A DNA stretch of 64,000 nt from Tardiphaga sp. P9-11 (GTDB lineage: Bacteria; Pseudomonadota; Alphaproteobacteria; Rhizobiales; Xanthobacteraceae): positions 62,001 to 126,000 of the forward strand of contig NZ_NPKQ01000009.1 in the NCBI RefSeq assembly GCF_008329525.1, written 5' to 3'. The notes under the pieces are model-generated. The model saw only the letters and a program-made list of their open reading frames with translations, was not told where the DNA came from and made no database searches. The position numbers and the translations under genes were made by a program. This document shows positions 1-64,000 of this stretch, one piece after another. Position 1 is the first letter of the stretch; every line of letters starts with the position of its first letter.

Positions 1-2
1 TT

Positions 3-1034
3 CGCACGACCCTTGAGACGCTCGTCATCGGCACGATCGGCGGCGCGCTATTCTATTTGGCGGAATTGCCGGGCGGACTGATCTCCGGTGCGATGATCGC
101 GGTCGCCGCCTACGGCATCTTCGGCCGCCCGGTCGGCCTGCCGCAGCCGATGGCCCATGTCATCCTGATGACACTCGGTCTGTCGCTTGGCTCGATGGTG
201 TCGCCGGAGATGGTGCACAATCTCAGCGCCTATCCAGTGACCATCGGGCTGCTGGCGCTGGCCACGTTCTGCGCCACCTTCGGCAGCAGCATCTATCTGC
301 AGCGTGTGCATGGCTGGGACCGCACCTCGGCCCTGCTGGCGGGCAGCCCCGGCGCGCTGTCGCAGATCATCATGCTGGCCACCGAGCGCAACGCCGACGT
401 GCCGGGCATCGCGGTCGTGCAGATTTTTCGCGTCATCATCCTCACCGGCATGGTCCCCTTGTTACTCGCCGCTACGGGCCTGATGGCCCACGGCCCGCTG
501 CCGTCGCGTGGGCCGGAAGCCTCGCCGCTGGCGCTCGCCGAACTCGCCGCTGCGGCCGTCGCGGTCTCGCTGTTCATGCGCTGGATCAAATTTCCGGCAA
601 GCTGGATGTTCGGCGCAATGATGGCGTCATCGGTGCTGCACGGCACCGGCTGGGTCCACGGCACGCTGCCGCAATGGGCCTATATCACCGCGCTCGTCGG
701 CATCGGCAGCCTGATCGGTTCGCGCTTCGGCAAGATCTCGCCGCGCACCATTCTCAGCCATGTCTGGGCCGCGCTCGGCTCGTTCACGGTGGCCATCGCG
801 ATCTCGGCGGTGTTCGTGACGATCATCGCGCTGACCACCACCGTGAAGCTGAGCGATGTCGTCGTCGCCTTCGCGCCCGGTGCCATGGACGCGATGCTTG
901 CGCTCGCACTGACGCTGCATATCGATCCGGTATTCGTCGGCGCGCATCATCTGTCGCGCTTCATCTATGTGTCGATCGTCACGCCCGGCATCGTGCATCT
1001 GTTCGGCAAGGCACAGGACGACATCGACGACTGA
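3..1034 (+). CDS. AbrB family integral membrane protein, 5' end cut by window
   Basis: The frame is already open at the window edge, so the N-terminus is missing; 343 residues are visible. The protein is almost entirely hydrophobic with repeated Gly-rich transmembrane segments, for example LPGGLISGAMIAVAAYGIFG near the visible start and a second similar half later (SWMFGAMMASSVLHGTG). This internal duplication is typical of the AbrB/AmoA-regulator-like membrane family (Pfam AbrB), whose transport substrate is not established. An internal TTG at 57 could be taken for a start, but coding sequence continues upstream of it. The stop codon TGA supplies the first base of a dispersed palindromic repeat. 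Confidence 0.8.
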   Translation, partial: RTTLETLVIGTIGGALFYLAELPGGLISGAMIAVAAYGIFGRPVGLPQPMAHVILMTLGLSLGSMVSPEMVHNLSAYPVTIGLLALATFCATFGSSIYLQRVHGWDRTSALLAGSPGALSQIIMLATERNADVPGIAVVQIFRVIILTGMVPLLLAATGLMAHGPLPSRGPEASPLALAELAAAAVAVSLFMRWIKFPASWMFGAMMASSVLHGTGWVHGTLPQWAYITALVGIGSLIGSRFGKISPRTILSHVWAALGSFTVAIAISAVFVTIIALTTTVKLSDVVVAFAPGAMDAMLALALTLHIDPVFVGAHHLSRFIYVSIVTPGIVHLFGKAQDDIDD

Positions 1035-1080
1035 GCATGATCCCGAAAAGTGGATACCGGTTTTCGGACAAGATCATGCT
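1034..1080. repeat. 47-bp dispersed palindromic repeat, copy 1
   Basis: The ends AGCATGATC and GATCATGCT are perfect inverted repeats, and inside them CCGAAAA pairs with TTTTCGG around a GTGGATACCGG core. A second copy at 14771-14817 differs at only two bases. The first A is also the last base of the upstream TGA stop codon. The element lies between two convergent genes and could fold as a hairpin in either transcript, but it has no T-run. Confidence 0.85.
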
Positions 1081-1114
1081 CAACGAGAAATGCTAGGGGC
1101 CGATTTACCGGACC

Positions 1115-1654
1115 CTAGCGGCGCGCGGTCCGGCCGGCGCCCCATATTGCGATCGCGGCCATCGCCAGCGAGATCAACACGTTGTAGCCGGCCAGCGACA
1201 GGCCGAGGAAACGCCACTGCACCTCGTCGCAGCGGATCACCTTCACGGTGTCGAGACGCTCCAGCAGGCTGCCGGCCTTGCCGAGATCGACCACCGGACC
1301 GGAACAGTCAGTCGGCCCCTGCCAGAATTTCCATTCGACGCCGGCGTGATAGCCGCCGAGTACTGCATTGGCGAGCGCCGCCAGCGCCAGCAGCATCAGT
1401 CCAGTAACGACCAGACCGCGCGGCGCGTCCTTCGCGGCGGCAATCGCCACCAGCACCGCCAGTGGGATCGTGAGATAATAGGCATAGCGCTGCTCGAGGC
1501 AGAGCGGACATGGCCGGATATCCAGCACGAGCTGGAAGAACCAGGCCCCCGCCAATGTGGCCATAGCGATCAGGCCAACCGCAAGGGCGGCGACCAGTGC
1601 CGGGTTCGACGAAACATGCACGGGCGCGGATGTCGGGGCGGTCTGGGCAGTCAC
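1115..1654 (-). CDS. dsbB: DsbB family disulfide bond formation protein
   Basis: This 179-residue inner-membrane protein has four strongly hydrophobic segments and the DsbB-type quinone-proximal pair CPLC (Cys49, Cys52). A second cysteine pair (Cys117 and Cys142) lies in the second periplasmic loop, the one that reoxidises DsbA in known DsbB proteins. By family it would pass electrons from periplasmic DsbA to ubiquinone. No dsbA is nearby. Length fits the family. An ATG start at 1654 is used. It is convergent with the AbrB-like gene and separated from it by a palindromic repeat. Confidence 0.88.
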   Translation of the reverse strand: MTAQTAPTSAPVHVSSNPALVAALAVGLIAMATLAGAWFFQLVLDIRPCPLCLEQRYAYYLTIPLAVLVAIAAAKDAPRGLVVTGLMLLALAALANAVLGGYHAGVEWKFWQGPTDCSGPVVDLGKAGSLLERLDTVKVIRCDEVQWRFLGLSLAGYNVLISLAMAAIAIWGAGRTARR

Positions 1655-1763
1655 GATGCTCTCCGGAGTGGCTGTTGGGTCCTATCCCGTGGCACACCAC
1701 CCTGTCGAGACAGCCCGGATCACACTGGAGTGTGCGCGACGGCCAACTTGGCAAAACCGCAGG

Positions 1764-1791
1764 TTGACCCACCCGGAGCGCCCGCTATATT
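1764..1791 (+). promoter_or_regulatory. Sigma-70-type promoter for tRNA-Leu
   Basis: TTGACC (1764-1769) and TATATT (1786-1791) are separated by 16 bp, close to the housekeeping consensus. Transcription would start near 1798, about 35 bp before the mature tRNA. Seen directly; promoter activity is inferred. Confidence 0.6.
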
Positions 1792-1832
1792 CCGCCCGCT
1801 TCGCGACCCTTGGCTTCGGCCGGCGCCCGAAT

Positions 1833-1917
1833 GCCCCTGTGGCGGAATTGGTAGACGCGCTCGACTCAAAATCGAGTTCCGCAAGGAGTGCTGGTTCGAT
1901 TCCGGCCAGGGGCACCA
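1833..1917 (+). tRNA. tRNA-Leu(CAA)
   Basis: An 85-nt class II tRNA. The acceptor arms GCCCCTG and CAGGGGC pair perfectly, followed by discriminator A and an encoded CCA. The anticodon stem CTCGA/TCGAG closes a CTCAAAA loop, giving anticodon CAA, which reads UUG. An extended variable arm lies before the T-arm (GGTTCGATTCC). A promoter sits 42-69 bp upstream. No integrase or attachment-site duplication is visible next to it. Confidence 0.95.
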
Positions 1918-2027
1918 TTCGGGCATTCGGCCTCGCCCGCCAACGTTCGCTTTCCCCTATAATTTCAGGTCCGATTCGCATTTCGCGCCTACCGCCGTAG
2001 TATCGCGATTTTGGGGGGATCGAACCC

Positions 2028-2165
2028 ATGCCGGCCAAGAACGATACCTATCGTCGGCACCTGAAACCGGGCGAAAAAGACGACAAGCGCTCTAACAATT
2101 GTAAGGACTCCAACGGCGAGAGCTGGCAGCGCGACGACCAACGTCAATGCGAGCGCCGTTTGTGA
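2028..2165 (+). CDS. Possible small basic/acidic protein, 45 residues
   Basis: An ATG preceded by a purine-rich GGGGGGA opens a 45-codon frame between the two tRNA genes. The product is very hydrophilic (Lys, Arg, Asp, Glu, Asn rich, two Cys) with no recognisable motif. It would fill most of the 363-bp gap between the tRNAs. Codon use is not decisive in so short a frame. I do not recognise it, and it could be chance; from 2166 to 2280 I see nothing else. Confidence 0.3.
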   Translation: MPAKNDTYRRHLKPGEKDDKRSNNCKDSNGESWQRDDQRQCERRL

Positions 2166-2280
2166 GAAAAACCTTGTGCAGATGAGCGGGCGCCGGCTTC
2201 CAATTCATCTGACCGACGCCTGTCAGAGGTCAATTATGAAGACGACTCAATGACGTAAGCATTCGCGGTTTTATTCTGAA

Positions 2281-2357
2281 TGGCGCGCCCGAAAGGATTC
2301 GAACCTCTGACCCCGTGATTCGTAGTCACGTGCTCTATCCAGCTGAGCTACGGGCGC
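2281..2357 (-). tRNA. tRNA-Arg(ACG)
   Basis: A 77-nt tRNA on the minus strand. Acceptor arms GCGCCCG/CGGGCGC pair fully and the 3' CCA is encoded at 2283-2281. The anticodon stem CGTGA/TCACG closes a CTACGAA loop, giving anticodon ACG (wobble A expected to be edited to inosine by TadA, from family knowledge). The T-arm contains GGTTCGAATCC. Confidence 0.95.
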
Positions 2358-2525
2358 GTGCCACGATGTGGAGCAGGGAAAGACCCAAACCACCAACATC
2401 GGATGCGTTTCGGAAACCCCGAAGCAGGGCTTGCGAAAGCGGGCCATAGCTACCGGGTCGGACCCGGCTTGGCAAGCGCCCTGAGTCGCTTATTTCACTC
2501 CCGTGACATGCCAGAAAAAGACTGC

Positions 2526-4004
2526 TCAGGCCCGGGCACGCTCGGTGCGGATACTGTGCAGCTCCACCGGCCGGTCCGGAAGGCTGATGCGGAAGGTGGC
2601 GCCCAAAGTGCCTTCCACCAGATTAATGTCGCCGTCATGGGCACGGACCAGTTCGGCTGCGATTGCCAGGCCCAGCCCGCTACCGCCGGGGCGAGATGAG
2701 CCTTGAAATGCCTCGAACAGGTGGTCGCGCGCACGTTGCGGGACGCCGGGGCCCGTGTCGGACACTTCGAGAATGGTGACAGCACCCTCGCGCCGGCCAG
2801 TGATGCGAATCTGCTGCGGGGCGCCATCACTCTGCGGCTGCCCCTCCAGCGCCTGGGCCGCATTGCGGACCAGATTGAGCAAAATGCGAAACAACTGGTC
2901 GGGATCGGCGTCAATCGTCAGCCCGCGCTCGATAGCGTTGACCCAGCCGATCGACGCGTCGGTCGCAAGTCCCGCCGATTCGCGGACTTCATTGACCACC
3001 GGTTCGACCAGCATCATTTTGCGATCGGGAGCAGCTTCCTGCGCGCGGCCATAAGAGAGCGTTGACTGGCAGAAGGCGATAGCGCGCTCCAGCGAGCGCA
3101 TCAGCTTCGGGGCGAAGCGCTGCACGCGCGGATCTGGCACACTGGCGAGCTGATCCGACAGCAATTGCGATGACGCAAGCAGGTTGCGCAGGTCGTGATT
3201 GATCTTCGAGACCGCGAGGCCGAGTGCGGCAAGACGACTCTTCTGATGCAGCATCGAAACGAGATCGCGCTGCATGTCGGACAACTCACGCTCCGCCACG
3301 CCGATTTCGTCGGCACGCTGGCTCGGCACGATGATCCGCGCCGAACTCTCGGGGTTTTCATGGAAAGCGACGAGATTGGCCGTCAAATTCCGCATCGGCC
3401 GCACGAACAGATAATGCAGCGCCAGATAGACCAGCCCCGCCGAGAGAATCGCCAGTCCCAGCGACACCCATAAAAGATTGCTTGAGAAACGATACATCGC
3501 CTGCTGCAGCGGCAATTCATCGACCACTACTTCAATGAATTGCGCCCCGCCAGGCGCCGGCCCGATGATCCGCATCGTCTGATCGCCGCTCTCCAGCATG
3601 ACTTCGAATGCATCGACAATCGCCGACCATACGGTGATCGACCTCATATCGATGTCATGGTCGATCTGCGCCGGCAGATCGGCACTGGCGAGCAGACGGC
3701 GCTGCTGGCCCATCTTGATGGCCACCGCACGGGCGCCGATACTGCTCAGGATTTGTCGCGACAGCGATTCCGGCACCATGCCGAGCGGCGCGGCGTCCAG
3801 TACCAGCGCTGCCGTATTGGCGGCGGCCAGCCTGTCATTCAGTCGGTTAATCCTGAAATTGGCGATCGACGGGACATAAATGAGAACTTCGGCAATCAGC
3901 ACCAGTGGGATGGTGAGCAGCAAAAGCTTACCCGACAGCCCCAGCCGTCGCATGGGGCCGAGCCTGAATGCGGGCTCGATGGGCTTTTCGCCGGCCGAAG
4001 ACAC
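2526..4004 (-). CDS. Membrane sensor histidine kinase
   Basis: A 492-residue kinase with two transmembrane segments (about residues 25-43 and 176-200) flanking an extracytoplasmic sensor region, then a HAMP-like linker (FVRPMRNLT), an H-box INHDLRN with the phosphorylated His near residue 270, an N-box (NLVRNAAQAL), and G-boxes DTGPGV and GGSGLGL. No response regulator is adjacent, so it is an orphan here. The start used is a GTG at 4004 with AGAGG about 9 bp upstream; the frame remains open to an ATG at 4175, but that stretch reads as non-family sequence. The signal sensed is unknown. Confidence 0.85.
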   Translation of the reverse strand: MSSAGEKPIEPAFRLGPMRRLGLSGKLLLLTIPLVLIAEVLIYVPSIANFRINRLNDRLAAANTAALVLDAAPLGMVPESLSRQILSSIGARAVAIKMGQQRRLLASADLPAQIDHDIDMRSITVWSAIVDAFEVMLESGDQTMRIIGPAPGGAQFIEVVVDELPLQQAMYRFSSNLLWVSLGLAILSAGLVYLALHYLFVRPMRNLTANLVAFHENPESSARIIVPSQRADEIGVAERELSDMQRDLVSMLHQKSRLAALGLAVSKINHDLRNLLASSQLLSDQLASVPDPRVQRFAPKLMRSLERAIAFCQSTLSYGRAQEAAPDRKMMLVEPVVNEVRESAGLATDASIGWVNAIERGLTIDADPDQLFRILLNLVRNAAQALEGQPQSDGAPQQIRITGRREGAVTILEVSDTGPGVPQRARDHLFEAFQGSSRPGGSGLGLAIAAELVRAHDGDINLVEGTLGATFRISLPDRPVELHSIRTERARA

Positions 4005-4235
4005 AATATTAGCCTCTGATCTTACGGTCTGACGCTGAACTATCGGGAGATACGCGTCCAACGACGATTTGTTACGGTGAATTTTGTCTCCATCTCTTAA
4101 ATCCGTCCGCCAAGCGAACGCACTCAAGCCATAGAGCAATTTCAGAACCGCCAACAACCTGAAAACACCGAACAAATGAGATTAATCCCATTGTTCCAGG
4201 AATTTAGCAGACCAGAACACCGCTACAGGCCAACA

Positions 4236-4264
4236 TTGACGAAATCAGGACGCTCCCGTATAAG
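4236..4264 (+). promoter_or_regulatory. Sigma-70-type promoter for rpmH operon
   Basis: TTGACG (4236-4241) and TATAAG (4259-4264) are spaced exactly 17 bp apart, the best consensus match seen in the window. It would give a leader of roughly 130 nt before rpmH. The 396-bp gap 4005-4400 otherwise holds only this promoter, its leader, and the upstream region of the sensor kinase. Confidence 0.65.
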
Positions 4265-4285
4265 CCCGCCAACTGTCCGCGATGG

Positions 4286-4302
4286 CCCGATCTTGGATCG
4301 GG
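4286..4302 (+). promoter_or_regulatory. Hairpin in rpmH leader
   Basis: CCCGATC and GATCGGG form a 7-bp stem with a 3-nt TTG loop, about 16 nt after the predicted transcription start and 100 nt before rpmH. There is no T-run, so it is not an obvious terminator. A regulatory or stabilising role is only a possibility. Confidence 0.35.
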
Positions 4303-4400
4303 CGCGGCTCATCTTTGGGCCGGAAATGGCTCATTGAGTCAACATCTTAGGACTTACCTCAAATTACTCGGCGAATTGCCCGGTCAGCGGAGAACGACCC

Positions 4401-4535
4401 GTGAAGCGGACTTATCAACCCAGCAAATTGGTGCGCAAGCGCCGTCACGGCTTCCGCGCTCGCTTGGCGACCGTGGGCGGCCGCAAGGTTCTGGCTGCGC
4501 GCCGCGCACGTGGCCGCAAGCGCCTCAGCGCCTGA
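4401..4535 (+). CDS. rpmH: 50S ribosomal protein L34
   Basis: The 44-residue, very basic product begins [18 protein letters not shown] and ends GRKRLSA, an unmistakable L34. It is a component of the large ribosomal subunit. The start is GTG, preceded by GGAGA 7 bp upstream. It is followed after 24 bp by rnpA, the arrangement found in most bacteria. Confidence 0.97.
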
Positions 4536-4559
4536 TCGGATCTCTCTCGAGAGTTCATC

Positions 4560-4922
4560 ATGGACCGGTTACGGCAGCGGGCGGACTTTCTCGCCGCTGC
4601 CAATGGGCCGCGGGTGAACAGCCCTGCCTTTGTGATGCAGACCCGGCGGCGTGACGATGACGGCCCGATCCGGGTCGGCTTCACCGTGACCAAAAAAAAC
4701 GGAACCGCCACCGAGCGGAACCGGATCCGACGCAGGCTTCGCGAACTGGTGAAGCGCGTCGATGTCTTATCCATGCGACCCCACAGCGATTATGTGCTAG
4801 TCGGCCGTCGTGTCGCGCTCCAACGCGACTTCACGACCATGCTCGACGATCTCCGCTCGGCGCTGCACCGCCTCGATCGGCAATCCGCTAAGATGCAATC
4901 TTCTAAAACTGACGTGACCTGA
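4560..4922 (+). CDS. rnpA: Ribonuclease P protein component
   Basis: The 120-residue basic protein carries the family core: a phenylalanine-rich central strand (GFTVTKKNGTATERNRIRRR) with the RNR motif that binds the P RNA, followed by the conserved LREL helix. It assists the catalytic RNA in 5' maturation of tRNAs. It sits between rpmH and yidC and probably shares the rpmH promoter. No yidD reading frame is visible in the 73 bp between rnpA and yidC. Confidence 0.95.
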   Translation: MDRLRQRADFLAAANGPRVNSPAFVMQTRRRDDDGPIRVGFTVTKKNGTATERNRIRRRLRELVKRVDVLSMRPHSDYVLVGRRVALQRDFTTMLDDLRSALHRLDRQSAKMQSSKTDVT

Positions 4923-4995
4923 CGCTTCCAGCCTGCCACAAGCGCGCAGCTGGCCGCGAGAGCCGCACCCGCATTTGAATGACGAGACCTGAACG

Positions 4996-6855
4996 ATGAT
5001 CGATAATCGCAACACCATCATTGCCGTCATTCTGTCCGGCTTGGTGCTGATCGGCTGGCAATATTTTTACAACATTCCGCAGATGGAGAAGCAGCGCGCA
5101 CAGACCGCGACGCAGACCCAGCTCGCCAATCCGACCGCACAGCCAAACGCCACGCCCGGCAGCACGACGCCGACCGCGAATTCCACCGCCGCAGGAGGCG
5201 CACCGGCGAATGTAGCTCCGGCCAATGCTCCGATCGTCAGCCGCGATAGCGCCATCGCAGCCTCGCAGCGCGTCAAGATCGACACCCCGCGCATCTCCGG
5301 CAGCATCGCGCTGAAGGGCGCGCGCATCGACGATATCTCGCTGACCAAGTTCCGCGACACCGTGGATCCGAAGTCGCCGGCGATCGTGTTGTTCTCCCCC
5401 TCGGGCACTGCCGCACCTTATTATGCCGAGTTCGGCTGGGTCGCTGCGGCTGGCTCGAATACCAAGATTCCCGACCAGAACACCCAGTGGCAGCAGGAAG
5501 GCGCGAACGCCCTGACGCCGACCACACCTGTCGTTCTGAAGTACAACAACGGCGACGGCCTGACCTTCACCCGCACGATCTCGATCGACGACCGCTACCT
5601 GTTCTCGGTCAAGGACGACGTCAGCAATATCGGCAATGCACCGGTGACGCTGTATCCGTTCGCGCTGATCTCGCGCCACGGCACGCCGCATGTCGAAGGC
5701 TATTACATCCTGCATGAAGGCCTCGTCGGCTATCTCGGCGACCAGGGCCTGCAGGAATACGGATACAAGAAGATCGACGACGCCAAGGAGGTGAACTTCA
5801 AGGTCACCAATGGCTGGCTCGGCATTACCGACAAATACTGGGCTTCGGCGCTGCTGCCTGACACCAATGCGCAGCTGCAGGCACGGTTCTCGTCGAAACT
5901 CACAGGCGCCCTGCGAACCTACCAGACCGACTATCTGCAGGATGCGCAGACCATCGCAATCGGCGGCACCGGCACGGCCAATGCCCGCTTGTTCGCCGGT
6001 GCCAAGGAAGCCGCGACCGTCGGCATCAACTTCCCGCTGGCCGTCGGCCTCGGCGGCTACAATCAGGCGCTCGGCCTCAACCACTTCGACCTTCTGATCG
6101 ACTGGGGCTGGTTCTACTTCATCACCAAGCCGATGTTCCTGGCGCTCGACTGGTTCTTCCACCTGTTCGGCAATTTCGGCATCGCCATCCTGCTCGTCAC
6201 CGTGCTGGTGAAGATCATCTTCTTCCCGCTGGCCTCGAAGTCCTACGCCTCGATGGCGAAGATGAAGGCCGTGCAGCCGCAGCTGGCGGCGCTCAAGGAG
6301 CGCTTCCCTGACGACAAGATGAAGCAGCAGCAGGAGATGATGGAGATCTACAAGAAGGAGAAGATCAACCCGATCGCCGGTTGTCTTCCCGTCATGTTGC
6401 AGATCCCGGTGTTCTTCTCACTCTACAAGGTTCTGTTCGTCACCATCGAAATGCGCCACGCGCCGTTCTTCGGCTGGATCAAGGATCTGTCGGCACATGA
6501 TCCGACCAACCTGTTCAACCTGTTTGGCCTGATCCCCGTCGATCCGACCACGATTCCGGTGTTCGGCCACTATCTCGCGCTCGGCATCTGGCCGATCATC
6601 ATGGGCATCACGATGTGGTTCCAGATGAAGCTCAATCCGACGCCGCCGGATCCGACGCAGAAGATGATCTTCGACTGGATGCCGCTGATCTTCACCTTCA
6701 TGCTCGCCGGCTTCCCCGCAGGCCTCGTGATCTACTGGGCATGGAACAACACCCTCTCGGTGCTGCAGCAGGCCTACATCATGAATCGCAACGGCGTGAA
6801 GGTCGAACTGTTCGACAACGTGAAGTCGACCTTCGCGAAGAAGAAGACCACCTGA
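4996..6855 (+). CDS. yidC: Membrane protein insertase YidC
   Basis: A 619-residue protein with an N-terminal membrane anchor (ILSGLVLIGWQYFYNI), an Ala/Thr/Pro-rich linker, a large periplasmic domain, and the conserved C-terminal insertase core starting near residue 370 (GWFYFITKPMFLALDWFF), including the cytoplasmic helical hairpin and the motif GCLPVMLQIPVFFSLYKVL. It inserts and folds inner-membrane proteins, alone or with SecYEG. Length is typical for Gram-negative YidC. It lies in the rpmH-rnpA-yidC-engB string. Confidence 0.97.
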   Translation: MIDNRNTIIAVILSGLVLIGWQYFYNIPQMEKQRAQTATQTQLANPTAQPNATPGSTTPTANSTAAGGAPANVAPANAPIVSRDSAIAASQRVKIDTPRISGSIALKGARIDDISLTKFRDTVDPKSPAIVLFSPSGTAAPYYAEFGWVAAAGSNTKIPDQNTQWQQEGANALTPTTPVVLKYNNGDGLTFTRTISIDDRYLFSVKDDVSNIGNAPVTLYPFALISRHGTPHVEGYYILHEGLVGYLGDQGLQEYGYKKIDDAKEVNFKVTNGWLGITDKYWASALLPDTNAQLQARFSSKLTGALRTYQTDYLQDAQTIAIGGTGTANARLFAGAKEAATVGINFPLAVGLGGYNQALGLNHFDLLIDWGWFYFITKPMFLALDWFFHLFGNFGIAILLVTVLVKIIFFPLASKSYASMAKMKAVQPQLAALKERFPDDKMKQQQEMMEIYKKEKINPIAGCLPVMLQIPVFFSLYKVLFVTIEMRHAPFFGWIKDLSAHDPTNLFNLFGLIPVDPTTIPVFGHYLALGIWPIIMGITMWFQMKLNPTPPDPTQKMIFDWMPLIFTFMLAGFPAGLVIYWAWNNTLSVLQQAYIMNRNGVKVELFDNVKSTFAKKKTT

Positions 6856-6875
6856 TCAAACCAAATGGCTGACGT

Positions 6876-6893
6876 CCCCGGCGTAAGCCGGGG
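6876..6893. repeat. GC-rich hairpin between yidC and engB
   Basis: CCCCGGC and GCCGGGG form a 7-bp stem closed by GTAA, a GNRA-type tetraloop in RNA. It occupies most of the 59-bp gap between yidC and engB. There is no T-run. It may be a small REP-like palindrome or a stabilising structure in the shared mRNA. Confidence 0.45.
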
Positions 6894-6914
6894 CGCACGC
6901 CGGAAAGACTTCGC

Positions 6915-7565
6915 ATGACCACTGACACCGATGCGAAGCTGATCGAACAGGGTCGCCTGCTATTCGCAGGCGAATGGAAGTTCATCTGGGCCTCACCCTC
7001 GATCGAGACGCTGCCACCTATGGCAGGAATGGAAGTGGCCTTTGCGGGTCGTTCCAATGTCGGCAAATCCAGCCTGATCAATTCGTTGACCGGCCGCAAT
7101 GCGCTGGCGCGGACCTCGCACACGCCGGGCCGCACCCAGGAGCTGATCTTCTTCGAAGGTCCCGACGGTTCCGACTTCCGGCTCGTTGACATGCCCGGCT
7201 ATGGCTATGCCTCCGCGCCGAAGGTCAAGATCGCGTCCTGGACCAAGCTGATCTATAATTTCCTGCAGGGCCGCGCGAGCCTCGCACGCGTCTATGTTCT
7301 GATCGACTCCCGGCATGGCCTGAAGGACGTGGATCTCGACGTGCTCAAATCCCTCGATCGCTCCGCGGTCAGCTACCAGATCGTGCTGACCAAGGCCGAT
7401 CAGGTGAAGAAGAGCGAACTCGAAAAGACCTTCGAAGAGGTCCGCACCGAGTTGCGGACTCATCCGGCCGCCTTTCCCGACGTCCTGGTGACCTCGTCGC
7501 GCACCGGCGATGGCATGGCCGAATTGCGCGCCGCGATGGTTCGCCTGTTGAACGAGCGCAACTGA
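6915..7565 (+). CDS. engB: Ribosome biogenesis GTPase EngB (YihA/YsxC)
   Basis: A 216-residue TRAFAC GTPase. The motifs are in order: G1 GRSNVGKS (residues 45-52), G2 threonine region RTSHTPGRTQ, G3 DMPGYG (from 92) and G4 TKAD (159-162). By family it assists late assembly of the 50S subunit. An ATG start is used. The stop overlaps the next start by one base, suggesting co-translation with the DUF423 gene. Confidence 0.93.
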   Translation: MTTDTDAKLIEQGRLLFAGEWKFIWASPSIETLPPMAGMEVAFAGRSNVGKSSLINSLTGRNALARTSHTPGRTQELIFFEGPDGSDFRLVDMPGYGYASAPKVKIASWTKLIYNFLQGRASLARVYVLIDSRHGLKDVDLDVLKSLDRSAVSYQIVLTKADQVKKSELEKTFEEVRTELRTHPAAFPDVLVTSSRTGDGMAELRAAMVRLLNERN

Positions 7566-7942
7566 TGTCCCGCTTTAGCCTGTTTCGCATTCTTGTCATC
7601 CTGGCCGGCGTGATGGGCGCCGACGGCGTCATTCTCGCCGCCGCCTCCGCGCACCAGCCGGATGCCACGCGACTGGCCTCGGCGTCCTCAATGCTCCTGT
7701 TCCACGCGGCCGCCGTTCTCGGTGCGGTCGCTCTGATCGAGCGCGGTGTCGCCCATCTGCAGATCGGCCTCACCGCGGCCTTCGGCTTCGTCGTTGCGGC
7801 TGCGATCTTCGCGGGCGATTTGACCCTGCGCCAGTATGTCGGTCACGGACTGTTCACAATGGCCGCACCGACCGGCGGCACCCTGTTGATCCTGAGCTGG
7901 CTGGCGCTGGCGGTATCGGCGGCCTGGCCAAGAAGCGCCTGA
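7565..7942 (+). CDS. DUF423 family small membrane protein
   Basis: A 125-residue protein with four hydrophobic helices. The first carries a small-residue pattern (GVMGADGVILAAASAH), and the last contains AAPTGGTLLILSW, matching the AxPxGGxxxIxxW signature of the DUF423/YgdD family. Function is unknown in the family. It is coupled to engB by a 1-bp overlap (TGATG). Confidence 0.8.
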   Translation: MSRFSLFRILVILAGVMGADGVILAAASAHQPDATRLASASSMLLFHAAAVLGAVALIERGVAHLQIGLTAAFGFVVAAAIFAGDLTLRQYVGHGLFTMAAPTGGTLLILSWLALAVSAAWPRSA

Positions 7943-8033
7943 CGTCGGGCTACTGTCAGAGCAGCGATGCTTTGCGCCGCGCCGATCAATCGGCTAGAAC
8001 GCGCCGCAGATTGCTCACCGTGAGATCCGCTTC

Positions 8034-8930
8034 ATGACCGACGCGCCCATCATCAGTGCTCTCGACCAGGCCCGCATCCTGTCCGAGGCGCTGCCCCACA
8101 TGCAGCAATATGACGAAGAGACGATCGTCATCAAATATGGCGGGCACGCCATGGGCGCCGAGGATACCGCCCGCGCTTTCGCACGCGATATCGTGCTGCT
8201 GGAGCAGACCGCCATCAATCCGGTGGTCGTGCATGGCGGCGGCCCGCAGATCGCCCAGATGCTGACGCGCCTCGGCATCAAATCGGAATTCGCCGCCGGA
8301 TTGCGCATCACTGATGCCGCGACCATCCAGATCGTTGAGATGGTGCTGGCCGGTTCGATCAACAAGCAGATCGTCGGCTACATCAACGAGGCCGGCGGCA
8401 AGGCCGTCGGTCTGTGCGGCAAGGACGGCAACATGGTCACGGCGTCGAAGGCGACGCGGACCATGGTCGACCCGGATTCCAACATCGAGAAGGTAGTGGA
8501 TCTCGGTTTTGTCGGCGAGCCCGACAAGGTCGACCTGACGCTGCTGAACCAGCTGATCGGCCATGAGCTGATCCCGGTGCTGGCGCCGTTGGCCACGTCC
8601 AGAGACGGCCAGACCTTCAACGTCAATGCCGACACCTTTGCCGGTGCCGTTGCTGGCGCCCTGAAGGCCAAGCGCCTGCTGCTGCTGACTGACGTGCCAG
8701 GCGTGCTCGACAAGTCGAAGAAGCTGATCCCTCAGCTCTCGGTCAAGGACGCCCGCAAGCTGATCGCCGACGGCACCATTTCCGGCGGCATGATCCCGAA
8801 GGTCGAGACCTGCATCTACTCGCTGGAGCAGGGCGTCGAAGGCGTCGTGATCATCGACGGCAAGATGCCTCACGCAGTGCTGCTCGAACTCTTCACCAAT
8901 CAGGGCACGGGCACGCTGATCCACAAGTGA
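8034..8930 (+). CDS. argB: Acetylglutamate kinase
   Basis: A 298-residue amino-acid kinase that phosphorylates N-acetyl-L-glutamate in arginine biosynthesis. Family features are the N-terminal phosphate-binding KYGGHAMG, the substrate loop VVHGGGPQI, and the C-terminal ATP-binding region with [11 protein letters not shown]. The length and the N-terminal helix are typical of arginine-sensitive hexameric enzymes. No other arg gene is near, so it is a stand-alone locus. Its stop overlaps the next start codon (GTGA). Confidence 0.96.
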
Positions 8931-9994
8931 TAGACACCGCACACCACACGTCGTTATGGCCGGGCTTGTCCCGGCCATTCGCGTCTGGCTGGTGGACGCG
9001 AAAGAGATCTGCGGCGTTTGTCGCCACTGTCCTCGGGCTGTTTGCCAACACAGCTGCTCGCGCCGATCTCAAACTCTGCAACCGCATGAGCTATGTCGTC
9101 GAAGCCGCCATCGGCATCGACGACAAGAGCGCCACCGCGACGCGCGGCTGGTTTCGCATCGACCCCGCGCAGTGCCGCTTCGTCGTGCAGGGCACGCTGA
9201 CCGCCGACCGCATCCTGCTGCATGCCCGCGCGCTCAGCATCTATGGCGCCTCACCCGTGGCGCAGAACGGCACCGACAATCTTTGCATTGCGCCGGATAA
9301 CTTCGTCATCGCCGCCGCCCGGCAGTGCCGCGCCGGACAGTCGCAAGTGCCGTTCACAATGATCAAACCGACGCAGACTGACGACGGCAACATGGTCGCC
9401 TATCTCGCCGAAGACAGCGAATATGACGACGAGCAGGCCAAGCTCGCTGCGATCCAGCGCCTGCTTGTGATCGCCGGCTATGACGCCGCGCCGATCGACG
9501 GCGTGGACGGGCCGAAGACTCAAAACGCGCTCTCATCATTTCTCAAGAGCCGCGGTCTCACCGCCGACGCGGTGTCGACGCCGAACTTTTTCGAAACCAT
9601 GATCACCGCCGTGCAGGCTCCCTCTGCGACCGGCCTCACCTGGTGCAACGACACCTCCTACAAGGTCATGGCCTCGGTCGCGGCCGATGACGGCAAGGGT
9701 GTTGTCAGCCGCGGCTGGTATCGCATCGAGCCCGGCAAGTGCCTGCGGCCGGATGTTGTCGGCCAACCCCGACAGATCCTCAGTTTCGCCGAAGCCGTCG
9801 ATGACAACGGGCGCGCTATCAAGCTCAACGACAAGCCCCTGAACTGGGGCGGCGTTCGCATGCTGTGCACACGTGAGAGCAAGTTCGAAATTCGCGAACA
9901 CAACGACTGCAATACCCGCGGCCTCACCAGCGCGGGCTTCGCCATCGTCGATATGTCGGGCGGCGGCAGAACGCTGCGTTTTGCGACACCGTGA
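8927..9994 (+). CDS. Exported protein with two DUF1036 domains around a peptidoglycan-binding domain
   Basis: The 355-residue product has an N-terminal signal-like region ending NTAARA, so it is predicted to be exported. Two DUF1036 copies are visible: one near residues 47-140 ([14 protein letters not shown], then [11 protein letters not shown]) and one near 245-350 ([14 protein letters not shown], then [11 protein letters not shown]). Between them (about 175-220) is a putative peptidoglycan-binding fold ([20 protein letters not shown]). The start is uncertain: GTG at 8927 overlaps argB by 4 bp, and the first 20 codons run through a palindrome (8956-8978), so a TTG at 8966 is possible. An envelope role is inferred. 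Confidence 0.75.
8956..8978. repeat. Palindrome inside the 5' end of the DUF1036 gene
   Basis: ATGGCCGGG and CCCGGCCAT pair perfectly around a CTTGT loop. It lies 26 bp after the end of argB, and its reading frames resemble the 'MAGLVPAI' peptides that such palindromes yield in related genomes. It may be a REP-like element that the downstream gene has absorbed. Confidence 0.5.
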
Positions 9995-10017
9995 CGGCCA
10001 GACAACAGAGACAATCA

Positions 10018-10725
10018 ATGACCTTGCCGACCAAATCGCCGCGTGCCTTCACTCATGTCGAGACATGGGTGTTCGATCTCGACAACACGCTGTATCCGCA
10101 TCACGTCAATCTGTGGCAGCAGGTCGACGGCAAGATCCGCGACTTCGTCGCGAACTTTCTCAAGGTATCGCCCGACGAGGCCTTCAAGGTTCAGAAGGAC
10201 TATTACAAGCGCTACGGCACCACCATGCGCGGCATGATGACCGAGCACGGTGTCCGCGCCGACGACTTCCTCGCTTTTGTCCACGAGATCGATCACTCGC
10301 CGCTGGAGCCCAATCCGGTGATGGGGACCGCCATCGCGCAACTACCCGGCCGCAAGCTGATCCTGACCAACGGCTCGGTCGCCCATGCCGGCTCCGTGCT
10401 GGAGCGTCTCGGCTTCGCCGATCAGTTCGAAGCAATCTTCGACATCATCGCGGCCGATCTGGAGCCAAAGCCGGCGCAGCAGACCTACGACAAGTTCCTG
10501 CGCGATCACGGCGTCGATCCCTCGAAGGCGGCCATGTTCGAGGACCTGTCGCGCAACCTCGTGGTGCCGCACAAGCTCGGCATGACGACCGTCTTGATCG
10601 TGCCTGATGGCGCCAAGGAAGTTGTCCGCGAGGACTGGGAGCTGGAAGGCCGTGATGACGACCATGTCGATCACGTCACCGACGATCTGACCGGGTTTCT
10701 GGCGGCGCTAAACAAGGCCCGCTAA
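10018..10725 (+). CDS. HAD-family pyrimidine 5'-nucleotidase
   Basis: A 235-residue HAD hydrolase of the SDT1/pyrimidine 5'-nucleotidase group. Motif I is FDLDNTLYP (nucleophile and acid Asp), motif II is LTNGS, the motif III lysine lies in the EPKP region, and motif IV is FEDLSRNL. It would dephosphorylate pyrimidine nucleoside monophosphates. ATG at 10018 is preferred because the preceding nine codons up to an in-frame start at 9991 are not family-like. It sits in the same direction as the neighbouring genes, 23 bp after the DUF1036 gene. Confidence 0.82.
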
Positions 10726-10826
10726 GGCGGGATGGCCGCTGGCGCGTCTTGACTCTCCCCGGCCGAATCCCGACAAAAGCTCCAAGAAATCACCTTTTTA
10801 CCCTCGATCTGCCCAAGGAAATCGCG

Positions 10827-11672
10827 ATGTCGCTGACCGCCCTCGAATCCACCATCAATGCCGCCTTCGATGCGCGCGACAATGTCAACGCCTCGACCAA
10901 GGGCGAAGTGCGCGACGCCGTCGATCAGGCGCTGAACCTGCTCGACAAGGGCGAGGCCCGCGTTGCCGTCCGCGCCGACGATGGCAAGTGGACCGTCAAT
11001 CAGTGGCTGAAGAAAGCTGTGCTGCTGTCGTTCCGCCTCAACGACATGACCACAATCTCGGGCGGCCCCGGCGGCGCACCGTGGTGGGACAAGGTGCCCT
11101 CGAAGTTCGACGGCTGGAGCGACGATCAGTTCCGTAGTGCGGCGTTCCGCGCCGTGCCGGGCGCCATCGTGCGCAAGTCGGCCTTCATCGCCAAGAACGT
11201 CGTGCTGATGCCGTCCTTCGTCAATCTCGGCGCCTATGTCGATGAGAGCTCGATGGTTGACACCTGGTCGACGGTGGGCTCCTGCGCCCAGATCGGCAAG
11301 CGCGTGCACATTTCCGGCGGCGTCGGCATCGGCGGCGTGCTGGAGCCGCTACAGGCCGGCCCGGTCATCATCGAGGACGACTGCTTCATCGGCGCCCGCT
11401 CGGAAGTCGCTGAAGGCGTCATCGTCCGCAAGGGCGCGGTGCTGGCCATGGGTGTGTTCCTGGGCGCATCGACCAAGATTGTCGACCGCGAAACCGGCGA
11501 AGTGTTCGTCGGCGAAGTGCCGGAATATGCCGTGCTGGTCCCCGGCAACCTGCCCGGCAAGCCGATGAAGAACGGCCAGATCGGCCCGTCCACCGCTTGC
11601 GCCGTGATCGTGAAGCGCGTCGACGAGCGCACCCGCTCCAAGACCAGCATCAACGAGCTGCTGCGCGACTAA
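10827..11672 (+). CDS. dapD: Tetrahydrodipicolinate N-succinyltransferase
   Basis: A 281-residue enzyme that succinylates tetrahydrodipicolinate in the succinylase branch of lysine/meso-diaminopimelate synthesis. It has an N-terminal helical domain, then a left-handed parallel beta-helix of hexapeptide repeats (for example [19 protein letters not shown]), and a C-terminal lobe. The ATG at 10827 has AAGGA upstream and gives the standard length; the frame remains open upstream. dapE follows after one gene. Its TAA stop is also the first part of a dispersed repeat. Confidence 0.96.
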
Positions 11673-11769
11673 AGTGTTCTCACGCGAAGTGGACACCAGT
11701 TCGCATCGGGAAAACCCGCCGGAATAAAAATGGAGCTTCAGTTCTGATTCTTATCGGAGCCGAAGCTCC
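11670..11769. repeat. Compound repeat: GTGGATACCGG-type box plus hairpin, copy 3
   Basis: From the dapD stop codon onward the sequence matches the boxes at 34570-34622 and 45939-45988 (stop codon, then AGTGTTCTC, then a GCGAAGTGGACACC core, then GAAAAC). Beyond it, GGAGCTTC (11732-11739) and GAAGCTCC (11762-11769) form a hairpin. Read on the minus strand, the hairpin is followed by a T-rich run, the same hairpin-T-box order seen in the other two copies. Confidence 0.7.
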
Positions 11770-11839
11770 GGTTTACGTTCAGGCCGGTTTGCGCGTAGCA
11801 TCGCGCAGACCGGACCGATCCGTTGACCTGGGGGCTGCC

Positions 11840-12316
11840 ATGGACTGGACCACGCTGCTTTTCAGCTTCAAGGGACGGATCAATCGCGGCAAATACTGGC
11901 TCGCGATCCTTATTTACATAGTGGCCTGGGTCGCCTTCGTGGCTGCTGCCGTCATGTGGCTCGGCGGCTTTGACACCGATCGCCTGTTCAGCATGGTCGG
12001 CGGCGCACTGTTGCTGTGGCTGGCTGCCATCGTCCTCATCGTCGCCGGCACATGGTCCGGGGTCGCTACCGGCATCAAGCGGCTGCATGACCGCGAAAAA
12101 AGCGGCTGGTGGATCCTGGTGTTCTGGCTCGGGCCGAGCGTCCTGAGCGGCATCGGCAGCACCAGCAGCGCAAGCACCAGCTTCGTCTTTCATATTGCCA
12201 GCTTCGCCGTCACCATCTGGGCCATCGTCGAACTGGGCTTCCTGCGCGGCACCCCCGGGCCGAACGAATACGGCCCCGATCCGCTTGCCGAACTCGCCAC
12301 TGCACCAAGGGTCTGA
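11840..12316 (+). CDS. DUF805 family membrane protein
   Basis: A 158-residue protein beginning [20 protein letters not shown], the typical DUF805 opening, with a FKGRINR motif before the first transmembrane helix. Three to four helices follow, with the conserved [13 protein letters not shown] loop and the C-terminal [10 protein letters not shown] tail. Function is unknown in the family. It shares a TGATG overlap with dapE, so translation is likely coupled. Confidence 0.85.
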
Positions 12317-13473
12317 TGTCCACCACCGCTCTTTCGATTGCTCAAGATCTGCTTCGCTGCCCCTCCGTCACCCCTGCTGACGCGGGCGCGCTCGGCGTGC
12401 TCGAGCAGTTGCTGACGTCCGCGGGCTTCACGGTGCAGCGCGTCACTTTCAGCGAGGAAGGCAGCGCGGATATCGAAAACCTCTATGCCCGCATCGGGAC
12501 GTCCGCGCCGCATATCTGCTTCGCCGGCCATACCGACGTGGTGCCGCCCGGCGACGAGGCGGCATGGACCCATGGCGCTTTCTCCGGCGACGTCAAGAAC
12601 GGGGTGCTCTACGGCCGCGGCGCGGTGGACATGAAGGGCGGCATCGCCGCCAGTGTCGCCGCCGTGCTGGATTATCTCGCGGCGAATGACGGGCAGCCCA
12701 AAGGCTCGATCTCGTTCCTCATCACCGGTGACGAGGAAGGCATCGCCGTCAACGGCACCGTGAAGCTGCTGCAATGGACCGCCGAGCGCGGCGAAAAGTT
12801 CGATCACTGCATCGTCGGCGAGCCCTCGAATGTCGAGGAGATGGGCGACACCATCAAGATCGGCCGCCGCGGCTCGCAATCCGGCACGCTCGTGGTCGAC
12901 GGCGTACAGGGCCATGTCGCCTATCCGCATCGTGCGTCCAATCCGGTGCCGGACATCGCTGCGCTGATCGTGGCATTGAGCGGCGACCCGCTGGATCAGG
13001 GCAATGCGCAGTTTCAGCCGTCGAATCTCGAATTTACCTCGGTGGATGTCGGCAACACCGCCAGCAACGTGATCCCCGCTCAGGCCCGAGCCAAGTTCAA
13101 CATCCGCTTCAACGACCATCACACGCAGGAAACGCTGCGCGACCTGATCGATGCGCGCGTTGCGGCCGCGGCCGGCAACCGGATAAAGGCGCATGTCATC
13201 TGGGAGCCGAGCAATTCGGATTCCTTCGTCACCAAGCCGGGCGCATTTACCGATCTCGTCGCCGCCGCGATCAAGGATGTGACGGGACGCACCCCAGACC
13301 TCAACACCGGTGGCGGCACGTCTGACGCGCGGTTCATCAAGAACTACTGCCCGGTGATCGAATTCGGCCTGGTCGGCCAGACCATGCACCAGATTGACGA
13401 ACACACGAAGGTGTCCGATCTGGAAAAGCTCACCCAAATCTATCGCGGCGTACTGGATCGGTATTTCACATGA
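12316..13473 (+). CDS. dapE: Succinyl-diaminopimelate desuccinylase
   Basis: A 385-residue M20 zinc peptidase that removes succinate from N-succinyl-LL-diaminopimelate. Metal and catalytic residues are visible: His72 and Asp74 in [11 protein letters not shown], the bridging Asp105 in [10 protein letters not shown], and the Glu140-Glu141 pair in TGDEEG, with a C-terminal His in QTMHQIDEH. It completes the pathway step pair with dapD upstream; dapC is not in the window. It overlaps both the preceding gene (by 1 bp) and the following gene (by 4 bp). Confidence 0.96.
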
Positions 13474-14030
13474 GCGGCAAAATTCTCGTTCTCACTGCGC
13501 TTGAGAGCGAGCTGGACAAATCACGTGCCCCGTCAGAGATCGAGGTGATTTTCACGGGCGTCGGCAAGATCAACACGACGATCGCAACGCTTCAGGCGGT
13601 GCAGGCCATGCAGCCCAAGCTCGTCGTGAACTACGGCACCGCCGGCAAGCTGAACACCAGACTCAGCGGCCTCGTCGAGGTCAGCGACGTGATCCAGCGC
13701 GACATGAATGCCGAGCCGTTGGCGCCGCGCGGCCGCACACCTTTTGCGCCCGATCTCGACCGCCTGGTTTCGGGCCAATCAGGCGTGATCTGCGGCAGTG
13801 GTGACAGTTTCGTCACCTCCACCGATCCCTGGCTGGTGGCGAACAATGTCGACATCGTCGACATGGAACTGTTTGCCATCGCGCAGGTCTGCCTGCGCCA
13901 CGGCATCCGCTGGCGCGCCTTCAAGTTCATCACCGACGATGCCAACGATTTCGCGCACGAGCATTGGACGGCAAATGTCGCCAATGGACAGGATCTGTTC
14001 TGGGACGCGATAAAGGACGTGAAGGTCTAG
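13470..14030 (+). CDS. Nucleosidase / phosphorylase superfamily protein (MTA/SAH nucleosidase-like)
   Basis: A 186-residue PNP/UDP-type fold protein: N-terminal strand [12 protein letters not shown], then [10 protein letters not shown], the glycine strand VNYGTAGKL, and the substrate region [11 protein letters not shown] with a downstream Asp in FITDDAND. It resembles 5'-methylthioadenosine/S-adenosylhomocysteine nucleosidases but is shorter than the ~230-residue canonical enzyme, so the substrate is uncertain. It overlaps dapE by 4 bp (ATGA). Its stop codon overlaps that of the convergent truA gene. Confidence 0.78.
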
Positions 14031-14767
14031 TAGTCGACCTTTACCAGATACAGCCCATCCGGCGGCGCGACGATGCCGCAGGCGCTGCGGTCCTTCGCGG
14101 CCAGCGCCGCAGCCAGGTCGTCCGGCGTCCAACGTCCGTTGCCGACCCAGACCAGCGAGCCGACCATCGAGCGCACCTGACTGTGCAAGAAAGATCGCGC
14201 GGATGTCGTGATCGTGATCGCCTCACCATCCTGTTCCACGTCGAGCTGATCGAGCGTGCGGATCGGCGACTTGGCCTGGCATTCGGTGTCGCGGAAGGTC
14301 GTGAAGTCGTGTCGGCCGAGCAGGCGCTTCGCGCCCTCGTGCATCGCTGCGACATCGAGCGGACGCGGCACGCGCCAGACACGGCCGGCGTCTACCGCGA
14401 GGTTCGCGCGGCGATTGCTGATGCGATAGACGTAATGGCGTTTGACGGCCGAGAACCGCGCCTCGAAATCATCCGGCACGATATCAGCGGACAGCACGCC
14501 GACCGGGTGCGGCCGCAGATGCGCGTTCATGCCATCGCGAAAGCGACCGGGCACCAACGCTTTCGGCACATCACAATGCGCGACTTGACCGAGCGCATGG
14601 ACGCCCGCATCGGTGCGCCCGGCACCGTGAACGCGGATCGGCTCGCCGCAAATGGCCTCCGCGGCACGCTCCAGCGCGCCCTGCACGGTCAGCGTTGCGT
14701 TGGCTTGCACCTGCCATCCGGAAAATGGCGTGCCGTCATATTCGATGATCATCTTGTAGCGCGGCAT
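14027..14767 (-). CDS. truA: tRNA pseudouridine(38-40) synthase TruA
   Basis: A 246-residue pseudouridine synthase starting [19 protein letters not shown]. The catalytic aspartate is Asp53 in [14 protein letters not shown]. It modifies the anticodon stem-loop positions 38-40 of several tRNAs. The ATG at 14767 gives family length; an upstream ATG at 14794 would read through a repeat element. It is third in the def-fmt-truA string. Its stop overlaps the stop of the convergent nucleosidase gene by three bases. Confidence 0.95.
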
Positions 14768-14770
14768 CAG

Positions 14771-14817
14771 AGCATGATCCCGAAAAGTGGCCACCGGTTT
14801 TCGGACAAGATCATGCT
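14771..14817. repeat. 47-bp dispersed palindromic repeat, copy 2
   Basis: 45 of 47 bases match the copy at 1034-1080, with identical terminal inverted repeats AGCATGATC/GATCATGCT. It fills nearly the whole gap between fmt and truA: its end supplies the last base of the fmt TGA stop, and truA starts 3 bp beyond the other end. The truA ribosome-binding region therefore lies within the element. Confidence 0.85.
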
Positions 14818-15749
14818 CATGAAAGGCGCAGCGGTGGCTTCAGCGGCGTGCCACGCAGGAATTCAATGGCCTTCATCGGCTGCTTGCCAGCGCGCTGCAG
14901 GTCGATGATCCGGATCGCATCGTCGCCGCAGGCAATGGTGAGCTGGTCGTCGATCACATCGCCGGGCGCGCCCGATCCCTTCGCGAGTTCGCAACGCAGA
15001 ATCTTCACGCGCACCGCCTCGCCTTCGATCGGCATCTCGCACCACGCGCCGGGAAACGGCGACAGACCGTGGATATGTCGCAGCACGTTGCGCGCCGGCT
15101 TCGACCAGTCGATCTTGGCCTCGGCCTTGTCGATCTTGGCAGCGTAGGTCACGCCGACATCGCTTTGCGGCGTCAGGCTCAGCCGGCCCCTTTCCAGCGC
15201 GCCCATGGCACGCACCATCAGGTCGGCACCGAGCGGCGCCAGCGCGTCATGCAGGTCCAGCGCGGTCATCGCATCGGTGATGGGCAAGCGCTCGGCCATG
15301 GCGACATCGCCGGTGTCGAGGCCGACATCCATCTTCATCACCATGACACCGCTTTCGGCGTCGCCTTCCATGATCGCGCGATTGATCGGCGCGGCGCCGC
15401 GCCAGCGTGGCAACAACGAGCCGTGCAGGTTGAAGCAACCCAGGGGCGGCACATCGAGAATGTTCTGCGGCAGGATCATGCCATAGGCGACGACCACCGC
15501 CGCCTCGGCCTCATGCGACCGGAACTCGGCTTCAGCATCCGGCGTCCGCAATGTCTTCGGCGTGAACACGGGAATGCCGAGCCGTTCGGCTTCGCGCGCC
15601 ACCGGCGTTGGCTGCAGCTTCATGCCACGGCCGGCAGGCTTCGGCTCGCGGGTATAGACGGCCACGATCTCATGGCCATGAGCCACGAGTTCGAGCAGCG
15701 TCGGCACCGCGAAATCCGGCGTGCCCATGAAGATCAAACGAAGCGACAT
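14817..15749 (-). CDS. fmt: Methionyl-tRNA formyltransferase
   Basis: A 310-residue enzyme that formylates initiator Met-tRNA using 10-formyltetrahydrofolate. The N-terminal Rossmann domain has [10 protein letters not shown], and the catalytic residues Asn107 and His109 are in [16 protein letters not shown], with the catalytic aspartate (about residue 145) in GLDTGDVA. The C-terminal OB-fold tRNA-binding domain is present. It lies 39 bp downstream of def, which removes the formyl group later. Confidence 0.96.
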
Positions 15750-15788
15750 AGGTCGGAGCCGATCTGTTGCAGCGTGACGCGGAGAAAC

Positions 15789-16310
15789 CTACTCCGCGCG
15801 CTTGGCGAGCTTGGTGAACTTCTTCAGCACGCGGTCGCGCTTCAGCTTGGAGAGGTAATCGACAAACAGCACGCCATTGAGATGATCGATCTCATGCTGG
15901 ATGCAGGTCGCGAACAACCCGCTGGCCTCCTCCTCGACCGTCTTGCCGTCGAGATCGAGATAGCGGATGCGCACCGTCGCCGGGCGTTCCACTTCCTCGT
16001 AATATTCCGGAATCGACAGGCAGCCTTCCTCGTAGACCGAGAATTCTTCCGAAGCCGAGATGACCTCCGGATTGATGAAGACACGCGGCTTCTTGCCGTC
16101 CTCCTCATCGTCCTTCTTGGCGATGTCCATGGTGATCAGCCGCAGCGGGACCGCGATCTGGATCGCCGCCAGCCCGATCCCGGGTGCGTCATACATCGTC
16201 TCGAACATGTCGTCGGCGAGCTTGCGCACCTCCGACGTCACCTTCTCGACAGGTTTGGAGATCAGCCGCAACTGTTTGTCCGGCAGGATAATAATTTCAC
16301 GAATGGCCAT
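15789..16310 (-). CDS. def: Peptide deformylase
   Basis: A 173-residue metalloenzyme that removes the N-formyl group from nascent proteins. The three family motifs are clear: GIGLAAIQ (44-51), EGCLSIPE with metal ligand Cys97, and QHEIDHLNG with His139, Glu140 and His143. ATG at 16310 gives the start [11 protein letters not shown]; the frame is open upstream but not family-like. It is first in def-fmt-truA, and its promoter region is shared with rmuC and contains the CtrA-type box array. Confidence 0.96.
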
Positions 16311-16376
16311 GTCGGGCGATTTAATCTGCGCGCCTGCCTGGGTCAATGCGTTGGAAAAGCAGCGCTTCGAAGGGCG

Positions 16377-16496
16377 TTAACCCCTCGCTAACCATGACCA
16401 TTAAGGCAGGGTTAACCATGCCAGTTAAGGTCAGCTTAACCTCGTTTCTTAAGCTTGGGTTAACCACGAAAATTCACCTTGCATTAACCATAAATG
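16377..16496. promoter_or_regulatory. Five-unit, 24-bp-phased array of CtrA-type boxes
   Basis: Units start at 16377, 16401, 16425, 16449 and 16473, exactly 24 bp apart. Each is TTAA, seven bases, then TTAACC, then seven bases. Units 2, 3 and 4 match the known alphaproteobacterial CtrA consensus TTAA-N7-TTAAC exactly; unit 1 has CTAAC in the second half and unit 5 has TTCA in the first half. The array lies 67 bp upstream of the def ATG and 46 bp upstream of the rmuC ATG. A GANTC site (GAATC, 16523-16527), the CcrM methylation target, lies next to it. Boxes are seen; CtrA binding is inferred. Confidence 0.75.
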
Positions 16497-16542
16497 TTCC
16501 CTCTTCGTTCGCTTCACTGCCCGAATCGGCTAGAGTAACGGG

Positions 16543-17757
16543 ATGAACGAGATCCTTTTCTTGATCGGCGACATGCCGGTTACCGTGGGTGTGGCACTGA
16601 CCGGCTTCGGCGCGCTGGCGCTGACCTTGCTGCTGGTCATCGCCATTATCATCGCCCGCTCCGGCAACCATGGCGCGGCGATGGCCATGGCACAGGCGAT
16701 CCGCGCCGACGAACTCGAAGAACGCCTCAGCGAGGTGTTGAAGGCACAGAACGAGGCCACCGGCCGCGTCGATGCCATGGGTCAGGCCTTGGCAGGCCGT
16801 CAGGCCGACATGGCGCGTGCGGTATCCGAGCGGCTGGATTCGGTGACGCATCGCGTCGGCCAATCCATGGAACAGACCACGCGCAACACCATGGAAAGCC
16901 TGAGCGCACTGCATGAGCGCCTGGGCATCATCGACAACGCCCACAAGAACCTCACCGACCTGACCTCGCAGGTGACGACGCTGCGCGACGTGCTCGCCAA
17001 CAAGCAGTCGCGCGGCGCCTTCGGCCAGGCGCGGATGGAAAGCATCGTCATGGACGGCATGCCGAGCGGTGCCTATGCGTTCCAGCACACGCTGTCATCG
17101 GGCAAACGGCCGGATTGCGTGATCTTCCTGCCGGACCAGCGCCCGCTGTGCATCGACGCTAAGTTCCCGCTGGAAGCCGTCACCGCGCTGCATGATGCGC
17201 GCAGCGACGAGGAGAAGAAATACGCGGCGCAGCGCCTGCGCACCGACGTGATGAAGCATGTCACCGATATCGCCGAGAAGTATCTGGTGGCCGGCGAAAC
17301 GCAGGACACGGCATTGATGTTCGTGCCGTCGGAGTCGGTCTATGCCGAAATTCACGACGGTTTCGACGACATCATCCAGAAGGCCTATCGCGCCCGCGTG
17401 GTGCTGGTGTCGCCATCGCTGCTGATGCTGGCGATCCAGGTGATGCAGCAGATCCTGAAGGACGCGCGGATGCGCGACGCCGCCGACCAGATCCGCACCG
17501 AGGTACTGAATTTGGGCGACGACCTCACCCGTCTGCGCGATCGCGTGATGAAGCTTCAGACTCATTTCGGACAGGCCAATGAAGACGTTCGCCAGATCCT
17601 GATTTCCGCCGACAAGATCGAGAAGCGCGCCGGCCGCATCGAGGAACTGGACTTCAGCAAGAGTGAGCCCGCCACCGAGGTGGCGCCCGTCATTGCCAAG
17701 ACCGCCGCCCCCGACATGTTCGCGCCGCTGCCGCGCAAGCTGCAGGCTGGGGAGTAG
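16543..17757 (+). CDS. rmuC: DNA recombination protein RmuC
   Basis: A 404-residue protein with an N-terminal membrane segment (about 20-40), a long coiled-coil region (about 50-165), and the RmuC nuclease-like core with KRPDCVIFLPD, CIDAKFPLEA and FVPSESVYAEI, followed by VSPSLLMLAIQV. RmuC proteins limit recombination at inverted repeats; the core belongs to the PD-(D/E)XK fold and the Asp-Ala-Lys here fits that site. Its upstream region contains the CtrA-type array, suggesting cell-cycle control (inference). Confidence 0.93.
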   Translation: MNEILFLIGDMPVTVGVALTGFGALALTLLLVIAIIIARSGNHGAAMAMAQAIRADELEERLSEVLKAQNEATGRVDAMGQALAGRQADMARAVSERLDSVTHRVGQSMEQTTRNTMESLSALHERLGIIDNAHKNLTDLTSQVTTLRDVLANKQSRGAFGQARMESIVMDGMPSGAYAFQHTLSSGKRPDCVIFLPDQRPLCIDAKFPLEAVTALHDARSDEEKKYAAQRLRTDVMKHVTDIAEKYLVAGETQDTALMFVPSESVYAEIHDGFDDIIQKAYRARVVLVSPSLLMLAIQVMQQILKDARMRDAADQIRTEVLNLGDDLTRLRDRVMKLQTHFGQANEDVRQILISADKIEKRAGRIEELDFSKSEPATEVAPVIAKTAAPDMFAPLPRKLQAGE

Positions 17758-17770
17758 AGCTCAATTTGTT

Positions 17771-17882
17771 GTCACCCGGCTTGACCGGGTGACCCAGTAA
17801 ACGCCGTCGCCACATTTACTCGCCGCAGCAAAATACAAGCACTGCCGCATACTGGATCGCCCGGTCAAGCCGGGCGATGACA
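17771..17882. mobile_element. MITE-like element, left copy
   Basis: A 112-bp unit with a hairpin at each end: CACCCGG-CTTGA-CCGGGTG at the left and ATCGCCCGG-TCAAG-CCGGGCGAT at the right. The two end hairpins are inverted relative to each other, as in a miniature inverted-repeat element. About 55 bp of unique sequence separates them. A second direct copy, by eye about 80% identical, lies at 18239-18352. It begins 13 bp after rmuC. Confidence 0.65.
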
Positions 17883-17899
17883 GCCGAAAAGTCGTTCGC

Positions 17900-18196
17900 T
17901 CACCGGCAAATCAGCGGATAGAGATCATCCCAGTTGGGATTATCTTTCTCGATCAATACGACCTTCCATTCCCGCATCCACTTCTTGAGCCGCTTCTCGC
18001 GGTGCATGGCGTATTCGATATTGTCGAAGCGTTCGTAGTAGACGAGCCGGTCGATGCCATAGGCCTTCGTGAATCCCTCTGCGGCTTTCGTTTTGTGTTC
18101 GTATACGCGGCGAATGAGATCGTTCGTTACGCCGATATACAGCGTCCCGCCAATCCCGCTGGCGAGAATGTAGACGTAAAATGTGTACGTCCTCAT
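17900..18196 (-). CDS. GIY-YIG family nuclease (YhbQ-like)
   Basis: A 98-residue single-domain protein beginning MRTYTFYVYILAS. The GIY-YIG core is degenerate in typical form as YVYILAS...GTLYIGVTNDL, with the conserved Arg in LIRRVYEHK and a later Glu-containing helix RFDNIEYAMHREKRLKKW. Such YhbQ/UPF0213 proteins may act on DNA; their role is uncertain. The start at 18196 is preferred over one at 18301 because the longer frame runs into the flanking repeat. The gene sits between two direct copies of a MITE-like element. Confidence 0.87.
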   Translation of the reverse strand: MRTYTFYVYILASGIGGTLYIGVTNDLIRRVYEHKTKAAEGFTKAYGIDRLVYYERFDNIEYAMHREKRLKKWMREWKVVLIEKDNPNWDDLYPLICR

Positions 18197-18238
18197 CACG
18201 AAAACTCGCGACTGCAATTGTAGCCAACTCAGTCTGTC

Positions 18239-18352
18239 GTCACCCAGCTTGACCGGGTGAACCCAGTATACACCGTCCTCAAAATTTACACCCCACAGCA
18301 AAACACAAGCTCCGCCGGCTACTGGATCGCCCGGTCAAGCCGGGCGATGACA
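18239..18352. mobile_element. MITE-like element, right copy
   Basis: A 114-bp direct copy of the element at 17771-17882, with the same layout of end hairpins. The left hairpin is slightly decayed (CACCCAG-CTTGA-CCGGGTG); the right hairpin is perfect. It starts 43 bp upstream of the nuclease ATG and ends 60 bp before the AmpG-like gene. Confidence 0.65.
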
Positions 18353-18412
18353 ACCGAGAGGGGGGATACGAAGCCACGGGCCGCTTCCTCCCGAATCTGC
18401 TAACCCTTCCCC

Positions 18413-19780
18413 ATGACCAGCGCGCCTGACTCCTCCGAAGCCGCCCTCGCCCTGAAGCCTCGCGCGACCTGGCGCGAGAGCCTGGCGGTTTATCTGCAGC
18501 CGCGCGTGCTGATTGTGCTGCTGCTCGGCCTGTCATCGGGCCTGCCGCTGGCGCTGTCCGGCTCGACGCTGCTGGTGTGGATGCGCGAATCCGGCGTCGA
18601 TCTCGGCACCATCGGGCTGTTCGCACTGGTCGGCACGCCCTACACGCTAAAATTCCTCTGGGCGCCGCTGGTCGACGCGCTGCATGTGCCGTTCTTTACG
18701 CGTCAATTCGGACGCCGCCGTGGCTGGTTGGTGTTTTCACAACTGTTGCTGATTGGTGCGATCCTGCTGCTGGCGCTGACCGATCCCGCGCGCTCGCCGC
18801 TGTTCGTGGCCCTTGGCGCACTGCTGGTGGCGGCGATGTCATCGACACAGGATATCGTTGTCGATGCGTTTCGTGTCGAGAGCCTGCCGGAAAGCGAACA
18901 GGCCGCCGGCATGGCGTCCTATGTGGCGGCCTATCGCATCGGCATGCTGATCTCGACGGCTGGTGTGTTGTTTCTGGTCAGCGCCTTCGAGAGCATCGGC
19001 ATCGCGCGCTCCACCGCATGGATGTGGGGCTATGTGGCGATGGCTGCGATGGTGCTGGTCGGCACGGTCACGGCGCTCGCCGCCACCGAGCCCGAGCAAT
19101 CCGCGCAAGCGGAAGCGGCCACGCGCGGCGAGAGCGCCTTCAATCGTGTACTGCAGGCAGCGATCGGCGCATTCTCCGAGTTTCTCACCCGCAAGGATGC
19201 CTGGGCCGCGCTGGCGTTTGTGGTGCTGTTCAAGTTCACCGATGCATTTTCCGGCACCATGACGGCGCCGTTCGTGATCGACCTCGGCTTCACCCGGAAC
19301 GACTATGCCGCCATCGTCAAAGGCGTTGGCCTCGCCGCCACACTGATCGGCGGCTTTGCCGGCGGCTTCGTCGCGCGGCGCTATTCGCTGGCGGCGAGCC
19401 TGTGGATAGGCGCCGTGCTGCAGGCGGTGTCCAATCTGGCGTTCTCGTGGCTGGCCATTGTCGGCGTCAATCAATGGGCACTGGCGCTGGCGATCTCCGT
19501 GGAGAATTTCACCAGCGCCATCGGCACGGTGATCTTCGTCGCCTATCTGTCGGCGCTCTGCAAAAATCCACTGCATACCGCCACGCAATATGCGCTGCTC
19601 ACGGCGCTGGCCGCTGTCGGGCGAACCTATCTGTCGGCAGGCGCAGGCTACGTGGCACAGGCCACGGGATGGCCGATCTTCTTCGCGATCAGCGTCATCG
19701 TCGCGGTGCCGAGCCTGATCCTGCTGGTCTGGCTGCAGCGCCGCGAGCATTTCAAAATGCTGGGGCCGGTGCGGGTCTAG
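18413..19780 (+). CDS. ampG: AmpG-like muropeptide MFS transporter
   Basis: A 455-residue major facilitator with about 12-14 hydrophobic segments. The N-terminal helix GLSSGLPLALSGSTLLVWM and the loop SSTQDIVVDAFRVE are characteristic of AmpG permeases, which import anhydromuropeptides released during peptidoglycan turnover into the cytoplasm. No beta-lactamase or amidase gene is adjacent. A related sugar or siderophore MFS cannot be ruled out, but the QDIVVDAFR loop favours AmpG. Confidence 0.83.
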   Translation: MTSAPDSSEAALALKPRATWRESLAVYLQPRVLIVLLLGLSSGLPLALSGSTLLVWMRESGVDLGTIGLFALVGTPYTLKFLWAPLVDALHVPFFTRQFGRRRGWLVFSQLLLIGAILLLALTDPARSPLFVALGALLVAAMSSTQDIVVDAFRVESLPESEQAAGMASYVAAYRIGMLISTAGVLFLVSAFESIGIARSTAWMWGYVAMAAMVLVGTVTALAATEPEQSAQAEAATRGESAFNRVLQAAIGAFSEFLTRKDAWAALAFVVLFKFTDAFSGTMTAPFVIDLGFTRNDYAAIVKGVGLAATLIGGFAGGFVARRYSLAASLWIGAVLQAVSNLAFSWLAIVGVNQWALALAISVENFTSAIGTVIFVAYLSALCKNPLHTATQYALLTALAAVGRTYLSAGAGYVAQATGWPIFFAISVIVAVPSLILLVWLQRREHFKMLGPVRV

Positions 19781-19791
19781 CCAAAGCGAAC

Positions 19792-20238
19792 TCAGTTCGG
19801 CTTCGATACCACACTCCACTTCGTGACCAGCGCTTCGCTCATCTGCCCGGCCTGTTCGGCGCAGGCGACCTCGGCAACCTTGAGCGCAACTTCCTTGCCG
19901 ACGAGTTTCTGCAACTGCGTGGCTTGCGCTTCGCTTGCCGCCACGATCTCGAAGGTCTCGGGGCCAGTTTCGAGATTACACAGTCCGGCCGGCGCCGGCA
20001 GGCGACGAGGCTCGCTGACCACTTGATACACATTGGTGCGCTTGCCCTTGGCGTCGCGGCTGCGCATGGCATTGAGCTGCCCGGTCAGCACGTCGCCGAT
20101 CTTCATCGTCTTCGGTGCCACGGGCGTCGCCGGCGGAGCCGGCGTTTCGGTCGCACCGCTGGCAGCCGTAGCAAACAGGCCGGCCGCACAAATCGCAGCG
20201 GCCCAGGTCGGCAAAGCCTTCAAGTCGTGTCGTGTCAT
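19792..20238 (-). CDS. Exported hypothetical protein
   Basis: The 148-residue protein starts MTRHDLKALPTWAAAICAAG and has a signal peptide ending near ATAASG. The mature part begins with a Pro/Ala-rich stretch, then MKIGDVLTGQLNAMRSRDAKG and a C-terminal domain with two cysteines (AGLCNLETGPETFEI and VACAEQAGQ). I do not recognise the family. GGAAGAG lies before the ATG at 20238. It follows recR in the same direction after 16 bp, so may be co-transcribed; it converges with the AmpG-like gene 11 bp away. Confidence 0.6.
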   Translation of the reverse strand: MTRHDLKALPTWAAAICAAGLFATAASGATETPAPPATPVAPKTMKIGDVLTGQLNAMRSRDAKGKRTNVYQVVSEPRRLPAPAGLCNLETGPETFEIVAASEAQATQLQKLVGKEVALKVAEVACAEQAGQMSEALVTKWSVVSKPN

Positions 20239-20254
20239 CAATGCTCTTCCAGTC

Positions 20255-20857
20255 CTAAAACAGCGTCCGCTGCCGCATCGCGGCCGACAGCGTGCCTTCG
20301 TCGAGATAATCGAGTTCACCGCCGACCGGCACGCCATGCGCCAGCCGCGTCACCTTCACATTGGCCTCCTGCAGGAGGTCGGTGATGTAATGTGCCGTGG
20401 TCTGCCCATCAACCGTCGCATTCAGCGCCAGGATGATTTCGCTTACCTCTGAATCATGTGCACGTGACACCAATGCGTCGATGGTCAGATCCTGCGGACC
20501 GACGCCGTCGAGCGGCGACAATGTCGCGCCGAGCACATGGTATTTTCCCGTCGTCGCATGCGCGCGTTCCAGCGCCCACAGATCGGCAACATCGGCGACC
20601 ACCACGATGGTCGAGGGATCGCGGCGCGGGTCCGTACAGATCGTGCAGGGATTCTGCGTGTCGATATTGCTGCAGACCTTGCAGACCTGGATCCGGTCGA
20701 TCGCCACCTGCAACGCACCAGCCAGCGGCGTCATCAGCGCCTCGCGCTTCTTGATCAGATGCAGCGCAGCACGCCGGGCCGAGCGCGGGCCAAGCCCGGG
20801 CAACCGCGCCAGCAGTTGAATCAGGCGTTCGATTTCCGGGCCAGCGGTGGACGCCAT
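20255..20857 (-). CDS. recR: Recombination mediator protein RecR
   Basis: A 200-residue protein: N-terminal helix-hairpin-helix ([15 protein letters not shown]), a four-cysteine zinc site (Cys59, Cys62, Cys71, Cys74), then the Toprim domain ([16 protein letters not shown]) and a C-terminal Walker-like segment. RecR acts with RecF/RecO to load RecA at gaps. It follows ybaB by one base, the usual dnaX-ybaB-recR order. Confidence 0.96.
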
Positions 20858-20858
20858 C

Positions 20859-21179
20859 TCAGGTGAGGCCCATCCCCGGTGGCAGGCCGAGGCCGCCGGT
20901 CAGCGCCTGCATCTTCTCCTGCATCGCGGCTTCCGCCTTGCGGCGCGCATCGCCCAGTGCTGTGACCAGCAGATCTTCCAGTATCTCGACTTCATCGGCC
21001 TTCACCAGCGACGGATCGATCTTCACGGCCTTCACTTCGGTCTTCGCTGTCATCCGCACCGACACGAGGCCGCCACCGGAAATGCCTTCGACCTCGACAT
21101 GGTCGAGCTCGTCCTGCATCGCCTTCATCTTCGATTGCAGCTGCGCTGCCTGTTTCATCATGCCGAGAAAATCAGCCAT
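20859..21179 (-). CDS. YbaB/EbfC family nucleoid-associated protein
   Basis: A 106-residue protein starting [20 protein letters not shown], with a long N-terminal helix, a central beta sheet ([17 protein letters not shown]) and a C-terminal helix. The family binds DNA as a dimer with tweezer-like helices. It lies between dnaX and recR, 21 bp after the former. Confidence 0.94.
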
Positions 21180-21200
21180 GAGTTATCCTTCGCAGTTCGA

Positions 21201-23093
21201 TTAATCGTCGTCGTTGAGACCGTCGGTCGCGTCATCGTTGATCAGGTCGCTATCGCTCCCGTTGAAATCCGGCGGCTCGGGGGCGATGACACGAACCTCG
21301 ACTTTCGCACGCGGAAACCGTGCCAGCACTTCCTTGACCCGCGGATCGGCTTCCGCCGTGCGCTGCCGCTCGTTCTTCTGCTCGAGCTCCTGATCGCGCA
21401 ACGTCGGCTGTCCCTGCTCGTTGGACACGATCACGGCCCAGCGGCGACCGGTCCACTGTTCGAGCTTGCGCGACAGATCGTTGATCAGCGTGCGCGACGC
21501 CGTGCGCTCCATCGCCAGCTCAAGCCGCCCGTCCTCGATCTTGATCAGGCGCACATCAGCTTCGAGTGCTCCGCGCACCATCAGGTCGCGTTTCTCGCCG
21601 GCCAAAGCCACCAGCTCAGGGAATGTCGAAATCTTCAGCACCGCTGCAGGCGGCGCGTCTGCCATGCCGACTTGCGGCCGCGGCGATGGTTCTGCGCTGC
21701 CACGCTGCATGGTCGGACCACGCGATGCGCCCGCTGACATCGTCGGCATCGTTGACGGCATTTGAGCCGACGGCAAGGGCGCCGACATAGCAGTTGAAGC
21801 ATTGGCAGACGATGGCGCCGCGCGGCCGCCACCATTGCCAGAGATCATCGGCGACGAACCGCCATTCTGATCGAGCATCCGGATCGCTTCATCCGGCGTC
21901 GGCAGATCTGCGACATAAGCGATGCGCACCAGCACCATTTCGGCAGCGGCGGCGGGACGCGTCGCGCCTTGCACTTCGGTGATGCCCTTGAGCAGCATCT
22001 GCCACATCCGCGACAGCACGCGCATCGACAGTTTCGAGGCAAAATCCCTCGCGCGCAGCCGCTCGGTCTCACCGAATGCCACATTGTCGGCGGTCGCCGG
22101 CACGATCTTCACACGGGTGACAAAATTGACGAATTCAGCAAGGTCACTCAGCACCACGATCGGATCGGCGCCGACGTCGTATTGCTCGCGAAACTCTTTA
22201 AACGCGCTGGCGATGTCACCACGCGCCAGCGAATCGAACAGATCGATGACACGGGTGCGATCGGCGAGGCCGAGCATCTGCCGGACCGCATCGGCGCGCA
22301 CGGTACCCGCGGCATGGGCGATGGCCTGATCGAACAGGGACAGCGAATCGCGCACCGAGCCTTCGGCCGCGCGCGCGATGATGCCCAGCGCTTCCGGCTC
22401 GACCTCGACATTCTCTTTGCCGGCAATGTTCGACAGATGGCTCATCAGCACGTCGGCATCGACGCGGCGCAGATCGAAGCGCTGGCAGCGCGACAGCACC
22501 GTCACCGGGACTTTCCGAATTTCAGTGGTGGCGAACACGAATTTGGCGTGTTCCGGCGGCTCTTCCAGTGTCTTCAGGAACGCGTTGAAGGCGGCGGTCG
22601 ACAGCATGTGGACTTCGTCGATGATGTAGACCTTGTAGCGCGCGCTGGACGGCGCATAGCGCACGCTGTCATTGATCTGGCGGACATCGTCGACACCGGT
22701 ATGCGACGCGGCATCCATCTCGAGGATGTCGATATGCCGGCTTTCCATGATCGCCTGGCAATGGATGCCGGGCGTCGGCATATGGATGGTCGGGCCTTTG
22801 ACCGAGCCATCGGCCATTTCATAATTCAGCGCGCGCGCCAGAATGCGCGCCGTCGTCGTCTTGCCGACACCGCGGACACCGGTAAGGATCCAGGCCTGCG
22901 GAATGCGGCCGGTCTCGAATGCATTGGAAACGGTGCGGACCAGCGCGTCCTGGCCGATCAGATCGTCGAAACTGCCGGGACGGTATTTGCGCGCGAGCAC
23001 GCGATAGGGCGTTGCAGCGGCCGGAGGCGGGGCAGCGCCCATATCGAAACCGCTCTGGTGATCATCGGGAGGGGACGTGCCAGCGTCGGTCAT
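21201..23093 (-). CDS. dnaX: DNA polymerase III subunits gamma and tau
   Basis: A 630-residue clamp-loader subunit. AAA+ motifs are present: Walker A GVRGVGKT (72-79), Walker B IIDEVH (about 157-162), sensor 1 FATTEI, and the SRC motif LSRCQRF with the arginine finger. The zinc-binding module that normally has four cysteines contains only Cys112 here (MPTPGIHCQAIMES), so zinc is probably not bound. The C-terminal tau region (from about 400) has a Ser/Ala/Met-rich linker. ATG at 23093 is chosen because the upstream frame lacks family similarity. Confidence 0.95.
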   Translation of the reverse strand: MTDAGTSPPDDHQSGFDMGAAPPPAAATPYRVLARKYRPGSFDDLIGQDALVRTVSNAFETGRIPQAWILTGVRGVGKTTTARILARALNYEMADGSVKGPTIHMPTPGIHCQAIMESRHIDILEMDAASHTGVDDVRQINDSVRYAPSSARYKVYIIDEVHMLSTAAFNAFLKTLEEPPEHAKFVFATTEIRKVPVTVLSRCQRFDLRRVDADVLMSHLSNIAGKENVEVEPEALGIIARAAEGSVRDSLSLFDQAIAHAAGTVRADAVRQMLGLADRTRVIDLFDSLARGDIASAFKEFREQYDVGADPIVVLSDLAEFVNFVTRVKIVPATADNVAFGETERLRARDFASKLSMRVLSRMWQMLLKGITEVQGATRPAAAAEMVLVRIAYVADLPTPDEAIRMLDQNGGSSPMISGNGGGRAAPSSANASTAMSAPLPSAQMPSTMPTMSAGASRGPTMQRGSAEPSPRPQVGMADAPPAAVLKISTFPELVALAGEKRDLMVRGALEADVRLIKIEDGRLELAMERTASRTLINDLSRKLEQWTGRRWAVIVSNEQGQPTLRDQELEQKNERQRTAEADPRVKEVLARFPRAKVEVRVIAPEPPDFNGSDSDLINDDATDGLNDDD

Positions 23094-23246
23094 CGAGGAA
23101 TCCGCAATGTGTTGTCTCGTAAAGCCGGCTTGCGGAACATCTGGCGCATCTTTGGCAGACCACGCACTGGTTCCTGCCTTCGAGGCCGCCTGTCCTCCGA
23201 GCAACGACCCCTGTGCAGGGCGCTGAATTTGCTCGATAAAACAAGT

Positions 23247-23343
23247 AGGAGACTGACGAGCGACCCGATCCGGATCTCGTTAGGGCTGCTTCCTTCCGGA
23301 CCTGACCCGATTGGCGAGTGGCTCGTCCACCGCCAATCTCCCG
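23247..23343 (-). ncRNA. ffs: Signal recognition particle 4.5S RNA
   Basis: The minus strand carries the invariant SRP domain, in two pieces GGTCAGGTCC and GGAAGGAAGCAGCC, which contains the Ffh-binding GGAA tetraloop. The 5' arm (GGGAGATTG, then GACGAGC) pairs with the 3' arm (GCTCGTC, then CAGTCTCC), giving a hairpin of about 97 nt. Placement just upstream of dnaX on the same strand is common in alphaproteobacteria. The exact ends are estimated from pairing. The rest of the gap 23094-23521 shows no other gene. Confidence 0.9.
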
Positions 23344-23521
23344 ATGCTTATTTGGGGCCAAAATGGTCGGAAAGCAAGCGCGGCGCGTGTCGCAAGTCCG
23401 CCGCAAGATTTGCGCAACAAAGTCGCAAGAAAACGTGGTTCAAACAGGCAAAAGCAGCCATGACGGGAGTTGTCTGCGCTGCCGCTTCCTGCGACGCTGC
23501 GCGCCTTCATTGAGAGTCCGA

Positions 23522-23944
23522 ATGCCCCCCTCAGATTCCTGGTCACTGCACGAGCAGCTGCAACAAGACACCATCGACATCGGCGACCTGCCCCTCAGTC
23601 GCGTGCTGGTGGTGAAAGACGCGCACTACCCCTGGCTGATGCTAGTGCCGCGCCGTGCCGACATTACCGAGATTATCGATCTCGACGAGGTCGCGCAGAG
23701 CCAGTTGATGACCGAGATCAACCGCGTCGGCCGCGCGCTCAAGGACATCACCAAATGCGACAAGCTCAATGTCGCAGCGCTCGGCAATATGGTGCCGCAG
23801 CTTCATGTCCACGTCATCGCGCGCCGCAAGACCGATGCTGCCTGGCCGCGGCCGATCTGGGGCGTAATGCCGCCACTCGCCCATGACGCCGCCGAAGTGC
23901 AGCGCTTCATCTCAGAGCTCCGCCGCAAGATCTGGCTCGGTTGA
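23522..23944 (+). CDS. HIT domain-containing protein
   Basis: A 140-residue protein with the histidine-triad region NMVPQLHVHVIARR; the first histidine of the canonical HxHxH is replaced by Gln (QLHVH), while the catalytic middle pair is kept. HIT proteins hydrolyse or transfer nucleotidyl groups; the substrate is unknown. ATG at 23522 has GAGAG upstream. The stop lies 5 bp before the nudC ATG, so the two nucleotide hydrolases are probably co-expressed. Confidence 0.85.
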   Translation: MPPSDSWSLHEQLQQDTIDIGDLPLSRVLVVKDAHYPWLMLVPRRADITEIIDLDEVAQSQLMTEINRVGRALKDITKCDKLNVAALGNMVPQLHVHVIARRKTDAAWPRPIWGVMPPLAHDAAEVQRFISELRRKIWLG

Positions 23945-23949
23945 CCATC

Positions 23950-24882
23950 ATGACAAGCACCATGTTTCCGCTCGGCCATCCGGCCTTCATCTCCAACGTG
24001 CTCGATCGCGCTGCGCATCTACGCTTCAGCGACGAAAAACTGTTCGCGCTGGAAAACAAAAGTTCCTCGCGCGCTTACGTCATCTACCGCGACTCACTGG
24101 TGATGAAGAAGGAAGGCGACAGCCAGCGCGCGCTGCTGACCATCGACGAAGCGCTGAAATTCGGCGCCAATCCCGGCACGATTTTTCTTGGCCTGCGTGA
24201 TGGCGATGCCGTGTTCGGCATGGGTATCGGTGCGCCGGCGGTCGAGAAGTTACTGACGCGCGACGATGTCGTCGTCTCCGAATTGCGCGGCATGGCGATG
24301 CAGGGCGTGGTGCCGCCGGACCAGCTATCGGCAATCGCACAGGCAAAGTCGCTGGTGTCGTGGCATCAGCGCCATGCCTTCTGCGCCAATTGCGGCACCA
24401 AATCAGGAATGGCCGAAGGCGGCTGGAAACGTGTCTGCCCGAGCTGCAAGACCGAGCATTTTCCGCGCACCGACCCCGTCGTCATCATGCTGGTGGAGAA
24501 GGGCGACAAGTGCCTGCTGGGCCGCCAGAAGCAGTTCGCGCCGGGCATGTATTCGTGCCTCGCCGGTTTCGTCGAAGCGGCCGAGACTATCGAAGACGCC
24601 GTGAAGCGCGAGATCTTCGAGGAATCCGGCATCCGCTGCACCGACGTCACCTATTATATGACGCAGCCCTGGCCCTATCCGTCATCCCTGATGATCGGTT
24701 GCTCGGCCCGCGCCATCAGCGACGAGATTACCGTCGACAAAATGGAACTTGAGGACGCCCGGTGGTTTGACCGTGACGAGGCGATGCTGATGTGGAAACG
24801 CGAACACCCCGACGGGCTCGCGGGACCGCATCCATTCGCCATCGCGCATCATCTGCTCGGTCGCTGGCTGCATCCCGACTAA
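23950..24882 (+). CDS. nudC: NAD(+) diphosphatase NudC
   Basis: A 310-residue Nudix hydrolase. A four-cysteine zinc site (CANC...CPSC, about residues 142-164) precedes the Nudix box (GFVEAAETIEDAVKREIFEE). The downstream TQPWPYPSS matches the SQPWPFPxS signature of NAD(H)-specific enzymes. It would hydrolyse NAD(H) to NMN(H) and AMP, and the family also removes NAD caps from RNA. A TTG at 23941 overlapping the HIT stop is an alternative start. Confidence 0.92.
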   Translation: MTSTMFPLGHPAFISNVLDRAAHLRFSDEKLFALENKSSSRAYVIYRDSLVMKKEGDSQRALLTIDEALKFGANPGTIFLGLRDGDAVFGMGIGAPAVEKLLTRDDVVVSELRGMAMQGVVPPDQLSAIAQAKSLVSWHQRHAFCANCGTKSGMAEGGWKRVCPSCKTEHFPRTDPVVIMLVEKGDKCLLGRQKQFAPGMYSCLAGFVEAAETIEDAVKREIFEESGIRCTDVTYYMTQPWPYPSSLMIGCSARAISDEITVDKMELEDARWFDRDEAMLMWKREHPDGLAGPHPFAIAHHLLGRWLHPD

Positions 24883-24906
24883 GCCTGACCACACGGGGAA
24901 TCCTTC

Positions 24907-25839
24907 ATGAGTGCCAAGCCTGTCCACGTATTGTGTATCGGCCTGCCGGTTCGCGACCTGACCTTTGCCGTCGAATCCGTCCCCGGGCGTGGCCAGAAAT
25001 TCCCTTCCCAGCGGTTCGCCCAGATCATCGGCGGAAATGCGCTCAACGCTGCCATCGGCGTCAGCCGGCTGGGTGGCCGGGCATCGATGACCGGGCCGAT
25101 GGGCGACAAGAACGAGACCGCCGACCAGTTTCTGTTCGACGATCTCGCCAGGGAAGGCATCGACTCCGCGCATCTGGTGCATATGCCGGGACTAGTGACA
25201 CCGATATCGGCCGTCATGATCGACCCTTCGGGCGAACGCACCATCGTGACCTTTCGCGATCCCGAGCTCTGGAAAGTGAAGCTGCCCGATCACGACCTGC
25301 TGCTGAAAGACTGCGACGCCATTCTGGTCGAGAGCCGCTGCGCGGGCTTTGCCACCGAGCTTTGCATCGAGGCACGTCATCGCGGCATTCCCGTCGTCGT
25401 CGACATCGACAGCACGCTGTCGCAGCGCGAGGGCCTGCTGACCGCTTCCTCGCACCTGATCTTCTCGGACGACGCGCTGCAATCGACCGCCGGCATCACC
25501 GACAATCTCAAGGCGCTGCAGAAGATGGCAACGCTGACCTCGTCCTTCCTCGCCGTCACCCGCGGCCCCCGCGGCACCCTGTGGCTCGACGAGCAGGGAC
25601 ATCCGAAAGAAACCCCCGCCTTCCCCGTTCACACCGTGGACACGCTCGGCGCCGGCGACATTTTCCATGGCGCCTTCGCGCTGGAGTTCGCGGGCGGCAA
25701 GCCGGTACCGGAGGCGCTGCGCTTCGCGTCCGCCGCCGCGGCCCTGAAATGCACCCGCTATGGCGGTGCTTTCGCCTGCCCGCAACGTGCTGAAGTCGAA
25801 CAGCTTTTGAGGGAATCCAGGGTCGGCGCCCTTAGCTGA
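24907..25839 (+). CDS. PfkB family carbohydrate/nucleoside kinase
   Basis: A 310-residue ribokinase-fold protein: N-terminal GxG-type substrate region IIGGNALNAAIGVSRLGG and C-terminal PfkB signature DTLGAGDIFHGAFA with the catalytic Asp. The substrate cannot be told; ribokinase-like sugar kinases and sulfofructose kinases share this pattern. It follows nudC by 24 bp and precedes an Lrp regulator by 78 bp. Confidence 0.85.
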   Translation: MSAKPVHVLCIGLPVRDLTFAVESVPGRGQKFPSQRFAQIIGGNALNAAIGVSRLGGRASMTGPMGDKNETADQFLFDDLAREGIDSAHLVHMPGLVTPISAVMIDPSGERTIVTFRDPELWKVKLPDHDLLLKDCDAILVESRCAGFATELCIEARHRGIPVVVDIDSTLSQREGLLTASSHLIFSDDALQSTAGITDNLKALQKMATLTSSFLAVTRGPRGTLWLDEQGHPKETPAFPVHTVDTLGAGDIFHGAFALEFAGGKPVPEALRFASAAAALKCTRYGGAFACPQRAEVEQLLRESRVGALS

Positions 25840-25862
25840 GGCGGCACAGGGCTTGCTTTGGA

Positions 25863-25913
25863 AGAATGTTCTATATATGAGGTTCATCTACCCCATAATT
25901 AGAACAAAGTTCT
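25863..25913. promoter_or_regulatory. Paired AGAA/TTCT dyads upstream of Lrp gene
   Basis: AGAA-TG-TTCT (25863-25872) and the perfect palindrome AGAAC-AAA-GTTCT (25901-25913) lie 38 bp apart in an AT-rich stretch, the second only 4 bp before the ATG. Lrp/AsnC regulators commonly control their own genes from such paired dyads. Autoregulation is inferred. Confidence 0.5.
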
Positions 25914-25917
25914 TCCC

Positions 25918-26427
25918 ATGACCGATGTCGCCGACCAGCCCCTTGAATCCACCCGCCGCCTCGATGCGATTGATCGCAAGATCCTGACCGTCCTGCAGGA
26001 AGATGCCTCGCTGTCGGTAGCCGAGATCGGCGACCGCGTGGGGCTTTCGTCGACACCGTGCTGGAAGCGCATCCAGCGCCTCGAGGCCGACGGCGTGATC
26101 CTCCGCCGGGTGGCGCTGGTCGATCAGAACAAGATCGGCCTGGGCATCTCGGTGTTCGTCTCCGTGGAAAGCGGCGACCATTCCGATGTCTGGCTGAAGA
26201 AATTCGCCGACGCCGTCAGCGCGATGCCCGAAGTCATGGAATTCTACCGGATGGCCGGCGACGTCGACTACATGCTGCGCGTCGTGGTCGCGGACATGCA
26301 GAGCTATGACGTCTTCTACAAGAAACTGATCAGCGCCGTGGCCCTGAAGAACGTCACCTCCCGCTTCGCCATGGAGAAGATCAAGTCGGTCACGGCGCTG
26401 CCGGTGCCGCCCATGCCGGCTGCCTGA
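25918..26427 (+). CDS. Lrp/AsnC family transcriptional regulator
   Basis: A 169-residue regulator with an N-terminal winged HTH (LDAIDRKILTVLQEDA, then VAEIGDRVGLSSTPCWKRI) and a C-terminal RAM ligand-binding/oligomerisation domain (FYRMAGDVDYMLRVVVADM). The SSTPCWKR recognition helix is typical of Lrp proper. Ligand is probably an amino acid. Two dyads precede the start. A strong hairpin follows the stop after 9 bp. Confidence 0.92.
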   Translation: MTDVADQPLESTRRLDAIDRKILTVLQEDASLSVAEIGDRVGLSSTPCWKRIQRLEADGVILRRVALVDQNKIGLGISVFVSVESGDHSDVWLKKFADAVSAMPEVMEFYRMAGDVDYMLRVVVADMQSYDVFYKKLISAVALKNVTSRFAMEKIKSVTALPVPPMPAA

Positions 26428-26436
26428 GCAGGATAT

Positions 26437-26487
26437 TGTCGTCGCCCGGCCTTGCGCGCAATTGTGCGCTTGGACCGGGCGATGACA
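26437..26487. repeat. Long palindrome after the Lrp gene
   Basis: TGTCGTCGCCCGG pairs with CCGGGCGATGACA with one G/T wobble; an inner near-palindrome GCGCGCAATTGTGCGC extends the stem. The outer arm matches the CGCCCGG...CCGGGCGATGACA end of the MITE-like elements at 17.8 and 18.3 kb, so it is probably a reduced relative. It could also end transcription of the Lrp gene, but has no T-run. Confidence 0.55.
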
Positions 26488-26535
26488 GGTAAAAGGGAAA
26501 AATTGATCATCCCTATCGATTGAAATGACAATAAC

Positions 26536-26556
26536 GATCAATTAGATTTATTGATC
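26536..26556. promoter_or_regulatory. LysR-type operator candidate before yeiH-like gene
   Basis: GATCAAT and ATTGATC form a perfect inverted repeat with a 7-bp AT-rich spacer, containing the T-N11-A pattern used by LysR regulators. It lies 39 bp before the exporter ATG. A partial match (ATTGATC, 26502-26508) occurs upstream. Binding by the LysR protein encoded two genes downstream is inferred. Confidence 0.5.
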
Positions 26557-26594
26557 AAACGGCATGAGGATGTGGCCAAACCGGAGTTTGGCCC

Positions 26595-27632
26595 ATGACC
26601 GTTCTTGCCCAAGATGCGAACCGCACCGGCCCGCTTGCTGCGCGCAGCTTGCCACTTCTGCCCGGATTGGCCCTCACTGTCGCAATCGCCGGCGCCGCAT
26701 TCGCTTTGCGTGAGATCCCCTACGTCGGCTTCGCCAGTCCGATGATCCTGGCAATCGGCATCGGTATCGCGATCCAGAACACGTCCGGCACGCCGGCAGC
26801 AGCCAAAGCCGGCATCACCTTCTCCATGCGCAGCATCCTGCGCTTCGCCATCATCCTGCTCGGCCTGCAGCTCACCGCGGCGCAATTGCTGGAGGTTGGC
26901 GCCGTCGGCTTTGCGGTGATCGCTGCGACGCTCGTTGCAACCTTCGTCTTCACCACGTGGCTTGGCCGCGCGATGGGTATCGACCGCAGACTGGTCGAAC
27001 TGATCGCCGCCGGCACATCGATCTGCGGCGCCTCCGCCGTGATCGCAACCAACACCGTGACCCGCGCGCCCGATGAGGATGTCGCCTACGCGGTCGCTTG
27101 CGTCACCATCTTTGGCTCGATCGCCATGTTCGTCTATCCGCTACTCAGTAACGTGCTGCAGCTCGACCCGCATCATTTCGGGCTGTGGGCCGGCGCATCG
27201 ATCCACGAGATCGCGCAGGTCGTCGCCGCCACCTTCCAGCAGAGCCGCGACGCCGGCGAATTCGGCACCGTCGCGAAACTCGCGCGCGTGATGATGCTGG
27301 CACCGGTGGTGATCACACTTGGCCTGCTGGCGACACGGCGCGCACGTGGCATCAGCGCGGAATCCGGCAACGCCAAGGTGCCGATCCCGTGGTTCGCCTT
27401 CGGCTTCGTGGCGATGGTGATCCTGAATAGCCTCGTTGACGTGCCGCATGCAGCTATGAGCGTGATCATCCCGATCACGACCTTCCTGCTGACCATGGCG
27501 CTCGCTGCAATGGGGCTGGAAACCAATATCCAGAAGCTCCGCGCCAAGGGCCTGCGCCCGCTGCTGCTCGGCGCCGCAGCCTTCCTGTTCATTGCCAGCT
27601 TCAGCCTTGCGCTGGTCACACTGACTACCTGA
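26595..27632 (+). CDS. YeiH family (UPF0324) putative sulfate exporter
   Basis: A 345-residue membrane protein with about ten hydrophobic segments. The motif [14 protein letters not shown] and the region [11 protein letters not shown] are typical of the UPF0324/YeiH group, often annotated as putative sulfate exporters. The next gene is a LysR regulator, the usual partner in this family. Length is normal. The function as an exporter is family-level annotation, not proven by sequence. Confidence 0.87.
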
Positions 27633-27642
27633 CGGAGATCAT

Positions 27643-28554
27643 ATGACGCTCGAACAGCTCCGGATCTTCGTCGCCGTCGCCGAACACGAGCACATGACCC
27701 GGGCTGCCGAGAGCCTGCATCTCACCCAATCCGCCACCAGCGCAGCGATCGCCGCGCTGGAAACGCGCTATGCGACGCAGTTGTTTCACCGTGTCGGCCG
27801 CCGCATCGAGTTGACCGAGATTGGCCGCGCCTTTCTGATCGAAGCCCGGGCCGTGCTGGCACGCGCTGCCACCGCGACGACCGTGCTCACCGATATGGCC
27901 GGCATGACGCGCGGCTCCCTTGCGCTGGCCGCGAGCCAGACCGTCGGCAACTACTTTCTGCCGCCTGTCATGGCGCGCTATCGCCAGCGCTTCCCCGGCA
28001 TCGACCTCAGCCTGCGCATCGGAAATACCGAACAGGTGGCCGGCTGGGTGCGCGATGGCGAAGTCGATCTCGGCATCGTTGAAGGCGCGATTGACGATCC
28101 GGCGCTCGCGACTCAGCCCGTGGGCGACGACGAACTTGTGCTGGTGGTCGGCCGATCGCACCCATGGGCGAAGCAACACGCTGTCATGCCGGGTCAGTTC
28201 GCTGAGACAGACTGGGTGCTGCGTGAAGCCGGCTCCGGCACGCGCGCAATCGCGCAATCGGTGCTGGACCAATCAGGAATCGCGCATGACCGCATTCGCG
28301 CTGCCATGGAGCTGCCATCGAACGAAGCCGTCTGCGCGGCCGTCGTGGCTGGCGCTGGCGCGAGCATTATGTCCCGGCTGGTCGCCACCGCCCTGATCGG
28401 CAACGGTGACCTGATTGCGCTCGACGCCCAATTGCCGACCCGCCGCTTCGTCATGCTTCGGCACAAAGAACGCTACGCGACACGAGCCGCAAGAGAAATG
28501 TCGCAAATGATCATGGCAGGCGAGACGACAATGACCAATTCTACAATGTCATAA
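27643..28554 (+). CDS. LysR family transcriptional regulator (YeiE/CbbR-like)
   Basis: A 303-residue LysR protein: winged HTH (EHMTRAAESLHLTQSATS, then AAIAALE), and a periplasmic-binding-type effector domain (LALAASQTVGNYFLPPVMARY), a start typical of the CysB/CbbR/YeiE branch. It begins 10 bp after the exporter stop, so the two are probably co-transcribed, unlike the divergent E. coli yeiE-yeiH pair. It probably controls the upstream gene through the dyad at 26536-26556. Confidence 0.9.
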   Translation: MTLEQLRIFVAVAEHEHMTRAAESLHLTQSATSAAIAALETRYATQLFHRVGRRIELTEIGRAFLIEARAVLARAATATTVLTDMAGMTRGSLALAASQTVGNYFLPPVMARYRQRFPGIDLSLRIGNTEQVAGWVRDGEVDLGIVEGAIDDPALATQPVGDDELVLVVGRSHPWAKQHAVMPGQFAETDWVLREAGSGTRAIAQSVLDQSGIAHDRIRAAMELPSNEAVCAAVVAGAGASIMSRLVATALIGNGDLIALDAQLPTRRFVMLRHKERYATRAAREMSQMIMAGETTMTNSTMS

Positions 28555-28586
28555 ATTCCAACAAGGCGAGCATCGGATGAGTCCAG

Positions 28587-28624
28587 CGACGAGGCAGGGC
28601 AAGACGTATTGCCCTGCCTCGTCG
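28587..28624. terminator. Bidirectional terminator-like hairpin
   Basis: A 16-bp perfect stem (CGACGAGGCAGGGCAA with its complement) around a 6-nt GACGTA loop lies between the convergent lysR and binding-protein genes. There is no T-run on either strand, so termination may need Rho or pausing. Confidence 0.6.
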
Positions 28625-28650
28625 CAAAACCCATCTCCGCTTCGACCTGA

Positions 28651-29421
28651 TCAATCGAGGCCGCTCTTCTTCATCAGAGCGACGGCGGCGGGCGACGAGA
28701 TGTAGGTGAAGAACTGCTTGGCAGCTTCCACATGCTCGGCCTTCGACGAAACCGCCGCAGTGACAACACTGTTCTTCTGCAGATCCTCCGGCAACGGCCC
28801 CACGATCGCCAAGCCCGGCTCCAGGCGCAGCTCGCTGATTTGCTGCAGGCCAAGTTCGACCTCTCCGCTCGCGACCGACTCACCGACGAATTTCCGGCCG
28901 AGAATGACCTTGCTCTTGGCTGCGACTTCGTCGGCGATACCGAGCTTCTTCAAGAGAACGTTGGCGACGTAACTGCCGCTGGCGCCCTCCGAATAGCCGA
29001 TCGATGACGCGTTCAGGAGCGCTTGGCGCAGAGCCGCCGCGGAGGATATGTCAGGCAGCGGATGCCCCATCTTGACCGCCACGCCGATCTTGGAGACCGC
29101 GATATCCTTGCGCTCGAGAGGCACAAAGAAGCCGCCCTTCACCAGCTCGTCCATCCCCGTATTCACCATGATCAGCACATCGACGTGCTCACCGTTTTTG
29201 ATACGCACCTGGCTCGCTTCCGGCGAGTTGCCGGACGACGGCCCCCACGACATCGTCACTTTGTGACCGGTATCGCGTTCGAACAGAGCCGCGATTTCGG
29301 AAAACGATCCTTTCAGGATTCCCGTGGTCAAGACTTTGATGTCGTCTGCCCGTGCATTGCCTGCACATGCGAGTAGAGCGCCGACGGCAACCAAAGTCTT
29401 CGCTGTTCGCGTGAAATTCAT
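28651..29421 (-). CDS. Extracellular solute-binding protein, ModA-like fold
   Basis: A 256-residue exported protein starting MNFTRTAKTLVAVGALLACA with a signal peptide cleaved near NARA. The mature part has type-II binding-protein features of the molybdate/tungstate-like group: ITTGILKGSF-type first strand (VLTTGILKGSFSEIAALFE), and later SIGYSEGASGSYVANVL and AKQFFTYISSPAAVAL. No permease or ATPase gene is adjacent. GGGAGG precedes the ATG. It is the last gene of the acyl-CoA operon, 122 bp after the synthetase, so a small organic or oxyanion ligand is possible. Confidence 0.8.
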   Translation of the reverse strand: MNFTRTAKTLVAVGALLACAGNARADDIKVLTTGILKGSFSEIAALFERDTGHKVTMSWGPSSGNSPEASQVRIKNGEHVDVLIMVNTGMDELVKGGFFVPLERKDIAVSKIGVAVKMGHPLPDISSAAALRQALLNASSIGYSEGASGSYVANVLLKKLGIADEVAAKSKVILGRKFVGESVASGEVELGLQQISELRLEPGLAIVGPLPEDLQKNSVVTAAVSSKAEHVEAAKQFFTYISSPAAVALMKKSGLD

Positions 29422-29543
29422 CCAGATCCTCCCTTTCTTGTTTTGGCGATAACGGCTCACCGCAAGGCCCGCATGTGGCGTATCTTGCGATGAGGTCTTG
29501 GACTTGCGTCGCGGCTCTGCGGAATACAGCCGGCAATCAAGTG

Positions 29544-31640
29544 TCAGCGGGGGCCGAGAACAAGGACCCCGTCGGCCGCACGCACGCCCTGGCCTGAGGG
29601 AAGCACGAAGACCGGGTTGATCTCTGCTTCCACAAGACGCTCGCCGAGCTGCGCCACCATCTCCGAAAACGCGACGATCGCGGATGCGAGGGCATCGACA
29701 TCGCATTTCGGCCGGCCACGGAATCCGTCCAGCAGCGGCCATGTGACGAGGTCGCGGGCCATGGCCAGCGCCTCCCTGCGGGCAAGGCCGCCCTCCGGCG
29801 GAAGCAGCCGCATCGTCGTATCCTTGAAGAGTTCGGCGGTGACGCCACCCATGCCGAGCAGGACCGCCGCCCCCAGGGAATCCCTGTGCATGCCGAGGAT
29901 GAACTCGACTCCGCCCGTGACCATCTCCTGAACGAGGAAGCGCTGCGGACGCTCGGACGTGTTGCGTTCGACTTCGTCGGCCATGGCCGTCAGGCGGGCG
30001 CCAATGCTCTCAGCCGTCAGGTTCATCGCAACGCCGCCGACGTCGCTCTTGTGCGTGATCACACTGGACAGGATCTTGAGGACCACTCGGCCGCCGAGAG
30101 CGCGTGCCGCAGCTTCCGCTTCCCGAGGCGTGGCGACGATCTTCTCTACCGCGGTCGGCACGCCGAAGCGCGCGAACAGCGTCTTCGCCTGTGCTTCATC
30201 GAGCGCGCCCGCAGGAAAGTCGCTGATGTCGATCGTCCGTCCTGCGCGGCCGGTTTGCTGCAGCGGCACGACGTGTCCGGCCTGCAGCAGCCCGTCCAGC
30301 GCACCGGCGCAGCTCTCTGCGGATGTATAGGCGGGAACACCACGCTGGGTCAGGACCGACACGACGTTCGGCGCGTAGGGGCTGACATAGGCGATGACCG
30401 GCTTGTCGCTCATCGGCAGGCAGTCCTGGATTGCGTCGGCCATCAAGGCTGGCGTGCCCACCGCGGACGAGCCGACGACGATCACCAATGCATCATAGGA
30501 AGGGCTGGCTAGCAGCGTGCGAATCGCGCCCCGGAGCAGCTCCGGCTGCAGACCCGCCAGTGTCACGTCGATCGGATTGCGATCCAGGACGGCATGAGAT
30601 CCCGATTGCAGGGCGCGCAACTGCTGGGCGGTCTGTTGGTCGGGCACGGGCGTTTCAAAGCCTGCGATACCCAGACAGTCGGACACGATGGTGCCGGCGC
30701 CACCGGTCGATGTCAGAATCGCCACGCGCCTACCACGCAGCGTGCGCCCGGCCGAAAGAGCGGCGGGAATATCGAGCAGATCCTCGAAGGTTTTCGCACG
30801 AACGATGCCAAGCTGCCTGAAGAAGGCATCATACATGCGGTCCGACCCTGCGAGCGCTCCGGTATGGGATATGGCAGCCTTAGCGCCCGCTTCCGATCGA
30901 CCGATCTTGAAGACGACGATCGGTTTGCCGGCGCGCCGCGCTTTCAACGCCGCTTCGCGAAACCGCGTTGGATTGCGGATCGCCTCGACATAGAGCGCGA
31001 TGACTTTGGTGGCATCGTCATCGGCGAGATAGTCGATGAAATCGGCGAGTTCGAGATCCGCCTCGTTGCTGGTCGAGACCAGCTTGGACAGTCCGATGCC
31101 GCGCGCGGCCGCGCGCGACAGCAGGGATCCGAGAATGCCGCCGCTCTGTGAGACCAGACCGATCGATCCTGCGGTGAAGTGATCCATCGCCAGCGCGCCG
31201 GACGCGGACAATACGATATTGTCGGTGAGGTTCACCAGGCCGATCGTATTCGGCCCGAGAACACGCATCGATCCGGCGGCCTCCAGGAGTTGCTTCTGCC
31301 GTTCGGCGCCGTCTGATCCGGTCTCTGTGAAACCGCTGGCGAGAACGATTGCAGCGGCCGTGCCACGCTTGGACAATTCGCGCACCGCGCCATGGGCACG
31401 CTCCGCGCCAAGCAGGACAATGGCGACGTCCGGCACGGTCGGCAGCGACGCGATGTCCGGGTAGCAGGTAAGGTCGCCGATCTTGTCCACCTTGGGATTG
31501 ACCGGATAGATCTCGCCGGCAAAACCATGCTTGAGCAGATACGAGACCGGTCGTCCGGACGTCTTGTCGGGATCCGCCGAGGCGCCAATGATGGCGACGC
31601 TGCGCGGTTGGATCAACCGCTGGATGGCATTCATCGTCAT
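29544..31640 (-). CDS. ADP-forming acyl-CoA synthetase (acetate-CoA ligase family)
   Basis: A 698-residue fusion of alpha and beta parts of the NDP-forming acyl-CoA synthetase family. The N-terminal CoA-binding domain begins RSVAIIGASADPDKTSGRP; the phosphorylated His259 is in ISHTGALAGSD; the C-terminal ATP-grasp part starts near 490 (LFARFGVPTA) with LKILSSVITHKSDVGGV and EINPVFV. It would form or cleave an acyl-CoA with ATP/ADP. Four bp separate it from the crotonase gene, so they are co-translated. Substrate unknown. Confidence 0.9.
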   Translation of the reverse strand: MTMNAIQRLIQPRSVAIIGASADPDKTSGRPVSYLLKHGFAGEIYPVNPKVDKIGDLTCYPDIASLPTVPDVAIVLLGAERAHGAVRELSKRGTAAAIVLASGFTETGSDGAERQKQLLEAAGSMRVLGPNTIGLVNLTDNIVLSASGALAMDHFTAGSIGLVSQSGGILGSLLSRAAARGIGLSKLVSTSNEADLELADFIDYLADDDATKVIALYVEAIRNPTRFREAALKARRAGKPIVVFKIGRSEAGAKAAISHTGALAGSDRMYDAFFRQLGIVRAKTFEDLLDIPAALSAGRTLRGRRVAILTSTGGAGTIVSDCLGIAGFETPVPDQQTAQQLRALQSGSHAVLDRNPIDVTLAGLQPELLRGAIRTLLASPSYDALVIVVGSSAVGTPALMADAIQDCLPMSDKPVIAYVSPYAPNVVSVLTQRGVPAYTSAESCAGALDGLLQAGHVVPLQQTGRAGRTIDISDFPAGALDEAQAKTLFARFGVPTAVEKIVATPREAEAAARALGGRVVLKILSSVITHKSDVGGVAMNLTAESIGARLTAMADEVERNTSERPQRFLVQEMVTGGVEFILGMHRDSLGAAVLLGMGGVTAELFKDTTMRLLPPEGGLARREALAMARDLVTWPLLDGFRGRPKCDVDALASAIVAFSEMVAQLGERLVEAEINPVFVLPSGQGVRAADGVLVLGPR

Positions 31641-31644
31641 CGGT

Positions 31645-32436
31645 CTACTCCTTCGACGACGACTGGGCCAGAAACGCCAGCACGGCTTCCCGATGCTCGG
31701 TGCTGGTGTAGCAGATGCCCTGCGCCTGACTGCCGAGCGCGAAAATCTCGTGCGCAGAATGTTCGAACGTTTCGTTGAGGATCTTCTTGCCCAGCGCGAG
31801 TGCGGTCGGAGAATACTGCGCGAGGTCGGCCGCCCAATTCCGCGCGGCCGTCAGCAGCTCGGCGGATCCCACCTTGCGATCCATGATCCCGAGCGCAAGC
31901 GATTCATCGGCCTCGACGACGCGGCCGGTAAAAATCAGCTCTTTCGCTTTCGACAGCCCGACGCGTCGGGGCAGAAAATACATCCCGCCGCCGTCCGGGA
32001 TCAGGCCGCGTTTGATGTAGGACCAGGTGAATTTGGTGTGCTCGGTTCCCATCACGAAATCGCAGGCCAGCGCAACATCCGCGCCGAGGCCGGCGGCGGC
32101 GCCGTTGACGGCGGCAATGGTCGGCTTCGGCAGATTGAGCAGCAATGATTGCGCGCGATGCACGCCCTGCTGCCGGCTCCAGCCGTTGAACGCAACCTCT
32201 CCCTGTGGCGCTTCAAGCCGGCGCTTCATGCCGCTGATGTCGCCGCCGGCACAGAACGACTTTCCGCGGCCAGTCAGGACGAGGGCCTTGATCGCATTGT
32301 CACGGGTGACCGTTTCGAGCGCGCTGACGAACTCGCTACGCATGTCGTCGCTCATTGCATTACGCCGATCCGGGCGGTTGAGGGCGATCGTCGCAACGCC
32401 GGCGTCAATGGAAAATTCGATCAACTGAAAGGACAT
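31645..32436 (-). CDS. Enoyl-CoA hydratase/isomerase, PaaG-like
   Basis: A 263-residue crotonase. Oxyanion-hole segments are visible (FCAGGDISGM and AAAGLGADVALACD). The usual catalytic glutamates are absent: the first site reads GAD rather than GGCE, and the second region reads IKRGLIPDGGG. The Asp in LIPD is the catalytic residue in PaaG-type ring-opening isomerases, so this protein may be an isomerase or act on an unusual acyl-CoA rather than a plain hydratase. It lies between the Bug protein and the acyl-CoA synthetase in one operon. Confidence 0.87.
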   Translation of the reverse strand: MSFQLIEFSIDAGVATIALNRPDRRNAMSDDMRSEFVSALETVTRDNAIKALVLTGRGKSFCAGGDISGMKRRLEAPQGEVAFNGWSRQQGVHRAQSLLLNLPKPTIAAVNGAAAGLGADVALACDFVMGTEHTKFTWSYIKRGLIPDGGGMYFLPRRVGLSKAKELIFTGRVVEADESLALGIMDRKVGSAELLTAARNWAADLAQYSPTALALGKKILNETFEHSAHEIFALGSQAQGICYTSTEHREAVLAFLAQSSSKE

Positions 32437-32490
32437 GGAAAGGCCTGTGCTTGAAGTTTGAGATGGGGAGGACGCGCGTGGAGAGCCGAC

Positions 32491-33543
32491 CTATTCCGCC
32501 TTGATGTTGGCGTCCTTGATCAGCTTGCTCCAACGTCCTTCTTCGCGCTGGACATAGCGATCGAGTTCGGCCGGAGAACTTGCCTCCATGATGAGACCTT
32601 CGTTGGTCTCGAGGCGCTTGAACGCTCCCGAGCTCACCGCTTGTTTGACTGCCTTGTTCAAGCGATCGATGATCGGAGCGGGGGTCTTCGCTGGTGCATA
32701 GAGGCCATACCAGGATTCTGCCGCATATCCGGGAACGCCAGCCTCTGCCACGGTCGGCAAATCTGGATAGGCGGGCGAACGCTCCGACGACGTCACGGCC
32801 AATGCGCGAAGCTGGCCAGACTCGACCAGCGAAGCCGCACTCGCCACGGTCGTAAAGATGACCTGGATCTGGCCACCGAGAAGATCACTGATCGCGGGCG
32901 CAGCTCCCTTGTAGGAGACGGTGGTCAACTTCACGTTCGCCATCGTATTGAAGAGCTCGCCGGCGAGATGGGCGGACGTTCCGACGCCGAATGTCCCATA
33001 GTTCATCTTGTCGGGGTTCTTTTTCGCCTCGGCGATCAGGTCGGCAATCGACTTGATGCTCGACGATGGATTGACGACGACGACGTTGAACGATCGCGCG
33101 ATCAGCGAGACCGCGGCAAAGTCTTTATGCGAATCGAACGGCAGCTTCGCGTTGAGGCTCGGATTAACCGCGTGCGCGAACGTCGCCATCAGCAGCGTGT
33201 AGCCATCAGGATCGCTCGTCGCCACAGCCTGGGTGCCAAGGATCGTACCCGCTCCGGGCCTGTTCTCGATGATCACCGATTTCTTCAGAGCCGGAGAGAT
33301 AGCCTGCGCCAGCGTCCGTGACACGGTATCCGTTCCACCGCCGGCCGCAAACGGAACGACGATCTTGACGAGTTTTTCGGGGTATTCGGCATGCGCCGGT
33401 CCGGCAGACATTGCAGCCGATGCTAGATATCCGATCAGGCAGGCGACCAAGCCCGCGGCGCCAAGCGCGGCGCGTAATGCGATGGCCGGTATTTTCGATG
33501 TGCGACCGATCAGGGCGCCTGCGGCTTCCATGCTGGCAGTCAT
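32491..33543 (-). CDS. Bug/TctC family substrate-binding protein
   Basis: A 350-residue exported protein with a long N-terminal region, a hydrophobic signal core (ALGAAGLVACLIGYLA) and the Bug signature after cleavage (KLVKIVVPFAAGGGTDTVSRTLAQ). Later Bug motifs are NRPGAGTILGTQAVA and YGTFGVGTSAHLAGELF. These proteins bind carboxylates for tripartite tricarboxylate transporters, but no TctA/TctB permease is here. ATG at 33543 has GGGAGA upstream. First gene of the operon divergent from the IclR gene. Confidence 0.9.
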   Translation of the reverse strand: MTASMEAAGALIGRTSKIPAIALRAALGAAGLVACLIGYLASAAMSAGPAHAEYPEKLVKIVVPFAAGGGTDTVSRTLAQAISPALKKSVIIENRPGAGTILGTQAVATSDPDGYTLLMATFAHAVNPSLNAKLPFDSHKDFAAVSLIARSFNVVVVNPSSSIKSIADLIAEAKKNPDKMNYGTFGVGTSAHLAGELFNTMANVKLTTVSYKGAAPAISDLLGGQIQVIFTTVASAASLVESGQLRALAVTSSERSPAYPDLPTVAEAGVPGYAAESWYGLYAPAKTPAPIIDRLNKAVKQAVSSGAFKRLETNEGLIMEASSPAELDRYVQREEGRWSKLIKDANIKAE

Positions 33544-33665
33544 GCCAATCTCCCTTCGATTTTTTGCGCGAGGCATCTGAACCGTGCCGTCGTCATCAAA
33601 TGCAGCGCGATGCCACCTCGACGGTGCGCTGTTTAGCACTTGCACGAACGCGGTCATTGCCGCAT

Positions 33666-33680
33666 TTCCACCTGGTGGAA
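33666..33680. promoter_or_regulatory. IclR-type operator palindrome
   Basis: TTCCACC-T-GGTGGAA is a perfect 15-bp palindrome in the divergent promoter, 48 bp before the IclR ATG and 123 bp before the Bug gene ATG. IclR proteins bind 15-bp palindromes of similar layout. Binding is inferred. Confidence 0.6.
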
Positions 33681-33727
33681 TTGGCGAACATACCCTATTT
33701 GATGTCGGGATCGCGATTGGAGGCGTC

Positions 33728-34510
33728 ATGACAAAGAGATTTGTTCCGCAAAAAGCTCCTATAAATCGCTCATTGGACAGGGGCATCGCGATCCTCAGAG
33801 CGTTTCGGCCCGGCGCGGAGCTCCTCGGCAACGGTGAGCTATCGGAGCGAACGGGTCTATCACCTGCAACGGTCAGCAGACTCACGCAAACGCTCACGCA
33901 TGCGGGATATCTGGAATACGATTCCATGCAGCGCGCGTACCGGCTGGGTGCGGGCGTTCTCAGTCTGGGACATGCCATGCGGACAGGATCGTCCGTTCTG
34001 CGGATTGCTACCCCTCTGATGTCGGGGCTGGCACGACGCCTGCGTATCAATGTCGGGCTGGCGGTGCAGGATTCGGACGAGATGGTGTATCTCGAATCGC
34101 TTCGCTCTAATGCCCGTGGTTCTCAGCGCGTCATCGTGTCCGGACATCGGGTGCCCATCGAGCTCACGGCGCTGGGCCGCGCATTTCTGGCCGCTGCAAA
34201 GGACCCCGAGCGAGCCGCGCTCATCGCCCGGCTGAAATCGAAGGGACGCAAACGCTGGCCACTCATCGAGCGGGGAATTGCCGAAGCCGCAGCCAGCATC
34301 AAACAAAAGAACTACTGCATCGCCACATGGCAGCCCGAAGTCACAGCGCTCGCAACGCCCATCGTCATAGAAGGGCGACCGGTCTATGTGCTCAATGTCA
34401 GCGTCACCGCGGACGAATCCGCTGCCATCTGGGAAGAGCGGCTACACCAGCCCCTTCTGGATCTGGCGGCACAGATTCGGGCGGCCATCATCGATCTGGA
34501 GCTGCCCTAA
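33728..34510 (+). CDS. IclR family transcriptional regulator
   Basis: A 260-residue regulator starting MTKRFVPQKAPINRSLDRG. The N-terminal winged HTH contains ELSERTGLSPATVSRLTQTL, and the C-terminal IclR effector domain runs from about 90 (GLARRLRINVGLAVQDSDEM) to the end. GGAGG lies just before the ATG at 33728; an upstream start at 33584 has no site. It is divergent from the acyl-CoA operon and probably controls it. Confidence 0.92.
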   Translation: MTKRFVPQKAPINRSLDRGIAILRAFRPGAELLGNGELSERTGLSPATVSRLTQTLTHAGYLEYDSMQRAYRLGAGVLSLGHAMRTGSSVLRIATPLMSGLARRLRINVGLAVQDSDEMVYLESLRSNARGSQRVIVSGHRVPIELTALGRAFLAAAKDPERAALIARLKSKGRKRWPLIERGIAEAAASIKQKNYCIATWQPEVTALATPIVIEGRPVYVLNVSVTADESAAIWEERLHQPLLDLAAQIRAAIIDLELP

Positions 34511-34527
34511 ACACGATCCTGTCGCGA

Positions 34528-34622
34528 AGTCTCGTTCTCTTTCATCGAAGCCGAGACTCCATCTTTTTGTCGTGATGCGTTCCTCGCGAGAACCGGCATC
34601 CACGTCGTTCGAATACGCTCTA
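34528..34622. repeat. Compound repeat: terminator-like hairpin plus box, copy 5
   Basis: AGTCTCG and CGAGACT form a hairpin (34528-34558), followed by TTTTT (34564-34568), then a box running to 34622. On the minus strand the box starts with the TAG stop of the downstream mutase gene, then AGAGCGTATTCGAACGACG and GTGGATGCCGG. It shares this order with the copies at 45886-45988 and 11670-11769. It would terminate the iclR transcript. Confidence 0.7.
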
Positions 34623-36119
34623 TATCGTCTGGTTGTACGCCCCGACTTCCGGATGCGTTCGCAGCACCACGTTCATCGCTTCGAACATGTCGTGCATGCG
34701 CTGCTCGGAGACCGGACTTTCGACCACGACCACCAGTTCCGGCTTGTTGGACGATGCGCGCACAAGGCCCCAGCTGCCGTCCTCGCAGGTGACGCGCACG
34801 CCGTTGACCGTGACGAGATCGCGGATCGATTGTCCGGCAACCTTGTCGCCCTTCTTCTGCGCATCCTCGAAATGCTTCACCACCGCAGCAACGACGCCAT
34901 ACTTGGTCTCGTCGGCACAATGCGGCGACATGGTCGGCGAGGACCAGGTCTTCGGCAGCGCTTCCTTGAGATCGGCCATGGTCTTGCCGGGCGCGCGGTC
35001 CATCATCTCGCAGATGGCAATCGCCGATACGAGGCCGTCGTCATAGCCGCGACCCACCGGCGCATTGAAGAAGAAGTGGCCGGACTTCTCGAAGCCCGCC
35101 AGCGCCTTCAACTCATTGGTGCGGCGCTTCATGTAGGAGTGGCCGGTTTTCCAATAGGTCGTCTTGGCATTCTGCTTCTGCAGCACCGGATCGGTCACGA
35201 ACAGTCCGGTCGATTTCACGTCGACCACGAAGGTCGCATCCTTGTGAACCGCCGACATGTCGCGCGCGAGCATCACGCCGACCTTGTCGGCGAAGATTTC
35301 CTCGCCGGTATTGTCGACAACGCCGCAACGATCGCCATCACCATCGAAACCGAGACCGACATCGGCCTTGTGTTCGAGCACCGCATCGCGGATCGCGTGC
35401 AGCATCTCCATGTCTTCCGGATTCGGATTGTATTTCGGGAAGGTGTGATCGAGCTCGGTATCGAGCGGGATCACCTCGCAGCCGATGGCTTCCATCACCT
35501 GCGGCGCGAAGGCGCCGGCCGTGCCGTTGCCGCAGGCCACGACAACCTTCAGCTTACGCTTGAGCTTCGGGCGATTGGTGAGATCGGCGATGTAGCGCGC
35601 CGGATAATTCTCGTGGAATTGATAGGAGCCGCCAGCCTTGTTCTTGAACTCGGCATTGAGCACGATCTCCTTGAGCCGGGTCATCTCGTCCGGGCCGAAG
35701 GTCAGCGGCTTGCTGGCGCCCATCTTCACACCGGTCCAGCCATTGTCGTTATGCGAGGCCGTCACCATGGCGACGCATGGCACATCGAGATCGAACTGCG
35801 CGAAATAGGCCATCGGCGTCACCGCGAGACCGATGTCATGGACCTTGCAGCCGGCGGCCATCAGGCCCGTCATCAGCGCGTATTTGATCGAGGCGGAGTA
35901 ACCGCGGAAATCGTGTCCGGTGACGATTTCCTGCTTCTGGCCGAGTTCGGCAATCAACGCACCGAGCCCCATGCCCAGCGCCTGAATGCCCATCAGGTTG
36001 ATTTCCTTGCCGAACAGCCAGCGCGCGTCATATTCGCGAAAACCCGTGGCCTTTACCATCGGCTCGGATTCGTAAGCGTAGGTATTCGGCACGAGCAAGG
36101 GCTTCGGCTTCGGAAACAT
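34620..36119 (-). CDS. Phosphomannomutase/phosphoglucomutase
   Basis: A 499-residue alpha-D-phosphohexomutase of the AlgC/ManB type. The phosphoserine loop is VTASHNDNGWTG (Ser122), the metal-binding loop is FDGDGDRCG (about residue 255), and the sugar-binding loop is EKSGHFFFN. It interconverts hexose 1- and 6-phosphates for cell-surface polysaccharide or trehalose/glycogen precursors. ATG at 36119. Its TAG stop is part of the flanking repeat. Confidence 0.92.
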   Translation of the reverse strand: MFPKPKPLLVPNTYAYESEPMVKATGFREYDARWLFGKEINLMGIQALGMGLGALIAELGQKQEIVTGHDFRGYSASIKYALMTGLMAAGCKVHDIGLAVTPMAYFAQFDLDVPCVAMVTASHNDNGWTGVKMGASKPLTFGPDEMTRLKEIVLNAEFKNKAGGSYQFHENYPARYIADLTNRPKLKRKLKVVVACGNGTAGAFAPQVMEAIGCEVIPLDTELDHTFPKYNPNPEDMEMLHAIRDAVLEHKADVGLGFDGDGDRCGVVDNTGEEIFADKVGVMLARDMSAVHKDATFVVDVKSTGLFVTDPVLQKQNAKTTYWKTGHSYMKRRTNELKALAGFEKSGHFFFNAPVGRGYDDGLVSAIAICEMMDRAPGKTMADLKEALPKTWSSPTMSPHCADETKYGVVAAVVKHFEDAQKKGDKVAGQSIRDLVTVNGVRVTCEDGSWGLVRASSNKPELVVVVESPVSEQRMHDMFEAMNVVLRTHPEVGAYNQTI

Positions 36120-36263
36120 CGGAGAACCTCGCATCAATTGGGATCAATCTTGAATGCGCAGGCTTAGCCTTTGCGCACGCCTGTGGGAAGGCGCATGGGC
36201 ATTCAAGGATGCGAGTTTGTTTAGAATTGGGCTGCGGCGTGAATGCCTGGGGGATATGAGGTA

Positions 36264-36782
36264 CTACTGTTCGAGTACCATCCGGCCATTTGCATATTCG
36301 AAGCGTTTCAACTTCGAGAGAAACGATAATCCTAGCAGATTCTCGGACAGCGCCTCATCGGGCAGCACCATCGCATCGACGTCACGCACGGTGAGTTCAC
36401 CGACCTGCACGACAGCGATTCGCGCGCGTGCCGCCTTCAACGTTCCATTCGCCGTTGTCACCGTGGCGTTATAATCGGCACGCGACGGACGCAAACCGAA
36501 GCGCGCCGCCGACTTTTCATTCAATGCGATGACAGATGCGCCAGTATCGACCATGAAGCCGATGCGCTGGCCCTCGATGCTCCCCTCAGTCTGGAAGTGA
36601 CCTCGCGCATCGCGCGCAATCGACAGGCTGCGGATACCGGCCTTTGCATTGCCTTCTGTCGTGGTTGTCAGTGATGCCGCTTTCGCCATGGCCGGCGTCG
36701 TCGCCGTCATCTTGTCGGCCATCTGCGCCATCACGGTGCCCAGACCGATCAGGATCGCCGCGAAGAACATGATACTACGCAT
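36264..36782 (-). CDS. Membrane-anchored retropepsin-like aspartic protease
   Basis: A 172-residue protein starting MRSIMFFAAILIGLGTVMAQ: one N-terminal membrane segment, a linker, then a single aspartic-protease lobe with FMVDTGASVIALN (the DTGAS active site) and a second hydrophobic-Gly region LGLSFLSKL. It fits the TIGR02281-type clan AA family, which must dimerise to form an active site. ATG at 36782 has GAGG upstream; a TTG at 36803 is an alternative. Confidence 0.86.
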   Translation of the reverse strand: MRSIMFFAAILIGLGTVMAQMADKMTATTPAMAKAASLTTTTEGNAKAGIRSLSIARDARGHFQTEGSIEGQRIGFMVDTGASVIALNEKSAARFGLRPSRADYNATVTTANGTLKAARARIAVVQVGELTVRDVDAMVLPDEALSENLLGLSFLSKLKRFEYANGRMVLEQ

Positions 36783-36923
36783 ACGCAACCTCACTGAACG
36801 CAATCAGGGGAACCGCGAGTTCATCACACGGGCTCACCACCGTCCGTTCAGGACGGCCTTACAGACTGCTATTTTCGCGAAAAGGATGAGCGAAGCGTTA
36901 ATGAGCGGCACTTTGCCTGATGA

Positions 36924-39446
36924 TCACGTCCCGCGGGGCTTCACGCGGCGCGTCGGCAGTGCATTGGCGGGATCTTCCGGCCAGGGATGGCGCGGATAGC
37001 GGCCGCGCAGATCGGAGCGGACGTCCTGATAACTGCCGCGCCAGAAGCCCGGCAGGTCGCGCGTCACCTGCACGGGCCGCTGCGCCGGCGACAGCAATTC
37101 CAGTACCAGCGGCACCCTACCCTTGGCGACCGAGGGATGGGTGTTCAGCCCGAACAATTCCTGCAGACGGACGGCAATGGTCGGCCCCTGCTCGGCTTCA
37201 TAATCGATCGCCAGCACGGTCCCCGTCGGCGCCTCGAAATGCGTCGGCGCTTCCTTGTCGAGCCGCGCACGCAGATCCCAGGGCAGCAAGCCCATCACGG
37301 CATCGGACAGATCGCCGGCCGAAAAATCCTTCAGCGAGGTCTTGTCAAACAGCGCCGGCATCAGCCACGTCTCGCGTGCCGTGGCGAGTGCCGTGTCAGA
37401 CAGATCGGGCCATGCGTCGCCTTCGGACGCGCGCAGGAACATCACGCGCCCCCGCCACTGCTGCAACGCCTTCGACCACGGCAGGCGATCAACGCCTGCG
37501 GCAACGAGGCCATCGGCGAAAACGCGCGCGGTGGCTTCGGACGGTTTCAGCGTGAACGGCGCTTCCGACAGTGTGATCGCATGCAGCACACGCTTGCGGC
37601 GCCCGCGCAGCGACATCGATGCACGATCGAAACTGACATCGTCGGTATTCTCGATCTGATCGGCGAAGCGCGTCTCGATATCGGCCTGCGCGATGGGCGC
37701 TGCCAGCAGGATACGGCCATTGGCGGCGGTGCCGGTGAGTTCGGCCACCGCAATATAGGGTGCCCGCGCCAGTGCCGCGCTCTGTTCGATCGACGCACCG
37801 CGGCCGTTGGCAAGCACGAAACTGCCATTGCCGCGATTCTTCGCGACACGATCCGGGAAAGCGAAAGCGAGCATGGTGCCGGTGCTTAACTCCCCTCCCC
37901 GCCCCTCCTCCGCAAGGGGGGAGGAAGCAGAAGAGCTCTCCACCTGCCCCGCCCATCTTTCCGCCAGCTGCCGCGCGCTACCGGCGCGCTGCGAGCGATC
38001 GCGGCGGAACTGATCAAGCCGGTGATCGAGATCCACACTGTCACCACCAAGACCGCGTTCGGTCAGGATGGCGGCGATCCCGGCGGCGTCCTCGCCATAA
38101 CCAAACCGTGCCGAGTCCACGATCATGCGCGCCAGCCGCGGCGGCAGCGCCAGCGCGCGCAGCGCCTGGCCTTCACCGGTGATACGACCATCGCCATCCA
38201 GCGCGCCGAGTTCGCCGAGCAGGCCGCGCGCTTCCTTCAGCGCTGGTGCCGGCGGCGGATCCAGGAAGGTCAGTTGTGCGGGATCGCTGACGCCCCATTG
38301 CGCGAGATCGAGCACCAGCGTGGACAGATCCGCGCTGAGAATTTCCGGCTGCGTGTAAGCGGGCAACGATGCCGTCTGCGGCTCGTCCCACAGCCGGTAG
38401 CAGATGCCAGGCTCGGTACGACCGGCGCGGCCACGGCGCTGGTCGACGGCCGCGCGCGAGGCCCGTACCGTCTCCAGCCGCGTCAGCCCGATATCCGGCT
38501 CGTAGCGCGGCACCCGGGCGACGCCGGAATCCACCACGATCCGCACGCCCTCGATCGTCAACGAGGTCTCGGCAATCGAGGTCGCCAACACGACCTTGCG
38601 CTGGCCCTTGGGCGCAGGCTGGATGGCGCGATCCTGAACGCCAGCATCGAGCGCGCCAAACAATGGGACGATCTCGATGGATGCATCCTGCACGCGCTCA
38701 GCCAAAAAATTCTGCGTGCGGCGGATCTCTGCGGCGCCCGGCAAAAAGGCCAGCACCGAGCCCGGATCAGCGCGCAATGCCGTGGCGATAGCGTCGGCCA
38801 TCTGCCGCTCGAGCTGGATATCGGGCTTGCGGCCAAGATAACGCGTCTCCACCGGATAAGCGCGGCCCTCGCTGGCGATGACCGGCGCGTCGCCGAGAAG
38901 CTTCGCGATGCGCGCGCCATCAATGGTCGCCGACATCACCAGGATGCGCAGATCCTCGCGCAATCCGGTCTGCGCATCGCGCGCCAGCGCCAGGCCCATA
39001 TCAGCATCGAGCGAGCGCTCGTGGAATTCGTCGAACAGCACGGCGCCGATATTCTTCAGCTCGGGATCATCGAGAATCTGCCGCGAGAAAATGCCTTCGG
39101 TGACCACTTCGATCCGGGTACTGCGCGAGATCTTGGAGCCGAAGCGCACCCGATAGCCGACGGTTTCGCCAACGCGCTCGCCCAATGTCTTGGCCATCCG
39201 CTCGGCGCTGGCACGGGCCGCAATCCGCCGCGGCTCCAGCATGATGATCTTTTTGCCCTTCAGCCACGGCGCATCGAGCAAAGCCAGCGGCACGCGCGTG
39301 GTCTTGCCGGCGCCTGGCGGCGCTACCAGCACCGCGGCATTGCTGGCTTCCAGCGCGCCCGACAGGTCGTCGAGCACGGCGTCGATGGGCAGGGATGTAT
39401 CGAAGGTTCGGGTCAAATCAGGCTCTGCAATGGTCCCGGGTGTCAT
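36924..39446 (-). CDS. hrpB: ATP-dependent helicase HrpB
   Basis: An 840-residue DEAH-box helicase. Motif I is APPGAGKTT, motif II is DEFHER, motif III is MSATID, and motif VI is QRRGRAGRTEPG. The C-terminal HrpB domain ends the protein. Known function is poorly defined; it is a DExH RNA/DNA helicase. Around residues 503-522 it contains an in-frame Ser/Gly/Glu-rich segment encoded by a C-rich/G-rich palindrome (see repeat). ATG at 39446 is used; one ten codons upstream is possible. Confidence 0.93.
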   Translation of the reverse strand: MTPGTIAEPDLTRTFDTSLPIDAVLDDLSGALEASNAAVLVAPPGAGKTTRVPLALLDAPWLKGKKIIMLEPRRIAARASAERMAKTLGERVGETVGYRVRFGSKISRSTRIEVVTEGIFSRQILDDPELKNIGAVLFDEFHERSLDADMGLALARDAQTGLREDLRILVMSATIDGARIAKLLGDAPVIASEGRAYPVETRYLGRKPDIQLERQMADAIATALRADPGSVLAFLPGAAEIRRTQNFLAERVQDASIEIVPLFGALDAGVQDRAIQPAPKGQRKVVLATSIAETSLTIEGVRIVVDSGVARVPRYEPDIGLTRLETVRASRAAVDQRRGRAGRTEPGICYRLWDEPQTASLPAYTQPEILSADLSTLVLDLAQWGVSDPAQLTFLDPPPAPALKEARGLLGELGALDGDGRITGEGQALRALALPPRLARMIVDSARFGYGEDAAGIAAILTERGLGGDSVDLDHRLDQFRRDRSQRAGSARQLAERWAGQVESSSASSPLAEEGRGGELSTGTMLAFAFPDRVAKNRGNGSFVLANGRGASIEQSAALARAPYIAVAELTGTAANGRILLAAPIAQADIETRFADQIENTDDVSFDRASMSLRGRRKRVLHAITLSEAPFTLKPSEATARVFADGLVAAGVDRLPWSKALQQWRGRVMFLRASEGDAWPDLSDTALATARETWLMPALFDKTSLKDFSAGDLSDAVMGLLPWDLRARLDKEAPTHFEAPTGTVLAIDYEAEQGPTIAVRLQELFGLNTHPSVAKGRVPLVLELLSPAQRPVQVTRDLPGFWRGSYQDVRSDLRGRYPRHPWPEDPANALPTRRVKPRGT
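37888..37930. repeat. In-frame C-rich/G-rich palindromic insertion in hrpB
   Basis: A run of CTCCCCTCCCCGCCCCTCC is followed within 8 bp by GGGGGGAGGAAG on the plus strand. The arms pair, and the pattern resembles palindromes usually found between genes in this bacterial group. Here it lies inside hrpB and is read as SSSASSPLAEEGRGGELS without breaking the frame. Confidence 0.55.
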
Positions 39447-39481
39447 ACGCGGCAGCGGGGCGGCGGACCATCCCACATTCC

Positions 39482-39495
39482 TTAACGGGCGTTAA
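39482..39495. promoter_or_regulatory. Palindrome between hrpB and acyltransferase
   Basis: TTAACG-GG-CGTTAA is a perfect 14-bp palindrome in the divergent region. It resembles a CtrA box but has a 6-bp rather than 7-bp spacer between TTAA and TTAAC, so CtrA binding is doubtful. Confidence 0.4.
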
Positions 39496-39618
39496 CTACC
39501 CCACCAAACTCGCACTGCCGCGACCATTTGCGGGGCATATTTGGGGTCCAGAGAAAGGCAATTGAAACCGATCTCGCCTCATGATGTCGTCAAAAGAAGC
39601 GCCGAACAGGGGATACCA

Positions 39619-40683
39619 ATGACCACCAGCGGCACATTCGCCCTCGCCGATCGCGCAGCGCTGTCAGGCACGGAGCGAATCGACTGGGTCGATTACGCCA
39701 AGGGCATCTGCATCATCATGGTGGTGATGATGCATTCGGTGCTGGGCGTCGAACTGGCTGCCGGTCAGACCGGCTTCATGCACCTGCTGGTGGCCTTCGC
39801 CAAACCGTTCCGGATGCCGGACTTCTTTCTGATCTCCGGGCTGTTCCTGGCTGTCGTCATCGACCGCGACTGGCGGACCTATCTGGACCGCAAGGTCGTC
39901 CACTTCCTGTATTTCTACGTGCTGTGGGTCACCATCCAGTTCGGCTTCAAGGCGCCCGGCTTTGCTGCCGAACACGGCTGGGCCTATGTCGCCAACCTCT
40001 ATCTCTTCTCTTATATCGAGCCATTCGGCACGCTGTGGTTCATCTATATGCTGCCGGTGTTCTTCATCGTCACCAAGCTGGCGCGGCGCATGCCGCCGCT
40101 GCTGATCTGGAGCATCGCCGCGGCGCTGGAGATGGCGCACATCACCACCGGCTGGACCATGATCGATGAGTTCTGCTCGCGCTTCGTCTACTTCTATTCG
40201 GGCTATCTGTTCGCAACGCAGGTCTTCGCGCTGTCGGATCGCGCCCGCGCCAGGCCGGTCATGGCACTGGTCGGTCTCGCCACCTGGGCACTGGTCAATG
40301 CTGCGCTGGTTTACGACGGCTGCAGCGAATGGCCTGTGATCTCGCTGTTGCTCGGCTTCGCCGGCGCGGTGGCGATCATCGTAATGGGCACGCTGCTGGC
40401 AAAGATGCAGTGGCTCGGTTTCATTCGCTTCTTCGGCGAGCATTCGATCGTGATCTATCTCGCCTTCTTCCTGCCGATGGCGACGTCGCGCGCGCTGCTG
40501 CTGAAGTTCAGTCCCTTGGATATCGGCACGATTTCACTGCTTGTAACCGTCTGCGGTGTGCTCGGCGCGCTGGTAATATGGAAGCTCGCGCTGATGGCTC
40601 GCGCGAACTTCCTGTTCGAGCGTCCGGCCGCCTTCTGGATCGCGCCGAAGAAGAAAGGCGCGACCCTGCAGGCGGCCGAGTAA
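39619..40683 (+). CDS. Acyltransferase 3 family membrane protein
   Basis: A 354-residue protein with about ten transmembrane segments. It opens with RIDWVDYAKGICIIMVVMMH, the acyltransferase-3 signature with the catalytic-type His, and has FRMPDFFLISGLF in the next loop. Such enzymes transfer acyl groups to sugars or glycans in the membrane (OafA-like, NolX-like). The substrate is unknown. ATG at 39619 has AGGGGA upstream. It converges with the next gene, whose stop is 3 bp away. Confidence 0.87.
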   Translation: MTTSGTFALADRAALSGTERIDWVDYAKGICIIMVVMMHSVLGVELAAGQTGFMHLLVAFAKPFRMPDFFLISGLFLAVVIDRDWRTYLDRKVVHFLYFYVLWVTIQFGFKAPGFAAEHGWAYVANLYLFSYIEPFGTLWFIYMLPVFFIVTKLARRMPPLLIWSIAAALEMAHITTGWTMIDEFCSRFVYFYSGYLFATQVFALSDRARARPVMALVGLATWALVNAALVYDGCSEWPVISLLLGFAGAVAIIVMGTLLAKMQWLGFIRFFGEHSIVIYLAFFLPMATSRALLLKFSPLDIGTISLLVTVCGVLGALVIWKLALMARANFLFERPAAFWIAPKKKGATLQAAE

Positions 40684-40686
40684 AAA

Positions 40687-41292
40687 TCACACGGCCGTTG
40701 GCGACGAGCTATTGTCCAGCTTCACACCGTCCTTCATGTCCTCGATCTTCTTGCGGAAGCCTTCCGCGTCGCCGAAGTCCGCGAAGCCGACATAATGCGG
40801 ATGTGGACCGAGCACGCGGCGCGCATGCTTGATCGGACACCAATAGACCTCGGTGCGCGCGGCGACTTCGCGCACGAAGGCAGCTACGCCGTTGCAATAG
40901 GAGCAGTAGGCGCAGTTCAACTTCTCGATGATGTTGAGATAGGCCAGGTGATGCCGGTCGAACACCAGGTAATCACGACGACGTACTTTGGGAATGCCGT
41001 AAATCGGAAAGCAGATCGCCTGATAGGCCATCACCCAGAGGTCGATCAGCATGAAGGGGATGATCAGCGAATAGATCACCGGTGCCGACAGCACGATCAG
41101 CGGATTGGCGCTGAAGAGGTATTTTGAGGCCTTCACCTTGATGGCGCGCTGCAGCTTCTCGATGTCCTCGGCGAATACGATCTTTCGTCGCTCGACATGA
41201 AATCGCAGCTCTTCCCGCCGGCGGGTCAGCTCAGCCTCGATCTCGGCCTCGACGCTTTTCATCTTGTCCATCAGTTCGGCGAGATCGGGCAT
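40687..41292 (-). CDS. Membrane protein with cysteine cluster, function unknown
   Basis: A 201-residue protein: N-terminal acidic/basic coiled-coil helix (about 5-50), two adjacent membrane segments (62-82 and 84-100), then a cytosolic or periplasmic tail with CAYCSYC (Cys127, Cys130, Cys133) and a later WCPIKHARR (Cys152, His156). The cysteines could bind a metal such as Zn or an Fe-S centre; this is inference. Conserved-looking but not recognised. ATG at 41292 has AAGGA upstream. It is divergent from polA. Confidence 0.7.
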   Translation of the reverse strand: MPDLAELMDKMKSVEAEIEAELTRRREELRFHVERRKIVFAEDIEKLQRAIKVKASKYLFSANPLIVLSAPVIYSLIIPFMLIDLWVMAYQAICFPIYGIPKVRRRDYLVFDRHHLAYLNIIEKLNCAYCSYCNGVAAFVREVAARTEVYWCPIKHARRVLGPHPHYVGFADFGDAEGFRKKIEDMKDGVKLDNSSSPTAV

Positions 41293-41431
41293 GAATGATC
41301 CTTCGATTGGCAATGACCGGCGCAAGGGCACATGGAACAGGGCGCGACGCAAGCCGGACCACATGACAAAAACCGGCGGGATGACCGGCCGACAGACTGT
41401 CATTTCCGGTGAAAATCCTTAAGTTGCGGCC

Positions 41432-44400
41432 ATGCCGAAAACCTCAGAAACAGCCGCCGCCAAGCCCGCCACCGTCAAGGCCCTCGCGAAGGGCGACCAT
41501 GTCTTTCTGGTCGACGGCTCATCCTATATTTTTCGCGCCTATCACGCGCTGCCGCCGCTGAACCGCAAGTCCGACGGACTGCAGGTCAATGCGGTGCTGG
41601 GCTTCTGCAACATGCTGTGGAAGCTGATCCGCGACATGCCGCCGGACAACCGGCCGACGCATCTGGCAATCATCTTCGACAAGTCCGAAGTCACCTTCCG
41701 CAACAAGCTGTATCCCGAATACAAGGCGCATCGGCCGCCCGCGCCGGACGACCTGATCCCGCAATTCGCGCTGATCCGCGACGCCGTCCGCGCCTTCGAC
41801 CTGCCGAGCATCGAGCAAGGCGGCTTCGAGGCCGACGACCTGATTGCGACCTATGTCCGCGAAGCCGGTGAACGCGGCGCGACCGCCACCATCGTATCCT
41901 CCGACAAGGATCTGATGCAGCTCGTGACCGAACAGGTCACCATGTACGATACCATGAAGGATCGCCGCCTGGGGATCGCCGAGGTGATCGAGAAATTCGG
42001 CGTGCCGCCGAACAAGGTCGTCGAAGTGCAGGCACTGGCCGGCGACAGCGTCGACAACGTGCCCGGCGTGCCCGGCATCGGCATCAAGACGGCGGCGCAG
42101 CTCATCACCGAATATGGCGACCTCGAAACCCTGTTGAATCGCGCCGGCGAGATCAAGCAGCCGAAGCGTCGTGAATCGCTGATCGAGCACGCCGAGAAGG
42201 CGCGCATCTCCCGGCAACTGGTGCTGCTCGATGACAAGGTCGCCCTTGAGGTGCCGCTCGATGACCTCGCGGTGCATGAGCCCGACGCGCGCAAGCTGAT
42301 CGCGTTCCTGAAGTTCATGGAATTCTCGACGCTGACGCGGCGCGTGGCTGAATATGCGCAGATCGACATCGCTGATGTGGAGGCAGACGGCGGTTCTGCG
42401 ACGAAAGTGTCCGCGCGCAAGACCAGCGAAGCGGGCGGCCAGGGCGGCGACCTGTTCGGCGACGCGGAGACCCCGCCAAGCCCGAAGAGCAAGACCGGCG
42501 CCACGAGCAATAGCGCTCACGCAACCGGCCCCGGCGGCAAGGAGGCTCTCACACCGATTTCACTGGCAAAGGCTCGTGCCGAAGCCGCGCGAAAGCTGCC
42601 GGTTAATCGTGACGCCTATCTGCCCGTACGCACGCTGCCAGAACTGCAAAAATGGATCGCGCGCATTCTCGATACCGGCCACGTCGCGTTCGAATGCAAG
42701 GCGTCGTCGATCGATCCGATGCAGGCCGATATGGTCGGCATCGCGCTGTCACTCGGGCCGAATGATGCTTGTTACGTGCCGCTGGCCCATCGCCAGTCCG
42801 GCGACGGTTCCGGCCTGTTCGCGGCCGATCTCGAAGCTGACCAGATCAAGGCGTCCGACGCGCTCGAGGCGCTGAAGCCGGTGCTGGAATCTGCCGGCCT
42901 CCTGAAGATCGGCTTCAACATCAAGTTCACCGCGGTGTTACTGGCGCAGCATGGCATCACCCTGCGCAACACCGACGACGTGCAGCTGATGTCCTATGCC
43001 CTTGACGCCGGGCGCAATGCCCATGGCCTCGATGCGCTCGCCGACATCTGGCTCGGCCATGCCATGCTGACCTATGGCGAGATCATCGGCTCCGGCAAGG
43101 GCAAGCTGACCTTCGAGCAGGTCAAGATCGACCGCGCCACGACCTACGCCGCCGAAGACGCCGACGTGCTGCTGCGGCTGTGGAACGTGCTGAAGCCGCG
43201 ACTTGCGGCCGAACACATGACCACCGTCTATGAAACGCTGGAGCGTCCATTGATCTCCGTGCTCGCGCGCATGGAGCGTCGCGGCATCTCGATCGACCGT
43301 CAGGTCCTCTCGAAACTCTCCGCCGATTTCGCCCAGACCGCTGCGCGCATCGAGTCGGAGATCCGCGAGATTGCCGGCGAAGAGGTCAATATCGGCAGCC
43401 CGAAGCAGCTCGGCGACATCCTGTTCGGCAAGATGGGATTGCCGGGCGGCTCGAAGACCAAGACCGGCGCATGGTCGACCTCGGCGCAGGTGCTCGATGA
43501 ACTGGCCGAGCAAGGCCACGAATTCCCGCGCAAGATCCTCGACTGGCGGCAGGTCTCGAAACTGCGCTCGACCTATACGGATGCGCTGCCGAATTACGTG
43601 CATCCGCAGACCCATCGCGTTCACACCACTTACGCGCTGGCTGCAACGACCACGGGACGCCTCTCGTCCAACGAACCGAACCTGCAGAACATCCCGGTGC
43701 GGACCGAGGATGGCCGCAAGATTCGCCGTGCCTTCATTGCCGCGCCCGGTCACAAACTGGTCTCGGCCGATTACTCACAGATCGAACTGCGGCTGCTCGC
43801 GGAGATCGCCGACATCCCGGTGCTGAAACAGGCCTTCCAGGACGGGCTCGACATTCATGCCATGACAGCGTCGGAAATGTTCGGGGTGCCGGTGAAGGAC
43901 ATGCCGGCCGAAATCCGCCGCCGCGCCAAGGCGATCAATTTCGGCATCATCTACGGTATTTCGGCCTTCGGCCTCGCCAATCAGCTCGGCATCCCGCGCG
44001 AGGAAGCCGGCGCCTATATCAAGAAATACTTCGAGCGCTTCCCCGGCATCCGCGCTTATATGGATGCGACGCGCGATTTCTGCAGGGAACACGGCTATGT
44101 GCAGACACTGTTCGGGCGTAAATGTCATTACCCGGACATCAAGGCCTCGAACGCCTCGATCCGCGCCTTCAACGAACGCGCCGCGATCAATGCCCGCCTG
44201 CAAGGTACCGCCGCCGACATCATCCGCCGCGCCATGACGCGCATGGAAGATGCGCTGGCGGAGAAGAAGCTCTCAGCCAAGATGCTGCTGCAGGTGCATG
44301 ACGAACTGATCTTCGAAGTGCCCGATGACGAAGTAGCGGCCACGCTGCCGATCGTGCAGCACACCATGCAGGATGCGCCATTCCCGGCAGTGCTGCTGTC

Positions 44401-44455
44401 GGTGCCGTTGCAGGTCGACGCGCGGGCAGCGAATAACTGGGAGGAGGCACATTGA
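41432..44455 (+). CDS. polA: DNA polymerase I, proofreading site degenerate
   Basis: A 1007-residue PolA with 5'-3' exonuclease domain (residues 1-320; VQALAGDSVDNVPGVPGIG), a 3'-5' exonuclease-like domain (about 405-590) and polymerase domain. Polymerase motif A is DYSQIELR, motif B is RRRAKAINFGIIYG, and motif C is VHDE. The proofreading residues are altered: the DxE of motif I is ECK (Glu421, Lys423), and the motif II Asp is Thr500 (NIKFT). Only motif III Tyr572-Asp576 is intact. So proofreading is probably lost. About 80 residues of Ser/Gly linker join the first two domains. Confidence 0.96.
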   Translation: MPKTSETAAAKPATVKALAKGDHVFLVDGSSYIFRAYHALPPLNRKSDGLQVNAVLGFCNMLWKLIRDMPPDNRPTHLAIIFDKSEVTFRNKLYPEYKAHRPPAPDDLIPQFALIRDAVRAFDLPSIEQGGFEADDLIATYVREAGERGATATIVSSDKDLMQLVTEQVTMYDTMKDRRLGIAEVIEKFGVPPNKVVEVQALAGDSVDNVPGVPGIGIKTAAQLITEYGDLETLLNRAGEIKQPKRRESLIEHAEKARISRQLVLLDDKVALEVPLDDLAVHEPDARKLIAFLKFMEFSTLTRRVAEYAQIDIADVEADGGSATKVSARKTSEAGGQGGDLFGDAETPPSPKSKTGATSNSAHATGPGGKEALTPISLAKARAEAARKLPVNRDAYLPVRTLPELQKWIARILDTGHVAFECKASSIDPMQADMVGIALSLGPNDACYVPLAHRQSGDGSGLFAADLEADQIKASDALEALKPVLESAGLLKIGFNIKFTAVLLAQHGITLRNTDDVQLMSYALDAGRNAHGLDALADIWLGHAMLTYGEIIGSGKGKLTFEQVKIDRATTYAAEDADVLLRLWNVLKPRLAAEHMTTVYETLERPLISVLARMERRGISIDRQVLSKLSADFAQTAARIESEIREIAGEEVNIGSPKQLGDILFGKMGLPGGSKTKTGAWSTSAQVLDELAEQGHEFPRKILDWRQVSKLRSTYTDALPNYVHPQTHRVHTTYALAATTTGRLSSNEPNLQNIPVRTEDGRKIRRAFIAAPGHKLVSADYSQIELRLLAEIADIPVLKQAFQDGLDIHAMTASEMFGVPVKDMPAEIRRRAKAINFGIIYGISAFGLANQLGIPREEAGAYIKKYFERFPGIRAYMDATRDFCREHGYVQTLFGRKCHYPDIKASNASIRAFNERAAINARLQGTAADIIRRAMTRMEDALAEKKLSAKMLLQVHDELIFEVPDDEVAATLPIVQHTMQDAPFPAVLLSVPLQVDARAANNWEEAH

Positions 44456-44498
44456 GCAGCGGCCCTTCCCGCACCCGATTGAACCGTCGCGGGGGGAT

Positions 44499-45137
44499 AT
44501 GAGTTTTACAGGCATCAGCCCGCTGCTGGCCTTTGCGCTGACCGCAACGATCATCGAGATCACGCCTGGGCCTAACATGGCTTATCTCGCGTCGCTGTCG
44601 CTCACGCACGGGCTGCGGATCGGCTTCGCTGCTGTTGCCGGTATCGCCCTGGGCCTGATGACCTACGGTATCGCCGCGGCGCTCGGATTAGCCGCGATGA
44701 TCGACAGTTCGCGCTGGTTCTATGAGATGCTGCGATGGGCCGGCGTGGCCTATCTGGTGTGGCTCGCCTGGGATGCATGGTCGAGCGAAAGCGAAACCGC
44801 TGATGCGGGTGAAGGCGAGGACAGCCAGCCATGGCGCGCATTCCGGCGCGGGCTGGTGACCAACCTGCTCAATCCCAAGGCGGCAATCTTCTACGTCGCA
44901 GTGCTGCCGGAATTCGTCCGGATCGATGGCGGCCCTGTGGTAACGCAGACGCTGATGCTGAGCGCGATCTATGTCGGCATCGCCACGGCGATCCATATGA
45001 CTATCGTCCTGCTCGCCGGAAGCCTGCAGGAGACCATCGCCACGCCCGACCGACGCCGGACGGTTCGCCGCGGCCTGGCACTCGCCCTGTTCGGTATTGC
45101 GATCTGGTTTGCTCTGACCAGCGGCCGTTCGCATTGA
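44499..45137 (+). CDS. LysE family translocator, first of two
   Basis: A 212-residue six-helix membrane exporter. The opening ATIIEITPGPNMAYLASLSL carries the TPGPN signature of the LysE/RhtB superfamily, and TNLLNPKAAIFYVAVLPEFV is the second family motif. It likely exports an amino acid or derivative. ATG at 44499 has a GGGGGG-rich site; the reading frame is open upstream into polA. A second LysE gene follows 116 bp later. Confidence 0.9.
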   Translation: MSFTGISPLLAFALTATIIEITPGPNMAYLASLSLTHGLRIGFAAVAGIALGLMTYGIAAALGLAAMIDSSRWFYEMLRWAGVAYLVWLAWDAWSSESETADAGEGEDSQPWRAFRRGLVTNLLNPKAAIFYVAVLPEFVRIDGGPVVTQTLMLSAIYVGIATAIHMTIVLLAGSLQETIATPDRRRTVRRGLALALFGIAIWFALTSGRSH

Positions 45138-45253
45138 GTGACAAGATGCAACCTGCCCGGCTGACTGATGCGACTACGAGCCATGTCCTCTGCGACGTGG
45201 CGATCTTGCGCCGCACGCGATAAGTTCCGCGTATTCTCCCTGACGAGACGCCC

Positions 45254-45889
45254 ATGCCCCACCTCACATCCCTGCTCGGTTTTGCTCTCGTCTCGCTCGG
45301 CATGGTGCTGACGCCGGGGCCGAACATGATCTACCTGATCTCGCGCTCGATCACGCAGGGGCCGGCGGCAGGCATGGTGTCGCTCGGCGGCGTGGCGCTG
45401 GGATTCATCTTCTATATGCTGTGCGCGGCCTTCGGCATCACCGCGCTGCTGTTCGCCGTGCCCTACGCCTATGACGCGCTGCGCCTTGCCGGCGCCGCCT
45501 ATCTGCTGTGGCTGGCATGGCAGGCGCTGAAGCCGAACGGACGCTCGCCGTTCCAGGTCAAGAAGCTGGCGATCGACAGCCCCCGCAAACTGTTCGCGAT
45601 GGGCTTCCTCACCAATCTCCTCAATCCGAAGATCGCCATGCTCTATCTGGCGCTGCTGCCGCAGTTCATCGATCCCACGGTCGGCAGCGTGCTGACGCAG
45701 TCGCTGGTGCTCGGATCGACGCAGACGATCATCAGCGTCGGCGTCAACGGCCTGATCGCGCTCGGCGCCGGGTCGATCGCTCTGTTTCTCGGCGAGCGAC
45801 CGACCTGGCTCAAACTGCAACGCTGGCTGATGGGGACGGTGCTCGCCGGCCTCGCCGTGCGGATGGCACTGGAGACGAAGCGGGCCTAG
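45254..45889 (+). CDS. LysE family translocator, second of two
   Basis: A 211-residue paralogue with LTPGPNMIYLISRSITQ and TNLLNPKIAMLYLALLPQF. It differs enough from its neighbour to be an old duplicate or separate acquisition. Its TAG stop begins a strong terminator. Confidence 0.9.
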   Translation: MPHLTSLLGFALVSLGMVLTPGPNMIYLISRSITQGPAAGMVSLGGVALGFIFYMLCAAFGITALLFAVPYAYDALRLAGAAYLLWLAWQALKPNGRSPFQVKKLAIDSPRKLFAMGFLTNLLNPKIAMLYLALLPQFIDPTVGSVLTQSLVLGSTQTIISVGVNGLIALGAGSIALFLGERPTWLKLQRWLMGTVLAGLAVRMALETKRA

Positions 45890-45933
45890 AGTCTGGATTC
45901 TGCTGGAAGCAGAACCCAGACTCTAGCTTTTTT
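45886..45933 (+). terminator. Rho-independent terminator of the lysE pair
   Basis: CTAGAGTCTGG...CCAGACTCTAG, continued by TTCTGCT/AGCAGAA, gives a stem of about 18 bp with one bulged pair and a GGA loop, followed by TTTTTT (45928-45933). It starts one base before the lysE stop codon. It is also the hairpin half of the compound repeat whose box follows at 45939. Confidence 0.85.
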
Positions 45934-45938
45934 GTTTG

Positions 45939-45988
45939 ACGCGTTTTCTTGATGCGAACCGGTATCCACTTCGCTCGAAAACGCTCTA
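45939..45988. repeat. Compound repeat box, copy 4
   Basis: Read on the minus strand, it begins with the TAG stop of the glutathione transferase, then AGCGTTTTCGAGCGAAG and GTGGATACCGG, then TTCGCATCAAG and AAAACGCGTC. It shares most positions with the boxes at 11670 and 34570. With the hairpin before it, it fills the gap between the two convergent genes exactly, from stop to stop. Confidence 0.8.
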
Positions 45989-46612
45989 GTCCAGCTTCGC
46001 GTCCATGCCCCGCTTGACGCCGGGCCGCGCCATCAACGCATCGTACCAGCGGCCGACATTCGGGAAATCGGCGAACGAGACCTTGTGGCGCTCGTGGCGC
46101 CAGGCCCAGCCGAGAATGGCGAAATCGGCCACCGACAGCGCGCCGGCCACGAATTCATGATCGGCCAGCCGGCGATCCAGCACACCATAGAGTCGACGGG
46201 TCTCATCCGAATAGCGCTTCAGCCCGTAGGCGCGCTGGCTCTCGTCCTCCAGCGCGATGAAATGATGCACCTGGCCGGGCATCGGGCCGAAGCCCCCCAT
46301 CTGCCACATCAGCCATTCCAGCACCGGAATCCGCTCGCCGAGGGATTTCGGCAGGAATTTGCCGGTCTTTTCGCCGAGATAGAGCAGGATAGCGCCGGAT
46401 TCGAACACGCTGACCGGCTTGCCGTCGGGTCCGTCCGGATCGACGATGGCCGGGATCTTGTTGTTCGGGCTGATTTTCAGGAATTCGGGCTTCATCTGCT
46501 CGCCCTTGCCGATATGCACCGGGAAAACCTTGTAAGGCAGGCCCATTTCCTCCAGCGCGACGGAGATCTTGCGGCCGTTCGGCGTATTCCAGGTGTGCAG
46601 TTCGATGGTCAT
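45986..46612 (-). CDS. Glutathione S-transferase family protein, Nu class (YfcG/YghU-like)
   Basis: A 208-residue protein with an N-terminal thioredoxin-fold domain (LHTWNTPNGRKISVALEEMG) and the glutathione-binding KIPAIVDPDG and ESGAILLYL. Thr-Pro-Asn in place of a catalytic Tyr/Ser fits the Nu class, which acts as a disulfide-bond reductase with bound glutathione. It is divergent from pyrE with 162 bp between start codons. Confidence 0.88.
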   Translation of the reverse strand: MTIELHTWNTPNGRKISVALEEMGLPYKVFPVHIGKGEQMKPEFLKISPNNKIPAIVDPDGPDGKPVSVFESGAILLYLGEKTGKFLPKSLGERIPVLEWLMWQMGGFGPMPGQVHHFIALEDESQRAYGLKRYSDETRRLYGVLDRRLADHEFVAGALSVADFAILGWAWRHERHKVSFADFPNVGRWYDALMARPGVKRGMDAKLD

Positions 46613-46774
46613 GCGATTCCTCTTCCGGTCTTGCCCGATCTTGTTGTCAGGTCTGTAGCATCGTGCCGATGGGCGGTAAAACGGCCCGGAGAGTGTTGAC
46701 GGCGCCCGTTCCGGTCTGGAATGTGCCGAAAAGCGCCGATAGATTGCGCCCGGTTCAGCACAGAGACATTCATT

Positions 46775-47338
46775 TTGACCAAATCAGCCGCCCGCGCCCG
46801 CCTGTTCGAGATCATTCGCGACCGTTCGTTCGGTTACGGCGAGATCACATTGGCCTCGGGCCGCAAGAGCAATTTCTACTTCAACCTGAAGCCCACCATG
46901 TGCGACCCGGAAGGCGCGGCGCTGCTGGCCGAACTGACCTATGACGCGCTGCGCGATGACAATCTCGATTATGTCGGCGGGCTGGAAATGGGCGCCGTGC
47001 CGCTGGCCGGCGCGCTGGCACAGCTCTCCTGGCTGAAGAACCATCCGATCGCCGCCTTCTTCGTTCGCAAGAAGCCGAAGGAGCATGGCGCGCGCCTCGC
47101 CGTCGAAGGCCTCGCCGAGGGGGAGACGCTGGAAGGCAAGCGCATCGTCATTGTCGAGGATGTCACCACCACCGGCGGCTCCGCCGTGAAGGCGCTCGAC
47201 GCCGTGCGCGAGGCCGGCGGCGAAGTCGTGCTGGTGTTCACCATGGTTGACCGCGACGAAGGTGCTGCCGAGACCTTCGCCAAGGCCGGCGTGGCGTTTC
47301 GCTCGCTTTACAAGGCCGGCGAATTTCTGAAGGGTTGA
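46775..47338 (+). CDS. pyrE: Orotate phosphoribosyltransferase
   Basis: A 187-residue PRTase that makes OMP in pyrimidine synthesis. Features are [18 protein letters not shown] at the N-terminus, [11 protein letters not shown] flexible loop, and the PRPP loop [14 protein letters not shown]. The start is probably TTG at 46775, which gives the usual length; a start at 46721 would add 18 unrelated residues. Confidence 0.92.
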
Positions 47339-47358
47339 CCCTTCCGTTACTTCCGCTC

Positions 47359-48810
47359 ATGCGTGAAGCTGCTGTGAAAGGTCACGTTTTGGTTCGTTTC
47401 ATCGCCCTCGCCGCCTGCCTCATCACGTTCATGATCGCGCCCGATATGGCGCATGCGGCCGAAGGCGGCCTCGACGGCGCGAAACTGTCGCCGCTATGGG
47501 CGATCCCCTTCGCCGGCATCCTGCTCTGCATTGCCACCGGACCGGTGCTCTATCCACATCTGTGGGAGCATCACTACGGCAAGTTCGCTGCGTTCTGGGC
47601 AGCGCTGGTGATCGTACCGCTGTTCATCTTCACCGATGCCACGACGGTGGTGCACACGCTCTCCCACACGGTGCTGCTCGAATATCTGCCCTTCATCCTG
47701 CTGCTGCTCGCGCTGTTCACCGTAGCCGGCGGCATCTATGTCGAAGGCAATCTTCACGACAGTGTCTTCACCAACACCGCATTGCTCGGCTTCGGCACGC
47801 TGATCGCCAGTGTCGTCGGCACCACCGGCGCGTCGATGATCCTGATCCGGCCACTGATCCGCGCCAATGATGATCGCGACTACAACGTCCACGTCGTCGT
47901 GTTCTTCATCTTCCTGGTGTCGAATATCGGCGGCTCGCTGACGCCGCTCGGCGACCCGCCGCTGTTTCTCGGCTTCCTGCGCGGCGTCGATTTCTTCTGG
48001 ACCACCGTGCATATTTTCCCGGACACGCTGTTCGCGGCCGGCATCGTGCTCGCAGTCTTCATGGTGCTGGACGTCTATCTGCATCATCGCGAAGGCAATT
48101 TTCCGAAGAAGAAGGACCCGACGCCGGATTCGCCGCTGCATTTGCACGGCAAGATCAATCTCCTGCTGCTGCTTGTCATCATCGGCGCGATCCTGATGAG
48201 CGCGAACTGGAAGCCCGGCATCAAATTCACGGTCCTCGGCACCGATCTCGAACTGCAGGATCTACTGCGCGACGTGATTTTCGTGCTGGTGACGTTTGCG
48301 TCGTTGTGGCTGACGACGTCCGAGCACCGCAAGGCCAACGATTTCAAATGGGGGCCGATCGAGGAAGTCGCGCTGCTATTCGCCGGCATCTTCATCTGCA
48401 TCGTGCCTGTGATGGCGATGCTGCAGGCCGGCGCCAATGGCCCGTTCGCACCGTTGGTAGCCCTCGTTAGCCATGCCGACGGCACGCCGAACAATGCCGC
48501 CTATTTCTGGCTGACCGGCATCCTGTCGTCGTTCCTCGACAACGCACCGACTTATCTCGTGTTCTTCGAACTCGCTGGCGGCGACGCCAAGACGCTGATG
48601 ACGACGGGCGCGGCGACACTGGCGGCGATTTCGGCAGGTGCAGTGTTCATGGGCGCCAACAGCTATATCGGCAACGCGCCGAACTTCATGGTCTATGCCA
48701 TAGCCCGCGACGCGGGCATAAAAATGCCAAGCTTCTTCGGTTACATCCTGTGGTCGGGTGCTGTGCTGATCCCGGTCTTCCTGGTGATGACGTGGGTGTT
48801 TTTCATCTAG
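47359..48810 (+). CDS. Sodium:proton antiporter (NhaD/ArsB superfamily)
   Basis: A 483-residue ion transporter with about twelve membrane segments. It has a signal-like first helix ending DMAHAAEGG, and conserved motifs VGTTGASMILIRP, SNIGGSLTPLGDPPLFLGF and SSFLDNAPTYLVF, characteristic of the NhaD-type Na+/H+ antiporters. ATG at 47359 is preferred; a TTG at 47335 overlaps the pyrE stop. It is in the same direction as pyrE and may be co-transcribed. Confidence 0.85.
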   Translation: MREAAVKGHVLVRFIALAACLITFMIAPDMAHAAEGGLDGAKLSPLWAIPFAGILLCIATGPVLYPHLWEHHYGKFAAFWAALVIVPLFIFTDATTVVHTLSHTVLLEYLPFILLLLALFTVAGGIYVEGNLHDSVFTNTALLGFGTLIASVVGTTGASMILIRPLIRANDDRDYNVHVVVFFIFLVSNIGGSLTPLGDPPLFLGFLRGVDFFWTTVHIFPDTLFAAGIVLAVFMVLDVYLHHREGNFPKKKDPTPDSPLHLHGKINLLLLLVIIGAILMSANWKPGIKFTVLGTDLELQDLLRDVIFVLVTFASLWLTTSEHRKANDFKWGPIEEVALLFAGIFICIVPVMAMLQAGANGPFAPLVALVSHADGTPNNAAYFWLTGILSSFLDNAPTYLVFFELAGGDAKTLMTTGAATLAAISAGAVFMGANSYIGNAPNFMVYAIARDAGIKMPSFFGYILWSGAVLIPVFLVMTWVFFI

Positions 48811-48910
48811 CCCGCCCCGCGGGTTACCATTCATTTACCATGACGCCCTAACATGACACCGCACCGGAGCGTTCTCGCTCCGGCACTGACATGCGGTCGC
48901 GGAGCTGGCG

Positions 48911-49738
48911 TTGCGTCATAATCGAACATCGTCGCGAGTCGTGCGTCCCCTGGTGCTGCTGACGGCCATGAGCCTCGTCGCGCTCCAGCCGCAGACGGCG
49001 TCCGCGCAGAATTTTTTCGAACTCCTGTTCGGTGGCGGCCAGCCGCAGAAACAACAGCAGCGCCGCGGCGCGCCTGCGCCGGAGAGCAATTTCTTTTCCG
49101 ATCCGTTCGGCCTCAACACGCCGGCCGAAGCGCCTCCGCCCCAGCGCAGTGCGTCCATCGGTGGCTCCGGTCCCGCCTTCTGCGTGCGCACCTGCGACGG
49201 CAAATATTTTCCGCTCGGTCGTGGCATGAGCCCGGCACAGATGTGCCAGGCCTTCTGCCCGGCGGCGACCACCAAGGTCATGGTCGGCAGCAGCATCGAC
49301 AACGCATCGTCGAGCACCGGCGAGCGCTATGCCGACCTGGAAAACGCCTTCGCCTATCGCAAGGCGCTGAAAGCCGACTGCACCTGCAACGGCCGCGATC
49401 CCGCGGGTCTCGCGCCGGTCGATCTCACGCTCGATACGTCGCTACGCCCCGGCGATGTGATTGCGACGACCAACGGTCTCGTCGCTTTCTCGGGCGTCCG
49501 CACCGGCAACACCCAGACTGCGGAATTCACGCCGGTGGCAAACTATCCCGGCCTGACCTCTGATGTCCGTGCCCGGCTCGGCGAGATGAAGGTGGCACCG
49601 GTCTCCGCCGAAATGATCACCGACGAAGCGCCGATGTCGGAAGCCGCGCGCGATGCCGCGCCAGTCCCGGCGCCCGCCACAACCGTCGTGCCGAAGACTG
49701 CCCCGGCCACTCGGGCCAAGCGCGCCGAGCTTCCATAG
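48911..49738 (+). CDS. DUF2865 exported protein
   Basis: A 275-residue protein with a signal peptide (RPLVLLTAMSLVALQPQTASA) and DUF2865 core: AFCVRTCDGKYFPLGRGM, AQMCQAFCPA and DCTCNGRDPAGL supply six or more cysteines likely in disulfides. The tail is Ala/Pro-rich. Function is unknown. The start is TTG at 48911 with GGAG 6 bp upstream. A near-CtrA pattern TTAC-N7-TTACC is 70 bp upstream (48824-48839). Confidence 0.8.
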   Translation: MRHNRTSSRVVRPLVLLTAMSLVALQPQTASAQNFFELLFGGGQPQKQQQRRGAPAPESNFFSDPFGLNTPAEAPPPQRSASIGGSGPAFCVRTCDGKYFPLGRGMSPAQMCQAFCPAATTKVMVGSSIDNASSSTGERYADLENAFAYRKALKADCTCNGRDPAGLAPVDLTLDTSLRPGDVIATTNGLVAFSGVRTGNTQTAEFTPVANYPGLTSDVRARLGEMKVAPVSAEMITDEAPMSEAARDAAPVPAPATTVVPKTAPATRAKRAELP

Positions 49739-49739
49739 G

Positions 49740-50171
49740 TCATCGTCCGACGATGACGCCGATCACGTTCGGCGCCGAGAGATACTTCTCCTCGATCTCC
49801 GCACGTGCGGCCGAGCGATTCTCCGGCGTCAGCAGTCCACGTTTCTCGGCAAGGATCATCCAGCAATAGCCCCACCAGTCGGTGAGCATGCCGTGGTCGT
49901 CGACGAGGTCGTAGCCTTGTTCCGCAGCGAAGATCCGCGCATGCGCTTCGTCGAGCTGGTCGAGCCAGGCATGATCTTCCAGCGAGAACAGATCGTCGCT
50001 GACGTCATCTGTGGTGTAGCCCCACACCGACAGGCAGACAGCATTGAACTCACGATCGATCTGATCGTCGTCGATCGGATGTCGGCGCGCCATCAAATGC
50101 AGCCGCGACAGCGACCGCGCAAAGTCGGCGATCCGGGTGAGAGCAAACTGATCGAAGGCAATGGTGGACAT
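49740..50171 (-). CDS. Acidic hypothetical protein
   Basis: A 143-residue, acidic, helix-rich protein starting MSTIAFDQFALTRIADFARS, with LSVWGYTTDDVSDDLFSLED and LVDDHGMLTDWWGYCWMILA. No signal, membrane segment or metal motif is visible. It ends 1 bp after the convergent DUF2865 gene. I do not recognise it; codon use looks normal for the genome. Confidence 0.6.
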   Translation of the reverse strand: MSTIAFDQFALTRIADFARSLSRLHLMARRHPIDDDQIDREFNAVCLSVWGYTTDDVSDDLFSLEDHAWLDQLDEAHARIFAAEQGYDLVDDHGMLTDWWGYCWMILAEKRGLLTPENRSAARAEIEEKYLSAPNVIGVIVGR

Positions 50172-50249
50172 CTAGTCCTCGCGAGCTTGAACAGACCATA
50201 GATATTGTGGATGGAAGCGACGAATCACATCGGAATATCAATAGCTTAC

Positions 50250-50271
50250 TAATTTGTTCTTAATTTGTTCT
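50250..50271. promoter_or_regulatory. Tandem 11-bp direct repeat upstream of glgP
   Basis: TAATTTGTTCT occurs twice in direct contact (50250-50260 and 50261-50271). An 11-bp period places both copies on one DNA face, the pattern used by OmpR-family response regulators. The region 50172-50462 is AT-rich in its first third and holds no other clear feature. The regulator and target (glgP or the hypothetical gene) are unknown. Confidence 0.4.
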
Positions 50272-50462
50272 AGTTGGCAACCTCACTTTGTCGCGACGTG
50301 ACTTCATCGATCCTTTCGAGCCGGAGTGTATGGATCCCGGCAATTCGCCGGGACGACGAGTGGAGGTTCCACCGGCTGCTCAAATCCCGGGCAGTTCCAT
50401 TGCAAAAGCTCGCCACCTCCCCGGGTTCCGGCGGCAATCAAATACGCGTATGATTTTCGTCA

Positions 50463-53009
50463 GTGACACAGCTCAGGATGGCCGGTTTGTCAGATCAATC
50501 AGTCCCAGCAAAATTCCAGCCCGAGAACGCGCCTGTCGATGAACTGGCTCTTGCCGACATCAAGAGCGCCATTCTCGTCAAGCTGAGGCTGGCGATCGGC
50601 AAGGAAGCCGCCTTCGCCACCAAGCATGACTGGTACAAGGCTGCCGCCCTGACGCTGCGCGACCGCATGGTGCATCGCTGGCTGACCTCGGACAAGGAGA
50701 GCTACGACGCCGGCCGCAAGCGGGTCTATTACCTCTCTCTGGAATTCCTGATCGGCCGCCTGTTCACCGACGCATTGAACAATATGGGCCTGCTGCCGCT
50801 GTTCGAAGCTGCCCTCGGCGACCTCGGCGTCGGCCTCGATGAGCTGCGCAAATGCGAGCCCGACGCAGCGCTCGGCAATGGCGGTCTGGGCCGCCTCGCT
50901 GCCTGTTTCATGGAAAGCATGGCGACGCTTGGTATTCCCGCTTTCGGCTACGGCATCCGCTACGATTTCGGCCTGTTCCGCCAGATCATCTCGCACGGCG
51001 TGCAGCAGGAATATCCCGACGAATGGCTGGGCTTTGGCAATCCCTGGGAGATGCCACGCCGCGAAGTGCGATATGACATCCACTTCGGCGGCAGCATCGA
51101 GACCGTCGAGGACGGCAAGGGCCGCAAGCAGGTCATCTGGCATCCCGGCGAAACCGTCGAGGCTGTTGCCTATGACACCCCCATTGTCGGCTGGCGTGGC
51201 CAGCATGTGAACGCGCTGCGGCTGTGGTCGGCGCGCGCGCCGGATCCGCTGCGGCTCGATGTGTTCAACACCGGCGACTATGTCAGCGCCAGCGCCGAGC
51301 AGGCGCGCGCCGAAGCGATCTGCAAATTCCTCTATCCGAACGACGAGAGCGCTGCCGGCCGCGAATTGCGTTTGCGACAGGAATACTTCTTTGTCTCCGC
51401 ATCGCTGCAGGATCTCGTCAAGCGTCACTTGCATTCGGACGGCAACCTGCGTGGCCTTGCCAACAAGGCGGCGGTGCAGATGAACGACACGCATCCGAGC
51501 CTCGCCATTGCCGAGCTGATGCGCATCCTGGTCGATCAGCACAATATGCGTTGGGACGCCGCCTGGCAGATCACCAACGCGACACTGTCCTATACCAACC
51601 ACACGCTGCTGCCCGAAGCGCTGGAGACCTGGCCGGTCGAACTGTTCCAGCGGCTGCTGCCGCGGCATCTCGAGATCATCTACCGCATCAACGAAGCGCA
51701 TCTCGATCGCGCCGATGCGACGCGCCCCGGCGACACCGCCTATCGCGCTTCGGTCTCGATCATCGACGAGACCTCCGGCCGCCGCGTGCGCATGGGCAAT
51801 CTCGCTTTTATCGGCTCGCACCGCATCAACGGCGTTTCGGCAATGCATTCGGAGCTGATGAAGGAGACCGTGTTCCACGATCTCAACCAGCTCTACCCCG
51901 GCCGCATCACCAACAAGACCAACGGCATCACCTTCCGCCGCTGGCTGATGCTCGCCAATCCGAAGCTCACTGATCTCCTGCGCGCCACCTGCGGCGAAGC
52001 CGTGCTCGATGATCCTACGCGGCTTATCAAGCTCGAAGCCTTTGCCGGCGACGCCGCGTTCCAGCAGGAATTCCGCAAGGTCAAACATCACAACAAGCTC
52101 GCGCTTGCGCGTGTGATCGGCGAGAAGCTCGGCGTACAGGCCGATCCTTCAGCGCTGTTCGACGTGCAGATCAAGCGCATCCATGAATACAAGCGGCAAC
52201 TGCTGAACCTGATCGAAACGGTCGCGCTGTATCAGGCAATCAAGGACGAGCCGAACAAGGACTGGGTGCCGCGCGTCAAGATCTTCGCCGGCAAGGCGGC
52301 GGCGAGTTATCGCTACGCGAAGCTGATCATCCGCCTGATCAACGACGTTGCCGAGGTCGTGAACAACGACACCACCATTGGCGGCAAGCTGAAGGTCGCT
52401 TTCCTGCCGGACTACAATGTCAGCCTCGCGGAGGTCATCATTCCCGCGGCGGACCTCTCCGAGCAGATCTCCACTGCCGGCATGGAAGCCTCCGGCACCG
52501 GCAACATGAAGCTGTCGCTGAACGGCGCGCTGACCATCGGCACGCTGGACGGTGCCAATATCGAAATCCGCGACAATGTCGGCCCGGAGAACATCGCGAT
52601 CTTCGGCATGACCGCTGCTGAGGTAGTCGAGCGCCGTGCCAAGGGCCTCGACGCCTCCGACGTGATCAACAAATCGCCCAATCTCGGCCGCGCCATCCAG
52701 GCCATCGAGACCGGAGCATTCTCGCCGGACGATCCCGGCCGCTACGCGTCAGTGGGCCACGCACTGCGCCACCTCGATCACTATGTGGTCTCGGCCGACT
52801 TCGACTCGTATTACGAAGCCCAGCGCGGCATCGACACGCGGTGGAGGGCCGGCTCAGCCTGGAGCCGCGCTGCAATTCTCAACACCGCCCGGATGGGCTG
52901 GTTCTCGTCGGACCGCACCATCCGCGAATATGCCGATGATATCTGGGGCGTGCCGGTTGCCGGCGATCTGCCGGGCACGACAAGCCTGCAGGCGCGAAAG
53001 GCGACGTGA
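50463..53009 (+). CDS. glgP: Glycogen phosphorylase
   Basis: An 848-residue family GT35 enzyme that releases glucose 1-phosphate from glycogen using pyridoxal phosphate. Family signatures include GNGGLGRLAACFMESMATL, TNHTLLPEALETWP, and the PLP-lysine region EASGTGNMKLSLNG. It stands apart from any glg operon here. Start is GTG at 50463; an ATG 15 bp downstream (50478) is equally possible. Confidence 0.93.
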   Translation: MTQLRMAGLSDQSVPAKFQPENAPVDELALADIKSAILVKLRLAIGKEAAFATKHDWYKAAALTLRDRMVHRWLTSDKESYDAGRKRVYYLSLEFLIGRLFTDALNNMGLLPLFEAALGDLGVGLDELRKCEPDAALGNGGLGRLAACFMESMATLGIPAFGYGIRYDFGLFRQIISHGVQQEYPDEWLGFGNPWEMPRREVRYDIHFGGSIETVEDGKGRKQVIWHPGETVEAVAYDTPIVGWRGQHVNALRLWSARAPDPLRLDVFNTGDYVSASAEQARAEAICKFLYPNDESAAGRELRLRQEYFFVSASLQDLVKRHLHSDGNLRGLANKAAVQMNDTHPSLAIAELMRILVDQHNMRWDAAWQITNATLSYTNHTLLPEALETWPVELFQRLLPRHLEIIYRINEAHLDRADATRPGDTAYRASVSIIDETSGRRVRMGNLAFIGSHRINGVSAMHSELMKETVFHDLNQLYPGRITNKTNGITFRRWLMLANPKLTDLLRATCGEAVLDDPTRLIKLEAFAGDAAFQQEFRKVKHHNKLALARVIGEKLGVQADPSALFDVQIKRIHEYKRQLLNLIETVALYQAIKDEPNKDWVPRVKIFAGKAAASYRYAKLIIRLINDVAEVVNNDTTIGGKLKVAFLPDYNVSLAEVIIPAADLSEQISTAGMEASGTGNMKLSLNGALTIGTLDGANIEIRDNVGPENIAIFGMTAAEVVERRAKGLDASDVINKSPNLGRAIQAIETGAFSPDDPGRYASVGHALRHLDHYVVSADFDSYYEAQRGIDTRWRAGSAWSRAAILNTARMGWFSSDRTIREYADDIWGVPVAGDLPGTTSLQARKAT

Positions 53010-53016
53010 GCCCGAC

Positions 53017-54405
53017 CTATCGGCTCTCGGCGGCCCCTGCCGCCGGGAGACGAAGCGTCACGCACAAGCCCCCCAGTGGCGACGCGCCCAGTGCGATGTC
53101 ACCACCGTAAAGCTCAGCCAGCTCGCTGGTGATCGACAGTCCAAAGCCGAACCCCGGCGCGCCTTCGTCGAGCCGTTCGCCGGGCCGCAGCACCTGCGCA
53201 CGTTCGTCGGCGGAGAGTCCGCTGCCGTCGTCCTCGACGCTCAATTCGATCAGCGAATCCTGCCTCACGCCGCGTATCGAGACCTTCCCGCGTGCCCATT
53301 TGAATGCGTTGTCGAGCAGATTGCCCGCCATCTCGTCAAAATCCTGCTGCTCGCAAGCAACCATCAGATCGGCCGGCACGTTCATCGAAAATACGACGGC
53401 CTTGTCGCCATTGATCTTGCCGAGTGCGTCTCCAAGATCCTGCAGTCGCGGCACGATCAAGGTCTGTGCGCGGACGGGGCCGTTCAACACGGCCGTCCGC
53501 GCACGCCCGAGGTGATGGCGAATGCGGCGCTCCATCTGCGCGACCAGCCGTTGAAGCGTCGCGGGATCTCGGCCGCCGTCAGCGGATGCCGCAATCGCCA
53601 GCGTGGCCAGCGGCGTCTTCAGGCCATGCGCGAGATTGGCGACATGGCGGCGGGCCCGTTCGAGACTACTGGCATTCTGATCGAGCAGGCCATTGAGCTC
53701 TTCCACCAGCGGCTGAATTTCCAGCGGCTGTCGCGACGGCACGCGATCGAGGCGCCCGCTGCGCACATCCGCCACCGCCCTGCGCAATCTTTCAAGGGGG
53801 CGCAATCCCAGCCTTACCTGCAGCATGATCGCGAGAACAAGCGCCAGCCCGAGCACAGCCAGCGAAATGCCAAGTGTGATCATAGCCTCGCGCAATGGGC
53901 CGAGCACCGCCGCACGCGGTGCCGATGTGGTGATGGTGACGTCGAGCCCGCCGACTTTCACAGGTTTGATGCGGAAATGCAGATAATCGTCATCCGGCCC
54001 GACGCCATCGGCAGGACGCGGGCGCTCCTCGCGGTCTTTCCTTGGCGGCGCAGGCGGACGGTCCTCGCGCGCCGCGAGCATAGGCGCATCAAGATCAGCG
54101 CCATCCAGCGACGCCGAGCGCAATACATTTCTGGGACCCGTCACCTGCCAGTACCAGCCGCGGCGCCTGCGCTCGAAGGGTGGTCCATCTGCGTTGCCGG
54201 CAAGGCTGATCCGGCCGGCACCATCGGCGCGCAACATCGACGCGAGAAACACGATCTGGGTATCGAGCCGCTGATCGATCTGTCCCTGCACGAACCGGTG
54301 CAGCACGAAGCCAATCAGGACGGTCGCAATGATCAGCGCCAGCGCGATGAACGCACCGGCAGCGGTCAGCAGCCGACGGCTCAGCGACGCTTCGTGCCGC
54401 ATCAT
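53017..54405 (-). CDS. PhoQ/FeuQ-like sensor histidine kinase
   Basis: A 462-residue kinase with membrane segments near 14-36 and 174-196, a periplasmic sensor rich in Pro/Arg, a HAMP-type region, H-box AHGLKTPLATL (His260), N-box EMAGNLLDNAFKWA, and G-boxes DDGSGLS and GFGFGLSI. Pairs with the response regulator, whose stop overlaps its start by 4 bp (ATGA). Both face a divergent pair of OB-fold-like genes. Confidence 0.9.
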   Translation of the reverse strand: MMRHEASLSRRLLTAAGAFIALALIIATVLIGFVLHRFVQGQIDQRLDTQIVFLASMLRADGAGRISLAGNADGPPFERRRRGWYWQVTGPRNVLRSASLDGADLDAPMLAAREDRPPAPPRKDREERPRPADGVGPDDDYLHFRIKPVKVGGLDVTITTSAPRAAVLGPLREAMITLGISLAVLGLALVLAIMLQVRLGLRPLERLRRAVADVRSGRLDRVPSRQPLEIQPLVEELNGLLDQNASSLERARRHVANLAHGLKTPLATLAIAASADGGRDPATLQRLVAQMERRIRHHLGRARTAVLNGPVRAQTLIVPRLQDLGDALGKINGDKAVVFSMNVPADLMVACEQQDFDEMAGNLLDNAFKWARGKVSIRGVRQDSLIELSVEDDGSGLSADERAQVLRPGERLDEGAPGFGFGLSITSELAELYGGDIALGASPLGGLCVTLRLPAAGAAESR

Positions 54406-55067
54406 GCGGGACCCGCCGTCAAGCGATAGCCGCGTCCACGCACAGTCTCGATCATGTCATGACCGATCTTGCGCCGCAGCCGCGCCACGATCACTTCCAT
54501 CGAATTGGAATCCGTGCCGGCATCGCCTTCATAGACTTTTTCCATCAGCTCAAGCCGATCGAACACCATATCCTTGCGCATGATCAGCGACTGCAGCACG
54601 CGCCATTCCAGCGCCGTGAGCTTCAGCGGCAAACCATCGAGTTCGAACACCCCCGTCGGCGCGTCGAAAGTCAGTGCCCCGCAGGAAATCTCCGGTGCGG
54701 CATGGCCGGCCGACCGCCGCACCAGCGCGCGCAGCCGCATGATCAGTTCTTCGACGCGAAACGGCTTGGTCAGATAGTCGTCGGCGCCGGCTTTGAAACC
54801 ATCGACCTTTTCGGTCCAGCCATCCCGGGCCGTCAAAATCAGTACCGGCAACTGCCGCCCGCTCTTGCGCCAAGCGCGCAACACATTGGCGCCTGGCATT
54901 TTCGGCAGGCCAAGATCGAGCACGGCAGCGTCATAGGATTCCGTATCGCCGAGATGGTGACCTTCCTCACCATCGGCCGCAATATCGACGGCGAAATTCT
55001 CCCGGCGCAAAGCCGAGGCAATCTCGCTAGCGAGCAGCGTGTCGTCCTCGACAAGCAATATCTTCAT
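54402..55067 (-). CDS. OmpR/PhoP family response regulator
   Basis: A 221-residue regulator: receiver domain with phospho-acceptor Asp51 (AAVLDLGLP) and K in TKPF, then a winged-helix DNA-binding domain ending VRGRGYRLTAGPA. ATG at 55067 begins MKILLVEDDTLL; an upstream in-frame ATG at 55094 is less likely. A 10-bp inverted repeat is in the divergent promoter. Confidence 0.93.
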   Translation of the reverse strand: MKILLVEDDTLLASEIASALRRENFAVDIAADGEEGHHLGDTESYDAAVLDLGLPKMPGANVLRAWRKSGRQLPVLILTARDGWTEKVDGFKAGADDYLTKPFRVEELIMRLRALVRRSAGHAAPEISCGALTFDAPTGVFELDGLPLKLTALEWRVLQSLIMRKDMVFDRLELMEKVYEGDAGTDSNSMEVIVARLRRKIGHDMIETVRGRGYRLTAGPA

Positions 55068-55116
55068 GGATGTTCTCGTCTGAATCTTCGCCACGACTAG
55101 GCGGCGTAGCTTAACT

Positions 55117-55142
55117 CAGCCTGAACGGTTCGGTTCAGGCTG
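55117..55142. promoter_or_regulatory. Inverted repeat in the divergent promoter
   Basis: CAGCCTGAAC and GTTCAGGCTG are perfect complements with a 6-bp GGTTCG spacer, about 50 bp upstream of the response regulator start and 58 bp upstream of the OB-fold gene start. It also holds GGTTC/GGTTC direct repeats 6 bp apart. It is a candidate site for the response regulator. Confidence 0.5.
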
Positions 55143-55199
55143 GATTGGGCGACGAGCGCTACGGTCCTGACATCGGCAACGATGACAGGAAAACCAGCC

Positions 55200-55796
55200 A
55201 TGATTGATACGAATAATACCTCCGAACCGAAAGCTCTACCACCGCCCCAGCGGCGTCTGCGGATGTCGCGCAGCAGCGCCATCGCCGTGGGCGCGGTTGC
55301 CGCACTGCTGATCGCGGGAGCGGCCCTCGGCGCAGGCGGCACACGGCTCGCGCAGAACTGGCAACCGCAAAGCGTCATGCTCTTGCAACCCGTATCCATC
55401 GACAAGATGACCGAGCGGAGCCCGGTCGCCATCAAGGGCGATGTGGTCGAGATCTTCGGCAACAAGTTTATTGTGCAGGATGCCAGCGGTCGCGCGCTGG
55501 TCGATACCGGCCCCCGCGGCGAGGATCGCACCATCGTTGCCAAGGGCGAGACAGTCACCGTGCAGGGCCGTTTCGACGACGGTATCGTACATGCCGATGT
55601 GCTCGCGCATGCCGACGGCCGCAACGAGTCATTCGGCCCTCCCGGCGGCCCGAAAGGTCCGAAGGGATCCAAGGGGCCGAAGGGACCGAAGGCAGGACCG
55701 GGAGAGCGCGCCGACCGTGGTCTGCCTCCCCCGCCGCCGCCCGGCGGTCCGGAGGATGACGATGCCCCACCACCTCCGCCACCGCGCGCCCGATAA
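55200..55796 (+). CDS. Membrane-anchored OB-fold-like protein with collagen-like tail
   Basis: A 198-residue protein: cytoplasmic N-terminus, one membrane segment (about 24-45), then a BOF/DUF5666-type OB-fold-like domain (IKGDVVEIFGNKFIVQD, then VTVQGRFDDGIVHADVL). The tail has Gly-X-Y collagen-like repeats (GPKGPKGSKGPKGPK) and a proline/acidic end. The OB-like part resembles the next gene's. The divergent two-component system may control it. Function unknown. Confidence 0.7.
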   Translation: MIDTNNTSEPKALPPPQRRLRMSRSSAIAVGAVAALLIAGAALGAGGTRLAQNWQPQSVMLLQPVSIDKMTERSPVAIKGDVVEIFGNKFIVQDASGRALVDTGPRGEDRTIVAKGETVTVQGRFDDGIVHADVLAHADGRNESFGPPGGPKGPKGSKGPKGPKAGPGERADRGLPPPPPPGGPEDDDAPPPPPPRAR

Positions 55797-55874
55797 CGCG
55801 TCACGCAAACTTCGCGGGCCTGAGCGATCGGACCCGCTTTCTCCCAGCCAAGTATATCATCACAGGATTTCAGG

Positions 55875-56348
55875 ATGCCCGATCATCACACCGCAGCCAT
55901 CAGCGGCAAGATTACACATGTTTTTGGCCACCGGTTCGTGGTCGAGACCGGTCAAGGTGCCGTGCTCGCCGACATCACGCCGAAGGGACTTGAACAACAC
56001 GCGTTGCGCGTTGGCGACGAGATCAGTCTCTCAGGCGAGATGAAGCCATCCGAGCTGAAAGTGTCGCGCCTGACCTCCGGCAACACCACGATCACCATCG
56101 AACACAGGAAGAAGCCGCATGAGCATCATGCCGATGGCGAACCGCGCGATGCATTGAAGGCGGCGCGTGTCGCCGGCTACGAGACGGTGGGCGAACCGCG
56201 CCGCAAGCCAAGGCATTTTGAAGTGCTCGGCCGACGCGACAAGCAACTCATCGAATTGCATATCGAACTCAATGGCCACATCCGCAAAACGAAACCGGTG
56301 GAAAGCCACGATACGAAATGGAACGAGACGTTGCAGCAGGCAGTCTAA
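55875..56348 (+). CDS. OB-fold-like protein, paralogue without signal
   Basis: A 157-residue protein whose first 65 residues (ISGKITHVFGHRFVVETG, then VGDEISLSGEMKPSEL) match the OB-fold-like part of the preceding protein in pattern. There is no signal or membrane segment. The remainder is His- and basic-rich. It follows its neighbour by 78 bp. Function unknown. Confidence 0.65.
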   Translation: MPDHHTAAISGKITHVFGHRFVVETGQGAVLADITPKGLEQHALRVGDEISLSGEMKPSELKVSRLTSGNTTITIEHRKKPHEHHADGEPRDALKAARVAGYETVGEPRRKPRHFEVLGRRDKQLIELHIELNGHIRKTKPVESHDTKWNETLQQAV

Positions 56349-56375
56349 GCAAAAGCGTGAGAACCGTGCTCGCCG

Positions 56376-56810
56376 TCACCGATAGGCGACGAGCACGGCA
56401 CCACAGGCGATCAGAGCCACGCCCAGCCAGTTCGGCAGCGACAGTTTCTCGCCGAGGAACAGCACGGCGAATACCGCCACGAATACGACGCTCAGCTTGT
56501 CGATCGGCGCCACCTGCGCGGCATTGCCAAGTTTGAGCGCGCGGAAATAGCAGATCCACGACGCGCCGGTCGCCAACCCCGACAGCACGAGGAAAAACCA
56601 CGTCTTCGGCGAGACCGCTGACGGCGATTGCCAGTTGCCGGTGACATAGACCATCATGCCGGCGGCAAAGAGAATGACGACGGTGCGGATGAACGTCGCG
56701 AAGTCCGAATTGACGTTCTCGATGCCGATCTTGGCGAAGATCGCCGTCAGCGCCGCAAAGGCCGCGGACAGCAGCGCCCAGAACGGCCAGGAGAGCATGA
56801 CGTTTTTCAT
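56376..56810 (-). CDS. Half-size EamA/DMT family transporter
   Basis: A 144-residue protein with about five membrane segments and one EamA repeat; full DMT transporters have two. Motifs GLATGASWICYFRALKLG and PIDKLSVVFVAVFAVLFLGE are typical. It would act as a homodimer or with a partner. It converges with the OB-fold gene. Confidence 0.85.
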   Translation of the reverse strand: MKNVMLSWPFWALLSAAFAALTAIFAKIGIENVNSDFATFIRTVVILFAAGMMVYVTGNWQSPSAVSPKTWFFLVLSGLATGASWICYFRALKLGNAAQVAPIDKLSVVFVAVFAVLFLGEKLSLPNWLGVALIACGAVLVAYR

Positions 56811-56940
56811 ATCGAAGCAGCCCTCAAACTCTCAGCTGTCATGGCAAGCAGCCCTCGCGGCGGCAATCCCATTTTCGCTTGTAACACTGGACTGCATCAC
56901 TCCTTGCCCGAAGGCGACCTTAAATTTTGTCCATCAAACA

Positions 56941-56968
56941 AAAAGGGCGACGTCCCGGTCGCCCTTTT
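56941..56968 (-). terminator. Rho-independent terminator of pckA
   Basis: AAAAGGGCGAC pairs with GTCGCCCTTTT (11 bp) around GTCCCG. On the minus strand the stem is followed by a T-rich run, 24 bp after the pckA stop. Both strands end in T, so it may work both ways. Confidence 0.85.
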
Positions 56969-56991
56969 GCATTCAATCTTGAAGCAGAGAC

Positions 56992-58605
56992 TTACTCAGC
57001 CGCAATCTTCACATCCGGTGCCGCAGCACGAACGTCCGCGTCGACCTGCGCTTCGAACTTGGCGAAGTTCTTCTGGAACATGCCGACCAGTTTTCGCGCG
57101 GTGGCATCGAATTCGGCCTTGTCCTTCCAGGTATTGACGGGATCGAGGATCTCCGAGGGAACGCCATCCAGCGCGGTCGGGACCGCGAAACCGAAATACT
57201 TGTCGGTGCGGAATTCGACGTTGCGCAGCGAGCCGTTCAGCGCCGCGGTGAGCAGCGCGCGCGTCGCCTTGATCGGCATGCGCGAACCGACGCCATACTT
57301 GCCACCGGTCCAGCCGGTATTGACCAGCCAGCAGTCGACATTGTGCTTGGCGATCAGGTCACGCAACATGTTGCCATAGACCGACGGATCGAGCGGCAGG
57401 AACGGCGAGCCAAAGCAGGTCGAGAATTCCGGCTCCGGATCGTTGCCGAGACCACGCTCGGTGCCTGCAACCTTGGCGGTGTAGCCGGACAGGAAGTGAT
57501 ACATCGCCTGCGCCGGAGTCAGCTTGGCGATCGGCGGCAGCACGCCGAACGCGTCGGCGGCGAGCATCACCACATTCTTGGGCTGCGGCGCACGACCGGT
57601 ACGCGATGCATTCGGAATGAAGTCGAGCGGATAGGCCGAGCGGGTGTTCTCGGTCTTCGACCCATCGTCGAAATCCGGCAGGCGGGTGTTGGCGTCGAGC
57701 ACGACGTTTTCCAGCACGGCACCGAAACGCTTGCTCGCGGCATAGATCGCAGGCTCGGCTTCTTCGGAAAGCTTGATGGTCTTGGCGTAACAGCCACCTT
57801 CGAAGTTGAAGATGCCGTCCTTGCCCCAGCCATGCTCATCGTCGCCGATCAGCGTGCGCTTCGGATCGGCCGAGAGCGTGGTCTTGCCGGTGCCGGAGAG
57901 GCCGAAGAAGATTGCGCTGTCGCCGTCAGGGCCGACATTGGCCGAGCAATGCATCGGCAACACGCCCTTGGCAGGCAGATAGTAGTTCAGCGTGGTGAAG
58001 ACCGACTTCTTCATCTCGCCGGCATAATAAGACCCGCCGATCAGGACGATCTTGCGGGCGAAATCGATGGCTACGACGTTTTCCGAGCGGCAGCCGTGAC
58101 GTTTGGGATCGGCCTTGAAGCTCGGCAGGTCGATGATGGTGAGCTCAGGCACAAAGTCCTTCAACGCAGCTGCTTCCGGGCGGATCAGCAGCGTGCGGAT
58201 GAACAGCGAGTGCCATGCGAGTTCGGTGAACACGCGGGTCTTGATCTGGAAACTCGGATCGGCACCGCCGTAAAGGTCCTGCGCGAACAGGGTCATGCCT
58301 TCGGCGTGCTTCTTGAAGTCGACATAGAGCGCTTCGAACTGCTCGGGCGTGATCGCCTGATTGCCGGCCCACCACATCTGTTCGGTGGAAGCATCCTTGA
58401 CGGTGAACTTGTCCTTTGGGCTGCGGCCGGTGAAGTCACCCGTGTCAGCGCAGAGCGCGCCATCGGACGACAATTCGGCTTCGCCATTGCGCAGCGAATA
58501 TTCGTAAAGCTGCGGCGCGCCGAGATTCCAGTTCACCGCTTTGAGATTTTTCAGTCCGAATTTATCGGCACCATAAGTACCGTTGCGTACGCCCGTCTCT
58601 TGCAC
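56992..58605 (-). CDS. pckA: Phosphoenolpyruvate carboxykinase (ATP)
   Basis: A 537-residue enzyme that converts oxaloacetate to PEP in gluconeogenesis. The P-loop is [11 protein letters not shown], the metal-site [11 protein letters not shown]-type region is present, and the N-terminus reads [17 protein letters not shown]. The start is GTG at 58605 with a perfect AGGAGG 9 bp upstream; it gives the family length. It lies beside chvI-chvG, as in many Rhizobiales. Confidence 0.95.
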
Positions 58606-58787
58606 GGAATATTCCTCCTTGAGTCCGCCTGTCCGACCTGTGCGACTGTCTTCAATCACACGTCAGCAGGGGTAGCCTTCACTATAAACGCTCGGCCCGT
58701 AGTCCGGCGATCTAATAGTGACGAAGATGTGAAATGCCAAGCTACCGTCCATATATTTGGTTATTCCAGCGCCGCACTTGATACGGC

Positions 58788-59525
58788 TCAATTGTTCAAA
58801 GCGCGGGCCTGCTCTGCAAGTTCCTTGAGGACTTGCCGCAATGCACCCGGAGTGACAATCCGCCGCGGAAAGTCCAGCCGCATCACCGTCGCGCCGTTCT
58901 GCAGGTCCATGCCATCCGGGTCGCATCCGGTGCAGCGCCAGTCGCCCGCCTTCGCGCTTAGAAGCTTCGTTGCATAGAGATTGAGCGCATCGAGATGATC
59001 GGCGTTCATATGAGCAACAGCGTCCTCCTCTCCCTCCAGCATGCCTTCGGCATCGGTGAGATCAGTCAGGAATTGCCCCGGCTTCAGGTCGTTAATGCGG
59101 CCAAAGCCAGCCACCAGATGGGCGCTTTTCGGCACGATCCTGAAGAACGAGAAATCCTTAAAGTCCACAAAGACTTGTGCGGATGGATGGGCACTGAGAT
59201 AGCGCCGGCGCAGCAGCGGTTTTTCGCTCTCGCTGGCCTCCTGCGCGATACCTCCGAGCATGATGCGTGAGCCCTCCAGGGGGTCGCCCGGCGCCCGCTC
59301 GTCCAGCATCAGCGAGATCCGGGCATCCGCCAGGATATTGCGGGTATGCAGCGCCATCCGGGAAATCAGCAGAATCGGAGACCCGTCAGGATGGCTGGCG
59401 ACGTTGGCCAGCGCGCAATAGGGATCGCCGGTGCCGGCGGACAGGGTGGCCAAGGCGCCCTGCCGGCTGCGCCGTAACAACGACCGGGTCACACGCGAGG
59501 GGTCGAAATCAGGGGTCGGTTGCAT
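58788..59525 (-). CDS. HugZ family (pyridoxamine oxidase-like/DUF2470) protein
   Basis: A 245-residue protein: split-barrel FMN-binding-type N-terminal domain (GALATLSAGTGDPYCALANV) and a C-terminal DUF2470 domain (HMNADHLDALNLYATKLL). The family binds or degrades haem in some species, and in others its role is unclear. ATG at 59525 is used. It lies between pckA and the divergent chvI. Confidence 0.85.
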   Translation of the reverse strand: MQPTPDFDPSRVTRSLLRRSRQGALATLSAGTGDPYCALANVASHPDGSPILLISRMALHTRNILADARISLMLDERAPGDPLEGSRIMLGGIAQEASESEKPLLRRRYLSAHPSAQVFVDFKDFSFFRIVPKSAHLVAGFGRINDLKPGQFLTDLTDAEGMLEGEEDAVAHMNADHLDALNLYATKLLSAKAGDWRCTGCDPDGMDLQNGATVMRLDFPRRIVTPGALRQVLKELAEQARALNN

Positions 59526-59756
59526 CGTTAGATCCCGTATTTCATTGCAAAAATTGGCTTTTTCTTCTCTAGTGGGAGGTCTATACATCTAGGGAACCTA
59601 CGCGTCATTCAAGCGTTCAGGGAACTTGGCCACACTTCAGCCCAGCTTGCATTGCTCGTTGCAGGACTTGTTTGTTGACTGTGTTCTTAAGGCCACCTCA
59701 TACGGCGGATTATCGAATTCTGCCGGATAGCCCATCCCGCTTCGGAAAGCAGGCTC

Positions 59757-60458
59757 ATGCCAACTATCGCTCTGGTCGACGACGACCGTAACATTCTCAC
59801 ATCCGTATCGATCGCGCTGGAAGCCGAGGGCTACCGTATCATGACCTATACGGATGGTGCTTCTGCGCTCGATGGTTTCCGCACCAGCCAGCCAGATCTC
59901 GCGATCCTCGATATCAAGATGCCACGCATGGACGGCATGGAGACGCTGCGTCGCCTTCGCCAGAAGTCCGATCTGCCGGTGATCTTCCTGACGTCAAAGG
60001 ACGAAGAGATCGACGAGCTGTTCGGTCTAAAGATGGGCGCCGACGATTTCATCCGGAAGCCGTTCTCGCAACGTCTGCTGGTGGAGCGCGTCAAAGCCGT
60101 GCTGCGCCGTGCTGCGCCGAAGGATCCGACGGCCGCTCCGAAGGAGACTGATGCCAAGGCGCTCGATCGCGGTTTGCTGCGGATGGATCCGGAACGTCAC
60201 ACCTGCACATGGAAGAACGAGCCGGTCACGCTGACCGTCACTGAATTCCTGATCCTGCAGGCGCTGGCGACGCGTCCCGGCGTAGTGAAGAGCCGCAACG
60301 CGCTGATGGATGCCGCCTATGACGATCAGGTCTATGTGGACGATCGCACCATCGACAGCCACATCAAGCGGCTACGCAAGAAGTTCAAGGTCGTCGACGA
60401 CGACTTCGAAATGATCGAGACGCTTTACGGCGTCGGTTATCGTTTCAAGGAAACCTGA
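59757..60458 (+). CDS. chvI: Response regulator ChvI
   Basis: A 233-residue OmpR-family regulator ([20 protein letters not shown]) with phospho-acceptor Asp52 ([12 protein letters not shown]) and a C-terminal winged helix ([19 protein letters not shown]). Sequence and context (pckA, chvG, hprK, PTS genes) identify it as ChvI, the acid/envelope-stress regulator of Rhizobiales. Confidence 0.93.
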
Positions 60459-60539
60459 TCCAGAGACGGTTCCAGCAGCACGGTTGGGTCCTGACGCCTC
60501 AGCCGTGCTGCGCTAGAATGCGCACACGCACATGCAACA

Positions 60540-62399
60540 ATGAGCGCTGCGTGGCGTATCGCAGATATCGACAACAACCGAGCAGTTTTGGCATTGCTGG
60601 ATCGCACGCAGCCTGATGAAAGCCTGGACGCCGACGGCATGTCGCCGGATGCGGCAGGCGGCGACGCCGATCGCACCCGGCGCGGCTGGCAGCGCCCGCT
60701 CGACTGGCTGCGTCGTGCCCGGCAATTCTTTGTTGCGCTGACTTTCTCGAGTCTGACGCGCCGCATCGTCTCGCTCAACCTCGCCGGGCTCTGCGCCCTG
60801 GTCGCCAGCATTCTCTATCTCTCGCAATTTCGCGCCGGTCTGATCGACGCACGCGCGCAGAGCCTGCTGGTACAAGCCGAAATCATCGCAAGCGCCATCG
60901 CCGCCTCGGCCACGGTCGAAACCAACACCATCACCATCGACCCCGACCGGTTGCTCGATCTCAAGCCGGGCGAAACTTACGGCGTGCCGGACGAACTCTC
61001 CGGCCTCGATTTCCCGATCAACCCCGAGCGCGTCGCGCCGGTGCTGCGGCGATTGATCTCGCCCACCAAGACGCGTGCGCGCATCTACGATCGTGACGGC
61101 GTACTGATCCTCGACAGCCGCAGCCTCTATGGCCGCGGCGACGTGCTGCGTTTCGAACTGCCGCCTCCGACCTCCGAAAAGCCCGGCATTGCGGAACGCA
61201 CGATGATCGCGATCCGGACCTGGCTCAACCGCGGCGACCTGCCGCTGTATCGCGAACTCGGCCCGGAAAACGGCAACGGCTATCAGGAAGTCCAGCAGTC
61301 GCTGGACGGCCTGAAGAGCAGCATGGTGCGTATCAACGAACGCGGCGAAGTCATCGTCTCGGTCGCCGTGCCGGTGCAGCGCTTCCGCGCCGTGCATGGC
61401 TCGCTGATGCTGTCGACCCAGGGCGACGACATCGATCAGATGGTGACGGCCGAGCGTCTGGCGATTCTGAAAGTTTTCGCGGTCGCTGCCGTGGTGATGA
61501 TCGTGCTGTCGTTGCTGCTGGCATCGACCATCGCCGGCCCGGTACGACGTCTTGCCGACAGCGCCGAGCGCGTTCGCCGCCGTATCCGCACCCGCGTGGA
61601 AATTCCTGACTTCACACGGCGCCGCGACGAGATCGGCCATTTGTCCGGCGCGCTGCGCGACATGACCGACGCGCTTTATAACCGCATCGAGGCGATCGAG
61701 ATGTTTGCCGCCGACGTCTCGCACGAGTTGAAGAACCCGCTGACATCGCTGCGCTCCGCCGTGGAAACACTCCCGCTGGCGAAGAACGACAACAGCCGCG
61801 GTCGCCTGCTCGCCGTCATCGAACACGACGTGCGCCGGCTTGACCGGCTGATCTCGGATATTTCCGACGCCAGCCGCCTCGACGCCGAACTGCAGCGCAA
61901 CGACACCGCGCCCGTCGACGTTCGACGGTTGCTGACCACACTGACCTCGGTCGCCAACGAAACCAAGCTCGGTCATGACGTCGGCGTTGAAGTCCGCTTC
62001 GAAGGCGCTGCCAGTGATGCGTTTTCGGTGCCCGGCCATGACTCCCGCCTGGGTCAGGTCGTCACCAATCTCGTCACCAATGCGCAGTCGTTCTCGACGC
62101 CGGGCGGTAAGGTGCGGATCGTCTGCCGCCGCCTGAAAGGCAAGATCGAGATCGTCGTCGACGACGACGGCCCGGGCATCGGACAGGACGCACTCGAACG
62201 CATCTTCGAGCGCTTTTATACCGACCGGCCACATCAGGGCTTCGGCCAGAATTCCGGCCTCGGGCTGTCGATCTCCAAACAGATCGTCGAAGCCCATAGC
62301 GGCACGATCTGGGCGGAGAACCGCATCGGCCCGGCCGGCGCCGACGGCGAGATCCCGGTGCTGGGTGCGCGCTTCGTTGTGCGGTTGCCTGCGACATGA
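60540..62399 (+). CDS. chvG: Sensor histidine kinase ChvG (ExoS)
   Basis: A 619-residue kinase: first membrane segment near 77-95, a periplasmic domain (about 100-310), second segment near 312-333, HAMP, H-box DVSHELKNPLTSLR (His395), N-box NLVTNAQSF and G-boxes DDDGPGI and GLGLSI. Partner of ChvI. The N-terminal 60 residues are poorly ordered and the true start could be further downstream. It overlaps hprK by 4 bp. Confidence 0.92.
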   Translation: MSAAWRIADIDNNRAVLALLDRTQPDESLDADGMSPDAAGGDADRTRRGWQRPLDWLRRARQFFVALTFSSLTRRIVSLNLAGLCALVASILYLSQFRAGLIDARAQSLLVQAEIIASAIAASATVETNTITIDPDRLLDLKPGETYGVPDELSGLDFPINPERVAPVLRRLISPTKTRARIYDRDGVLILDSRSLYGRGDVLRFELPPPTSEKPGIAERTMIAIRTWLNRGDLPLYRELGPENGNGYQEVQQSLDGLKSSMVRINERGEVIVSVAVPVQRFRAVHGSLMLSTQGDDIDQMVTAERLAILKVFAVAAVVMIVLSLLLASTIAGPVRRLADSAERVRRRIRTRVEIPDFTRRRDEIGHLSGALRDMTDALYNRIEAIEMFAADVSHELKNPLTSLRSAVETLPLAKNDNSRGRLLAVIEHDVRRLDRLISDISDASRLDAELQRNDTAPVDVRRLLTTLTSVANETKLGHDVGVEVRFEGAASDAFSVPGHDSRLGQVVTNLVTNAQSFSTPGGKVRIVCRRLKGKIEIVVDDDGPGIGQDALERIFERFYTDRPHQGFGQNSGLGLSISKQIVEAHSGTIWAENRIGPAGADGEIPVLGARFVVRLPAT

Positions 62400-62920
62400 A
62401 CGCGGATGGCAAAAGCATTCACGCCTCTGCCGTGCTGGTGGATGATCGCGCCGTGCTGATCCGGGGACCGTCCGGCTCCGGAAAGTCGCGGCTGGTATTC
62501 GATCTGATCCTTGCCGGTCAGAGCGGTCAGCTTCCCGAGGCCATGCTGGTCGGTGACGACCGGGTCCATCTGGATGTCAGGGACGGAAAGCTGTGGGTAC
62601 GGCCAGCGCCCGAACTGGTCGGGCTGCTGGAGATCAGAGGGCTCGGGATCCGACGGCTGGACTGCGCTACCGGCGCCATTGTCGGGCTGGTGGTCGATCT
62701 TGACGCACCCGACGCCGCACGCCTGCCGGAGCCGGAAGCGCTCAAAACCACGCTGGAGGGCGTCGAATTAGCTCGAATCCCGGTCGGAACAGGCTTTCAC
62801 CCCCTACCCTTGGTAGTAGCTGCTCTGACGACAATCGAGGGTTTGGGAGCGCTGCGACCTTTGGACGATTGCTCGAAGGAAATTGGTAACCATATTAGTC
62901 CCACTATCGCCACCGAATAG
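62396..62920 (+). CDS. hprK: HPr kinase/phosphorylase, short alphaproteobacterial form
   Basis: A 174-residue HprK lacking the N-terminal domain of Gram-positive enzymes. The P-loop is RGPSGSGKS (24-31), followed by VGDDRVHLD and the family signature LEIRGLGIRRLD. It phosphorylates or dephosphorylates a serine in HPr and thus links carbon state to the PTS. The window places it between chvG and EIIA/HPr. Confidence 0.9.
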   Translation: MNADGKSIHASAVLVDDRAVLIRGPSGSGKSRLVFDLILAGQSGQLPEAMLVGDDRVHLDVRDGKLWVRPAPELVGLLEIRGLGIRRLDCATGAIVGLVVDLDAPDAARLPEPEALKTTLEGVELARIPVGTGFHPLPLVVAALTTIEGLGALRPLDDCSKEIGNHISPTIATE

Positions 62921-63051
62921 ACCCGCGCTACTTCCCGCCGCATCCGTGCAATTTAAGGGAGATTCGCGAAGTGCCCTCTTGCATAGGGGCTCTGGATGGT
63001 CAAAGTGGCCCTTTCGTGCGGTGCACCAAAAGCACCCACGAGGAGTTTCCA

Positions 63052-63453
63052 ATGATTGGTCTAGTACTTGTGACCCACGGGCGCCTTGCCGACGAATTTA
63101 AGGCGGCGCTTGAGCACGTAATGGGTCCGCAAAAGCAAATCGAAGCCGTGACAATCGGCGCCGAAGACGATTCCGATTTGTGTCGAAGCGACATTATCGA
63201 AGCGGTCAATCGCGTCGACAGTGGCGATGGCGTAGCCATCCTCACTGACATGTTCGGAGGCACGCCATCGAATCTGGCGATCTCCTGCATGAGCCGGCCG
63301 AAGGTCGAGGTTCTTGCGGGTATCAATTTGCCGATGCTGGTGAAGCTCGCAAAGGTGCGCGAAGAGCGCGCACTGCCCGATGCGATCGCCATGGCACAGG
63401 AAGCCGGCCGCAAATACGTCACCATCGCCAGCCGCGTTCTCGCCGGCAAATGA
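63052..63453 (+). CDS. PTS system EIIA component, mannose/fructose type
   Basis: A 133-residue EIIA-Man-like protein (MIGLVLVTHGRLADEFK) with active-site His9 and a second motif AILTDMFGGTPSNLA. It accepts phosphate from HPr. There is no EIIB/EIIC permease gene, so it is regulatory. GAGGAG precedes ATG at 63052. It overlaps ptsH by 4 bp. Confidence 0.92.
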   Translation: MIGLVLVTHGRLADEFKAALEHVMGPQKQIEAVTIGAEDDSDLCRSDIIEAVNRVDSGDGVAILTDMFGGTPSNLAISCMSRPKVEVLAGINLPMLVKLAKVREERALPDAIAMAQEAGRKYVTIASRVLAGK

Positions 63454-63752
63454 ACGACAGCCCAGACGATACGACCGTGTCCGGCAGCGTCTCACGCGAG
63501 ATTCCTATTACCAACAAGCGCGGCCTTCACGCGCGCGCCTCCGCCAAATTCGTGCAGATGGTCGAGCGGTTCAATGCAGACGTCACGGTGACGCGCAACG
63601 GCGAGACCGTTGGCGGTACTTCGATCATGGGCCTGATGATGCTCTCCGCCGGCCCGGGCACCAGCATTCTGGTCGCCGCCAAAGGCGCCGAGGCCCAGGC
63701 GGCACTCGATGCGATCACCGAACTGGTGACCAACAAGTTCGGCGAAGAGTAG
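63450..63752 (+). CDS. ptsH: Phosphocarrier protein HPr
   Basis: A 100-residue HPr with the PTS His27 in NKRGLHARASAKF and, 31 residues on, Ser58 in GGTSIMGLM, the site for HprK. Both phosphorylation sites are thus present. A short N-terminal extension precedes the core. It overlaps the EIIA stop by 4 bp. Confidence 0.95.
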   Translation: MNDSPDDTTVSGSVSREIPITNKRGLHARASAKFVQMVERFNADVTVTRNGETVGGTSIMGLMMLSAGPGTSILVAAKGAEAQAALDAITELVTNKFGEE

Positions 63753-63784
63753 CGATCAGTCGAAAGCTCTACGTCAGCGAGCGA

Positions 63785-64000
63785 CTATTTCATCGCTCCA
63801 GGCGCCACCACATAGACATTCCACCGTGTGGTCGTTCCGACATTGCCCTTGAAGAAGCGCCGCGTCGACATCACGATGCGTTCGGCATTCGGGAGATTGT
63901 CCTTCATCCACGATTCGCAGCGCTCGAATTTCCAGTCACCCACCAGGCAGATGCCGATGAAACCATTGCGCTTGGCTTCTTCCATCGACGTCACGCCTGA
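63785..64000 (-). CDS. Hypothetical protein, 5' end cut by window
   Basis: A frame of 71 visible residues is open at the window edge, so the N-terminus is missing; an internal GTG at 63994 could be a start but need not be. It contains GFIGICLVGDWKFERCESWM and RRFFKGNVGTTTRWNVYVVA. No motif is recognised. It converges with ptsH. Confidence 0.5.
   Translation of the reverse strand, partial: SGVTSMEEAKRNGFIGICLVGDWKFERCESWMKDNLPNAERIVMSTRRFFKGNVGTTTRWNVYVVAPGAMK

Follow-up and report, generated by a model that had tools for sequence, protein, structure and literature searches.

The gap between the divergently oriented genes def and rmuC is the site of a regular array of CtrA-type boxes in the 64,000-nucleotide stretch of Tardiphaga sp. 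P9-11 DNA that we analysed (the window; Table 1). To its left, def is the first gene of def-fmt-truA. To its right, rmuC encodes a member of a DNA recombination protein family and is followed in the window by a gene for an AmpG-family transporter. A 133-aa open frame between rmuC and the transporter gene looks by eye like a small GIY-YIG protein and has no NCBIfam match. The array consists of five TTAA-N7-YTAACC units in exact 24-bp phase, in which the half-site spacing alternates between 11 and 13 bp (24 = 11 + 13). Both the phase and the five unit starts reported in a first-pass annotation are confirmed from the sequence, as are the exact matches of the three middle units to TTAA-N7-TTAAC and the single-base deviations of the two outer ones.

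Table 1. Coordinates of genes, CtrA-type boxes, and presumed promoter elements around the def-rmuC gap (window positions).
Feature	Position	Strand	Sequence	Remarks
truA	14027-14794			in def-fmt-truA, left of array
fmt	14817-15749			in def-fmt-truA, left of array
def, peptide deformylase	15789..16310	-		TIGR00079, over cut-off
Presumed def promoter	16319..16346	-	TTGACC, 16 bp, TTAAAT	TTGACC at 16346-16341, TTAAAT at 16324-16319; near-leaderless
Array of five units	16377-16496			starts at 16377, 16401, 16425, 16449, 16473
CtrA-type box 1	16377..16392	+	TTAACCCCTCGCTAAC	one mismatch (CTAAC); grid position -107 from SOS box
CtrA-type box 2	16401..16416	+	TTAAGGCAGGGTTAAC	exact; followed by CAT
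CtrA-type box 3	16425..16440	+	TTAAGGTCAGCTTAAC	exact, on both strands (1-base shift)
CtrA-type box 4	16449..16464	+	TTAAGCTTGGGTTAAC	exact
CtrA-type box 5	16473..16488	+	TTCACCTTGCATTAAC	one mismatch (left half TTCA); followed by CAT; grid position -11 from SOS box
LexA-type (SOS) box of rmuC	16496..16510	+	GTTCCCTCTTCGTTC	GTTC-N7-GTTC, 7 bp right of box 5
CcrM-type GANTC	16523..16527	.	GAATC	in presumed rmuC promoter
Presumed rmuC -10	16530..16535	+	CTAGAG	mostly CTACAA in other species; start codon 7 bp on
rmuC, DNA recombination protein family	16543..17757	+		PF02646, E 6.4e-61
133-aa open frame	17900-18301	-		between rmuC and AmpG-type transporter gene

At up to one mismatch, TTAA-N7-TTAAC matches ten times in the 64-kb window, compared to 0.79 matches expected, and none of 100 shuffled sequences reaches ten; nine of the ten fall in the array, with both strands of the same sites counted. 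A tandem-repeat finder reports a period of 24 across positions 16389–16441 (2.2 copies, 83 per cent matches). Because units 1–3 are partly alike in this way, the array may have arisen by tandem duplication long ago. The first-pass annotation argued that the array is not a simple recent tandem copy, which holds, but relatives differ by exact 24-bp units, and these differences point to duplication or loss of units.

The array is in register with a LexA-type box located in front of rmuC. The motif of this box, GTTC-N7-GTTC, is described as the LexA motif of Alphaproteobacteria in the available text of two sources (PMC8565304, PMC3323433) and occurs in 73 of 86 def-rmuC gaps, 25 of those 73 being outside the array-bearing set; several of the 13 gaps without it are shortened, since the rmuC alignment starts inside the protein. 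Of the 73 gaps with a box, 63 have a GANTC at +22 to +29 from the SOS box, and 44 have it at exactly +27. The CcrM-type site noted earlier next to the array is real (GAATC), and it and the LexA-type box are kept well beyond the array-bearing relatives. In Caulobacter, GcrA activates promoters that bear methylated GANTC (PMC7987155, from the portion available). The conserved LexA-type box and the GANTC after it make rmuC a probable SOS gene whose promoter carries a conserved GANTC. A further GTTC-N7-GTTC is found 148 bp upstream of the recA match (opposite strand), although the ctrA locus has one too. In the open-licence literature searched, we found no description of rmuC as a LexA-controlled SOS gene with a GANTC; a candidate paper for a printed link between LexA and rmuC concerned Escherichia coli, judging from its accessible part.

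The presumed promoters were located by conservation. For the def promoter, GGTCAA is found in the first 130 bp of 80 of the 86 gaps and at position 32–34 in 66 of the 86, and the presumed rmuC -10 rests on conservation judged by eye. A consensus promoter scan reported neither promoter, and its sole other site is inside def.

To compare the array among relatives, we searched 61 genomes with RmuC. Matches were found in 54, eight of which had distant matches only (E of 1e-11 or weaker), and loci were taken from the best 30 of the 54 matching genomes. Additional loci came from 80 def loci in genome records and from eight genomes without a close rmuC; another genome (G015) yielded only a distant def paralogue. 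From these we selected by locus number, after inspection, a set of 52 def-upstream gaps of close relatives (L031–L047, L061–L091, and L172–L175). A set of 55 also includes L048 and L049, which are from the same family and have no on-grid core (L049 has one off-grid TTAACC), and L171, whose array is phased internally with the SOS box further away.

By the first-pass annotation, absence of the array from close relatives would have refuted its reading. Instead, at least one on-grid box is present in 46 of the 52 gaps, and three to five boxes in 35, although the species are related and the set was chosen by hand, so that these counts are not independent. Specifically, with up to one core mismatch, the number of on-grid units per locus is zero in six, one in five, two in six, three in 24, four in six, and five in five of the 52 loci. 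The consensus of 130 distinct units (of 138) is TTAA-N7-TTAACCAT, with two information-rich halves and a nearly free N7. Across the 55 gaps, 114 of 149 exact TAACC occurrences fall at one phase modulo 24 from the SOS box and another 20 at the phase of the left half-site; the pairwise distances between TAACC occurrences peak at 24 (73 pairs), 48 (33), and 72 (11). The mean identity of spacers between loci is 0.53 (1881 unit pairs), which indicates that the cores are kept while the spacers drift. Alignment gaps in 61 of 190 pairs of the three-unit group are partly length-neutral pairs and are not evidence of indels either way. Its retention in many relatives, with changing letters between the sites, makes it very probable that the array is functional.

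Neither def nor rmuC needs the array, since six of the 52 gaps have no on-grid core, five have only one, and none was seen in the 25 gaps that carry an SOS box but lie outside the chosen set. Those 25 gaps include Microvirga, Bosea, Xanthobacter, Ancylobacter, and some genomes of the same family.

The array also stands out within the genome. In the 6.16-Mb genome, TTAA-N7-TTAAC has 38 exact strand matches, four of which are in the array. Three exact TTAAC separated by gaps of 0–30 bases occur at two other places; neither is a 24-bp-phased triplet, each has one pair 24 bp apart, and one sits within long open frames. Many equally dense arrays at other loci would have told against the reading of the first-pass annotation, but no other 24-bp-phased triplet was seen in this genome by pattern search. 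TAACC triplets with 24/24 spacing and up to one mismatch are present in 24 of the 61 genomes, in 14 of them at def, and these 14 all belong to the genus of the analysed genome. Among 18 genomes of the genus, a search for exact TAACC triplets at spacings of 18–30 gave 24 rows in 12 genomes: 18 rows (10 genomes) are at def, all spaced 24/24, and six are elsewhere, of which one is 24/24 and most resemble coding repeats by eye. The reversed pattern, as a control in the same 18 genomes, gave 31 matches versus 24. Therefore, triplets are not in excess by number, and it is their locus and spacing that stand out. As far as searched, the array is special to the def locus.

The second of the two other places with three exact TTAAC in the Tardiphaga genome (L193:1501-1532, corresponding to G000:C25:54777-54805 plus 3 bases) has two copies of TTAACCAT exactly 24 bp apart with a TTAAC between them. 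It adjoins a gene for a SIS/CBS-domain protein and is possibly a second, shorter phased site.

CtrA is likely the protein that binds the array, because the unit footprint shared across species equals the published CtrA consensus and the genome encodes CtrA. That consensus is TTAA-N7-TTAAC in ChIP-seq data from Hyphomonas (PMC7200025), with a variant TTAACCAT (PMC6180460), according to the available text of both sources. There are 56 matches to the CtrA model in the genome, of which only one is over the family cut-off (NF045991; 422 bits versus 350), and its nearest solved chain, 4qpj_C, is CtrA. Upstream of ctrA are TTAACCAT, 107 bp before the start, and a box with one mismatch, 333 bp before it. 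The other exact boxes are near genes for MCP, flagellin, Hpt, Amidase_3, GGDEF, DUF2336, and sigma factor proteins, as well as near less typical neighbours (aminotransferase, acetyltransferase, enoyl-CoA hydratase, and hydrolase genes) and some genes without a family match. This survey is not a regulon test: loci were obtained for 30 of the 38 strand matches, 23 were examined, and the 28 open reading frames scanned from 21 of them were picked by hand from position and codon-position GC, with no background set. CtrA was already the binder proposed in the first-pass annotation, and the footprint, the CtrA gene, and the neighbouring chemotaxis, flagellin, amidase, and diguanylate-cyclase genes lend that proposal support at the level of sequence.

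Taking as observed the array, its fixed phase and conservation, the consensus match, the CtrA gene, the SOS-type box, and the GANTC, we consider it moderately likely that the array is a cooperative platform for phosphorylated CtrA between two divergent, near-leaderless promoters, which would bring cell-cycle input to def-fmt-truA and/or rmuC. One CtrA dimer would occupy each 24-bp unit, contacting two TTAA half-sites spaced 11 bp apart, and, with all five units oriented toward rmuC, neighbouring dimers would load side by side. As a 24-bp repeat corresponds to approximately 2.3 helical turns, the dimers would wind round the DNA, and side contact between them would fit better than looping. From just upstream, phosphorylated CtrA would act on one or both of the presumed promoters, so that def-fmt-truA (left), the rmuC promoter with its LexA-type box and GANTC (right), or both would come under additional cell-cycle control. 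At the rmuC promoter, LexA would repress rmuC until DNA damage, with CtrA and GANTC methylation adding cell-cycle timing.

As to the sign of regulation, activation is favoured over repression, because the boxes closest to the genes sit upstream of the two presumed -35 elements and not over the -10 elements (these elements being presumed from conservation). Measured from the box centre to the start codon, the nearest box is approximately 62 bp away on the rmuC side and approximately 74 bp away on the def side. Activating CtrA sites are described near the -35 in the available text of PMC6180460, and it counts against the platform reading that the nearest box is upstream of rmuC by the distance just given and not near the -35.

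The main alternative, which we regard as unlikely, is that CtrA binds but the array serves one side: either the SOS-regulated rmuC promoter or def. The orientation of the units would suit service to rmuC, as would the last core, fixed at -11 from the SOS box in most species, and the more variable distance on the def side (66–120); yet that distance is often constant too (66–68 in 20 of 46 loci). Service to def is favoured by five genomes (G006, G008, G010, G012, and G013) that have no rmuC beside def and have nevertheless kept the phased array, which argues that the array does not serve rmuC alone. The evidence for each side counts against the other.

In these five genomes, the only RmuC match genome-wide is distant (25–28 per cent identity), and in four of the five loci the gene that comes next is, by eye, the AmpG-family transporter gene. 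The TAACC 24/24 pattern matches exactly in four of the genomes and with one mismatch in G010, and the outermost on-grid core is at 66 on the def side in the four rmuC-less loci of the 52-gap set (L172–L175). These four loci carry 14 on-grid units with 49 per cent identical spacers and no broken unit inside the arrays; their 100 per cent core identity follows from selection, as units were taken where TAACC is exact. The arrays of two of the four species are longer than those of the others by exactly one unit. L172–L175 also share, upstream of the transporter gene, an invariant block by the array that is left after rmuC loss, GTTTACTTTTTGTTCACGATC, which is a near-match to the SOS box. The retention of the array without rmuC and the LexA-type box are two points absent from the first-pass annotation. 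That annotation had the array jointly controlling def-fmt-truA and rmuC, a claim weakened by the five genomes without an adjacent rmuC and by three loci (L042, L044, and L089) in which def, rmuC, and the SOS box are present and on-grid TAACC is not.

A bolder version of the platform reading, which we hold to be doubtful, has CtrA forming a regular side-by-side filament with 24 bp per dimer at one site per chromosome, at def. Such a filament might act as a graded switch or CtrA reservoir that couples both the formylation cycle of translation (def-fmt-truA) and an SOS repair gene to the state of the cell cycle.

It is very unlikely that another protein occupies the array, such as the OmpR-family regulator CenR or the H-NS-like MucR. 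Both exist in Alphaproteobacteria, the genome has many other response regulators (among the 56 matches to the CtrA model), and MucR, according to the accessible part of PMC10572780, oligomerizes and prefers AT-rich DNA with T-A steps. The CenR motif is, however, TGA-N8-TGA (PMC9275681), which differs from the array units, and CenR was rejected on this ground. MucR needs no consensus in the same portion of PMC10572780, which would leave unexplained why the cores are conserved to the base in a fixed phase. Literature matches to 'rmuC' that seemed to connect MucR with this gene were, in the text available, to 'rMucR' (recombinant MucR) and not to the gene.

We regard as highly improbable that the array is a chromosome replication site or a CtrA store, with the cluster forming part of an origin or acting as a sink. 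Such a role would agree with the presence, as far as searched, of a single dense phased array per genome in the genus, and with the CtrA clusters at the Caulobacter origin; the array is, however, tied to one promoter region. The gene hemE is an origin marker in Alphaproteobacteria, and in six genomes it is approximately 0.35 to 2.4 Mb away, at varying distance, and in the Tardiphaga genome it is on another contig. With hemE unlinked to the array, a replication origin was rejected. In one genome (G016:C1:2620696-2621699), hemE lies in two frames, perhaps due to a sequencing error or a broken gene.

A neutral tandem repeat, despite the partial likeness of units 1–3, is scarcely credible given conserved cores and diverging spacers, and the same holds for a structured RNA or terminator, which was rejected for want of support from the fold (z = -1.29; 24 of 200 shuffles fold as well), from Rfam (no match in 14000–19000), or from a terminator scan (no terminator-like site in 16250–16650).

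We also looked for 24-bp-phased pairs in viral contigs. Pairs of TTAA-N7-TTAAC were found in 67 stretches at 24 bp, versus 18 at 23 bp and 15 at 25 bp, and in 106 stretches at 21 bp and 50 at 27 bp. Since multiples of three are favoured, as for coding repeats, and one viral sequence family accounts for 22 of the 67 stretches, these numbers are not evidence of enrichment at 24 bp. Similarly, pairs of TTAACCAT occur in at least 120 stretches at 24 bp versus 109 at 21 bp, and among the pairs listed, at least one left half-site is present in 16 of 125 versus 15 of 116, which is no difference. We thus found no enrichment at 24 bp in viral contigs. One IMG/VR phage contig, with terminase and HNH matches, carries four 24-bp-phased TTAA-N7-TTAAC units outside of long open frames (L362:2835-2922); on the minus strand, its unit nearly matches the bacterial unit consensus.

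A 24-bp-phased or tandem CtrA array was not found in the open-licence literature, an absence that carries little weight, and titles on CtrA in Bradyrhizobium within that literature name no such array. Clusters of CtrA sites are themselves known; what the sequence adds is a phased CtrA-type array at an unexpected place, beside an SOS box. Should CtrA bind here, its targets in a group of soil bacteria, Bradyrhizobium and Afipia among them, may extend to a core translation operon and an SOS gene, and CtrA, LexA, and CcrM sites would share one intergenic region. With its repeat fixed at 24 bp and its unit number varying in nature from zero to five, the array offers a ready series for studying the cooperativity of CtrA dimers.

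Among known systems, the Caulobacter origin holds five CtrA sites, and PhoB-type tandem boxes seat dimers of OmpR-family regulators in a row. Both resemble the array in that a single stretch of DNA seats several dimers of CtrA or of an OmpR-family regulator, but the array has no link to an origin marker and has a period of 24 bp (11 + 13) instead of 22 bp (11 + 11). The other systems are compared from the available text of their sources. Single and paired CtrA boxes (PMC7200025, PMC6180460) share with the array the motif, an intergenic location, and a CtrA in the genome; they serve flagellar and cell-cycle genes from near the -35, whereas here five boxes at 24 bp lie between def and rmuC, upstream of the presumed -35 elements. 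The divergent flagellar promoters of Rhodobacter sphaeroides (PMC6180460) likewise have one CtrA region between two promoters, but with one or two sites, compared to up to five here between housekeeping and SOS genes. In the CtrA clusters of phages that infect Alphaproteobacteria (PMC9437464), several sites or half-sites share one intergenic stretch, as in the array, and for phage vB_BsubS-Delta a CtrA gel shift was obtained on an 81-bp probe with three sites. The phage clusters are situated in gap or terminal-repeat regions and have a high turnover, whereas the bacterial array has kept its phase.
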